Below are positions 1 to 36,676 of a stretch of DNA of 36,676 nucleotides, in pieces. Both the position numbers and the translations under genes were made by a program. This stretch comes from Desulfovibrio piger ATCC 29098. Lineage in GTDB: Bacteria > Desulfobacterota > Desulfovibrionia > Desulfovibrionales > Desulfovibrionaceae. The DNA lies in the NCBI RefSeq assembly GCF_000156375.1, contig NZ_DS996360.1, forward strand, positions 9,973-46,648, in the 5' to 3' direction. Within the stretch, counting starts at the first letter, position 1, and every line of letters begins with the position of its first letter. Below the pieces are notes generated by a model, which saw only the letters and a program-made list of their open reading frames with translations, did not search any database and was not told the DNA's origin.

Positions 1-1008
1 GGGCGCGGCACCGGGCTGGGGACGGGAGATGACGCGCACCTGGGGAGCCGGGGCCACCACGCGGGCGCGGGTGGGCGTGGCTTCGGCGGGACGGTCGTCA
101 CGGTTCTCGCGGGCCTCGCGCTGGGGCAGCGTGGGGGCGGAGGAGCCTTCGGGCATGGCCGAAGCGTCAGGACGGCCGGTGCGGGGCTTGGCGGCCTTTT
201 CCGCGGCGCCGTTCTCGGCGGCTTCCTTGGCGTTGATGGCGGCCAGCACGGCGCTCTTGCGCACTTCGGGCTTGGCTTCGGGAGCCTTTTCGGGCTTGGG
301 CTCGGGCTTGGCTTCCGTCTTGGTCACGGGAGCGGCGGCCTGGGCGGGCCGGATGATGCGGGCCGTGGGCGTGGCATCGGGACGGCTGATGACGCGGGCG
401 CCGGCCGGAGCCACCACGCGGGCGGTCTGGGGCGTCGCCTTTTCCACGCGGGCTTCGCGCTTGGCTTCGGTCCTGGGTTCGGCTTTGGCTTCGTTCTTCA
501 CGGGTTCGGGCTTGGCTTCAGGAGCCTTTTCGGCCTCGGGGGCGGCCACCACGCGGGCAGCGGGCGTTTCCACCGGGGCGACGGGTTCGGGAGTCTTTTC
601 GGCCTTGGGCTCGGCCTTCACGGGTTCGGGCTTGACCTCGGGAGCCTTTTCAGGCTCGGGGACGGAGATCACGCGGGCCGCGGGCGTCTCCACCGGAGCG
701 GCGGGCTCGGGAGTTTTTTCGGGCGCGGCTTCGGCCTTGGTCTCGGCCACGGGCTGTTCTTCGGCCGGGGCTTCGTCCTTCACGCGGCGGCGGCGCACGA
801 TGACCGTGGGCTGATCGTCCTTGCGGTCGGCCTTGCGCTGGCGGTTCTCGGCCACACGGTCGCGAACCCCGCTCACTTCTTCCATGGGGATGGAGCCCTG
901 GGCGCTCTTGACGTTGAAGCCCATGGACTGCAGCTCCTGCAGCAGTTCCTTGGCATCCATCTTGAGCTCAGCGGCAAGATCCTTGATTTTGATTTTACTG
1001 TCCGACAT
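1..1008 (-). CDS. infB: Translation initiation factor IF-2, N-terminal part (runs off left edge)
   Basis: IF-2 delivers initiator tRNA to the 30S subunit and is a ribosome-dependent GTPase. Only the first 336 codons are in the window, so the GTPase domain lies outside. The N-terminus (MSDSKIKIKDLAAELKMD) is the classic IF2-N fold (about residues 1-52). After residue 65 comes an RRRR basic stretch and then a long, low-complexity Ala/Pro/Glu/Lys linker with repeated ARV-I-x-RP units (for example ARVIS, ARVVAPAGARVISRPD, ARIIRP). Such long linkers are common in IF-2 of Desulfovibrio. The ATG at 1008 overlaps the ylxR stop in a TAATG, so translation is probably coupled. It is the last visible gene of the rimP-nusA-ylxR-infB operon. 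Identity is firm from sequence plus synteny; full length is unknown. Confidence 0.95.
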   Translation of the reverse strand, partial: MSDSKIKIKDLAAELKMDAKELLQELQSMGFNVKSAQGSIPMEEVSGVRDRVAENRQRKADRKDDQPTVIVRRRRVKDEAPAEEQPVAETKAEAAPEKTPEPAAPVETPAARVISVPEPEKAPEVKPEPVKAEPKAEKTPEPVAPVETPAARVVAAPEAEKAPEAKPEPVKNEAKAEPRTEAKREARVEKATPQTARVVAPAGARVISRPDATPTARIIRPAQAAAPVTKTEAKPEPKPEKAPEAKPEVRKSAVLAAINAKEAAENGAAEKAAKPRTGRPDASAMPEGSSAPTLPQREARENRDDRPAEATPTRARVVAPAPQVRVISRPQPGAAP

Positions 1009-1256
1009 TACTTTTCCCCCTTGCGCCGTCTGGACGGTCTGAACTTGGCGAATCGTGCCGCGCAGGCCGGATCGTCACACAGGTACCAGCCCCTGCCCGG
1101 ACTGGTCTGCGGCGCGTCGATAATCAAATTTCCGTGCGCGTCGCGCACGTGGCGCGTCAGTGCTGCCTTGGCGAACCGGCGGCGGCAGATGACGCACATT
1201 CTCACTGGCCCTTCGCAGCCCTCAACGGGCGCGTCGGGGCTAGTCTTCATCACCAT
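1008..1256 (-). CDS. ylxR: YlxR/RnpM family RNA-binding protein
   Basis: An 82-residue protein between nusA and infB. The motif PVRMCVICRRRF near residues 17-28 and the later GRGWYLCDDPACAARF are the hallmark of the YlxR family (DUF448). The Bacillus member RnpM is reported to bind RNase P RNA and modulate its activity; that role is not shown for this group. The start at 1256 lies inside the end of nusA (17-base overlap), and a second ATG two codons later (1250) is also possible; neither has a strong ribosome binding site, so translation is probably coupled to nusA. The stop overlaps the infB start. Length matches the family, which is usually 80-100 residues. Confidence 0.9.
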   Translation of the reverse strand: MVMKTSPDAPVEGCEGPVRMCVICRRRFAKAALTRHVRDAHGNLIIDAPQTSPGRGWYLCDDPACAARFAKFRPSRRRKGEK

Positions 1257-2556
1257 CCTGGGCTTTTTCGCTGTTGCCGGCGTCGGTGTCTTCCTCAGCG
1301 GCCCGGGGTTCGGGCTCGGCCACGGGGGCCAGGAAGTTGATGGCCGAACGCAGGTCGGCGATGCGGCTGTCCGAGATGGCCAGCTTGTCGGACAGTTCCT
1401 CGTCGGTGGCCTGACGCAGCAGGTCCAGCGAGGTATAGCCCGCTTCCAGCAGCTGGTTCATGGAGACTTCGGCCACGCTGGCCACCTGCTCCAGACCGTG
1501 GCCGATGGCATTGGCCTCGTTGTAGCGGGTCTCGGTGAAGATATCGACCTTCCAGCCCAGCAGGCGGGCGGCCAGCTTGACGTTCTGGCCCTTGCGGCCG
1601 ATGGCGTTGGTCAGCTGGTCATCGGGCACGATGACTTCCAGCAGGTTCTCTTCTTCGTCCACCACGATGCGGGAGACCATGGCCGGGGCCAGGGCGTTGC
1701 GGGCGTAGGTGGCGATATCGGGGCTCCAGACCACGATGTCGATGCGTTCGCCGCGCAGTTCCTGCACGATGTTCTGGATGCGCGAACCGCGCACGCCCAC
1801 GCAGGCGCCCACGGGATCCACGTCGCGCTCGCGGGAGAGCACGGCCACCTTGGCGCGGGAGCCGGGGTCGCGGGCCACGCCCATGATCTGCACCACGCCG
1901 TCGTCCACTTCGGGCACTTCGCGGCGGAACAGGGCGGCCATGTAGTCGCGGTGCGCGCGGGAGATGACCACCTGCGGGCCGCGGCCTTCCTTGCGCACGT
2001 CGATGATGATGGCCTGCACGCGGTCATTGCGCTTGTAGTGTTCGCGGGGGATCTGTTCCTCGCGGGGCAGGATGGCTTCGGTGCGGCCCAGGTTGACCAC
2101 CCAGCCGCCCTTGTCGCGGCGCTGCACGATACCGGAGACGATCTCGCCCATGCGGTCCTTGTACTCGTCGTAGATGATCTCCTGCTCGGCGTCGCGCATG
2201 CGCTGGATGATGACCTGCTTGGCGGACTGGGCGGCGATGCGGCCCAGGTCTTCCACCTTCACGCGGAAACCGACTTCGTCGTCGATCTGCACGGAGGGAT
2301 CATGGGTGCGGGCTTCGGTGATGCCGATGTGGGTGTCTTCGTTCTCGACCTCGCCGTCTTCCACCACGATCTTGAACTGGTAGACTTCGATGTCGCCGGT
2401 GTTGTCGTTGTACCGGACTTCCACATCCATATCTTCGCTGAAGCGGCGCTGCACCGAGGTGCGCACGGCATCTTCAAGCGTCTTGATGAGCATGTCGCGG
2501 TCAAGGCCCTTGTCTTTGCTGATCTGGTCAATGGCCTTTTTGAGTTCAAGGTTCAT
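1240..2556 (-). CDS. nusA: Transcription termination/antitermination factor NusA
   Basis: NusA binds RNA polymerase and nascent RNA, and controls pausing, termination and antitermination. The 438-residue protein shows the normal order: N-terminal polymerase-binding domain (MNLELKKAIDQISKDKG), S1 domain (about 130-200, with MGEIVSGIVQRRDKGG), then KH domains with the signature RDVDPVGACVGVRGSRI and the second KH motif NAIGRKGQNVKLAARL, ending in a short helical repeat (about 365-415) and an acidic tail. I placed the start at 2556, because GGAGGT sits six bases upstream; an in-frame ATG seven codons earlier has no such site. Downstream it overlaps ylxR by 17 bases. A 136-base gap separates it from rimP, with hairpin-forming sequence but no terminator T-run. 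Confidence 0.97.
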   Translation of the reverse strand: MNLELKKAIDQISKDKGLDRDMLIKTLEDAVRTSVQRRFSEDMDVEVRYNDNTGDIEVYQFKIVVEDGEVENEDTHIGITEARTHDPSVQIDDEVGFRVKVEDLGRIAAQSAKQVIIQRMRDAEQEIIYDEYKDRMGEIVSGIVQRRDKGGWVVNLGRTEAILPREEQIPREHYKRNDRVQAIIIDVRKEGRGPQVVISRAHRDYMAALFRREVPEVDDGVVQIMGVARDPGSRAKVAVLSRERDVDPVGACVGVRGSRIQNIVQELRGERIDIVVWSPDIATYARNALAPAMVSRIVVDEEENLLEVIVPDDQLTNAIGRKGQNVKLAARLLGWKVDIFTETRYNEANAIGHGLEQVASVAEVSMNQLLEAGYTSLDLLRQATDEELSDKLAISDSRIADLRSAINFLAPVAEPEPRAAEEDTDAGNSEKAQDGDED

Positions 2557-2692
2557 TGCTACCTCCGGCTGCCGCACTGGGCGGCATAAATTTCCTGGTG
2601 TACCGGCCGGGGCCGGAAACCGCCGTCACGGGCGGGTGATGACGAAGCGGCCTTGCGGCCGCGTGAGAGGACCGCAGGGCGTGCCCGTGCGG

Positions 2693-3427
2693 TTATATGT
2701 CTTCGGCCTCGTTACGGCCGGGATGCTTGCTCTTGCCGCTCTTGCTCTTGCCCTTTTGGGGGGCGTCGCCCTGGGGCGCGGCCTTGGCGGCCTTGCGGGC
2801 GGGCTGCTTGCCGGGCTTCTGCGGCTGGCGGAAAATATGGATGCGGCTGGCGCGGCGCACCATGTCCCAGGGCACCAGGACCTCGTCCATGGCCTCGGGG
2901 CAGATGTCGCCCTCGGCCGAGACGCTGGCCGGGGCCACGCGCACGGCGCTGTCGGTGACTTCGCGCAGGACGCCGCGCCAGGCGCGACGGGCCGCGGGAG
3001 CGTTCTCGGGAGCGTAGGCGGAGACCATGCGCAGTTCCACCATGTCGCCCACATAGGAACGCATCTGGTCGAGAGAGAAGAACAGACGGCTGAAGCCGGG
3101 CGTGGAGACTTCCAGCACATAGGCCTGTTCGATGAGGTCTTCCACTTCGAGGGCCAGACCGAGCTGGCGCGAGATCTCCTCGCACTGGTCGATGCTGGCG
3201 GAGCGGGCCGCCATGATGTCGGCGCTGTCCTCAAGGTTGTCGGCGGGATCGCTGTCGGCGGACAGCGCGGCCTGGGCCTGTTTGACCTCCAGCGGCAGGT
3301 CCACGAATACACGCACCGTGGTGCGGCCTGCCTGGGCGATCTCCACACCCCAGATTTCAAGACCCTGAGCCTGGACCAGGGGCGTGGCCAGACGGGTGAC
3401 GGTTTCCTTGAGGCTGTTTTCGCTCAT
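2693..3427 (-). CDS. rimP: Ribosome maturation factor RimP, with C-terminal basic extension
   Basis: RimP assists late maturation of the 30S subunit. The start at 3427 follows AGGAAGG at good spacing. The N-terminal RimP domain (GLEIWGVEIAQAGRTTVRVFVD) and the SH3-like C-terminal domain (about 140-200) are recognisable, with the family core YVLEVSTPGFSRLFFSLDQM around residues 102-121. At 244 residues it is much longer than the usual 150: there is an insertion rich in Ala/Asp/Ser between the two halves of the N-terminal domain (about residues 35-65), and a Lys/Ala/Gly/Pro tail (last 45 residues) that could bind RNA. It is the first gene of the rimP-nusA-ylxR-infB operon, the standard bacterial order. 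The coding start overlaps the stop of a possible 29-codon upstream ORF in an ATGA. Confidence 0.93.
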   Translation of the reverse strand: MSENSLKETVTRLATPLVQAQGLEIWGVEIAQAGRTTVRVFVDLPLEVKQAQAALSADSDPADNLEDSADIMAARSASIDQCEEISRQLGLALEVEDLIEQAYVLEVSTPGFSRLFFSLDQMRSYVGDMVELRMVSAYAPENAPAARRAWRGVLREVTDSAVRVAPASVSAEGDICPEAMDEVLVPWDMVRRASRIHIFRQPQKPGKQPARKAAKAAPQGDAPQKGKSKSGKSKHPGRNEAEDI

Positions 3428-3513
3428 GTCCCTTCCTGGGCGTCTGCCCGGTCGCAAGTACAAAAAAAAGGGGGCCTGTTGAGGCCACCCCGTTGTGAAC
3501 GCATGTTCTGCAT
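3424..3513 (-). CDS. Possible 29-residue upstream ORF in the rimP leader
   Basis: An ATG at 3513 opens a 29-codon frame (MQNMRSQRGGLNRPPFF at its start) that runs through the terminator-like hairpin and ends in a TGA overlapping the rimP ATG (ATGA). Its geometry would suit coupling of its translation to hairpin formation and to rimP initiation. I see no good ribosome binding site before the ATG, so it may not be translated. Function unknown. Confidence 0.2.
   Translation of the reverse strand: MQNMRSQRGGLNRPPFFCTCDRADAQEGT
3461..3491 (-). terminator. Intrinsic terminator-like hairpin in the rimP leader (possible attenuator)
   Basis: On the minus strand an 8-bp GC-rich stem (3470-3477 pairing with 3482-3490, one bulged base, loop of four) is followed directly by eight T residues (3469-3462). 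It lies about 60 bases downstream of the predicted transcription start and 34 bases before the rimP ATG, in sense orientation with the operon. There is no gene upstream for it to terminate, so an attenuator is the simplest reading. This is inference from sequence only. Confidence 0.6.
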
Positions 3514-3554
3514 CAGGATGATGCGGCAGTGACTGCCGCGCCATTTCGGACAAC

Positions 3555-3584
3555 CATATAAGGAGAGAATCGGGGGGCTGTCAA
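3555..3584 (-). promoter_or_regulatory. Sigma-70 type promoter of the rimP-nusA-ylxR-infB operon
   Basis: On the minus strand a perfect TTGACA (3584-3579) is followed after 17-18 bases by TTATAT/TATATG (3561-3555). The expected start is near 3548, giving a leader of about 120 bases. The leader holds a first hairpin (GCGGCA/TGCCGC arms at about 3523-3539) and then the terminator-like hairpin at 3461-3491. Confidence 0.7.
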
Positions 3585-3608
3585 GCCTTTTTTCATGGCC
3601 GGAGGCGG

Positions 3609-3635
3609 AAAAATCCGCTTTTGGCGCGGATTTTT
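3609..3635. terminator. Bidirectional intrinsic terminator between rimP promoter and mutY
   Basis: A perfect 10-bp stem (AAAAATCCGC at 3609-3618 with GCGGATTTTT at 3626-3635, loop of seven) carries A and T runs on its outer flanks, so it can act on either strand. The only transcript that would reach it is mutY on the minus strand, which would then have a 3' UTR of about 370 bases containing the structured repeat. Confidence 0.6.
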
Positions 3636-3636
3636 C

Positions 3637-4006
3637 AGGCAAGGCTGCTGCGGACAGGCCGGGCATCCAGTGCGGCGCGGACCCGTGCGGCTTCACTTTG
3701 GAAAGGTGGACAGGGCCGGTCCGCCGTCTCGGACTCCTGTGCGCAGGTCATCCCGTCTCCGGTCCTGCGGTGGAGGGCGGCAAGGACGCGCTGCCTCTCC
3801 TGATAAAGCGCGCTGGGGAGGGGGACGTTTGAGGGGGAACCCCTCTCGCGCCAGCAGCGACCGGATGGCGGCCCGCAGGGCCGTGCCCGTTGGCGACGCA
3901 GGAAGCTATGGGCATCGACAACAGAGATGAGGGGCTTCCCCTCAAAAGAACACCCCGGACCTCGGCAGCAGAGATGAAGGGGCCCCTTCCCCCCTCAAAA
4001 AAAGCC
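3637..4006. other. Gene-free region downstream of mutY
   Basis: About 370 bases with no supportable gene. It holds the structured repeat (3857-3928), a partial copy of its end (3961-3976), and several short GC hairpins such as GAGGGG/CCCCTC near 3929-3943. Open frames across it vary between repeat copies and have no ribosome binding sites, so I treat it as the non-coding 3' region of mutY. Confidence 0.6.
3857..3928 (-). repeat. Structured 71-72 bp repeat, copy downstream of mutY
   Basis: This 72-base block is nearly identical to two tandem 71-base blocks at 29262-29403. Read on the plus strand it contains two nested-in-series hairpins: a 6-bp stem (CGGCCC/GGGCCG around GCA) and a 7-bp stem (TGCCCGT/ATGGGCA). 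Compared with the copies near speB, the first stem shows a paired change (CAGCCC/GGGCTG), which keeps pairing. A fragment matching only the last 15 bases of the unit recurs at about 3961-3976. Its strand is given relative to mutY, in whose 3' region it lies. It is flanked by G/C-run hairpins similar to those flanking the speB copies. Confidence 0.7.
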
Positions 4007-5206
4007 CTAAAAACCCTTCAGCAGCGGCCCTTTCGGCGCCGTGAGGCTGTCGGCCAGCTTGCGGTGGGCGGCGGGCATGGCCAGGTTTTCCAGCTCCCCG
4101 CGTTCCAGCCAGCGGCAGGCCGTGGCCGCCGTGAGCACGGGCGGTTCGGGCGGCTGGGGCGTCGCGTCCGAGACCAGCTCCAGGGCGAAGCAGTGCAGGC
4201 GCACCCGGTAGGTGGTGTAGCCGTGGCGGATGATGCCCAGCGGGGCCGTCACCCGGACGGTGAAGCCCGTCTCTTCGGCGAACTCGCGCACCACGGCCTG
4301 TTCCGGCGTCTCGCCGGGTTCCACGCGGCCGCCGGGGAATTCCCACAGGCCGCCCCAGGCCCCCTGGGGCAGACGCTTCTGGACGAAGAGGCGGTCGTGG
4401 CTGGAAAGGACGCCGGTCACCACTTCGATGGGCGTGATCTCCGCCTTTTTGCCCGGCACGGGACGCTCATGCACGATGCCCAGATGCAGGGCCGTGCAGA
4501 AACGGGCCAGGGGGCACTGGCCGCAACGGGGCTTTTTGCCGCAGACCAGGGCCCCCAGCTCCATCATGGCCTGGTTGTGGCGGCGCGCCTCGCCTTCGGG
4601 CAGGATGCGGCGGGCCAGCTCCGCGATGCGTGCGGCGGCCGGGCCGGATTTGACCGGGCTGTCCACATCGAAGACGCGGGCGATGACCCGTTCCACGTTG
4701 GCGTCGATGCAGGCCACGGGCAGGTTGAAGGCGATGCTGGCGATGGCGGCCGTGGTGTAGGGCCCGATGCCGGGCAGGGCGCGGATGGCTTCGGGATCGG
4801 AGGGGAAGATGCCGCCGTGTTCCCGCATGACCAGACGGGCGGCGGCCAGCAGGTTGCGGGCGCGGGAATAGTAGCCCAGGCCCTCCCAGGCGTGCAGCAC
4901 CTCTTCCTCGGAAGCGGCGGCCAGGGCGTGCAGGTCGGGGAAACGCTCCATCCAGCGCAAAAAATAGCTGACGCCGCGTTCCATCTGGGTCTGCTGGAGC
5001 ATGATCTCCGAGATCCAGACCTCGTAGGGCGTGTAATGGCGCCGCCAGGGCAGGGGGCGGGCGTTGGCGTCGAACCAGGCGAGCAGGGCCTGCTGCAGCT
5101 CGGGGAGGTGCTTTTCGGGCGGACGGTGACCGGGCGGCGGCACGGCACCGGTGACGGGGACGAGGGACGGCAGCGTATGCTGACCGGTGGTCTGGCGGGA
5201 TCTCAT
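4007..5206 (-). CDS. mutY: A/G-specific adenine DNA glycosylase MutY
   Basis: MutY removes adenine mispaired with 8-oxoguanine. Seen in order: the glycosylase core with the catalytic Glu in SEIMLQQTQ, the helix-hairpin-helix [12 protein letters not shown], the catalytic Asp in CIDANVERV, a four-cysteine iron-sulfur loop, and a C-terminal NUDIX-like 8-oxoG recognition domain with a complete NUDIX box ([17 protein letters not shown]). The Cys spacing is C-X5-C-X2-C-X5-C, one residue shorter in the first gap than the usual C-X6-C-X2-C-X5-C. The start is uncertain: I chose the ATG at 5206, but upstream in-frame starts at 5266 and 5317 exist and none has a good ribosome binding site. It is divergent from ppiB, and the region downstream carries a structured repeat. 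Confidence 0.93.
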
Positions 5207-5265
5207 GGCGGCAGTGTAGCCGTGCGGGCCCTTCCTGTCACCCCGCCGGGGCGGAGAGGGGCGCA

Positions 5266-5294
5266 TTGTCTTTGCCGGCCGCTTGTCGTATAGA
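5266..5294 (+). promoter_or_regulatory. Promoter of ppiB
   Basis: TTGTCT (5266-5271) and TATAGA (5289-5294) are separated by exactly 17 bases, 55 bases before the ppiB ATG. It overlaps the longer possible N-terminus of mutY, which is one more reason to prefer the shorter mutY start. Confidence 0.5.
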
Positions 5295-5348
5295 GACGGA
5301 TGGCCGCCGTGTTGCACGGCCGCCGCAAATTTCCCTCAAGGAGTTACC

Positions 5349-5855
5349 ATGTCCAATCCCACCGTGCTGCTGGAAACGACCTCGGGCGACATCCTGATCG
5401 AGCTCTTCCCCGACAAGGCTCCCGACACCGTCGCCAACTTCCTGCAATATGTGGATGACGGCTTTTATGCCAACACCATTTTCCATCGCGTGATCCCCGG
5501 CTTCATGATCCAGGGCGGCGGCCTTGGCCCCCGCATGGACGAGAAGGCCACCCGCGCCCCCGTCAAGAACGAAGCCGACAACGGTCTTTCCAATGACCGC
5601 GGCACCATCGCCATGGCCCGCACCATGGATCCCCACAGCGCCACCGCCCAGTTCTTCATCAACCTGGTGGACAACGACTTCCTGAACTACAGCGCTCCCG
5701 TGCCCAGCGGCTGGGGCTACTGCGTGTTCGGCAAGGTCGTGGAAGGCATGGACGTGGTGGACAAGATCGCCAAGGTCAAGACCAAGAGCGTGGGCATCCA
5801 CGAGAACGTGCCCACCGACATGGTGCTCATCACCGGCGCCAGCCGCTTCGAATAG
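5349..5855 (+). CDS. ppiB: Cyclophilin-type peptidyl-prolyl cis-trans isomerase
   Basis: A 168-residue single-domain cyclophilin that speeds Xaa-Pro isomerisation during folding. The signature core [13 protein letters not shown] and the later [27 protein letters not shown] region carry the expected catalytic Arg, Phe, Met and Gln; the C-terminal [19 protein letters not shown] is also typical. There is no signal peptide, so it should be cytoplasmic (PpiB type). The start follows AAGGAG seven bases upstream. It is followed after about 80 bases by a secreted protein gene with a hairpin in between. Confidence 0.95.
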
Positions 5856-5889
5856 GCCGCGGCCTGTTCCTCACCGATTCTGGACTGTC

Positions 5890-5922
5890 AGCCCCACGCC
5901 TGTCGTGGGGCTGCCGGATTTT
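5890..5922 (+). terminator. Weak terminator hairpin after ppiB
   Basis: A perfect 9-bp stem AGCCCCACG/CGTGGGGCT (5890-5898 with 5904-5912) is followed six bases later by only four T residues, so readthrough into the next gene is likely. Confidence 0.45.
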
Positions 5923-5933
5923 CAGGAGGAAAC

Positions 5934-6476
5934 ATGAAAAAATGGCTTTTGTGCTGCTGCCTGTTGCTGGCCCTGCCCCTGGCTGCCCAGGCGGAAGACG
6001 AAAAGATCGACCCCGCCAACTACATCTGCGCCGAATTCGTGGCACAGGGCGCCGTCAGCCAGGATCCGCCCATCTTCCAGGCCCTGCAGATCGACGGCTT
6101 CGTGAGCTCCAACATCGGCTACACCGTGGCCGATCCGCAGGCCATCAACGTGCTGGTGCCCCAGGCCTACCTCATGTGCCAGGAGCAGCCCACCGCCGTG
6201 GTGGCCGAGATCTGGGAGCCCCTCAAGAAAAAGCTGCCCCGTCCCGTCAGCGGCGAATGGGAAGCCGACGTGACCAAATGCCGTGCCTATAACGAACATC
6301 CCGAGAACGGCAGCGGCTTCGTCATCTGGCTGGATGCCTACAACCGTCAGTACAACGTGACGGAAAAGTCCATCCTGGCCAAGCAGGAGACCCTGGACAA
6401 GTTCCTGGCCGCCTGCGCCAAGAACCCCGATGCCTTCATGATCGACGTGCTCCAGGAGACCCTGGGCAACAAGTAG
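5934..6476 (+). CDS. Secreted protein with two HdeA-like halves
   Basis: A 180-residue protein with a clear signal peptide (KK, hydrophobic core with CCC, cleavage near AQA-ED at about 20). The mature part looks like a tandem duplication. Half one has Cys32 (YICAEFV), ALQIDGFVSS, then Cys82; half two has Cys116 (KCRAYNE), VIWLDAYN, then Cys161. The Cys-Cys separations (50 and 45 residues) are close to the 48 of E. coli HdeA, an acid-activated periplasmic chaperone whose single disulfide joins two cysteines. The W/I-L/D-G/A-Y/F pattern between the cysteines also fits that fold. The match is by eye and the chaperone role is inference. A strong ribosome binding site (AGGAGG) precedes the ATG, and a strong terminator follows. 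Confidence 0.75.
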   Translation: MKKWLLCCCLLLALPLAAQAEDEKIDPANYICAEFVAQGAVSQDPPIFQALQIDGFVSSNIGYTVADPQAINVLVPQAYLMCQEQPTAVVAEIWEPLKKKLPRPVSGEWEADVTKCRAYNEHPENGSGFVIWLDAYNRQYNVTEKSILAKQETLDKFLAACAKNPDAFMIDVLQETLGNK

Positions 6477-6509
6477 TCGGGCCGGATTTTTTTCCGCAAG
6501 GAAAACGAC

Positions 6510-6551
6510 AGGACCGCCATCCCCGATGGGGACGGCGGTCCTGCTTTTTTT
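6510..6551 (+). terminator. Strong intrinsic terminator after the HdeA-like gene
   Basis: A 9-bp stem AGGACCGCC/GGCGGTCCT extended by CCCC/GGGG (6510-6542) is followed by seven T residues at 6545-6551. Confidence 0.85.
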
Positions 6552-6690
6552 CAGGGATGCCGCTGTGACGGCTCACGCCTGCGGCGCATCTTGGCGGGGA
6601 GGCGGCTCCCCCGGGCTCACGGGATGCGGGGCCGGCGGTCGGGCCATGCCCGGGCGCTCCCGCAGGGGAGGCTCCCGAAAGCTCTCCTGC

Positions 6691-7143
6691 CTATTCCTGC
6701 ACGAAGGGATAGACCCGAACGCTCAGGGGCTGCTTGTTCTTGTGGGACATGGCGGAGATCACATAGGTGTACTGGCGGCTCTGGCCCGCCGGCGGGCAGG
6801 GGCCGGTATAGACACGGGTCAGGGCGCCTTCGGGGATGATGCCCGTGCCGTCGTTCTCCCAGCTGCCGCCGCCCAGCAGGCGTTCCTGCGGCTCGTTCTC
6901 CAGCAGGCGGACATCGAAGTAGTCCGTGCCCTTGGGCACGTTGGTGACCACCATTTCGGGCGAGATGCGCGAGCAGCGGTGCAGGGCGCGCAGCTTCACT
7001 TCCACCTGCATGTCGGGGGACGTTTCCGGCTGGGCGGGGGACTCGCTGCCGTCCTGCCACAGGCCGCAGGCCGAGAGCATCAGGGTCGCGCCCAGCAGGA
7101 GCGGAGCACGGTACAGGTTTTTTCCAGAAAAACGCTTGCGCAT
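6691..7143 (-). CDS. Lipoprotein with a degenerate PEBP (YbhB/YbcL-like) domain
   Basis: A 150-residue protein with a lipoprotein signal: basic start (MRKRFSGKN), hydrophobic stretch and lipobox LSAC at about residues 23-26. The mature part recalls the phosphatidylethanolamine-binding protein family: CSRISPEMVVTNVPKGTDYFDV matches the C-x-x-x-SP-x-x-x-x-x-x-VP-x-GT region, and YTGPCPPAGQSRQYTYVISAM matches the GPCPPxGxHxYxF motif, but the usual ligand-site D-H residues of the first motifs and the His after CPPxG are missing or replaced (SRQY instead of HRY). So binding of the normal anionic ligand may be lost. Start at 7143 chosen for the lipoprotein signal and GGAGG upstream. It is divergent from the aminotransferase gene. 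Confidence 0.7.
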   Translation of the reverse strand: MRKRFSGKNLYRAPLLLGATLMLSACGLWQDGSESPAQPETSPDMQVEVKLRALHRCSRISPEMVVTNVPKGTDYFDVRLLENEPQERLLGGGSWENDGTGIIPEGALTRVYTGPCPPAGQSRQYTYVISAMSHKNKQPLSVRVYPFVQE

Positions 7144-7160
7144 GAGGGGCCTCCGGGTAT

Positions 7161-7211
7161 TTGCTATTTCCAGCCTTCGCAAGCTATACTGGATAGTCAC
7201 CAGAATGACAA
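7161..7211. promoter_or_regulatory. Overlapping divergent promoters (lipoprotein and aminotransferase)
   Basis: Minus strand: TTGTCA (7211-7206), 17 bases, TATAGC (7188-7183), start near 7176 for the lipoprotein gene. Plus strand: TTGCTA (7161-7166), 18 bases, TATACT (7185-7190), start near 7197 for the aminotransferase. The two -10 boxes share four base pairs, so only one polymerase could open the site at a time. Confidence 0.5.
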
Positions 7212-7282
7212 TAGGATCAGCAGTCTGACGAGCCCTCGTGCGCTCCGCCAGGATTGCGTGGACAACAACTCAGGAGAACCCC

Positions 7283-8479
7283 ATGTCCCTTCTTGCAGAA
7301 AGCGTTTCCGGCTATCTGGAAAATGCCTCCTGGATCCGCCGCATGTTCGAGGCCGGCGGCCAGTTGAAAGCCCGCTACGGTGCGGAGAACGTCTATGACT
7401 TCAGCCTGGGCAATCCCGACCTGCCCGCCCCCGCCGCCGTGGGCGAGGGCCTGCGCCGTTTTGCCGAGCATGCCGGTGAACCTTTCGCTTTCGGCTACAT
7501 GCCCAATGCCGGTTTTCCCTGGGCGCGCGAACAGCTGGCCGCCCATCTGAGCAAGGAGCAGGGCGTGGCCCTGGAGGCCAATGACGTGCTGCTCACCTGC
7601 GGTGCCGCCGGCGGCCTCAATGCCTTCCTGCGCGCCGTCATCAATCCCGGCGAAAAGATGCTGACCTTTGCCCCGTATTTCGTGGAATACGGCTTTTATG
7701 TGGCCAACCACGGCGGCAGCCTCCAGGCCATCATGAGCAAGCCCGGCACCTTCGAGCCCGACTTGGACGCCCTAGAAGAAGCCATCGACGAAAAGACCCG
7801 CGTGGTGCTCATCAACTCGCCCCACAACCCCACGGGCGTGGTCTACAGCCGCAAGGCCGTCACCTCCCTGTGCCGCCTGCTGGAGAACAAGAGCGAGCAG
7901 TACGGCCATCCCATCTGGCTCATCGCCGACGAGCCCTACCGCTTCCTGACCTACGACGGCGTGGAAGTGCCCTCGGTGCTGCCCCTGTACCAGTACGCCG
8001 TGGTCATCAGCTCCTTCTCCAAGAACCTGTCCCTGCCCGGCGAGCGCGTGGGCTATGTGGCCGTCTCGCCCAAGCTGGCCGACCGCGCCAAGCTCATGGC
8101 CGCGCTGACCCTGACCAACCGCATCCTCGGCTTCGTCAACCCGCCCGTGGTGGGCCAGCACATCATGGCCGCCGCCCTGGGCAGCCAGGTGGACGTGGAG
8201 ATCTACGCCCGCCGCCGTCAGGCCATGGCCGAGGTACTGACCGCTGCCGGTTACAGCTTCCAGATGCCCGCCGGTGCCTTCTACTTCTTCCCGCAGGCCC
8301 CCGGCGGTGACGACGTGGCCTTCGTCAACCGTCTGGTGGAAGAACGCGTGCTGGCCGTGCCCGGTTCCGGCTTCGGCTGCCCCGGCTATTTCCGCCTGGC
8401 CTTCTGCGTGGACGAGACCGTCATCCGCAATGCCGCCGAAGGCTTCGCCCGCGCCTACGCCGCGGTGGCCGGCAAGTAA
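7283..8479 (+). CDS. Class I/II PLP-dependent aminotransferase
   Basis: A 398-residue fold-type I aminotransferase of the AspC/COG0436 type. Visible landmarks are the substrate-binding NPDLPAP near residue 45, NSPHNPTGVVYS with the cofactor-binding Asn/Pro turn, ADEPYRF with the Asp that pairs with the pyridine nitrogen, the Schiff-base Lys in SSFSKNLSLPGERVGY, and a C-terminal Arg region (GYFRLAFC) that binds the substrate carboxylate. The substrate cannot be told from sequence; aspartate, alanine or aromatic amino acids are all possible. Start at 7283 follows AGGAGA. A terminator follows at 8489-8521. It precedes aroE and aroQ, but the terminator argues against one single operon. Confidence 0.88.
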   Translation: MSLLAESVSGYLENASWIRRMFEAGGQLKARYGAENVYDFSLGNPDLPAPAAVGEGLRRFAEHAGEPFAFGYMPNAGFPWAREQLAAHLSKEQGVALEANDVLLTCGAAGGLNAFLRAVINPGEKMLTFAPYFVEYGFYVANHGGSLQAIMSKPGTFEPDLDALEEAIDEKTRVVLINSPHNPTGVVYSRKAVTSLCRLLENKSEQYGHPIWLIADEPYRFLTYDGVEVPSVLPLYQYAVVISSFSKNLSLPGERVGYVAVSPKLADRAKLMAALTLTNRILGFVNPPVVGQHIMAAALGSQVDVEIYARRRQAMAEVLTAAGYSFQMPAGAFYFFPQAPGGDDVAFVNRLVEERVLAVPGSGFGCPGYFRLAFCVDETVIRNAAEGFARAYAAVAGK

Positions 8480-8488
8480 TGTCCCCTG

Positions 8489-8521
8489 GGGCGGGAGGGC
8501 GTGCGCCTTCCCGCCCTTTTT
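8489..8521 (+). terminator. Terminator after the aminotransferase gene
   Basis: An 8-bp stem GGGCGGGA/TCCCGCCC (8489-8496 with 8509-8516), with an inner GG/CC pair, followed by five T residues. The rhodanese start codon is 25 bases downstream, so partial readthrough may feed that gene. Confidence 0.75.
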
Positions 8522-8546
8522 GTCTCCTGTGTCTTCCGGAGGTCCC

Positions 8547-8933
8547 GTGTCCCGTCTCCTTTCCCTTTTGCTCCTGCTCTGCTGCCTCCTGCTGCCCGCC
8601 GCGAGCGTTCCGGCCCGCGACATCGGCCCGGACGAGGCCCGACAGGTGCTGGCCCAGCCGCCCGCCGGTCTGGTGGTGCTGGACATCCGCACCCCGGAAG
8701 AGTTCCGGGACGGGCATCTGCCCGGTGCCCGCAATCTGGACTTCTTCGCCCCGGATTTCCGGCAGCGTCTGGAAGCCCTGGCGCGCGAGGACGTGCCCAT
8801 CCTGCTCTACTGCCGTTCGGGCAACCGCTCTGGGCAGGCCATGCGCCTGCTGCGGCAGTGGGGCCGGGACGACGTGCTGCACCTTGCCGACGGCTTCCGC
8901 GCCTGGCGGGCCGCCGACCTGCCCGAAGAATAA
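8547..8933 (+). CDS. Exported rhodanese-like protein
   Basis: A 128-residue single rhodanese domain behind a signal peptide (very Leu-rich core, cleavage near VPA-RD at about residue 24). The active loop is YCRSGNRSGQA, with the persulfide-forming Cys, and the fold motifs VVLDIRTPEEFRDGHLPGARN and GFRAWRAADLP are standard. Such periplasmic rhodaneses move sulfane sulfur; the donor and acceptor here are unknown. I chose a GTG start at 8547 because GGAGGT stands four bases before it and it gives a proper signal peptide; no ATG fits. It lies between a terminator and aroE. Confidence 0.85.
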   Translation: MSRLLSLLLLLCCLLLPAASVPARDIGPDEARQVLAQPPAGLVVLDIRTPEEFRDGHLPGARNLDFFAPDFRQRLEALAREDVPILLYCRSGNRSGQAMRLLRQWGRDDVLHLADGFRAWRAADLPEE

Positions 8934-8981
8934 CGTCCCGCACGGCCCGTCCGTGCCCCTCTCCTTTATGGGAACTGCCTT

Positions 8982-9830
8982 ATGTCCGCTTTCATCCCCG
9001 CATCTCTCTATGGCGTCATCGGCTGGCCCCTGGCCCAGAGCTTGAGCCCGCTGCTGCACAACACCGCCTTCCAGGCCCTGGGCATCCCCGCGGCCTACAT
9101 GCTCTGGGAGCTGCCCCCGGAAAAGCTGCCGCAGTTCGTGGACAGCATGCGCCTGCTGGGCATCCGCGGCTGCTCCGTCACCCTGCCGCACAAGGTGGAG
9201 ATCCTGCCCCTGCTGGATCACCGCAGCGAGCGCGTGGAGCTCATGGGCGCCGCCAATACCCTGTACTGGCGGGACGGCCGGCTCTGCGGCGAGAACACCG
9301 ACGTGACCGGCTTCATGCATCCCCTGCTGGAACGCGGCCTCGACCCGGCCACGCCGGTGCTGGTGCTGGGCGCCGGAGGGGCCGCCCGCGCCGTGGTCTG
9401 CGGCCTGTGGCTGCACGGCTGCCGCCGCATCTTCGTGACCACACCTTCCGACCGTTCCCATGCGCCGCTGGTGGAGCGCTTCGGCGTCACGGCCGTTCCC
9501 TGGGCCGAGCGTCATGACGTGGCGGCCTCGCTGCTGGTCAACACCACGCCCCTAGGCATGCACGGCAAGGCCGAGGACCGGAGCCCCTATGATTTCGACC
9601 GGGCCCCGGCCCCGGCGGACGGCGGCGTGCCCGTGGCCTACGACATCGTCTACAACCCGCTGTGCACCCTGTTCCTGCGCGAGGCGCAGGCCCGCGGCTG
9701 GGCCACCATCAGCGGTCTGGAGATGTTTTTCCGCCAGGGCGAGGCCCAGTTCCGCCTCTGGACCGGGCAGGACATGCCGCAGGCCGCCCGTCTGGCCCTG
9801 GAACATCAGCTGGGCGCCGCGCGCGCCTGA
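8982..9830 (+). CDS. aroE: Shikimate dehydrogenase
   Basis: Reduces 3-dehydroshikimate to shikimate with NADPH. The 282-residue protein has the N-terminal substrate-binding signature YGVIGWPLAQSLSPLLHN, the catalytic Lys in SVTLPHK, ENTDVTGF with the catalytic Asp, and the Rossmann glycine motif GAGGAARAV followed by the late ISGLEMFFRQGEAQFRLWTG. All key residues appear present. It is followed by aroQ after a 15-base gap, so the two shikimate-pathway genes should be cotranscribed. Confidence 0.95.
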   Translation: MSAFIPASLYGVIGWPLAQSLSPLLHNTAFQALGIPAAYMLWELPPEKLPQFVDSMRLLGIRGCSVTLPHKVEILPLLDHRSERVELMGAANTLYWRDGRLCGENTDVTGFMHPLLERGLDPATPVLVLGAGGAARAVVCGLWLHGCRRIFVTTPSDRSHAPLVERFGVTAVPWAERHDVAASLLVNTTPLGMHGKAEDRSPYDFDRAPAPADGGVPVAYDIVYNPLCTLFLREAQARGWATISGLEMFFRQGEAQFRLWTGQDMPQAARLALEHQLGAARA

Positions 9831-9845
9831 GTCAGGAGGGATACC

Positions 9846-10295
9846 ATGCGCAAGATCCTCGTCCTCCACGGCGTCAATCTCGACATGTTCGGCAAACGTG
9901 ACCCCCGGCATTACGGCCATGCCACCCTGGCCGACATCGATGCGGCCCTGCGCGGGCTGGCCGATGAACTGGGCGTGGCGCTGGAGACCTTCCAGACCAA
10001 CCACGAGGGCGTGATGGTGGAACGCATCCACGCGGCCCTCACGGACGGCACGGACGCCATCGTCATCAACGCCGGGGCCTGGACCCATTACAGCTACGCC
10101 ATCATGGATGCCCTGGGCATACTGTCCATCCCGGTGGTGGAAGTGCACATGTCCAACGTCCACGCCCGTGAGGAGTTCCGTCACCATTCGGTGCTGTCCA
10201 CGGTCAGCGCGGGCAGCATCGCGGGCTTCGGTGTGGACAGCTATCTGCTGGGCCTGCGCGCGGCCTGCTCGCTGCTGGAGCGCAAGGATGCCTGA
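9846..10295 (+). CDS. aroQ: Type II 3-dehydroquinate dehydratase
   Basis: Converts 3-dehydroquinate to 3-dehydroshikimate, the step just before AroE. The 149 residues carry the type II pattern: N-terminal LHGVNLDMFGKRDP (in place of the common LNGPNLNLLGxRxP), the catalytic Tyr in HYGHATL, INAGAWTHYSYAI, and the catalytic His in VVEVHMSNVHAREEFR. The first motif is diverged (H for N, V for P, DMF for NLL) but the residues known to act in catalysis are kept. AGGAGG lies nine bases before the ATG. It is followed by a structured intergenic region and the hdr-flx operon. Confidence 0.92.
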   Translation: MRKILVLHGVNLDMFGKRDPRHYGHATLADIDAALRGLADELGVALETFQTNHEGVMVERIHAALTDGTDAIVINAGAWTHYSYAIMDALGILSIPVVEVHMSNVHAREEFRHHSVLSTVSAGSIAGFGVDSYLLGLRAACSLLERKDA

Positions 10296-10298
10296 CGT

Positions 10299-10376
10299 GG
10301 CGGGAAATGCCCGCCAGCCAAGACTTTGCGAACTGTGCAGATCGTAAAAAACATGTGCGCTTTGGCTGGATTTTTT
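10299..10376 (+). promoter_or_regulatory. Two overlapping hairpins, the second with a T-run, between aroQ and hdrC
   Basis: A 6-bp hairpin GGCGGG/CCCGCC (10299-10304 with 10310-10315) overlaps by two bases the left arm of a longer-range inverted repeat CCAGCCAA/TTGGCTGG (10314-10321 with 10362-10369), which is followed by six T residues (10371-10376). This could be the aroQ terminator with a large loop, or a pair of alternative structures. Confidence 0.35.
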
Positions 10377-10396
10377 CATGCAGACGCGCTAGTCTG
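10367..10396 (+). promoter_or_regulatory. Candidate sigma-54 promoter and small inverted repeat before hdrC
   Basis: TGG at 10367-10369 and TGCA at 10379-10382 place the GG and GC pairs exactly ten bases apart, as in -24/-12 promoters (TGG-ATTTTTTCA-TGCA), though the rest of the -24 box does not match. CAGAC/GTCTG arms (10381-10396) follow at once. No convincing sigma-70 pair was seen in the same gap. Confidence 0.25.
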
Positions 10397-10446
10397 CTGC
10401 AAATTGGTATGTCTTTGTCCTTCAGACTCTAACCTTGAGAGTTTCC

Positions 10447-11031
10447 ATGAACGACGCCATTGATCTGACCCGAAAGCGTGACCGCGACTTCACCGCCGCG
10501 GTGGAAGCGCAGAGCGGGCAAAACGTCTCCACCTGCTACCAGTGCGGCAACTGCTCGGCTGGCTGTCCTGCGGGCTTCGTCTATGACCTGCAGGCCAACC
10601 AGATCATGCGTGGCGTGCAACTGGGCCTGAAAGACCAGGTGCTGAACTCCCGCTCCATCTGGATGTGTCTGTCCTGTTCCACCTGCAGCCTCCGCTGCCC
10701 CAACAACATTGATGTGGCCGAGGTCATGGAGACCCTGCGCCACATGGCCCGCAAGGAAGGGCGCGTGGCCGTGCCCAAGGTGGAAAAATTCTGGTTTTCC
10801 TTCCTCGATACCGTGCGCAAGTTCGGGCGGACCTACGAGATCGGCACCATGGTCCTGTACATGTTGCGCTCCCTGCGCGTCTTCACGGACGTGGACCTGG
10901 CTCCCCAGGCCCTGGCCAAGCAGAAGCTGGGCTTCAAGCCCCATTCCATTCCCAACGGCGGCGCCGAGGCTGTGGGCCGCATCATGACCCGCTACAAGGA
11001 ACGCGCCAAGCGTGAGGGGGTGCGCCCATGA
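10447..11031 (+). CDS. hdrC: Heterodisulfide reductase-like subunit C
   Basis: An electron-relay subunit of 194 residues carrying two [4Fe-4S] clusters: Cys30/33/36/40 in CYQCGNCSAGCPAG and Cys74/77/80/84 in CLSCSTCSLRCPNN. These are the normal HdrC motifs. In the HdrABC module it passes electrons between HdrA and the catalytic HdrB. I took the ATG at 10447; an in-frame TTG four codons earlier is also listed by frame but has no advantage. The stop overlaps the hdrB start as ATGA, showing tight translational coupling. It is the first gene of the hdr-flx operon. Confidence 0.93.
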   Translation: MNDAIDLTRKRDRDFTAAVEAQSGQNVSTCYQCGNCSAGCPAGFVYDLQANQIMRGVQLGLKDQVLNSRSIWMCLSCSTCSLRCPNNIDVAEVMETLRHMARKEGRVAVPKVEKFWFSFLDTVRKFGRTYEIGTMVLYMLRSLRVFTDVDLAPQALAKQKLGFKPHSIPNGGAEAVGRIMTRYKERAKREGVRP

Positions 11032-11948
11032 GACTTGCCTACTATCCCGGCTGTTCGGCCAAGGGCTCCTCGGCCGATTACGAAATGTCCACCCAGGCCG
11101 TGTGCGGTGCCCTGGGCATGCGTCTGGAAGAGCTGCCCGACTGGAACTGCTGTGGTTCCACGCCCGCCCATGCGGTGGATACCGAGCTTTCCGCGGCCCT
11201 GTGCGTGCGCAACCTGGACATCGCCGCCCGCACCCAGGCCGACATGGTGGTGACGCCCTGTCCCAGCTGCCTCTCCAACCTGCGCCATGCGGCCAAACGC
11301 ATGGAAAAGCCGGAGTTCCGCGCCCGCGTCAACGAGCTGCTGGACAACCCCGCGGCCGAGAGCTTCCCGCCCGTGACCTCCGTCATGCAGGGCATCGCCC
11401 AGATGTACGACGCCAAGGCCATCGCCAGCCATGTGAAGCGCAGCCTGCGCGGCCTCAAGCTGGTGGCCTACTACGGCTGCCTCATGAGCCGTCCGGCGGA
11501 ACTCATGCAGTTCGGGGATCCCGAGAACCCCACCCTCATGGAAGAGCTGCTGGCCGCCTGCGGCGCCGAGATGCTGGACTTCCCGCTCAAGACCGAATGC
11601 TGTGGCGCCTCCTTCGGCATTCCGGAACGTCCCATGACGGCGCAGCTGTCGGGCCGCATCCTCGAAGTGGCCACCAACATGGGCGCCGACGCCATCGTGG
11701 TGGCCTGCCCCCTGTGCCAGATGAACCTGGACCTGCGCCAGAAACAGGCCATGAAGGGCGTGGACCGCTATTTCAATATGCCGGTGCTCTACTACACCCA
11801 GATGATGGGCCTTGCCTTCGGCATGCTGCCCAGCGAACTGGGCCTCGACAAGCTGGTGGTCAGCGCCAACGCCCTGGTGGAGCGCATCCTCGACACCCAG
11901 CGCGAAGACGCCCAGAAGGCCCAGGCCCCCGAAGGAGATAAAGCATGA
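11028..11948 (+). CDS. hdrB: Heterodisulfide reductase-like subunit B
   Basis: The catalytic subunit of the Hdr module, 306 residues. It has two full CCG domains: Cys9, Cys41-Cys42 and Cys78/Cys81 (NCCGST, CPSC), then Cys151, Cys191-Cys192 and Cys227/Cys230 (ECCGAS, CPLC). In methanogens these bind two noncubane [4Fe-4S] clusters that reduce the CoM-S-S-CoB disulfide. Sulfate reducers lack that disulfide; DsrC trisulfide/disulfide forms are the partner usually proposed, which is inference here. It is coupled to hdrC and hdrA by ATGA overlaps at both ends. Confidence 0.94.
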   Translation: MRLAYYPGCSAKGSSADYEMSTQAVCGALGMRLEELPDWNCCGSTPAHAVDTELSAALCVRNLDIAARTQADMVVTPCPSCLSNLRHAAKRMEKPEFRARVNELLDNPAAESFPPVTSVMQGIAQMYDAKAIASHVKRSLRGLKLVAYYGCLMSRPAELMQFGDPENPTLMEELLAACGAEMLDFPLKTECCGASFGIPERPMTAQLSGRILEVATNMGADAIVVACPLCQMNLDLRQKQAMKGVDRYFNMPVLYYTQMMGLAFGMLPSELGLDKLVVSANALVERILDTQREDAQKAQAPEGDKA

Positions 11949-13906
11949 GAATAGGCGTTTTCATCTGTCACTGCGGCAGCAATATCGGCGGCACCGTTGA
12001 TTGCGCCAAGGTCGCCGAGACGGCCCGAGCCTATCCCGATGTGGTCTACGCCGTGGACCTCATGTACTCCTGTGCCGAGCCCGGCCAGGCCGCCATCGAA
12101 GCGGCCATCCACGAGCACAAGCTGGACGGCGTGGTGGTGGCCTCCTGCAGCCCGCGCATGCACGAGCCCACGTTCCGCCGCACCGTGGAACGCGCCGGCC
12201 TGAACCGCTACATGTTCGAAATGGCCAACATCCGCGAGCACGTCTCCTGGATCGGCAAGGACAAGGTGGCCAACACCAACAAGGCCGCCGAACTGGTGGA
12301 AATGGCCGTTGCCAAGCTGCGCAACAACAAGCCGCTGTTCTCCAAGTCCTTCGACATCAACAAGCGCGTGCTGATCATCGGCGGCGGTGTGGCCGGCATC
12401 CAGGCCGCCCTGGACTGCGCCGACGGCGGCGTGCCCGTGGTGCTGGTGGAACGTCAGCCCACCATCGGCGGCAAGATGGCCAAGCTGGACAAGACCTTCC
12501 CCACCGTGGACTGCTCGGCCTGCATCCTGGGCCCCAAGATGGTGGACGTGGCCCAGCATCCCAACATCACCCTGTACGCCATGTCGGAAGTGGAAGACAT
12601 CTCCGGCTACGTGGGCAACTTCACCGTCAAGATCCGCAAGCGCGCCACCTATGTGGACTGGAGCCTGTGCACCGGCTGCGGCGCCTGTACGGAAAAATGC
12701 CCCAGCAAGAAGACGCCTGACGCCTTCAACGAATTCACCGGTCCCACCACGGCCATCAACATCGCCTTCCCGCAGGCCATCCCCAAGAAGGCGGTCATCA
12801 ATCCCGAGTACTGCCGTCAGATGACCAAGGGCAAATGCGGCGTGTGCGCCAAGGTCTGCCCCACCGGCGCCATCAAGTACGACATGCAGGACGAGGTCAT
12901 CACCGAGGAAGTGGGCTGCATCGTGGCCGCCACCGGTTACGACCTCATGGACTGGACCATCTACGAGCAGTACGGCGGCGGCAAGTACCCCGACGTCATC
13001 ACCTCCCTGCAGTACGAACGCCTGCTGTCCGCCTCCGGCCCCACCGAAGGCCACATCAAGCGTCCTTCCGACGGCAAGGAGCCCCAGAGCGTGGTCTTCA
13101 TCCAGTGCGTGGGCTCGCGCGACAAGTCCATCGGCCGTCCCTACTGCTCGGGCTTCTGCTGCATGTACACCGCCAAGCAGGCCGTGCTGACCAAGGACCA
13201 CATCCCCACTTCGCAGTCCTACGTCTTCTACATGGACATCCGTGCCCCATCCAAGCTCTATGACGAGTTCACCCGCCGGGCCATCGAAGAATACGGCACG
13301 GAATACATCCGCGGCCGCGTGTCCAAGATCTACCCCGACGGCAATGGCCAGTACATCGTCAAGGGCGTGGACACCCTGCTGGGCCAGCCCGTGGAGATCC
13401 GCGCCGACCTGGTGGTCCTGGCCGTGGGCATCGAAGCCAGCAAGGGCTCCCCGCAGCTGGCCGAGAAGCTGCGCATCTCCTACGACAGCTACGGCTTCTT
13501 CATGGAGAGCCATCCCAAGCTGAAGCCCGTGGAGACCAACACCGCCGGCGTGTTCCTGGCCGGTGTCTGCCAGGGCACCAAGGACATCCCCTCGTCGGTG
13601 TCCCAGGGCTCGGCCGCCGCGGCCAAGGTGCTGGCGCTCTTTGCCCGCGACAAACTTGAAAATGACCCGCAGATCGCGCAGGTGGACAACAAGCGCTGTG
13701 TGGCCTGCGGCAAGTGCATCCGTTGCTGCCCCTTCGGCGCCATCACGGAAGTGGAATTCCGCGGCGAGAAGAAGGCGCAGGTTATCGAAACCGTATGTCA
13801 GGGTTGCGGTGTGTGTACCTCCACCTGTCCGCAGGGGGCCATCCAGCTTTCGCACGCTACTGACAATCAGATCCTTGCGGAGGTGAATGCCTTATGCCAG
13901 TGCTGA
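11945..13906 (+). CDS. hdrA: Heterodisulfide reductase-like subunit A (FAD, iron-sulfur)
   Basis: The flavin-bifurcating subunit, 653 residues. In order: an N-terminal domain with Cys8/10/20 and the SCSPRMHEPTFR signature (67-78), the FAD-binding glycine motif RVLIIGGGVAGIQAAL (141-156), an inserted ferredoxin motif LCTGCGACTEKCPSK (about 239-253), a further Cys set GKCGVCAKVCPTGAI, the QCVGSRD and YCSGFCCMYTAKQA motifs, and two C-terminal [4Fe-4S] motifs (RCVACGKCIRCCPFGAI at 584 on, VCQGCGVCTSTCPQGAI at 617-633). The usual HdrA layout is thus complete. Its last 13 bases overlap the next gene. Confidence 0.95.
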   Translation: MRIGVFICHCGSNIGGTVDCAKVAETARAYPDVVYAVDLMYSCAEPGQAAIEAAIHEHKLDGVVVASCSPRMHEPTFRRTVERAGLNRYMFEMANIREHVSWIGKDKVANTNKAAELVEMAVAKLRNNKPLFSKSFDINKRVLIIGGGVAGIQAALDCADGGVPVVLVERQPTIGGKMAKLDKTFPTVDCSACILGPKMVDVAQHPNITLYAMSEVEDISGYVGNFTVKIRKRATYVDWSLCTGCGACTEKCPSKKTPDAFNEFTGPTTAINIAFPQAIPKKAVINPEYCRQMTKGKCGVCAKVCPTGAIKYDMQDEVITEEVGCIVAATGYDLMDWTIYEQYGGGKYPDVITSLQYERLLSASGPTEGHIKRPSDGKEPQSVVFIQCVGSRDKSIGRPYCSGFCCMYTAKQAVLTKDHIPTSQSYVFYMDIRAPSKLYDEFTRRAIEEYGTEYIRGRVSKIYPDGNGQYIVKGVDTLLGQPVEIRADLVVLAVGIEASKGSPQLAEKLRISYDSYGFFMESHPKLKPVETNTAGVFLAGVCQGTKDIPSSVSQGSAAAAKVLALFARDKLENDPQIAQVDNKRCVACGKCIRCCPFGAITEVEFRGEKKAQVIETVCQGCGVCTSTCPQGAIQLSHATDNQILAEVNALCQC

Positions 13907-15342
13907 ATGGCAAAGAACTGCGGATCGTAGGCTTTCTTTGCAACTGGTGTTCCTACGGCGGTGCCGACACCGCCGGGGTCGCCCGTGCCACCCAGCCCAC
14001 CGACCTGCGTATCATCCGTGTCCCCTGTTCGGGCCGCATCGACCCGCTGTTCATCGTGCGCGCCCTGCTCAACGGCGCGGACGGCGTGCTGGTGTCGGGC
14101 TGCCACCCGCGTGACTGCCACTATTCCGCCGGCAACTACTATGCCCGCCGCCGTCTGGAAGTGCTCAAGCAGTTCCTGCCCGTGCTGGGCATCGACGAAC
14201 GCCGCTTCGAGTACACCTGGGTCTCGGCTTCCGAAGGCCAGCGCTGGCAGCATGTGGTGACCACCTTCACCGACCGCATCCACAAGCTGGGCCCCGCGCC
14301 CCGCTTCGAGGATCCCGAGCCGCTGCTCAAGGTAGTGGACATGGCCCTCACGTCCCTGCGTCCGCTGGGCACCGGCCAGAACGCCAAACTGGACGAGCTC
14401 AAGGCCGCCATCAAGGCCAAGCTGCCCGAACTGGACTGCGTCATCGGCTGGCAGCAGGGCTACGACGCCGTGCACACGGTGCCGCTGTTCATGCGCACGC
14501 CCGAAGACGTGGACAAGCTGGTCTGGGGTCCCTTCAACGTCAACAACCCCGCCACCTACCTGCCCAGCTTCAAGGGCAAGAAGGTGGGCATCGTGGTCAA
14601 GGGCTGCGACTCCCGCTCCGTGGTGGAACTGTTGCAGGAAAACCTCATCAACCGCGATGACGTGACCATCTTCGCCATGCCCTGCGAAGGCACCCTGGAC
14701 ATGGCCCGCGTGGACAAGGAACTGGGCCGCTACAACAAGATCGACAGCGTGGTCTATGACGAGGCCGGTGTGACCGTCACCGCCGACGGCAAGGAACACC
14801 GCTTCTGCATGACCGAATGCGCCCAGGGCAAATGCTACGGCTGCACCATGCCCACGGCCAAGCTGGCCGACACCCTGGCCGGTGCGCCCACCACGGTGGA
14901 GGGCACCCCCGGCACGCCGCCCGAGCTGGCCCTGCTGGATTCCATGACCCTGCCCGAACGCATGGCCTTCTGGCGCGGCCAGATGGAACGCTGCCTGCGC
15001 TGCTACGCCTGCCGCAACGCCTGCCCCATGTGCGTGTGCCGCGACTACTGCGTGGCCGAGAGCCGTGATCCCCACTGGATGACCCAGGAAGACAGCGTGC
15101 GCGAAAAACTGTACTTCCAGACCATCCACGCCCTGCACCTGGCCGGCCGCTGCACCGGTTGCGGCGAATGCCAGCGGGCCTGCCCCGTGGGCATCCCGAT
15201 CCTGGCCCTGCGCCAGCAGATCGGTCGTGCCGTGAGCCAGCTCTTCGACGGCTACAAGGCCGGCATGGACCCCGAGGCCGTGCCGCCGCTGCTGGGCTAT
15301 GAGCTGGAAGAAAAGAACATCCATGAGAGGGAGTGGAAATGA
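13894..15342 (+). CDS. flxD/flxC: Fused FlxD (MvhD-like) and FlxC-like iron-sulfur protein
   Basis: A 482-residue protein with two parts normally described as separate subunits. Residues about 8-135 are an MvhD/FlxD domain with Cys16, 19, 45, 70 and 75 (CNWC, VPCSGR, CHPRDCHY), which carries a [2Fe-2S] cluster and passes electrons to HdrA. Residues about 160-300 resemble the FrhB/FdhB-type region (KKVGIVVKGCDSRSVVELLQE, FAMPCEGTLD). Residues 305-317 add four Cys (FCMTEC, CYGC), and 367-377 and 420-430 bind two [4Fe-4S] clusters (CLRCYACRNAC, CTGCGECQRAC). One uninterrupted frame with no internal stop supports a real fusion. GGAGGTG stands before the start, inside the hdrA end; the stop overlaps flxB as ATGA. 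Confidence 0.85.
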   Translation: MPVLNGKELRIVGFLCNWCSYGGADTAGVARATQPTDLRIIRVPCSGRIDPLFIVRALLNGADGVLVSGCHPRDCHYSAGNYYARRRLEVLKQFLPVLGIDERRFEYTWVSASEGQRWQHVVTTFTDRIHKLGPAPRFEDPEPLLKVVDMALTSLRPLGTGQNAKLDELKAAIKAKLPELDCVIGWQQGYDAVHTVPLFMRTPEDVDKLVWGPFNVNNPATYLPSFKGKKVGIVVKGCDSRSVVELLQENLINRDDVTIFAMPCEGTLDMARVDKELGRYNKIDSVVYDEAGVTVTADGKEHRFCMTECAQGKCYGCTMPTAKLADTLAGAPTTVEGTPGTPPELALLDSMTLPERMAFWRGQMERCLRCYACRNACPMCVCRDYCVAESRDPHWMTQEDSVREKLYFQTIHALHLAGRCTGCGECQRACPVGIPILALRQQIGRAVSQLFDGYKAGMDPEAVPPLLGYELEEKNIHEREWK

Positions 15343-16391
15343 GCATAACCCGTTTCGTCACCGCTGACGGCCTGCCCGCCTTTCTGGCTCACCTCTCCAA
15401 GAGCGCCCGCGTGCTGGCCCCGGTAGAAAAGCCGGGCAACAAGACCGCGGTCGTGTTCGAGCCCTGGAAGGAAGGCAAGCCCTTCACCCTGGCCAAGGCC
15501 ACCGTGCCCGCCAAGGAAGCCGTGCTGCCCCAGTGCGAAGTGCTGGTGCGCTACAGCAAGACCAAGGATCCCAATGATCCGGGCAAATGCACCATGACCC
15601 TGGACGATACGCCGCAGGCCGAGCCCACCGTGGTCTTCGGCAGCCGTCCCTGTGACGCCCGCGGCTATGTGACCCTGGACCGGCCCTACCTGCACGGCCC
15701 CTTCGCGGATCCGTACTACAAGGCCCGTCGTGACCAGCTCACCGTCATCACCCTGACCTGCCCCAGCGGCTGCAGCACCTGCTTCTGCCACTGGGTGGGC
15801 GGCGGTCCCACCTCGCCGGAAGGTTCCGACGTGCTGATGACCGAAGTGGAAGGCGGCTATGTGCTGCAGGCCATGACCGACAAGGGCGCGGCCCTGCTGG
15901 AAGGCAGCAGCCTGGCCGACGGTGCCGACCGCTTTGCCGATGCCGAGGCCGCCCGCAAGGCCGCCTGGGCCAGCCTGGACAAGGCGCCCAGCCTGGCCGA
16001 AGCTCCGGCCAAGGTGGCCGCCCGCTTCGAGGATGTGGAGTTCTGGCAGCAGGAGACCGACCGCTGTCTGTCCTGCGGGGCCTGTACCTACTTCTGCCCC
16101 ACCTGCTACTGCTTCAACATCACCGACGAAGGCGACGGCCTCAACGGCCGTGAGGGCCGTCGTCTGCGTACCTGGGACAACTGCATGTCGCCCCTGTTCA
16201 CGCGTGAGGCCAGCGGGCACAACCCCCGCACGGCCAAGGCCCTGCGCATGCGCAACCGCGTGTCGCACAAGTTTGCCACCTATCCCGAGAACTGGGGCGC
16301 CTTCTCCTGCAACGGCTGCGGCCGCTGCGTGAGCAACTGCCCCGTGCATCTGGATATCCGCGCCATCGTGCTCGACGCCATCAACAAGTAG
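15339..16391 (+). CDS. flxB: FlxB-like 4Fe-4S dicluster protein
   Basis: A 350-residue cytoplasmic iron-sulfur protein of the type found in sulfhydrogenase beta subunits and anaerobic sulfite reductase AsrA. The signature GSRPCDARGY is at 101-110, Cys141/145/148/150 follow (CPSGCSTCFC), and two C-terminal [4Fe-4S] motifs lie at 243-253 (CLSCGACTYFC) and 324-334 (CNGCGRCVSNC). It should move electrons between FlxA and FlxC in the Flx module. I chose the ATG at 15339, which overlaps the upstream stop (ATGA) and follows GGGAG; a GTG two codons earlier is the alternative. Ten bases separate it from flxA. The naming of FlxB versus FlxC within the family follows my memory of the Desulfovibrio vulgaris operon and could be swapped. 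Confidence 0.82.
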   Translation: MSITRFVTADGLPAFLAHLSKSARVLAPVEKPGNKTAVVFEPWKEGKPFTLAKATVPAKEAVLPQCEVLVRYSKTKDPNDPGKCTMTLDDTPQAEPTVVFGSRPCDARGYVTLDRPYLHGPFADPYYKARRDQLTVITLTCPSGCSTCFCHWVGGGPTSPEGSDVLMTEVEGGYVLQAMTDKGAALLEGSSLADGADRFADAEAARKAAWASLDKAPSLAEAPAKVAARFEDVEFWQQETDRCLSCGACTYFCPTCYCFNITDEGDGLNGREGRRLRTWDNCMSPLFTREASGHNPRTAKALRMRNRVSHKFATYPENWGAFSCNGCGRCVSNCPVHLDIRAIVLDAINK

Positions 16392-16401
16392 GAGTTCGTT
16401 C

Positions 16402-17694
16402 ATGGCTACCAAGAAAACTACCACCCGGAGCAAAAGCACGAAGGCTGCCGCCAAGCCTGCCGCCAAGCCCGCAGCCAAGACCAAGAAGGCTGCCGCTGCG
16501 GCTGCCCCGGCAGAAGCCGCGGAAGTGGCCGTGCGCGGCACGGACAGCCCCGTGCTGAAGGAAAGCCATGCGCCCGTGGTCAAGGAAAGCCCGGTGCCGG
16601 CCGAAGCCGTGAAGGCCGAAGCCCCCGCCGTGGCCGAACCCGCCCAGGCTCCCGCCGTGGCTGAAGAAAAACCCGCCCGTACCCGCAAGAGCAAGGCCGC
16701 TGCCAAGCCCGCCGAAGCTCCCGCGGAAGAAGCCCCCAAGGCTGAAGAAAAGCCCGCCGAAGCTCCCGCTCCCGCTGCGGAAGCCAAGCCGGCCGCCAAG
16801 CCTGCCGTCCTCAAGCCCCGTGCCGACGGCGGCATGCTGCGCGAGATCACGCCCCGTCCCCAGCAGGCGGGCAACCCCTACAAGCCCATGCTGGCCACGG
16901 TGGTGGAGACCATCCAGGAGACCGGCAACATCAAGACCCTGCGCGTGGTCCTGGACGATCCCGAGCAGATGGCCAACTTCACCTACGAGCCCGGCCAGGT
17001 GGGCCAGCTCTCGGTGTTCGGTGCCGGTGAATCCACCTTCGTCATCAACACCCCGCCCTCGCAGAAGGAGTACCTGCAGTTCTCCGTCATGCAGGCCGGT
17101 GAAGTGACCTCCGCCATCCATCGCCTGAGCCCCGGCGACAAGGTGGGCGTGCGCGCTCCCCTGGGCAACTTCTTCCCCTACAACGACTGGAAGGGAAAGA
17201 ACATCTTCTTCGTGGGCGGCGGTATCGGCATGGCCCCCATCCGTACCATCATGCTGCACGTGCTGGAGCACAAGGCCGACTACGGCAAGGTGAGCCTGCT
17301 GTACGGCGCCCGCTCCCCGCGCGACATGGCCTTCAGCTACGAGCTGGACGGCTGGCTGGCCAACCCCGACCTGGATTGCACGCTCTGCATCGACAATCCC
17401 TACGAAGGCTGGCCGCACAAGGTGGGCCTGATCCCCAACGTGCTGACCGAGCTGAATCCCAGCCCGGACAACTGCGTGGCCGTGCTCTGCGGCCCGCCGA
17501 TCATGATCAAGTTCACCCTGCAGGCCCTGGAAAAACTGGGCTTCCAGCCCGAGAACATCGTGACCACGCTGGAAAAGCGCATGAAGTGCGGTATCGGCAT
17601 CTGTGGCCGCTGCAACATCGGCAGCCACTATGTCTGCGTGGACGGCCCGGTGTTCACCATGGCCCAGCTCAAGGAACTGCCGCCTGAACTGTAG
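16402..17694 (+). CDS. flxA: FlxA-like NAD(P)H:flavin oxidoreductase with Ala/Lys/Pro-rich N-terminal extension
   Basis: The NADH-facing subunit, 430 residues. The core from about residue 158 is a ferredoxin-NADP reductase-type FAD/NAD domain (FVINTPPSQKEYLQFSV for flavin, FFVGGGIGMAPIRTIMLHV for NAD, LCGPPIMIKF), ending in a [2Fe-2S] motif with Cys396, 401, 404 and 412 (CGIGICGRC, YVC), as in HydG/AsrB. The first about 145 residues are unlike the family: a Lys/Ala stretch (KKTTTRSKSTKAAAKPAAKP) followed by Ala/Glu/Pro/Val repeats, rather like histone H1 tails or pyruvyl carrier linkers. Codon usage there looks like that of the neighbours, so it is not an obvious frame error. AGGAG precedes the ATG and a strong terminator follows, so this is the last gene of the operon. 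Confidence 0.9.
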   Translation: MATKKTTTRSKSTKAAAKPAAKPAAKTKKAAAAAAPAEAAEVAVRGTDSPVLKESHAPVVKESPVPAEAVKAEAPAVAEPAQAPAVAEEKPARTRKSKAAAKPAEAPAEEAPKAEEKPAEAPAPAAEAKPAAKPAVLKPRADGGMLREITPRPQQAGNPYKPMLATVVETIQETGNIKTLRVVLDDPEQMANFTYEPGQVGQLSVFGAGESTFVINTPPSQKEYLQFSVMQAGEVTSAIHRLSPGDKVGVRAPLGNFFPYNDWKGKNIFFVGGGIGMAPIRTIMLHVLEHKADYGKVSLLYGARSPRDMAFSYELDGWLANPDLDCTLCIDNPYEGWPHKVGLIPNVLTELNPSPDNCVAVLCGPPIMIKFTLQALEKLGFQPENIVTTLEKRMKCGIGICGRCNIGSHYVCVDGPVFTMAQLKELPPEL

Positions 17695-17716
17695 GCCGGC
17701 ATCTCCGCTGCGTTTG

Positions 17717-17749
17717 AAGGAAGGGGTCTTCGGGCCCCTTCCTTTTTTT
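17717..17749 (+). terminator. Terminator of the hdr-flx operon
   Basis: A 10-bp stem AAGGAAGGGG/CCCCTTCCTT (17717-17726 with 17735-17744) runs into seven T residues (17743-17749), 23 bases after the flxA stop. Confidence 0.88.
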
Positions 17750-18105
17750 GCGCTCGGCGGAGGAGCGGCCCGGCGCGACCGAAGAGAAACGGCCTGTACG
17801 GGAGAGGCGCGCACGCCCCCGGCAGGCATGGGAAGAAATGCCGTGATTCCGCTGGGGAAGGGGATGTATATCACGTTTTAATGACATAAAAGTCACTCTT
17901 TTGTGACGATCCGCCGCGATTATCTTTTTTAAACATGATGAAATAATTTATTTTTTCTTAACTGGTAAATTTTCCTGAAAATTGCCTGCTTAAAAGCGTG
18001 AATTTTCATCCGGGGGCGTTTTCGTGCCCTTTACAGTCCCTTGCCGAGTGCGTATATCCCCCTTGCACAAGTACTCAACCTCCCACCGATAGAAGGAGAA
18101 AAAAT
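17750..18105 (+). other. AT-rich regulatory region before the Mop protein gene
   Basis: About 350 bases without a gene. From 17870 the sequence turns strongly AT-rich, in contrast to its surroundings. It contains two small inverted repeats: GTCAC/GTGAC (about 17892-17906) and AATTTTC/GAAAATT with a two-base centre (17968-17983). Several -10-like sequences exist but no pair is convincing. I do not recognise a molybdenum-cofactor riboswitch. Confidence 0.4.
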
Positions 18106-18534
18106 ATGGAAACCAGCGCTCGCAATACTTTCTGGGGCACCATCAGCTCCGTGCGCCCCGGCGCCGTCAATGACGAGATCGAACTGACCATGCCTTCCGG
18201 CACCAAACTGGTGGCCTCCATCACCAAGGCCAGCACCGAACGTCTGGGCCTGGTCGAAGGCAAGGAAGCCTGCGCCCTGGTCAAGGCCAGCATGGTCATC
18301 CTGATGAACGATGCCGACCAGTACATCCTCTCCACCCGCAACCAGTTCTGCGGTACCGTGAAGAGCGTGACCCCCGGCGCCGTCAACGGCGAAGTGGTGG
18401 TGGACCTGGGCGCCGACGGCGAGATGACCTCCATCATCACCATGGGCAGCATCAGCAAGCTGGGCCTGGCCGAAGGCAGCAAGGTGACCGCCATCGTCAA
18501 GGCCACCAACGTGATCATGGCCGTCAAAAAGTAA
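18106..18534 (+). CDS. Di-Mop (TOBE) molybdate-binding protein
   Basis: A 142-residue cytoplasmic protein made of two tandem Mop/TOBE domains. Each repeats the same pattern: F-x-G-T-(I/V)-x-S-V-x-PGAVN-(D/G)-E, then a (V/T)SIIT(K/M)xS segment and LGL-(V/A)-EG, then a final AIVKAT-N-V-I or ALVKASMVI. Domain one is about residues 6-70 and domain two about 76-142. Such molbindins (ModG type) store or buffer molybdate or tungstate for molybdopterin enzymes such as formate dehydrogenase. The start at 18106 follows AGAAGGAGA. It stands alone between two terminators, after a long AT-rich leader, so it is probably regulated on its own. Confidence 0.88.
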   Translation: METSARNTFWGTISSVRPGAVNDEIELTMPSGTKLVASITKASTERLGLVEGKEACALVKASMVILMNDADQYILSTRNQFCGTVKSVTPGAVNGEVVVDLGADGEMTSIITMGSISKLGLAEGSKVTAIVKATNVIMAVKK

Positions 18535-18558
18535 TTTTGCACGATCCTGACTGTCTGG

Positions 18559-18587
18559 GGGCCGCACTTGAGGGTGCGGCCCTTTTT
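18559..18587 (+). terminator. Terminator after the Mop protein gene
   Basis: A perfect 9-bp stem GGGCCGCAC/GTGCGGCCC (18559-18567 with 18574-18582) followed by five T residues. Confidence 0.88.
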
Positions 18588-18708
18588 CATTTTTGGCGGG
18601 CCGTTACAAAAACGTATGAATACCGGGGGATGGCGGGCAGGAACAAATTTTGACTTTGGGCAAAATTCGGCTATGACAAGGCATACTGATTGCTCCAAGG
18701 TCTGTGAA

Positions 18709-19467
18709 ATGAAGAATACATCCTGTCTTGAAACTACGCTGCCGCCCATCCAGTTCCGCCATCCGGGGCCGCCGCTCTATCAGCAGCTGGCCGACCAGTT
18801 GCGTCAGGCGATCCTGGACAAGAGCCTGCACCCTGGCGAAAAGCTGCCGACCCTGCAGCAGATGGCTTCACTGTGCGGTGTGGCCCGGGTGACGGCCCGT
18901 CAGGCCGTACAGCTGCTGGTCAGCGAAGGCTATCTGGAGACCCGTCAGGGGCGCGGCACCCATGTGGCCCAGCAACTGCCCCTGCGCCCCTGCACCAATA
19001 TGCGGACGTCCTGGAGCGCCCTCATCAAGCGTATCGAAGGCGCCAGTGTGGAACTGCTGGCAGCGGACGAAGTGCTGACCTGCCCCCTGCTCCGCGGAGA
19101 GCAGAAGGGGATCCCCGCGGCCTGTTACCAGTACATGAAGCGCGTCCATATCAAGGACGGTGTCCGCTTTGCCTTCATCGATCTGTATCTGGACAAGGAT
19201 ATCTACGACCTGGCCCCGGAGCGTTTCAATGCCACGACGGTCATCCCCGTCATGGACGAGCTGGGCGTCGATGTGACCACGGCCCGGCAGATCCTGACCA
19301 TCGGCATCGCCTCGCCCGAAGCGGCCAATCATCTGGGCATCGCCTGCGGCATGCCCGTGGCCCAGGTGGAGCGTTTTGCCTGCGACAAAAGCGGCAAGGT
19401 GGTCTATGCCGCCAGCATGGTCCATCCCGGTGACAGGGTACGCTTCGAGATAGACCTCGTCCGCTAG
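18709..19467 (+). CDS. GntR family transcriptional regulator with UTRA domain (HutC type)
   Basis: A 252-residue regulator. Residues about 17-85 form the GntR winged helix-turn-helix (PPLYQQLADQLRQAILDK, GEKLPTLQQMASLCGVARVTARQAVQLL, then LETRQGRGTHVA). The remaining part is a UTRA-like effector domain (for example VIPVMDELGVDVTTARQILTIG and AQVERFACDKSGKVVYA). The likely ligand is an organic acid. I chose the ATG at 18709 because AAGG lies at proper distance; an ATG at 18673 is possible. It faces the enolase-superfamily/TRAP operon on the other strand and shares a terminator with it, so it is the best candidate for binding the 28-bp palindrome at 23730-23757; that link is inference. Confidence 0.87.
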   Translation: MKNTSCLETTLPPIQFRHPGPPLYQQLADQLRQAILDKSLHPGEKLPTLQQMASLCGVARVTARQAVQLLVSEGYLETRQGRGTHVAQQLPLRPCTNMRTSWSALIKRIEGASVELLAADEVLTCPLLRGEQKGIPAACYQYMKRVHIKDGVRFAFIDLYLDKDIYDLAPERFNATTVIPVMDELGVDVTTARQILTIGIASPEAANHLGIACGMPVAQVERFACDKSGKVVYAASMVHPGDRVRFEIDLVR

Positions 19468-19500
19468 CCCCCAGCCTCTTTCCGGCCGGGCCCCGGCAGC

Positions 19501-19539
19501 AGAAGAGCCACGTACAGCGGTACGGGGCTCTTCTGTTTT
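19501..19539 (+). terminator. Long hairpin terminator between gntR and the TRAP operon
   Basis: A 9-bp stem AGAAGAGCC/GGCTCTTCT (19501-19509 with 19526-19534) continues as an inner 5-bp stem CGTAC/GTACG around AGCG, with single mismatched A/G between. T residues follow on the plus strand. With no other hairpin nearby it may serve both converging transcripts. Confidence 0.7.
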
Positions 19540-19558
19540 GGAAGGAGGAGAAACGTAT

Positions 19559-21424
19559 CTATGCCGTCCGGAGCTGCCAGATGATGTGGGCCGCCAGCAG
19601 GGCCAGTACGGCCCCCGTCAGGCCCAGCAGCAGCGGGGCGGCCAGAGCGTCGCCGTACACCGTCAGCCAGAAGGAGCCCGCACAGACCAGCAGGGAGAGG
19701 AGATAGTCCACGGGCCTGAAGATCCGCACCATGGCGCCGTAGAGCAGGGCGTCCAGGCTCATCAGGCCTGCCAGGATGCACAGCAGGGAGCAGACGGACC
19801 AGGCCATGTTGCTGAAATCAAGGGAGAACAGGGGATTGTAGACGATCAGGAAGGGCAGGATGAAGCCGCTCAGCGACAGGCGGAAGCCATGGACGCTGGT
19901 GATGGCGTAATTGCCGCCGGAAATGCCCGTGGCCGCCAGGGAAGCAAGACCCACCGGGGGCGTGACCGCTGCGATGATGGAGAAGTAGAAGCAGAACATG
20001 TGTGCCGGCAGCAAGGCCACGCCCATGGGGGTCAACGTAGGAATGATGATAATGGCGCACAGCGCGTAGGCGGCCGCCGGGGGGACGGCGCAGCCCAGGA
20101 TGAGCGAGACGATCATGGTCACCACCAGGGCGATGAACAGATGGCCGCCCGCCAGCATGTGGATGAGGCTGGCCAGCTTGCTGCCGAGGCCGGTGGAGAT
20201 GAGCGTCTGGGCCACCATGCCGATGAGCGCCAGGGAGATGCCGATCTTGGCCCCTGTGACGGCACCGCTGACCAGCGACTGGATGAGTTCCTTCCAGGTG
20301 GGGCGGGTGTCCTTGATGGCAAAGCCCACCACCAGGGTCACGATGCTGGCCCAGAAGGCGGTATTGGCTGGGCTGTAGCGCAGCAGGAGCATGGCGAAGA
20401 TCAGGCCGATGGGGATGATGAAGATGCACACGCGGCGGCGGATCAGGCCCCAGTCCACATCCAGCTGGACGGTCTTCAGGTCCTTGCGCACGGAAAGGAA
20501 CTGCACGCCCATGGCCACGGCGAAATAGAAGAGCACGGCGGGCAGGATGGCCGCCAGCATGACCACCGCATAGGGCTGGCCGATGAAGGTCGCCATCATG
20601 AAGGCGGCCGCGCCCATGACGGGGGGCATGAGCTGGCTGCCCGTGGCCGAACAGGCCAGGATGCCGCCGGCTTCATCCACGTTGTAACCGGAGCGGTTCA
20701 TGTACGGCAGTACGAAGGGGCCCGTGATGGCCACATTGGCCACGGGGGCGCCGGAGACCATGCCGATGAGGGAGTTGGAGAACACGGCCGTGAGTCCGGC
20801 CCCGCCACGCAGGCGGCGGCCCAGGATCTTGCCGGCTTCCATGAGCAGGCCTTCCACCTTGAAGATGCCCAGCAGCGAGCCGAAGACCACGAACAGGAAG
20901 ACCTGGTCGGCGCTGATGGACATGAACAGGCCGTACAGCTCGGACAGGCCCACACTGAGCATGGAGACCACATAATCAAAGGAAAAGACGGGATGATGGA
21001 GCGGGCCGCTGAGCATGTGCCCAAGGAAGAAGTAGGCCACGAAGACCACGGCCACGATGAGCAGCGGCAGGCCCCAGCTCAGCCAGGTGCACAGGGCCGT
21101 GCCCAGCATGAGGCAGATGCCGACGATGACGGCGGCCTGGGTGGGGAAGCCCTGGGACATCTCCAGTTCTTCCGTGTTCAGATAGACATAGGCGCAGCAG
21201 ACGAGCGTCACGAGCATGCAGGCATACAGCAAAAACTTGACGGCCTTGTTGGATATCTTGCGTGCGTAGCTCATGAAGATCAGCAGGAACAGGAAGGAAA
21301 AGTGGATGGTCTGGTGTTCCCACTGCGAAAAATACAGGTACTGGGAGGCAATGGCGTGGTAAAGCACCATGGCCAGAGCGCCGCCACGAAAAATCATGCT
21401 GGATGCAAGTTCTCCCGCTCTCAT
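19559..21424 (-). CDS. TRAP transporter fused permease, TAXI type (4TM/12TM)
   Basis: A 621-residue membrane protein in which the small and large TRAP permease subunits are fused, as is usual for TAXI systems. The N-terminal part has about six hydrophobic segments, then the DctM-like core (LPLLIVAVVFVAYFFLGHML, VFSNSLIGMVSGAPVANVAITGPFVLPYMNRSGY, GCAVPPAAAYALCAIIIIPTL, AAVTPPVGLASLAATGISGG) with the repeated Gly/Pro motifs of the transport domain. TRAP systems import organic acids using a sodium or proton gradient. I chose the ATG at 21424 with GGAGA six bases upstream; an ATG four codons earlier (21436) is the alternative. It is the third gene of the operon, 68 bases after the binding-protein gene. 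Confidence 0.93.
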   Translation of the reverse strand: MRAGELASSMIFRGGALAMVLYHAIASQYLYFSQWEHQTIHFSFLFLLIFMSYARKISNKAVKFLLYACMLVTLVCCAYVYLNTEELEMSQGFPTQAAVIVGICLMLGTALCTWLSWGLPLLIVAVVFVAYFFLGHMLSGPLHHPVFSFDYVVSMLSVGLSELYGLFMSISADQVFLFVVFGSLLGIFKVEGLLMEAGKILGRRLRGGAGLTAVFSNSLIGMVSGAPVANVAITGPFVLPYMNRSGYNVDEAGGILACSATGSQLMPPVMGAAAFMMATFIGQPYAVVMLAAILPAVLFYFAVAMGVQFLSVRKDLKTVQLDVDWGLIRRRVCIFIIPIGLIFAMLLLRYSPANTAFWASIVTLVVGFAIKDTRPTWKELIQSLVSGAVTGAKIGISLALIGMVAQTLISTGLGSKLASLIHMLAGGHLFIALVVTMIVSLILGCAVPPAAAYALCAIIIIPTLTPMGVALLPAHMFCFYFSIIAAVTPPVGLASLAATGISGGNYAITSVHGFRLSLSGFILPFLIVYNPLFSLDFSNMAWSVCSLLCILAGLMSLDALLYGAMVRIFRPVDYLLSLLVCAGSFWLTVYGDALAAPLLLGLTGAVLALLAAHIIWQLRTA

Positions 21425-21492
21425 AGTCGTCTCCATCGGCTCCGGGATGTGGCGCCGGGCCGCCGGAGCGGCCCGGTCCAGGGGAGTTTCGG

Positions 21493-22494
21493 TTACAGCA
21501 GGCCTGCTTCCTTGTAGGCGCGCAGGGCTCCGGGGTGGATCTGCTCGGGGCTCCAGCCCTTGATGAGGCCTTCACGGCTCATCAGGGCGCCAAGGGCGTG
21601 GTACTGGGCAAAGGCGTCGATGTTCTCGATCATGGCCTTGGCCAGGATGTAGGCGTATTCTTCGGGGAAGTCGGGGTGGGCGAACAGGCCGTGGGTATCG
21701 GCCCCGATGAAGATGGGGGCGGTCTGTCCTTCCACGGAGTTGGCGGGCACCTTGAAGGGGATCAGCTGGATGTCCTTGGCGGCGGTGTTCTTGACGGCCG
21801 CTTCGGTCCAGTCGAGGTGGTGCAGGTCACGCCCAGAGGCGACCACTTCCACGGTCTGGGGCGCAGGAGAGAACTTGCCGCTGACGGGGTCCATGTAGCC
21901 GCCGATGGTGGCGGCGTCCACCTGGCCGTTGACCAGGGCGGTGGCGGCTTCGCCCGTGCCCACATACTGGATGGACAGGCTCTTGTAGAAATCGTCGGAA
22001 TAGCCGCAACGCAGCAGGGCGTCAGGCTCGTAGCCCCAGATGGCCTGGGGGATGCGGCCCATGGCGATGCGCTTGCCGCGCAGGTCGCTGACGGACTTGA
22101 TGGATTCGTCCGCGGTGACGAGCCAGGTGGCCGTATAGGTGTAGCTGCCGATGAGCAGCAGCGGGGTACGCTTGGCCGGGAAGGGCTTCTTGCCCTGGGC
22201 GGCCAGCCAGTTGATGCCCTTGGAGGCCGTGCCTACGGTGTTCTTGCGGGCGGCCGGATCGGCATTGAGCTTGTTGACGTTGAAGGCCTGGCCGGGCGTT
22301 TCCGCATGCGAGATGAGGATGGGGTAGTCACCCTTGTTGACGATGTTTTCCAGAGCCGTGCCCAGCACATAGCTCCCGGTACCGAAAGGCGTGCTCAACA
22401 GGTTGATCCTGACCTTTTCAGCGGCTCCGGCCAGACCGGAACACAGGGCCAGGGACGTGACGATGAGACAAAGGCAGGTAAGAAAACGCTTCAT
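21493..22494 (-). CDS. TAXI family TRAP transporter solute-binding protein
   Basis: A 333-residue periplasmic binding protein. Signal peptide MKRFLTCLCLIVTSLALCSGLAGA with cleavage near AGA-AEK. The mature start KVRINLLSTPFGTGSYVLGTALENIVNK is the TAXI pattern (T-x-x-x-G-S-x-x), and LVNGQVDAATIGG and IPFKVPANSVEGQ are also in keeping. It should catch the substrate and hand it to the fused permease encoded downstream. The ATG at 22494 is preceded by AGGAGG. The ligand cannot be told from sequence; the neighbouring enolase-superfamily enzyme suggests a sugar acid, amino acid or similar carboxylate. Confidence 0.92.
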   Translation of the reverse strand: MKRFLTCLCLIVTSLALCSGLAGAAEKVRINLLSTPFGTGSYVLGTALENIVNKGDYPILISHAETPGQAFNVNKLNADPAARKNTVGTASKGINWLAAQGKKPFPAKRTPLLLIGSYTYTATWLVTADESIKSVSDLRGKRIAMGRIPQAIWGYEPDALLRCGYSDDFYKSLSIQYVGTGEAATALVNGQVDAATIGGYMDPVSGKFSPAPQTVEVVASGRDLHHLDWTEAAVKNTAAKDIQLIPFKVPANSVEGQTAPIFIGADTHGLFAHPDFPEEYAYILAKAMIENIDAFAQYHALGALMSREGLIKGWSPEQIHPGALRAYKEAGLL

Positions 22495-22529
22495 GATCGC
22501 CTCCTGTAGATGACGGGACGTGCAGGCAT

Positions 22530-23684
22530 TCAGCGGCATTCGGCCCGGTAAGTCACAAGGTTTTCCACAGCATCCAGATCAGGTTCCACACCAAGCCCGG
22601 CCGCATCGGAGAGGGTGATGCGGCCTTCCCGGACGGCCGGGAAGGGACGGGCCAGCAGTTCGCGCAGGGGGTTGGGGTTGCAGTCCACTTCCAGCAGGCC
22701 GTCCCCGCCCACAGCCGCCAGCAGATGGGCGGAGGCCAGCAGGCCGATGCCGCCGCCGAGATAGTGAGGGCAGTAGCGCAGGCCCGCCTTGAGGACGGCC
22801 CGGGCCACCGGCAGGCAGTTGCTCAGACCGCCCCACTTGCAGATGTCCGGCTGGATGACGCCAAGGTCGCGCCGGATGATGGCAGCGGAAAAGTCGGTAT
22901 GGCTGCGGATGTTCTCGCCCGCGGCCAGCGGATGGGGAGAGGCGGCGGCCAATGCCGCCCAGTCTTCGACGGGGCTGTCGCAACGCAGGGGCTCCTCGAT
23001 CCAGAGCAGCGGCCAGCGGCGCAGCTTTTCAACGCCCGCCAGCGCCTGCCGGCGCGTCCAGGCCTGGTTGACGTCCACCGCCAGTTCTTCGCCCGGCAGC
23101 AGGGCGGCGAAGGCTTCTTCCAGATTGGCGGCATCGCTTTGTTCGGAAAAACCTATCTTGATCTTGAAACAGCGGTAGCCTTCGGCACGGGTGCGCCGGA
23201 TGGTCCCGGCGATGTCGGGATGGTTGATGCCGCTGGCGTAGACGGGCATGGAGCCGTCACCACCGCCGCCCAGGAAACGGTGCAGGGGCAGACCCGCGCG
23301 GCGGGCCGCCAGATCCCACAGGGCTATGTCCAGGGCCGCCAGCGCCTGGGACATGGGGCCGGGCTCATCGGCCTGCAGGCGCAGGACCTCCAGCTGACCG
23401 GAGATCTCCGCGGACAGGGCGGCCGGGCTGCTCCAGGGCTTGCCGATGACCTTGGGGAGGATGGCCGTTTCCAGCAGCCGTGCCCTGTGTTCGGCACCGC
23501 AGGAGGGAAAGTTGCACCAGGCTTCGCCCCAGCCGTGCATGCCGTCTTCATCCTCCAGGCGCAGCAGGACAGCAGGCCTGTCGTGCATGATGCCGAACGA
23601 GGTACGAACCGCTTTTTCGATGGGCGCCCGGAAAACGAAGATCTCCGCGGAGCGCACCGGGGCCGTTACCAGATCTGTCGCCAT
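22530..23684 (-). CDS. Enolase superfamily enzyme (mandelate racemase/muconate lactonizing group)
   Basis: A 384-residue protein with the capping domain followed by the TIM-like barrel. Visible active-site residues: the Lys-x-Lys pair K174/K176 (FKIKIGF), metal ligands D204 (VDVNQAW), E230 (WIEEPL) and E256 (AAGENI), then K283 in PDICKWGG and H307 in CPHYLGGGIG. The set allows proton abstraction next to a carboxylate, so racemisation, epimerisation, cycloisomerisation or dehydration are all possible; I cannot name the substrate. GGGGGAAG precedes the ATG. It is the first gene of the operon with the TAXI-TRAP transporter (35-base gap), and its promoter overlaps a perfect palindrome. Confidence 0.9.
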   Translation of the reverse strand: MATDLVTAPVRSAEIFVFRAPIEKAVRTSFGIMHDRPAVLLRLEDEDGMHGWGEAWCNFPSCGAEHRARLLETAILPKVIGKPWSSPAALSAEISGQLEVLRLQADEPGPMSQALAALDIALWDLAARRAGLPLHRFLGGGGDGSMPVYASGINHPDIAGTIRRTRAEGYRCFKIKIGFSEQSDAANLEEAFAALLPGEELAVDVNQAWTRRQALAGVEKLRRWPLLWIEEPLRCDSPVEDWAALAAASPHPLAAGENIRSHTDFSAAIIRRDLGVIQPDICKWGGLSNCLPVARAVLKAGLRYCPHYLGGGIGLLASAHLLAAVGGDGLLEVDCNPNPLRELLARPFPAVREGRITLSDAAGLGVEPDLDAVENLVTYRAECR

Positions 23685-23729
23685 GGTCTTCCCCCTTGCT
23701 GATGTGGAAGAGAGTTGTTCTCAATTGGT

Positions 23730-23757
23730 ATATTGATACTATTCATAGTATCAATAT
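23730..23757. promoter_or_regulatory. Perfect 28-bp palindromic operator
   Basis: Arms ATATTGATACTAT and ATAGTATCAATAT (13 bases each, fully complementary) flank a two-base centre TC. This is the size and symmetry of a dimeric repressor site, here placed over the -10 region. The local GntR/UTRA regulator (18709-19467) is the likely binder, by context only. Confidence 0.75.
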
Positions 23758-23765
23758 GGTGTCAA
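23736..23765 (-). promoter_or_regulatory. Promoter of the enolase-superfamily/TAXI-TRAP operon
   Basis: Minus strand: perfect TTGACA (23765-23760), 18-base spacer, TAGTAT (23741-23736), start near 23729, 45 bases before the ATG. The spacer and -10 box lie inside the palindrome at 23730-23757, which fits repression by steric block. Confidence 0.6.
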
Positions 23766-23825
23766 TTATCGGGGAAGCATTTTTTTATGAAATTTTTCCA
23801 AAAAAATGTTGCCGGGCAACAGGGC

Positions 23826-23852
23826 AAAAAAAAGGCTGCCCGCAGGCAGCCT
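23826..23852 (-). terminator. Terminator of the NTF2-like gene
   Basis: On the minus strand an 8-bp stem AGGCTGCC/GGCAGCCT (23845-23852 with 23833-23840), loop of four, followed by eight T residues (23833-23826). Confidence 0.88.
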
Positions 23853-23876
23853 CGAAATATCGCATCAGGGAAGGGA

Positions 23877-24335
23877 TCAGCGGATGGCGCAGTTGCCGTC
23901 ACGGCAATCCTGCGAGGGGACCACGGGCGTGGCCTGGAAGAGGACGATCTTGGTCTCCTTGCCGACCTTGTTCAGGACCATGGTATAGCGCATCAGGCCC
24001 TGGGGCAGGGCGGGCGTGGCCGAGCCCTTGAGCTCGCCGTTGGCCGTGACCAGGGTCACGTCACCCATGACGGTGCTGCGCATGTTGCTGAGGCGGATAC
24101 GGTCGATGACCAGCTTCCTTTCCTTGAGGCTGGCCAGGAAGTGTTCCTTGTCCTGGATATGGCCGTTGGCGCTGACATGCCAGTAATTGGGGGCCAGGAG
24201 CTTGTCCAGGGACTCCACGTCACCGGTCATGAGGGCTTCTGCATACAGTTCGGTCACATCAGCCTTGGCCAGGGCCGCACCGGCAAAGATCAGACCCAGG
24301 GCCAGCGATACAAGGAACATGCGGAACAGCTTCAT
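23877..24335 (-). CDS. Secreted NTF2-like (SnoaL/DUF4440-type) protein
   Basis: A 152-residue protein with a signal peptide (MKLFRMFLVSLALGLIFAGAALA, cleavage near ALA-KA). The mature domain is NTF2-like: an N-terminal helix with TELYAEALMTGDVESLDKLLAPNYWHVSANGHIQDKEHFLASLK, then alternating strands typical of the cone-shaped fold. Such domains bind small molecules or act as enzymes in many pathways, and the function here cannot be told. A C-terminal pair of cysteines (DCRDGNC) could form a disulfide or bind metal. GGAGGA precedes the ATG. It stands alone, with its own terminator, divergent from cysK. Confidence 0.82.
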   Translation of the reverse strand: MKLFRMFLVSLALGLIFAGAALAKADVTELYAEALMTGDVESLDKLLAPNYWHVSANGHIQDKEHFLASLKERKLVIDRIRLSNMRSTVMGDVTLVTANGELKGSATPALPQGLMRYTMVLNKVGKETKIVLFQATPVVPSQDCRDGNCAIR

Positions 24336-24382
24336 GATGTATCCTCCTTTGGAGCTAGGGTAGACGATACCTGTTATAAAAA

Positions 24383-24411
24383 ACGGTACGGGGCATCATG
24401 GCGGCTGTCAA
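24383..24411 (-). promoter_or_regulatory. Possible promoter of the NTF2-like gene
   Basis: Minus strand: perfect TTGACA (24411-24406) with TACCGT 17 bases on (24388-24383). The -10 match is poor; a TTATAA lies further downstream but at unsuitable spacing. Confidence 0.25.
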
Positions 24412-24441
24412 GCTGTGTCCATTGTCGCGCAGCGCGTCGAT

Positions 24442-24470
24442 TTGCAAAACCCGCCCGGCTGGCATATAGT
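24442..24470 (+). promoter_or_regulatory. Promoter of the cysteine synthase gene
   Basis: TTGCAA (24442-24447) and TATAGT (24465-24470) are exactly 17 bases apart, 44 bases before the ATG. Confidence 0.6.
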
Positions 24471-24513
24471 GATGTTCCTCTTTTTATTCCCTGACTTTTA
24501 GCAAGGATACAGC

Positions 24514-25431
24514 ATGCTCACCAATATTCTGCAAAGCATCGGCAGAACCCCTTTGCTGCGTCTGAACGCTCTCGGCGCAGATCTGCCCGGTACGGTCTGG
24601 CTCAAGCTCGAAAACCGCAATCCCGGGGGATCCATCAAGGATCGCGTGGCCTTCCATGTGATCGACAAGACCATGGAGTGGGGCGACATCGAGGCCGGCG
24701 GCACCATCGTGGAAGCCACCAGCGGCAACCTGGGTATCGGCATCGCTCTGGTGGCTGCCGTGCGGGGCCTGCACTGCGTGCTGACCATGCCCGATTCCAT
24801 GAGCGTGGAGCGTCGCAACCTGCTGCATGCCCTGGGCGCGGAACTGGTGCTGACCCCGGCCGCCGAAGGCATGAAGGGGGCCATCAAGGTCGCGGAAAAA
24901 CTGGCGGAAGAGCGCAACGGCCTGCTGTTCGGGCAGTTCTCCAACCCGCTGGCCGTGGAGGCCCACTATCTCACCACCGGCCCCGAGATCCTTGCCGACA
25001 GCGTGGGCCATATGGACGTGCTGGTGGCCGGTGTGGGCTCCGGTTCGTCCATCACGGGCACGGGCCGCTTCCTCAAGGAGAACATCCCCGGCTTCAAGGT
25101 CATGGCCGTGGAACCGGCGGAATCCCCCGTCCTTTCCGGCGGCCAGGCCGGGCAGCACGGCATCCAGGGCATCGGGGCCAATTTCGTGCCTTCCATCCTG
25201 GACCGCAGCCTGCTGGACGAGATCATCCAGGTGCCCACGGCAGAGGCCATGGCCACGGCACGCCGCCTGATGCGCCTGCAGGGCGTGTGCGCGGGCATCT
25301 CCACCGGCGCCAACGTGCTGGCCGCCCTCAGCGTGGCCGCCCGTCCCGAGATGCAGGGCAAGAACATCGTGACCTTTGCCTGCGATACCGGCGAACGCTA
25401 CATGTCCACGCCCCTGTTCCGTCAGGACTAG
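24514..25431 (+). CDS. cysK: Cysteine synthase family protein (O-acetylserine sulfhydrylase-like)
   Basis: A 305-residue fold-type II PLP enzyme expected to make cysteine from O-acetylserine and sulfide in the cytoplasm. Landmarks: SIGRTPLLRL at the start, the Schiff-base Lys in NPGGSIKDR, the cofactor phosphate loop GVGSGSSITGTGRFLK, and the final Ser/Asp region TFACDTGERYMST. The substrate-binding loop reads TSGNLGIG rather than the usual TSGNTGIA, so the Thr that binds the substrate carboxylate is Leu. That change is known from other members of the superfamily (for example SbnA has SGNLG), so a related but different beta-replacement reaction is possible. The ATG follows AAGGA. It has its own promoter and terminator. 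Confidence 0.88.
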   Translation: MLTNILQSIGRTPLLRLNALGADLPGTVWLKLENRNPGGSIKDRVAFHVIDKTMEWGDIEAGGTIVEATSGNLGIGIALVAAVRGLHCVLTMPDSMSVERRNLLHALGAELVLTPAAEGMKGAIKVAEKLAEERNGLLFGQFSNPLAVEAHYLTTGPEILADSVGHMDVLVAGVGSGSSITGTGRFLKENIPGFKVMAVEPAESPVLSGGQAGQHGIQGIGANFVPSILDRSLLDEIIQVPTAEAMATARRLMRLQGVCAGISTGANVLAALSVAARPEMQGKNIVTFACDTGERYMSTPLFRQD

Positions 25432-25470
25432 CCCTGGCGGGAGCCCAGGGCTTCCCCATGACGAGCTGTG

Positions 25471-25501
25471 AAAAAGCCCCCTCCATGAGGGGGCTTTTTT
25501 T
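25471..25501. terminator. Bidirectional terminator between cysK and mgtE
   Basis: An 8-bp stem AGCCCCCT/AGGGGGCT (25475-25482 with 25488-25495) with five A residues before and seven T residues after; works for cysK on plus and mgtE on minus. Confidence 0.88.
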
Positions 25502-25710
25502 ATGGTATGGCGTGGCGGTGACCGTACCTGTCCGCATAAGACGCGCCGGGAAGGGCGTTTGCAGAAGACCCTTCACGTCAGCGGCCGTATGGCGGCCGCA
25601 AAGCCGTGCCCGTGGTGGTACAGCTTTGCGGACAGGGGGACGGCAACGCGGGGGAGCCCTTCAAGGACACACCGGAGGTGTCCTGCCTTCCCTGAGGCTC
25701 CCTTGCGGTC
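25502..25710 (-). repeat. 3' region of mgtE with hairpins and a diverged copy of the structured repeat
   Basis: No gene seen. Bases 25581-25613 match the first 34 bases of the 71-bp repeat (near 3857 and 29262) with about six mismatches and one gap. Nearby are CCGCAAAGC/GCTTTGCGG (about 25598-25635), AGGACAC/GTGTCCT and GGGAGCC/GGCTCCC stems, all in the stretch between the mgtE stop and the terminator at 25471-25501. Confidence 0.45.
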
Positions 25711-27093
25711 TTAGCCCGCCTGCCGCAGCAGGTCGCCCAGGAAGGCATAGGCGAAGGCGAAGTAGATGAACACGCCCACCAGATCCATGATGGAGGTGAT
25801 GAGGGGCGAGGACAGGGTGGCGGGGTCCGTGCCGATGCGCCGGGCCACGAAGGGCAGGAGCACGCCGATGATGCCGCCCAGCACGGTGCAGACCAGCATG
25901 CTCAGGCCCACCACCAGCAGCACGTCCAGATCGATGCCCTTGGAGAACCAGGCGAGCACGGTCTCCATGCCGGCCACCACCAGGCCCAGGGCGGCGGCCA
26001 CGGGCAGCTCGCGCCGGACGACGCGCCAGACGTCCTGCCAGCGCAGGCTCACGTCGCCCAGCGCCATGGCACGGATGACGAGGGTGGCCGACTGGCTGCC
26101 CGCATTGCCGCCCATGTCCACGATGGGCGCGATAAAGGCCGCCAGCACGATGACCTGCGACAGGATCTCTTCCTGCGCGGCCACGAAGGTGCTGGTGACG
26201 ACGCCGAACAGGGTCAGCAGCACCAGCCAGAACACGCGCACGCTGAACATCTTGCGGAAGGGAGATTCGAGGATGTCCAGGTCGGTGCCGTCGGTGGTCA
26301 CCGTGCCGCCAAAGCGGGCCAGCTGGGTGGCGTCTTCCTGCTTTTCGATGTCCATGGCGTCGTCCACGGTGACGATGCCGACCATCTTTTCCCCGCCGTT
26401 GATGACGGGCAGGGCCAGCAGGTCATAGCGGCCGATGAGCTCGGAGGCCTTGCTCCGGGGCCACTGGGCCCGCGCGAACACGGGATCGCGGCGCATGATG
26501 TTCCTGATGGTCAGGGCATCATCGGCCAGCAGCAGCTCGCGCAGGGAAAGGGTGCCGCACAGATGCCCTTCCTTGTCCTGCACATAGATGACGTAGATGG
26601 TCTCCTTGTCGGCGGCGGTGGCCCGCACATGGGCCAGGGCCTGGGCCACGCTCATGTCCGGCAACACGGACACATAGTCCGAGGTGGTCACCGAGCCCAC
26701 GCTGCCCTCGGCATAGGCGGCCAGGCGCAGGATGTCCTCGCGTTCGCCATGGGCCAGAGCGGGCAGCAGGCGCTGGCGGGCGGCCTCGTCCAAGTCGTGG
26801 AACAGGTCCACGCGCTCGTCGGCGGCCATGCCTTCGAACAGGGCCACCACGGTCTCGCGGGGCAGTTCCCGCAACAGGCGGCTCTGGCGCTCTTCAGAAA
26901 AATACACGAATACTTCGGCCAGCGCCTCCGCCTTCAGGCAGGGCAGCAGGCGGGCCACATCACGGCTCTTCAGGGTCTCCAGGGCCTCGGCCATGTCGGA
27001 GGGGTGGACGCTCCCCACCAGTTCGGCAAAGGCGGTGGTATCGTGACGGGCGGACAGGTCGCGCACGGTGCGCAGCAGGTTTTCACGGATCAT
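25711..27093 (-). CDS. mgtE: Magnesium transporter MgtE
   Basis: A 460-residue Mg2+ channel/transporter. Order: N-terminal superhelical domain (about 1-125, with HPSDMAEALETL and FEGMAADERVDLFHDL), two CBS domains (about 130-255, TSDYVSVLPDMSVAQAL and YDLLALPVINGGEKMVGIVTVDDAMDI), the plug helix, then five membrane helices with the family motifs PIVDMGGNAGSQSATLVIRA and VGLSMLVCTVLGGIIGVLLPF; the pore Asp near DLVGVFIYF is also kept. In characterised MgtE the cytoplasmic domains close the pore when Mg2+ is plentiful. AAAGGAG stands eight bases before the ATG. No M-box riboswitch is recognisable upstream; instead there are four short ORFs. Confidence 0.95.
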   Translation of the reverse strand: MIRENLLRTVRDLSARHDTTAFAELVGSVHPSDMAEALETLKSRDVARLLPCLKAEALAEVFVYFSEERQSRLLRELPRETVVALFEGMAADERVDLFHDLDEAARQRLLPALAHGEREDILRLAAYAEGSVGSVTTSDYVSVLPDMSVAQALAHVRATAADKETIYVIYVQDKEGHLCGTLSLRELLLADDALTIRNIMRRDPVFARAQWPRSKASELIGRYDLLALPVINGGEKMVGIVTVDDAMDIEKQEDATQLARFGGTVTTDGTDLDILESPFRKMFSVRVFWLVLLTLFGVVTSTFVAAQEEILSQVIVLAAFIAPIVDMGGNAGSQSATLVIRAMALGDVSLRWQDVWRVVRRELPVAAALGLVVAGMETVLAWFSKGIDLDVLLVVGLSMLVCTVLGGIIGVLLPFVARRIGTDPATLSSPLITSIMDLVGVFIYFAFAYAFLGDLLRQAG

Positions 27094-27113
27094 TGGTCGT
27101 TCTCCTTTTTTCT

Positions 27114-27311
27114 TCAGCGTGCGGGATGGGGACGGCGGATGGCAGGCAGTCGGCGCTGCCCGAAGGCCGTCCGCGATCCGGGGTCATGCGGCCGGGCACG
27201 GAAGAGGAGAAAACCGTTATGCGTCCGGGGGACGGGATGGATCGGGCGCAGGTCATGGACGTTGACGCCAGAGGCGACCCGGCGGGCCATCCGTGTTTTT
27301 TTGAGGATCAT
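27114..27311 (-). CDS. Small ORF D upstream of mgtE (65 residues)
   Basis: ATG at 27311 with GGGGAGG five bases upstream. The peptide starts MILKKTRMARRVASG and is Arg/Pro/His-rich with no recognisable domain. It overlaps the end of small ORF C in another frame and ends 20 bases before the mgtE start, so translation could affect mgtE. Composition is like a random GC-rich frame; only the ribosome binding site and position speak for it. Confidence 0.35.
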   Translation of the reverse strand: MILKKTRMARRVASGVNVHDLRPIHPVPRTHNGFLLFRARPHDPGSRTAFGQRRLPAIRRPHPAR

Positions 27312-27405
27312 GACAGACCTCCCCAAGGTTGGGATGCTGGGGGCAGGCGCGTGCGAAGGCAGGCGCGGCCACGGACGACGGGAGGGGGGCAGGGTGACTG
27401 TCCAT
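27253..27405 (-). CDS. Small ORF C upstream of mgtE (50 residues, MgtL-like start)
   Basis: ATG at 27405 with AAAGGAG eight bases upstream. It begins MDSHPAPLPSS; the E. coli Mg2+-sensing leader peptide MgtL begins MEPDPTPLP. Both have an acidic residue at position 2 and Pro at 5, 7 and 9. In MgtL such acidic/Pro-rich starts destabilise ribosomes at low Mg2+ and so switch on mgtA. Similarity over nine residues is short; homology is not claimed, convergence is possible. Confidence 0.4.
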   Translation of the reverse strand: MDSHPAPLPSSVAAPAFARACPQHPNLGEVCHDPQKNTDGPPGRLWRQRP

Positions 27406-27638
27406 ACGTCGGCTCCTTTGGTTAGGGGTGTTCTCGATACAGGCCTTCCTGACGGGCGTCACGGCAGGCGCACGGCATGACGGCAGGCCTGACGCGCCGG
27501 TACGGGACGCGCGCGGTCACATGCCGCAAGGGTGTTCCATGCGGGCCAGACGGCGCCGAAGGCAATGGCGGATGATGACGGAAGACCATCCCGCAGGGCG
27601 GGGCCCGGCAGGGGACGGCAAAGGGAGGTGATGGCCTG

Positions 27639-27791
27639 TCAGCAGACAGCGCGCATCACGGACGTCCGGCCCATGACGGGGATGGACGAGCGGGAAGGAT
27701 GCAGGACATGACGGCGCGCCCGGAAGATGATCCGGTCACGGACGGGGCCGTGCTGGGGGACAGACGGCAGGAAGATGAAGGTATGGGACAT
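27639..27791 (-). CDS. Small ORF B upstream of mgtE (50 residues)
   Basis: ATG at 27791 with GAGGAGG four bases upstream, the strongest ribosome binding site of the group. It begins MSHTFIFLPSVPQHGPVRD and is rich in Arg, Ser and Val. No domain recognised. Confidence 0.35.
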   Translation of the reverse strand: MSHTFIFLPSVPQHGPVRDRIIFRARRHVLHPSRSSIPVMGRTSVMRAVC

Positions 27792-27847
27792 GAGACCTCC
27801 TCGCAGGGCTGGCACTGCCTGCGGGAAGATGGACGCAAGGCAGGCGA

Positions 27848-27904
27848 TCAGCGTGACGGGACAGATACCTGGATACTGGGAGGGATGGGACTGTCGGATG
27901 ACAT
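27848..27904 (-). CDS. Small ORF A upstream of mgtE (18 residues)
   Basis: ATG at 27904 with AAGGAG five bases upstream; the peptide is MSSDSPIPPSIQVSVPSR, with an Asp and three Pro within the first ten residues. A 7-bp hairpin GGCCGTC/GACGGCC (27925-27943) stands just upstream. Confidence 0.3.
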   Translation of the reverse strand: MSSDSPIPPSIQVSVPSR

Positions 27905-27924
27905 GGGAACTCCTTGCGTGACAT

Positions 27925-27943
27925 GGCCGTCAGTTCGACGGCC
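27925..27943. repeat. Perfect 7-bp hairpin before small ORF A
   Basis: GGCCGTC (27925-27931) and GACGGCC (27937-27943) around AGTTC. No T-run follows on either strand, so it is not a terminator. It could mark the 5' end of the mgtE leader or insulate the first ribosome binding site. Confidence 0.4.
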
Positions 27944-28154
27944 TGTTTCCTATGACACAGATAGGAATAGAAGTCCAGCAAAAAAGCCAGGATAGCGAAG
28001 ACGTCACAGAAATGTCGTAAAGGAGCAGGGCGGACAGGGGACTGCCACGGTATGCGATGCCCTCCGGCCGGAAAGCCGGGCCTGCGGTATCTGCCCGGAC
28101 AGGAAGAGGCCTGTTTTCCGGGCAGGCATCCTGCAGGAGCGGCAGGCGGCAGCC
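27944..28154 (-). other. Gene-free stretch between the acetyltransferase gene and the mgtE leader
   Basis: About 210 bases. It includes a two-part hairpin TGCCCGG/CCGGGCA with inner ACAGG/CCTGT (28092-28124) just after the acetyltransferase stop, without T-run, and a more AT-rich part (27950-28025) that may contain the promoter for the mgtE leader; no clear -35/-10 pair was found. Confidence 0.35.
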
Positions 28155-28796
28155 CTATTCCTGTCCCGTCTCCCGGCCGCTGCGCCAGAACTCGTGGAGC
28201 CGTTCCACCTGGCCGGAGCAGAGCAGGGGCATGGCCGCGTTGATACGCTCCAGCGGCCAGTCCCACCAGCGCATCTCCAGCAGCATGGCGATCTGTTCGG
28301 GGCTGAAGCGCCGGCGCAGCTCACGGGCCGGCATGCCCGCCACCACGGCATAGGGTGCCACGTCCGCGGTCACCACGGCGCGCGCGGCGATGACGGCGCC
28401 GTCACCGATGTGCACGCCGGGCATGATCATGGCTTCCGTACCGATCCAGACATCGTTGCCCACCACGGTGTCCCCGGCACGGACGAAGCCGTCCACGGCG
28501 TCCCGAAAGCCTGCCTCTTTCGGCATGTAGAAGAAGGGGAAGGTGGCGATCCAGTCCATGCGGTGGCCCTGATTGCCCGCCATGATGAAGCTGGCGCCGC
28601 TGCCGATGGAACAGAAGGAACCGATGATGAGCTTGTCCACGTCGTCGCGTTCAGGGCTCAGGTAGCGGGCACAGTCATCGAAGCTGTGGCCATGATAATA
28701 GCCGGAATAGTAGCTGTAGCGGCCCGCGCGGATGTTGGGATTGCGGATCTGCTGGTCCAGAGGGACGCCCTTGAAGGGGCTTTCAAAAAAATTCAT
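28155..28796 (-). CDS. Vat/CatB-type acetyltransferase (left-handed beta-helix)
   Basis: A 213-residue hexapeptide-repeat acyltransferase. The pattern [54 protein letters not shown] and [48 protein letters not shown] is that of xenobiotic O-acetyltransferases such as VatA/VatD and CatB, with the catalytic His in GHRMDW. Family members use acetyl-CoA to acetylate streptogramins, chloramphenicol or, more often in chromosomes, unidentified sugars. Resistance cannot be claimed from sequence. Start at 28796 follows AAGGAAA. The nearest genes (mgtE, speB) give no clue to its substrate. Confidence 0.85.
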
Positions 28797-29174
28797 GGCG
28801 TTTCCTTGCGGGAGGGCAGGCGGGGGAGAAGGACCTTTTTGAAAACTCTCGTTCCTTTTCCCGGAGCAGTATCGCTCCTGATGACCACGGCCTTGCGGGT
28901 CATCATCCGGTCGGCCCATCCCTCCCGAATACGTTTATCCGGTTGCTTGTGGCAGGCTTCGTCTTCGGACAGCGGGCTTGTGCTGTCATCGGGCGAGCCT
29001 GGAGAAGACAGGAGAGCATGGTAGCCGGGGCCTGTGGAGGATGCAACGGGCTGCGGCGAGCGGGCGCACGAAGGCGGCAGCCCATGCATGTAACGAGCGG
29101 CGCGGAGCAGGCCTGCCGTATGGAGACTGGGCCGCAGCGGAAGAGGCCTTAGAGATTGGGCCATACGAGGGCAT
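28797..29174. other. Gene-free region between the acetyltransferase and the speB terminator
   Basis: About 380 bases with no supportable gene on either strand. A 7-bp inverted repeat GATGACC/GGTCATC lies near 28878-28902. The promoter of the acetyltransferase should be here but I could not place it with confidence. Confidence 0.4.
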
Positions 29175-29210
29175 AAAAAAAGCCTGTGCCCCGAAGCGCG
29201 GGACACAGGC
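29175..29210 (-). terminator. Terminator of the speB transcript
   Basis: On the minus strand GCCTGTG/CACAGGC (29204-29210 with 29182-29188), extended after one mismatch by three or four G-C pairs, then seven T residues (29181-29175). It lies 300 bases beyond the speB stop, after the repeats. Confidence 0.75.
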
Positions 29211-29261
29211 AGGCAAAGCGTGCTGGGGAAGGAGGGGGAGAGGGAAAGCCCTCTCCCCGGA

Positions 29262-29426
29262 GCGACCGGATGGCAGCCCGCAGGGCTGTGCCCGTTGCGA
29301 CACAGGAAGCTACGGGCATCGACAGCAGAGATGCGACCGGATGGCAGCCCGTAGGGCTGTGCCCGTTGCGACGCAGGAAGCTACGGGCATCGACAGCAGA
29401 GATGCGACCGGATGGCGGCCCGCAGG
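29262..29426 (-). repeat. Tandem structured 71-bp repeats downstream of speB
   Basis: Two complete, nearly identical units (29262-29332 and 29333-29403) and the first 23 bases of a third (29404-29426). Each has a CAGCCC/GGGCTG stem and a TGCCCGT/ACGGGCA stem separated by 16 bases. They match the unit at 3857-3928 after mutY. The units abut without spacers and are in the same orientation, so this is not a CRISPR array. They lie between the speB stop and its terminator. Confidence 0.75.
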
Positions 29427-29510
29427 CGCGTTGTGGACATCGCCGGGATCAGCCGTACCGTTGGCTGTCAGGGGTGCGGGGACCCTTCCCCCAAAAGGGA
29501 TTCCCGGCCG

Positions 29511-30431
29511 TTATGCCTTGCGGGGCAGACCGGCGCGCTGGGCAAAGCCCATGAGGGCGTGGGTGAGCTTAGCGGCGGTGAAATCCGCATGGTGCAGGCC
29601 CGGCAGGGGAGCCAGCTCCACCACGTCCATGCCGACCATGCTGCGGCCCTGCAGGCAGCGCTCGATGAGCAGCAGGGCCTGATGCCAGAACAGGCCGCCG
29701 GGCGAAGGCGTGCCCGTGGCGGGCATCAGCGAGGCATCCAGACCGTCCACATCGAAGGTGATGTAGAGGCGGCGGGGAAAGTCCGCGGGCAGGGGCTGTT
29801 CCGGCAGGCCCTGGCGGAAGAGGACGTCGGCATCGTAGTGCAAGACATTGTACTGGCGGCGCACTTCCACTTCTTCGCGGCAGAAGTCGCGCATGGCGAA
29901 CTGGGCCAGCGGCAGGCCCAGGTCGGCCACGGCCCGGTGCATGACGCTGGCGTGGGAATAGATGGAGCCCTCATACTGGGAACGCAGGTCCGCATGGGCA
30001 TCGAACTGCACCACGCCAAAGGGCTCGCCCGTGCGGGCGGCCTCGGCGGCCAGGGCACGCAGGGCGCCCAGGCTCACGGTATGCTCGCCGCCCAGGATGA
30101 CGGGCAGGGCCTTGCAGCGCAGGGCGTGGGCCGTGGCGGCCTCGATGCGGTCCAGGACGGTCTCGATGGGGGCGTCACAGTCCACGGCGGGAGCGGTATA
30201 CAGGCCCGCTTCTCCCGGGGCGCTGATGCCGTCCCAGGCTTCCAGCTGCTGCGAGGCGGAAAGGATGGCGGCCGGGCCGTGGGCGGTGCCGCCGCCGTAG
30301 GAGACGCTTTGCTCCAACGGGACGGGGATGATGTGGAAGGCGGCCTGCTCCGGCTGGGCCGGTTCGTATTCCGAGGCCAGGAAGTGGCTTTCGTCGAATT
30401 CCTGATGACAGACAGTGACGGGGCTGGACAT
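29511..30431 (-). CDS. speB: Agmatinase-family ureohydrolase
   Basis: A 306-residue arginase-superfamily protein. The binuclear Mn site is complete: LGGEHTVS, QFDAHADLR and TFDVDGLDASLMPATGTPSPGG, and the final MDVVELAP motif is also kept. In most annotations this subfamily is agmatinase (agmatine to putrescine and urea), but guanidine and other guanidino-acid hydrolases share the same motifs, so the substrate is uncertain. GGAG stands eight bases before the ATG. A terminator-like hairpin lies only 20 bases upstream of the start, and structured repeats fill the 3' region. Confidence 0.88.
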   Translation of the reverse strand: MSSPVTVCHQEFDESHFLASEYEPAQPEQAAFHIIPVPLEQSVSYGGGTAHGPAAILSASQQLEAWDGISAPGEAGLYTAPAVDCDAPIETVLDRIEAATAHALRCKALPVILGGEHTVSLGALRALAAEAARTGEPFGVVQFDAHADLRSQYEGSIYSHASVMHRAVADLGLPLAQFAMRDFCREEVEVRRQYNVLHYDADVLFRQGLPEQPLPADFPRRLYITFDVDGLDASLMPATGTPSPGGLFWHQALLLIERCLQGRSMVGMDVVELAPLPGLHHADFTAAKLTHALMGFAQRAGLPRKA

Positions 30432-30450
30432 GCTCGTGTCTCCAGACAGA

Positions 30451-30480
30451 AAAACGGCCTGCTGGGGGGGCAGGCCGTTT
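30451..30480 (-). terminator. Terminator-like hairpin in the speB leader
   Basis: Minus strand: 10-bp stem AAACGGCCTG/CAGGCCGTTT (30480-30471 with 30461-30452), C-rich loop of nine, leading into a run of about four or five T residues. It ends 20 bases before the speB ATG and overlaps the expected ribosome-binding zone region, so it may act as an attenuator rather than end an upstream transcript, which already has its own terminator at 31015-31042. Confidence 0.55.
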
Positions 30481-31012
30481 AGGTTGAACTGTCAGTAAGA
30501 AAGGAAGGTACTTAGCTTACTGCATAAGGCATGCCAAAGAGTCCAGCGAGGAAAGTTTATCTATCTTGCTGTTTTTATTGTTTTTATGTTTTGTCGTAGA
30601 CGGAGGGGACGTTTAATTTTTTTTACATGGAGCCTGCCGGAGCCATACGGGGGGACAAAAATATTGCACACTCCCCCCTCTATGGGAGCCGGTCAGGGCC
30701 GCGGCGATCCGGCATATCCGCCGGCGGCCTCGTCTTTCCGGGCATTTTTTTCGCCCTGCCGGAGCAGGCCAGGCTTCAAGGACGCGTCGTCCTGCCTCCC
30801 ATACTATGGGGGGCGGGGCCGCCGCAAGGAAAAAGCGGGAGCGGTCAAAAAAGCTGGCTTCAGGCACGCCGGCCTTTCCGGGCCGGTTCAGGGATTTTGT
30901 CTCTACGGGTCGTGCTTGCAGGAGCGTGTCTGGCGGCCGCTGTCCCGCACGACTCGCCCGTGTCCGCCGTCTGCACCGGGAGATCCATCGCGGCAACAGG
31001 CCGCCAGGCATG
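30481..31012 (-). other. Gene-free region before speB
   Basis: About 530 bases between speB leader hairpin and the lactate permease terminator. Bases 30490-30640 are AT-rich and must include the speB promoter and leader; I could not assign -35/-10 boxes. I looked for guanidine or other known riboswitch cores and did not recognise one. The rest (30640-31010) is GC-rich with no gene supported. Confidence 0.4.
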
Positions 31013-31014
31013 CG

Positions 31015-31042
31015 AAAAGGGCCCCGGAAGACCGGGGCCCTT
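31015..31042 (-). terminator. Terminator of the lactate permease gene
   Basis: A perfect 9-bp stem GGGCCCCGG/CCGGGGCCC (31019-31027 with 31032-31040) around AAGA, with four T residues following on the minus strand (31018-31015), 43 bases after the stop. Confidence 0.85.
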
Positions 31043-31084
31043 GCCGACTTGATCTGTCAGGCCCTCAGGCCTGGGACGTACCCG

Positions 31085-32719
31085 TTAGGGCAGCATCCAG
31101 GACAGGGGACCAGCCTGCAGGTAGGCCAGCACGCAGAGCACCAGGGTCATGCCGATGCTGTGACCGATGGTGAAGCGGAAGAGCTTGCCTTCCTGACCGG
31201 CATTGTTGGTGGCGGCGGTAGCCACGGACAGGGACTGGGGCGAGATCATCTTGGCGGTCACGCCGCCAGAGGCGTTGGAGGCCACGGCCAGTTCGGGGCG
31301 CATGCCCACGGCCAGGGCGGTATCCTTCTGCATGCCGCCGAACAGGGCGCAGGAGGACGTGTCGGAACCGGTCAGGAACACGCCCAGCCAGCCCAGCAGG
31401 GGAGAGAAGAAGGGGAACAGCCAGCCGGTGTGGGTGAAGGCCAGACCCAGGGTGGAGCTCATGCCAGAGTAGTTCATCAGGTAGGCCAGGCCCAGGATCA
31501 TGGCGATGGTCAGGATGGGGAAGGTCAGCTGCTTCAGGGTGCGCATGAAGCAGGCGATGGCCTTGCCGTAACCGTACTTGGGCATGAAGGGCACGGACAC
31601 CAGACCGGACAGCAGGATGGCGGTACCGCCAGCGGACAGCCAGTTGAAGGTGAACTTGGCGCCGTACACGGCGTCAGCCTGCACGATGGGGGCGGTCTTC
31701 ATGACTTCGCCATCCAGGCCGGGCCAGGAGATGTTGAACACGGTGCCGGGCAGGCCGTTGAGGATGGCCTTGAAGGAGCCCAGGCCCCAGAAGAACACGA
31801 ACACGGCCAGCACCAGGTACGGGGCCCAGGCGCGCAGCACGACGGCGAGGGGGTAGCCCTGGCCTTCCAGGTTGGAGGGAGCTTCACCTTCGAAGCGGAA
31901 GATGCTCTTGGGCTGCCAGACCTTGAGCAGCAGCATCAGGGCCACGATGGTGGCGATGGCGGAACCGATGTCGGGCAGGGTCGGGCCGTGGAAGTTGGCC
32001 AGCAGGAACTGCGCACCACCAAAGGCCACACCGGCCACGATGATGGCGGGCAGCACTTCCATGGAACGCTTGAAGCCGCACATGACCACGCAGACCCACA
32101 GGGGCACGATCAGGGACAGCAGGGGCAGCTGGCGACCGGCAATGGCGGAGACGGTCATCTGGTCAAGGCCGGACACCTGGGCGGCCACGATCAGCGGCAC
32201 ACCGATGGCACCAAAGGCCACGGGGGCGGTGTTGGCGATCAGGGCGATACCGGCGCCCCACAGCGGGGTGAAGCCCAGGCCCACCAGCATGGCGGCGGCG
32301 ATGGCCACGGGGGTACCGAAACCGGCGGTACCTTCGATGAAGCAGGAGAAGGCAAAGGCGATGAACAGGGCCTGCAGACGACGGTCGTCCGTCAGGCGGG
32401 CCAGGGAGTCTTTGATGATCTCGAACTCACCGGATTCCACGGTCATGTTGTAGACCCACACGGCCGTGATGACGATCCAGACGATGGGGAACAGGCCGAA
32501 GCAGGCCCCCAGAGCCACGGAGTTGACTGCCAGGCCTACCGGCATTTTCCAGACCAGGATGGCCACCAGCAGGGCGCCCACCAGACCGGCCACGGCGGCG
32601 ATATGACCTTTCGCCTGCCGGAAAGCCAGCATGTAGAACAGAATGATCAGCGGTACGGATGCCGCCAGTGCCGACAGGCCGATGCCTCCCAGAGGTTCGT
32701 AAACCTGAGTCCAAGCCAT
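31085..32719 (-). CDS. lldP: L-lactate permease
   Basis: A 544-residue inner-membrane protein with about 12-14 hydrophobic segments. Family motifs seen: FIEGTAGFGTPVAIAAAMLVGLGF, IANTAPVAFGAIGVPLIVAAQVSG, and near the C-terminus GVFLTGSDTSSCALFGGMQKDTA and SNASGGVTAKMISPQSLSVATAATN. These are the LldP/LctP family hallmarks, and family members import lactate or glycolate with protons. Lactate is the common electron donor of Desulfovibrio, and its oxidation feeds the same electron pool as the Hdr-Flx complex; that link is general knowledge. The ATG at 32719 follows GGGAGAG. The upstream region carries a large perfect inverted repeat. Confidence 0.95.
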   Translation of the reverse strand: MAWTQVYEPLGGIGLSALAASVPLIILFYMLAFRQAKGHIAAVAGLVGALLVAILVWKMPVGLAVNSVALGACFGLFPIVWIVITAVWVYNMTVESGEFEIIKDSLARLTDDRRLQALFIAFAFSCFIEGTAGFGTPVAIAAAMLVGLGFTPLWGAGIALIANTAPVAFGAIGVPLIVAAQVSGLDQMTVSAIAGRQLPLLSLIVPLWVCVVMCGFKRSMEVLPAIIVAGVAFGGAQFLLANFHGPTLPDIGSAIATIVALMLLLKVWQPKSIFRFEGEAPSNLEGQGYPLAVVLRAWAPYLVLAVFVFFWGLGSFKAILNGLPGTVFNISWPGLDGEVMKTAPIVQADAVYGAKFTFNWLSAGGTAILLSGLVSVPFMPKYGYGKAIACFMRTLKQLTFPILTIAMILGLAYLMNYSGMSSTLGLAFTHTGWLFPFFSPLLGWLGVFLTGSDTSSCALFGGMQKDTALAVGMRPELAVASNASGGVTAKMISPQSLSVATAATNNAGQEGKLFRFTIGHSIGMTLVLCVLAYLQAGPLSWMLP

Positions 32720-32906
32720 CTTTCTCTCCCTTCTACTAGAAAAGCGTGTCGTCAGTCCGTCCGGCCCCTGCCCGAGGACAGGCGACACAAATACATCCTT
32801 AACGCTAAGATTATGCTGGCAATGATGAAAATGCAATAGGCTAGGGATAAAAAGGGGGCTATTTTCGCTTTTTTTCGCTAACGAAACTTTCTTTTAATTT
32901 ATTGAA
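32720..32906 (-). promoter_or_regulatory. Promoter region of the lactate permease gene
   Basis: No gene. On the minus strand TTGCAT lies about 17 bases before TAATCT and next to CATAAT (about 32805-32835), a plausible but imperfect promoter. A small inverted repeat TTTCG/CGAAA lies near 32872-32886. Confidence 0.3.
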
Positions 32907-32944
32907 TTTAATAACTATTTTTATGTTATAAAATAGTTATTAAA
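32907..32944. repeat. Perfect 15-bp AT-rich inverted repeat upstream of lldP
   Basis: Arms TTTAATAACTATTTT (32907-32921) and AAAATAGTTATTAAA (32930-32944) are fully complementary around an 8-base centre TATGTTAT. It is about 190 bases upstream of the lldP ATG and 40 bases from the terminator of the next gene. Each arm could hold one regulator site, or the whole could form a hairpin. Confidence 0.75.
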
Positions 32945-32981
32945 ATATTTTTTCAAACTTTTTCTGACAGGAAAATCCTGT

Positions 32982-33003
32982 AAAAAAAGCCCCTTCCGGG
33001 GCT
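32982..33003 (-). terminator. Terminator of the MnmM-like gene
   Basis: Minus strand: AGCCCC/GGGGCT stem (33003-32998 with 32993-32988) with loop of four, then seven T residues (32988-32982). A second small hairpin ACAGGA/TCCTGT lies just downstream (32967-32981). Confidence 0.8.
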
Positions 33004-33018
33004 CTTTCAGACTGGGGA

Positions 33019-33768
33019 TCAGCGCTGCCGCACAGGCAGTCGTTCGGCCAGCAAAATGCTTTCGCCGTGGGTCTCCCGATTGGCGTCCCGGCAGTGCAGC
33101 ACACGCCAGCGCCGGGGCTCCAGCCGAGCCAGCCTTTGGGCAAGGGCGGCCTCTTCGGCGGCGCCGCCTTCATGGCCGGTATAGCAGTGCAGGCTCAGGC
33201 AACCTTGCGGGGCCAGCCGTTCCAGCAGGGCATCCACGGCCGCCAGACTGCCCGCCGCCGTGGTGGTGCAGCGCTTGTCCGTGCCCGGCAGGTACCCGAA
33301 ATTGAAGATGCCCGCCAGCAGGGGACGTTGCCTGTCTTCTTCGGGCAGGGCGTCCAGCAGCTCCGGCAGGGACGCATGGGAATGGAGGACGAGACGGATG
33401 TCCGTCGTATGGGAAGGGAGAGGGGGCAGGGAACAGGCCGCCGCTGCCGAGGCACAGCAGCGCGCCGCCATGCCTGCCTGCTCCAGCCGTGCCCGGCTGG
33501 CCTGCAGGGCGGCCTCCTGGATGTCCAGGGCCAGCAGCAGGCTGCCCGCCGGGGCCTGACGGGCCAGGAAGAGGCAGTCGTGACCGTTGCCGGCCGTACC
33601 GTCCAGCAGCAGGGGGGGCTGCCCGCCGCCGTTGTCGCGCCAGGCCGCCAGGGCCCGGAGCACGGCGCTGTGCGCCACGGCATCCAGAAGCGAAGGCCGG
33701 GGCGGTCGCAGGACCGTCCCGGCGTGGAATAGGCTTGCCGCCCCGGAGGCGGCCACAGGATCTGCCAT
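33019..33768 (-). CDS. mnmM: MnmM/YtqB-like SAM-dependent methyltransferase
   Basis: A 249-residue methyltransferase. The SAM motif is DGTAGNGHDCLFLA (about 55-68), the family-specific IFNFGYLPGTDKRCTTTAAGSL follows near 154-175, and LSLHCYTGHEGG near 194-205. These are the features of the YtqB/MnmM family, whose members finish the wobble-uridine modification mnm5s2U of tRNA. The first 40 residues are a low-similarity extension. The start lies two bases after the stop of the upstream gene, with no separate ribosome binding site, so its translation is probably coupled to that gene. A terminator follows. Confidence 0.8.
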   Translation of the reverse strand: MADPVAASGAASLFHAGTVLRPPRPSLLDAVAHSAVLRALAAWRDNGGGQPPLLLDGTAGNGHDCLFLARQAPAGSLLLALDIQEAALQASRARLEQAGMAARCCASAAAACSLPPLPSHTTDIRLVLHSHASLPELLDALPEEDRQRPLLAGIFNFGYLPGTDKRCTTTAAGSLAAVDALLERLAPQGCLSLHCYTGHEGGAAEEAALAQRLARLEPRRWRVLHCRDANRETHGESILLAERLPVRQR

Positions 33769-33770
33769 GA

Positions 33771-34292
33771 CTAATGGGTGGTGCCGTTACCTTCGGTGCG
33801 CGGCGCGGCCATGCGGGTGGCCAGTTCCTTCACCTGGTCCGTGGAACACCACTGGGCGAACAGTTCGCGCCAGCTGCCGAACTCCATGAAGTTCTGGTCC
33901 AGCTGGTTCTCGTGCATCTGCACCCAGGCGTTGAACAGCTGCATGCGGGTCTGGAAGGTGGTGCTGTCGAACACGGTCTCGGCCATGCGCTGGGGCATGA
34001 CCTTGCCGTCCAGGTGTTCCATGACGAAGGAACAGACGGCCTGCTGCGACAGGGCAAAGCTGATCTCCTTGCCGTTCAGGCTCTCGGCCAGGGGCAGCAG
34101 ATCGGGGTACAGCTCCTTGATGCGCTGCATGCCCTGCTCGGGGATGGCCACGAACAGGGGCTTTTCCGCGCCTTCTTCCACAGGCGCATCCAGCTTTTCA
34201 GTGAGGAAATAGAAACGGATCCAGTTTTCGAACATCACGGTTTCCAGGATGCGCAGGACGGCATTCTGGAATTCTTCTTGAGGCGTAGGCAT
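33771..34292 (-). CDS. Conserved-looking protein of unknown function
   Basis: A 173-residue soluble protein without signal peptide or membrane segment. Mostly helical and rich in Met, Gln, Glu and Phe (FQNAVLRILETVMFENWIRFYFL, QQAVCSFVMEHLDGKVMP, FQTRMQLFNAWVQMHENQLDQNFMEFGSWREL). I do not recognise the family. AAAGGA stands seven bases before the ATG at 34292, which I prefer to one six codons upstream. It has a strong promoter and is cotranscribed with the tRNA methyltransferase gene, two bases downstream. Confidence 0.75.
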   Translation of the reverse strand: MPTPQEEFQNAVLRILETVMFENWIRFYFLTEKLDAPVEEGAEKPLFVAIPEQGMQRIKELYPDLLPLAESLNGKEISFALSQQAVCSFVMEHLDGKVMPQRMAETVFDSTTFQTRMQLFNAWVQMHENQLDQNFMEFGSWRELFAQWCSTDQVKELATRMAAPRTEGNGTTH

Positions 34293-34323
34293 GGAAAATC
34301 CTTTGTGCAAAAAATTTCAAGCT

Positions 34324-34352
34324 ACTTTACGATTCCCGTCCGGCGGCGTCAA
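34324..34352 (-). promoter_or_regulatory. Promoter of the unknown gene and mnmM
   Basis: Minus strand: TTGACG (34352-34347) and TAAAGT (34329-34324) with exactly 17 bases between, 32 bases before the ATG. Confidence 0.65.
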
Positions 34353-34538
34353 CTGGTGGCGGGATTTTCCTTTTTTTACTGTAAGGAGGGCCGGATAGGG
34401 GACGGATGCCCCGAGGACGGGAGCGATGCGGAAAGCGGGGGCGCCATGGGCCTTTCCTCGCTGCACGGAGGCCGCCCGGGCGGGATGTGCCTGCGGGCTC
34501 CTCTGGCCTGCCCAGCACCTTTATGCTAATCTGTAACG

Positions 34539-36676
34539 ATGATTGATTACGCGCACGCGCTCAACAGCGCCCAATACGAGGCCGCCACCTGCGGCGACGG
34601 GCCGGTCCTGGTAGTGGCCGGCGCCGGTTCCGGCAAGACCCGCACCATCACCTACCGCCTGTCCTGGCTGGCGGATCACGGCGTCCCGCCGGAATCCATG
34701 CTGCTGCTCACCTTCACCCGCAAGGCGGCGCAGGAGATGCTGCAACGGGCCGCGGCCCTGTCCGACCACGCCCTGAGCCTGGTGCAGGGGGGTACCTTCC
34801 ACTCCTTCGCTTTCGGCGTGCTGCGCCGTTACCGTCCCGACTGGCTGGAGGACCGCCCCTTCACGGTCATGGACAGCGCGGACATCAACGCGGCGGTCAA
34901 GGCCTGCAAGGACGACCTCCGGCTGGGCAAGGGCGACCGTTCCTTCCCGCGCACGCAGGCCATCGTGGGCTTTTTGAGCAAGGCCCGGAACAAGGAGATG
35001 CGCCTGGACGAGGTTCTGCAGCGCGAGGCCTTCCACCTGCTGCCCTATGCCGAACCGCTGATGCAGCTGGGCGAGGCCTACGATGCCTACCGCAAGGAAA
35101 AGGGCCTGCTGGATTACGACGACCTGCTGTTCGAGCTGGAGCACCTGCTGCGCACCAACGAGCGCGCGGCCGAAAACCTGCGCCGCCGCTACACGCATAT
35201 CCTGGTGGATGAATATCAGGACACCAACCTGGTGCAGGCCCGCATCGTGCGCCTGCTGGCCGGGCCGGAGGGCGAAGGCATGCCGCCCGGCAACGTCATG
35301 GCCGTGGGCGACGAGGCCCAGTCCATCTATGCCTTCCGTGGCGCCAATGTGCGCAACATCCTCGATTTTCCCAAGCTTTTCCCCGGGGCCCGCATCATCC
35401 GGCTGGAGGAGAACTACCGTTCCACCAAGCCCATCCTGGACGTGGCCAACAACCTGCTGGAAAACGCCACGGAATCCTTCCGCAAAAAACTGTTCACCCG
35501 CAAGGAGGGCGGCGCGCCGGTACGTCTGGTGACGCCCCTCAGCGACATGAGCCAGGCCAAGCTGGTGGTGCGCCGCATCGAGGACCTGCTGACCCGCCAC
35601 CTGCCGCACGAGATCGCCGTGCTCTTCCGGGCGGGTTTCCATTCCTACCATCTGGAAATGGCCCTCAACCAGGCGGGCATCGCCTTCCGCAAGTACGGCG
35701 GCCTGCGCTACACCGAGGCGGCCCACGTCAAGGACGTCATGGCCTACGCCCGCCTGCTGCTCAACCCGCTGGACATGCCCGCCTTCTCGCGCGTGGCCGA
35801 GCTGCACGAGGGCATCGGCCCCAAGACCGTGCTCAAGCTCTACAACGTGGCCCAGAGCGCCGACGGCCCGGCCCTGGACAAGGCCTGCGCCCGCTTCCCC
35901 TCCTTCCGCGAGGATCTGCGCTTCATCGCCGAGATGCGCGCCCGCCCGCTGCATCCGGTGACGGCGCTGGAGCTCATCGTGGACCATTACCGGCCCGTGC
36001 TGGAGAGCCGCTATCCCGAAGACTGGCCCCGCCGCCAGCAGGGGCTGGAAGAGATCCTGCAGATGGCCTCGGGCTATAACGATCTGGATCTGTTCCTGGC
36101 CGATCTGGCCCTGGATTCCCCCGACGAGGAAGACGAGGACAACGAAGGCCGCATCACCCTTTCCACGGTGCACTCGGCCAAGGGCCTGGAGTGGAACGCC
36201 GTGCTGATCATCGATCTGGTGGAGGACCGCTTCCCCTCGCGCCACGCTCTGGCGCGCCCCGAGGACTTCGAAGAGGAGCGCCGTCTGATGTACGTGGCCT
36301 GCACCCGCGCCCGGCAGGAGCTGGATCTGTACTCGCCGGCCACCATCTACAGCAAGGCCGAGCAGGGCACGCAGCACGTGGCCCAGAGCCCCTTCGTGCG
36401 CGAGCTGCCCGCCGGACTGACCGAAGAGTGGGTGGAAAGTTACGGCGGCGGCCTGAGCAAACGGGCGCGCGGCGGCATGTTCGCCGACCCCTTCGGTGGA
36501 CGTCCGGCCCCGTCCGGCCCCGGCGCGGGCTTCGGCCGCGGCCGCCATACGGGCCTTGCCGCCCCTGCCGGACTGAGCCCGGCCCAGCGTCTGGCCGCCA
36601 CCCGCTCCCTGCAGGATGCCGATGACTGCCAGCTGCCCCCGGACGAACGGCCGGGAGGTGCTGCGGGCAGCGGCCG
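34539..36676 (+). CDS. UvrD/Rep-type ATP-dependent DNA helicase (runs off right edge)
   Basis: A superfamily 1 helicase, 712 codons visible and no stop reached. Motifs in order: Walker A AGAGSGKT with the preceding Q-motif (LNSAQYEAA), LLTFTRKAAQEM (Ia), GTFHSFA, VDEYQDTN (II), AVGDEAQSIYAFRGA (III), LEENYRS (IV), TLSTVHSAKGLEW (V) and RRLMYVACTRAR (VI). The C-terminal part turns into a Gly/Pro/Arg-rich stretch (AFADPFGG-type, GPGAGFGRG). These helicases unwind DNA in repair and replication restart; UvrD, PcrA and Rep cannot be told apart here. The start has no ribosome binding site, and a -10-like TATGCTAAT lies only 8 bases upstream. Confidence 0.92.
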   Translation, partial: MIDYAHALNSAQYEAATCGDGPVLVVAGAGSGKTRTITYRLSWLADHGVPPESMLLLTFTRKAAQEMLQRAAALSDHALSLVQGGTFHSFAFGVLRRYRPDWLEDRPFTVMDSADINAAVKACKDDLRLGKGDRSFPRTQAIVGFLSKARNKEMRLDEVLQREAFHLLPYAEPLMQLGEAYDAYRKEKGLLDYDDLLFELEHLLRTNERAAENLRRRYTHILVDEYQDTNLVQARIVRLLAGPEGEGMPPGNVMAVGDEAQSIYAFRGANVRNILDFPKLFPGARIIRLEENYRSTKPILDVANNLLENATESFRKKLFTRKEGGAPVRLVTPLSDMSQAKLVVRRIEDLLTRHLPHEIAVLFRAGFHSYHLEMALNQAGIAFRKYGGLRYTEAAHVKDVMAYARLLLNPLDMPAFSRVAELHEGIGPKTVLKLYNVAQSADGPALDKACARFPSFREDLRFIAEMRARPLHPVTALELIVDHYRPVLESRYPEDWPRRQQGLEEILQMASGYNDLDLFLADLALDSPDEEDEDNEGRITLSTVHSAKGLEWNAVLIIDLVEDRFPSRHALARPEDFEEERRLMYVACTRARQELDLYSPATIYSKAEQGTQHVAQSPFVRELPAGLTEEWVESYGGGLSKRARGGMFADPFGGRPAPSGPGAGFGRGRHTGLAAPAGLSPAQRLAATRSLQDADDCQLPPDERPGGAAGSG

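Follow-up and report, generated by a model that had tools for sequence, protein, structure and literature searches.

What the long leader of a magnesium transporter gene might do is the question raised by the window, a stretch of 36,676 nt from Desulfovibrio piger ATCC 29098 (contig NZ_DS996360.1, positions 9,973 to 46,648). On its minus strand lies mgtE (25711..27093), encoding a 460-aa Mg2+ transporter with the MgtE_N, CBS and MgtE domains of Pfam and a TIGR00400 score of 338.8 bits (cutoff 232.75). Between the mgtE start (27093) and the end of an acetyltransferase-like ORF (28155) there is a leader of 1061 nt on the same strand. An initial annotation had singled out four ATGs in it (27904, 27791, 27405 and 27311, minus strand), each behind a strong Shine-Dalgarno (SD) sequence and opening frames of 18, 50, 50 and 65 codons, and had suggested leader-peptide control of mgtE, one of the four ORFs starting like the Mg2+ sensor peptide MgtL.

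The leader and its four start sites

The four sites are as described. Their SDs match over 6–7 nt at spacings of 3–7 nt, and a rule asking for a match of at least 6 nt, a spacing of 3–9 nt and then an ATG passes exactly these four starts in the 1061 nt; we refer to them as uORF1 to uORF4. Dinucleotide shuffles of the leader (n = 2000) held on average 0.051 such sites and at most 2, so that four were reached in 0 of 2000, and among 136 equally long, half-overlapping stretches taken from both strands of the whole window, only two had 3 or 4 sites, both of them overlapping the leader. The annotated absence of an M-box was confirmed, in that no Rfam family, the M-box included, matched the leader region at threshold; a relaxed scan gave two sub-threshold matches to animal miRNAs on the other strand. 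The leader is C-rich (C/G ratio 1.51, against 1.06 for mgtE and 1.04 for the acetyltransferase ORF), which would suit Rho, as Rho sites are C-rich. Just upstream of uORF1 is a candidate sigma70-like promoter (27949..27977, minus strand), with TGGACT at 27977-27972, a gap of 17 nt and CATAGG at 27954-27949. In 19 of 20 loci, all but L049, the 85 nt ahead of uORF1 contain a pair of this kind (T[TG]GACN, 17 nt, hexamer), whose downstream hexamer reads CATAGG in 10 loci and CTANNN in 6. Direct repeats resembling TCCGGTCGCATCTCTGCTGTCGATGCCCGTAGCTTCCTG were seen by eye at 29250-29440, upstream of the acetyltransferase ORF.

Of 288 Desulfovibrionaceae genomes, 22 encode an MgtE of the window type (E <= 1e-140). 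Another collection yielded seven contigs with such a protein, six of which proved by their coordinates to be contigs of the same 22 genomes, the seventh coming from Silanimonas. The leader comparison covered 21 of the 22 loci, one genome per species; G202 was left out, its upstream DNA being split. In that genome a uORF1-uORF2 element and mgtE are about 8 kb apart, with an ORF in between that looks by eye like an integrase (L101, G202:C57:24500-36800). Across these loci the starts, the SDs and the N-terminal Asp or Glu recur in about 20 genomes, and the conservation that had been named as a check on the annotation was thus found.

The first of the four, uORF1 (27848..27904, minus strand), has 18 aa reading MSSDSPIPPSIQVSVPSR. 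It could be looked for in 20 loci, the contig of L047 ending too early, and is present in all 20, in 19 by the SD rule and in L052, where the SD is weak, by sequence. Its start fits M[SP]S[DE]S in 17 of the 20; residue 4 is acidic in every one, and residue 5 is an AGT-coded Ser in 19 (AAT in G210). We regard it as the first candidate sensor of CorL type and as a better conserved one than uORF3; neither this difference nor the promoter had been noted in the initial annotation. The second candidate sensor, uORF3 (27253..27405, minus strand; 50 aa), begins MDSHPAPLP as quoted there. It was found in 20 of 21 loci; its second residue is acidic in 19 of them, L049 having His, and 16 show the strict form M[DE][SN][HP]. 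In its place G008 has MPAHPDPVP. A Pro-Pro-Gly near its end (27277..27285, minus strand) is a possible stall site. Of 13 Desulfovibrio-type loci, 12 have this PPG 1–7 codons ahead of the stop, and its codons vary synonymously; the thirteenth uORF3, in G091, is frameshifted and has no PPG there. In the Mailhella-like g44 loci just one of seven uORF3 sequences has a PPG, away from its stop.

For uORF2 (27639..27791, minus strand; 50 aa), a candidate relay ORF over C-rich RNA, start and SD were found in 19 of 20 loci (GTG in L046; none seen in G008), with poor conservation of the peptide. The SD and ATG of uORF4 (27114..27311, minus strand; 65 aa), a candidate relay ORF covering an anti-SD discussed below, are present in 12 of 14 Desulfovibrio-type loci (not in L049 or G008) and in none of the seven g44 loci, where uORF3 runs into the mgtE start with an overlap of 11 nt in six and 62 nt in one. 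Some genomes keep parts of the leader without an intact transporter gene: G090 retains uORF1 and uORF2 and has no mgtE of window type, and in G094 (L166) and G091 (L038) mgtE is interrupted.

The expectation of dN/dS below 1 was borne out only weakly. Pooled pN/pS came to 0.58, 0.66, 0.66 and 0.72 for uORF1 to uORF4, compared with 0.09–0.39 in mgtE pairs; for uORF4, two of the closest pairs exceeded 1, at 1.27 and 4.04. Given this spread between single pairs and the lack of a neutral control, pN/pS alone proves little; purifying selection on the whole peptides looks weak, and so does the constraint beyond the N-terminus. What stands out in the peptides are the acidic N-termini and the PPG near the uORF3 stop. 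The four ORFs do not look equal: uORF1 and uORF3 look like sensors, and uORF2 and uORF4 like relays.

Possible alternative pairings and the mgtE start

Four segments of the minus strand, from the SD of uORF1 to that of uORF2, offer a choice of partners. Segment 1, CACGCAAGGAG (27910..27920), contains the uORF1 SD; segment 2, CCTGCCTTGCGTC (27832..27844), directly follows the uORF1 stop and may pair with segment 1 or 3; segment 3, CTTCCCGCAGGCAG (27815..27828), which includes CTTCCCGCAGG, may pair with segment 2 or 4; and segment 4, CCTGCGAGGAGG (27796..27807), contains the uORF2 SD. The 19 loci were reduced to 13 representatives, and an alignment-free swap test compared the pairing of each one's own segments with that of segments exchanged among the 13. 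The position of segment 1 was set by counting from the ATG; for segments 2–4 the reference points were the stop codon of uORF1 and a core resembling CGCAGG, and the variants of this core in L049, G068 and G208 were chosen with pairing in view. Own pairing was reached in 232 of 50000 permutations for 1:2 (P 0.005), 145 of 50000 for 2:3 (P 0.003) and 39 of 50000 for 3:4 (P 0.0008), values to be read as exploratory because the tests were designed once the pairings had been seen. The control pairings 1:3, 1:4 and 2:4 gave 11969, 14559 and 7938 of 20000, that is, no covariation by this test. Without G068, the most divergent locus, the counts for 1:2, 2:3 and 3:4 were 401, 300 and 379 of 50000, and with earlier segment borders 2:3 and 3:4 gave 169 and 15 of 20000. 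By eye, the 3:4 stem is kept by double changes in L049 (CGCAAG/CTTGCG) and G068 (CGCGGG/CCCGCG); the 1:2 pairing is missing in L052.

Alignment-based analysis gave a different picture. MAFFT followed by RNAalifold returned no structure and no pairs for the leader, and when the 3:4 helix was counted on the MAFFT alignment, 78.9% of its cells were paired with 0 double-change pairs. The covariation score of the helix on that alignment was reached by 31 of 500 shuffles and other measures by at least 69. We judge this to reflect mis-register caused by indels, which is why the alignment-free tests were used, and it can also be weighed as a negative result. On the swap tests, 1:2 with 3:4, in which both SDs would be hidden, and 2:3, in which both would be free, look like alternative states.

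A further pairing concerns the mgtE start itself. Inside uORF4 lies an anti-SD stretch, TTTTCTCCTCTTCC (27200..27213, minus strand), which covaries with the SD region of mgtE, AGAAAAAAGGAGAAC (27099..27113, minus strand). Placed at one aligned site in 13 loci, it is the best partner of its own SD in 12, the best partner in G095 being elsewhere. When eight representatives were swapped, 15 of 40320 permutations reached the cis pairing, a proportion somewhat flattered by the picking of these stretches as best SD partners. When the upstream sequence was shuffled by mononucleotides, 6 of the 13 loci had a best duplex that stood out clearly (at most 2 of 200); the window itself gave 15 of 200. The g44 loci have no counterpart at this position. 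A comparable proposal, that the uORF4 SD is sequestered by the body of uORF3, was unsupported (1339 of 5040 permutations) and was dropped.

Related leaders before other transporters

A covariance model of the uORF1-to-uORF2 region matched 48 of the 288 family genomes at E <= 0.01, the lower half of them weakly. The matches comprise the known leaders, G022 (where the contig ends), G090, G218 and G202, and, weakly, leaders of mgtA (G061, G062 and G064); those in G106, G117, G265, G212 and G271 and a second one in G066 seemed on inspection to be chance. A pattern for an SD followed by MSSDS, AAGGA-N4-9-ATGTCNTCNGACAGT, gave 0 matches in the control and was found in 14 of the 288 genomes of the family. 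Ten of its places lie in mgtE-type leaders (eight before mgtE, and G022 and G090) and four before mgtA, with none elsewhere.

The Desulfovibrio mgtA product is a P-type Mg2+ ATPase (TIGR01524, 1157.6 bits), encoded in 15 of 79 genomes of the genus at 16 loci, 15 of which were inspected (G011 has no upstream DNA). A short acidic or acid/Pro uORF with an SD of at least 4 nt precedes the gene in 13 of the 15, although the ORFs were chosen by eye and other short ORFs are present too. Five begin MSSDS (for example MSSDSCHSSPSEPDSLRR), three MEPDS (G029, G064 and G072) and five MDHPPS; the two loci without one are G026, where none passed the rule, and G069, at a contig edge. Five of the mgtA loci (L124-L128, in G088, G017, G070, G067 and G021) have in addition a hydrophobic ORF of 47–55 aa, MKFSLFLC or similar at its start, upstream of the leader uORF, reminiscent of MgtS-like small membrane proteins. 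A mutual exclusion of mgtA (15 of 79) and window-type mgtE (11 of 79) was considered and set aside; the two do not overlap, but only about 2 genomes with both would be expected by chance.

Similar starts, with the residues DSHS, occur outside the family. Silanimonas lenta has a GTG-start uORF, MGQDSSDSCSPAA, and a second one beginning MDPDPGRLRLH ahead of a 241-aa ORF and mgtE; window-type MgtE is found in 3 of 247 genomes of the Silanimonas family. In the two further genomes, mgtE and a 222-aa ORF before it are preceded by TTG-start ORFs reading MDSHSRSRCCS and MDSHSRSCAY. Of 398 Pseudomonadota genomes, 12 matched the 14-mer TGGACAGTCAYAGT, and the control gave 18 matches; since there is no raw enrichment, only the context of the matches is informative, and it was inspected for the 12. 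Five of the 12 are leaders of 11–13 aa before corA, three of these genes scoring 349–372 bits in a TIGR00383 scan and two matching corA by search. Two more precede CorA-like genes that are truncated at the end of the locus and score below the NCBIfam cutoff and in one case below that of Pfam. One each precedes a gene of the Nramp family and a TerC/CBS gene (L140 and L141) and a DUF445 gene, and the remaining two are not leaders. In the family of G911, CorA is encoded in 121 of 121 genomes, and at its 30 closest corA loci a TTG-start LDSHSRY leader of 10–14 aa was present in 30 of 30. Ahead of the DUF445 gene (L134, G928:C67:87606-87972), TGGACAGTCATAGT occurs five times in about 370 nt. An ORF of 222–225 aa, alike by eye and in L143 without a Pfam or NCBIfam match, stands between the DSHS leader and mgtE (L131, L132) or a CorA-like gene (L143); the transporter may have been exchanged behind one cassette in these three loci.

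These leaders point to CorL as the closest known peptide (MD[ST][HP]SRY) rather than MgtL, and the proposed likeness to MgtL was upheld only as to a role in the control of Mg2+ transport, which is backed by the occurrence of the same uORF before mgtA and of DSHS before corA. In E. coli K-12 the ORF ysgD upstream of corA reads LDTPSRYWLTILSSRINS, with the N-terminus LDTPSRYW (MDTPSRYW as translated); by its place and UUG start we take it for corL. An MD[ST][HP]S start upstream of an Mg2+ transporter is resembled by MDSHP in window uORF3 (M[DE][SN][HP] in 16 of 20), by the offset MSSDS of uORF1 and by LDTPS of E. coli corL; start codon, position and MD-x-x-SRY suggest a probable kinship of the DSHS leaders with CorL. 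Translation of corL is reported to be inverse to corA expression, the control being dependent on Mg2+, on two structures and on Rho (PMC11552253). The CorL leader, known before corA in E. coli and Salmonella, resembles that of the window in its MD[ST][HP]S-like start, the acidic residue 2, the AGT Ser, a uORF SD held in a stem and alternative structures before an Mg2+ transporter; in the window, mutually exclusive structures, one of which would hide a uORF SD, are predicted from the swap test. The window differs in its ATG starts, strong SDs, two candidate sensors in series, relay ORFs and anti-SD, and its gene is mgtE, so that the leader is not corL, though it may work alike.

Other known leaders share less. 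MgtL, reported to drop ribosomes at EPDP under low Mg2+ (PMC11282234), is likewise a short uORF before an Mg2+ transporter gene (mgtA) with acidic residues at its extreme N-terminus, and the three MEPDS starts of Desulfovibrio mgtA leaders resemble it. However, the mgtE uORFs lack EPDP, which is at the N-terminus of no window uORF; window uORF3 has PAPLP with one Asp, and MgtL has more acidic residues than the DSHS motif, which has one. MgtQ of Salmonella mgtB is described with Asp2/Glu5 and a 1:2+3:4 versus 2:3 logic that frees an SD (PMC8092293); the window shows the same anatomy in its predicted pairings, with a short acidic uORF and the downstream SD in segment 4. MgtQ, in contrast, controls mgtB directly within an operon and has segment 1 inside its ORF, whereas in the window segment 1 corresponds to the SD of the uORF itself and segment 4 to that of another uORF. 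The mgtCBR operon for Mg2+ transport also has two leader ORFs in series, mgtM and mgtP, which are reported to answer different signals in Salmonella, ATP and proline (PMC3641672); the sensor ORFs of the window share one kind of motif. The mgtE motif SRC-65-1, a riboswitch candidate described from one genus only, Thioalkalivibrio (PMC11109978), is also a structured element at an mgtE start and was set apart by its description only.

A candidate mechanism and its alternatives

Leader-ORF control of mgtE is strongly supported by these comparisons of sequence. The leader is best read as a real and conserved tandem CorL-type attenuator, and we put at roughly 0.7 the probability that it acts in cis and responds to Mg2+ in the manner of the CorL, MgtL and MgtQ leaders, with two sensor-plus-relay units in series. 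Ribosomes that finish uORF1, with its conserved acidic N-terminal motif, would allow 1:2 and 3:4 to pair, hiding the SDs of uORF1 and uORF2; untranslated uORF2 would leave C-rich RNA open to Rho, and transcription would end before mgtE. At low Mg2+, ribosomes on uORF1 would drop off or stall early, 2:3 would form, and translation of uORF2 would shield the RNA. The test would be repeated by uORF3, with its similar motif and terminal PPG, which would feed uORF4, and ribosomes on uORF4 would disrupt the helix of anti-SD and SD that covers the start of mgtE. We infer Mg2+ as the signal, as well as translation, ribosome destabilisation, Rho and the uORF3-to-uORF4 step; the same applies to which step senses Mg2+, if any does.

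The most probable alternative keeps the leader-ORF switch and changes its signal, to charged tRNA-Ser at AGU, to EF-P or proline at PPG, or to the general state of the ribosome. Seven long ORFs in the window contain 139 Ser codons, none of them AGT, yet AGT is near-invariant in the uORF1 motif, which points to a constraint on codon or RNA that a pure peptide model leaves unexplained; the PPG of 12 of 13 uORF3 sequences and the proline and ATP responses of mgtP and mgtM are further points for it. On the other hand, the motif stands before three unrelated families of Mg2+ transport proteins, MgtE, MgtA and CorA, and in E. coli the uORF-bearing leader of corA is reported to respond to Mg2+ (PMC11552253). 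We consider another signal unlikely. Less probable still is a purely translational relay, in which the uORFs hand ribosomes down to mgtE by coupling and sense nothing: the overlap of uORF3 with mgtE in the g44 loci and the covariation of the anti-SD with the mgtE SD would fit it, but it accounts neither for the conserved N-termini nor for the 1:2/2:3/3:4 switch. That the uORFs encode small functional proteins, as pooled pN/pS below 1 might suggest, seems very improbable, with uORF2 and uORF4 peptides that diverge freely, lengths that vary and a set that is fixed before mgtE. Chance SD-ATG sites in C-rich spacer DNA, a reading for which nothing spoke, are contradicted by both the shuffles and the conservation across loci, and can be practically dismissed.

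The tandem attenuator remains our preferred reading. Nothing like it was found in print for mgtE or Desulfovibrio among the open-licence literature searched, and as far as those searches reach, three things appear to be new: a switch of CorL type before an mgtE gene, the serial arrangement of two sensors with their relay ORFs, and the spread of the motif over unrelated Mg2+ transporters. More tentatively, and at somewhat less than even odds, one old Mg2+-sensing D-S-H-S motif with a favoured AGU Ser may be shared by leader ORFs throughout Pseudomonadota and Desulfovibrionaceae, those of corA, mgtA and mgtE and possibly those of Nramp and TerC/CBS genes, with CorL as one member; in Desulfovibrionaceae, two copies placed one after the other and joined to relay ORFs would make up a gate with two checkpoints. 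If this is true, the many natural variants of one short motif would offer a means of probing, residue by residue and codon by codon, how Mg2+ governs ribosome destabilisation, and peptide-based Mg2+ control would be a portable module on unrelated transporter families rather than an enterobacterial speciality.
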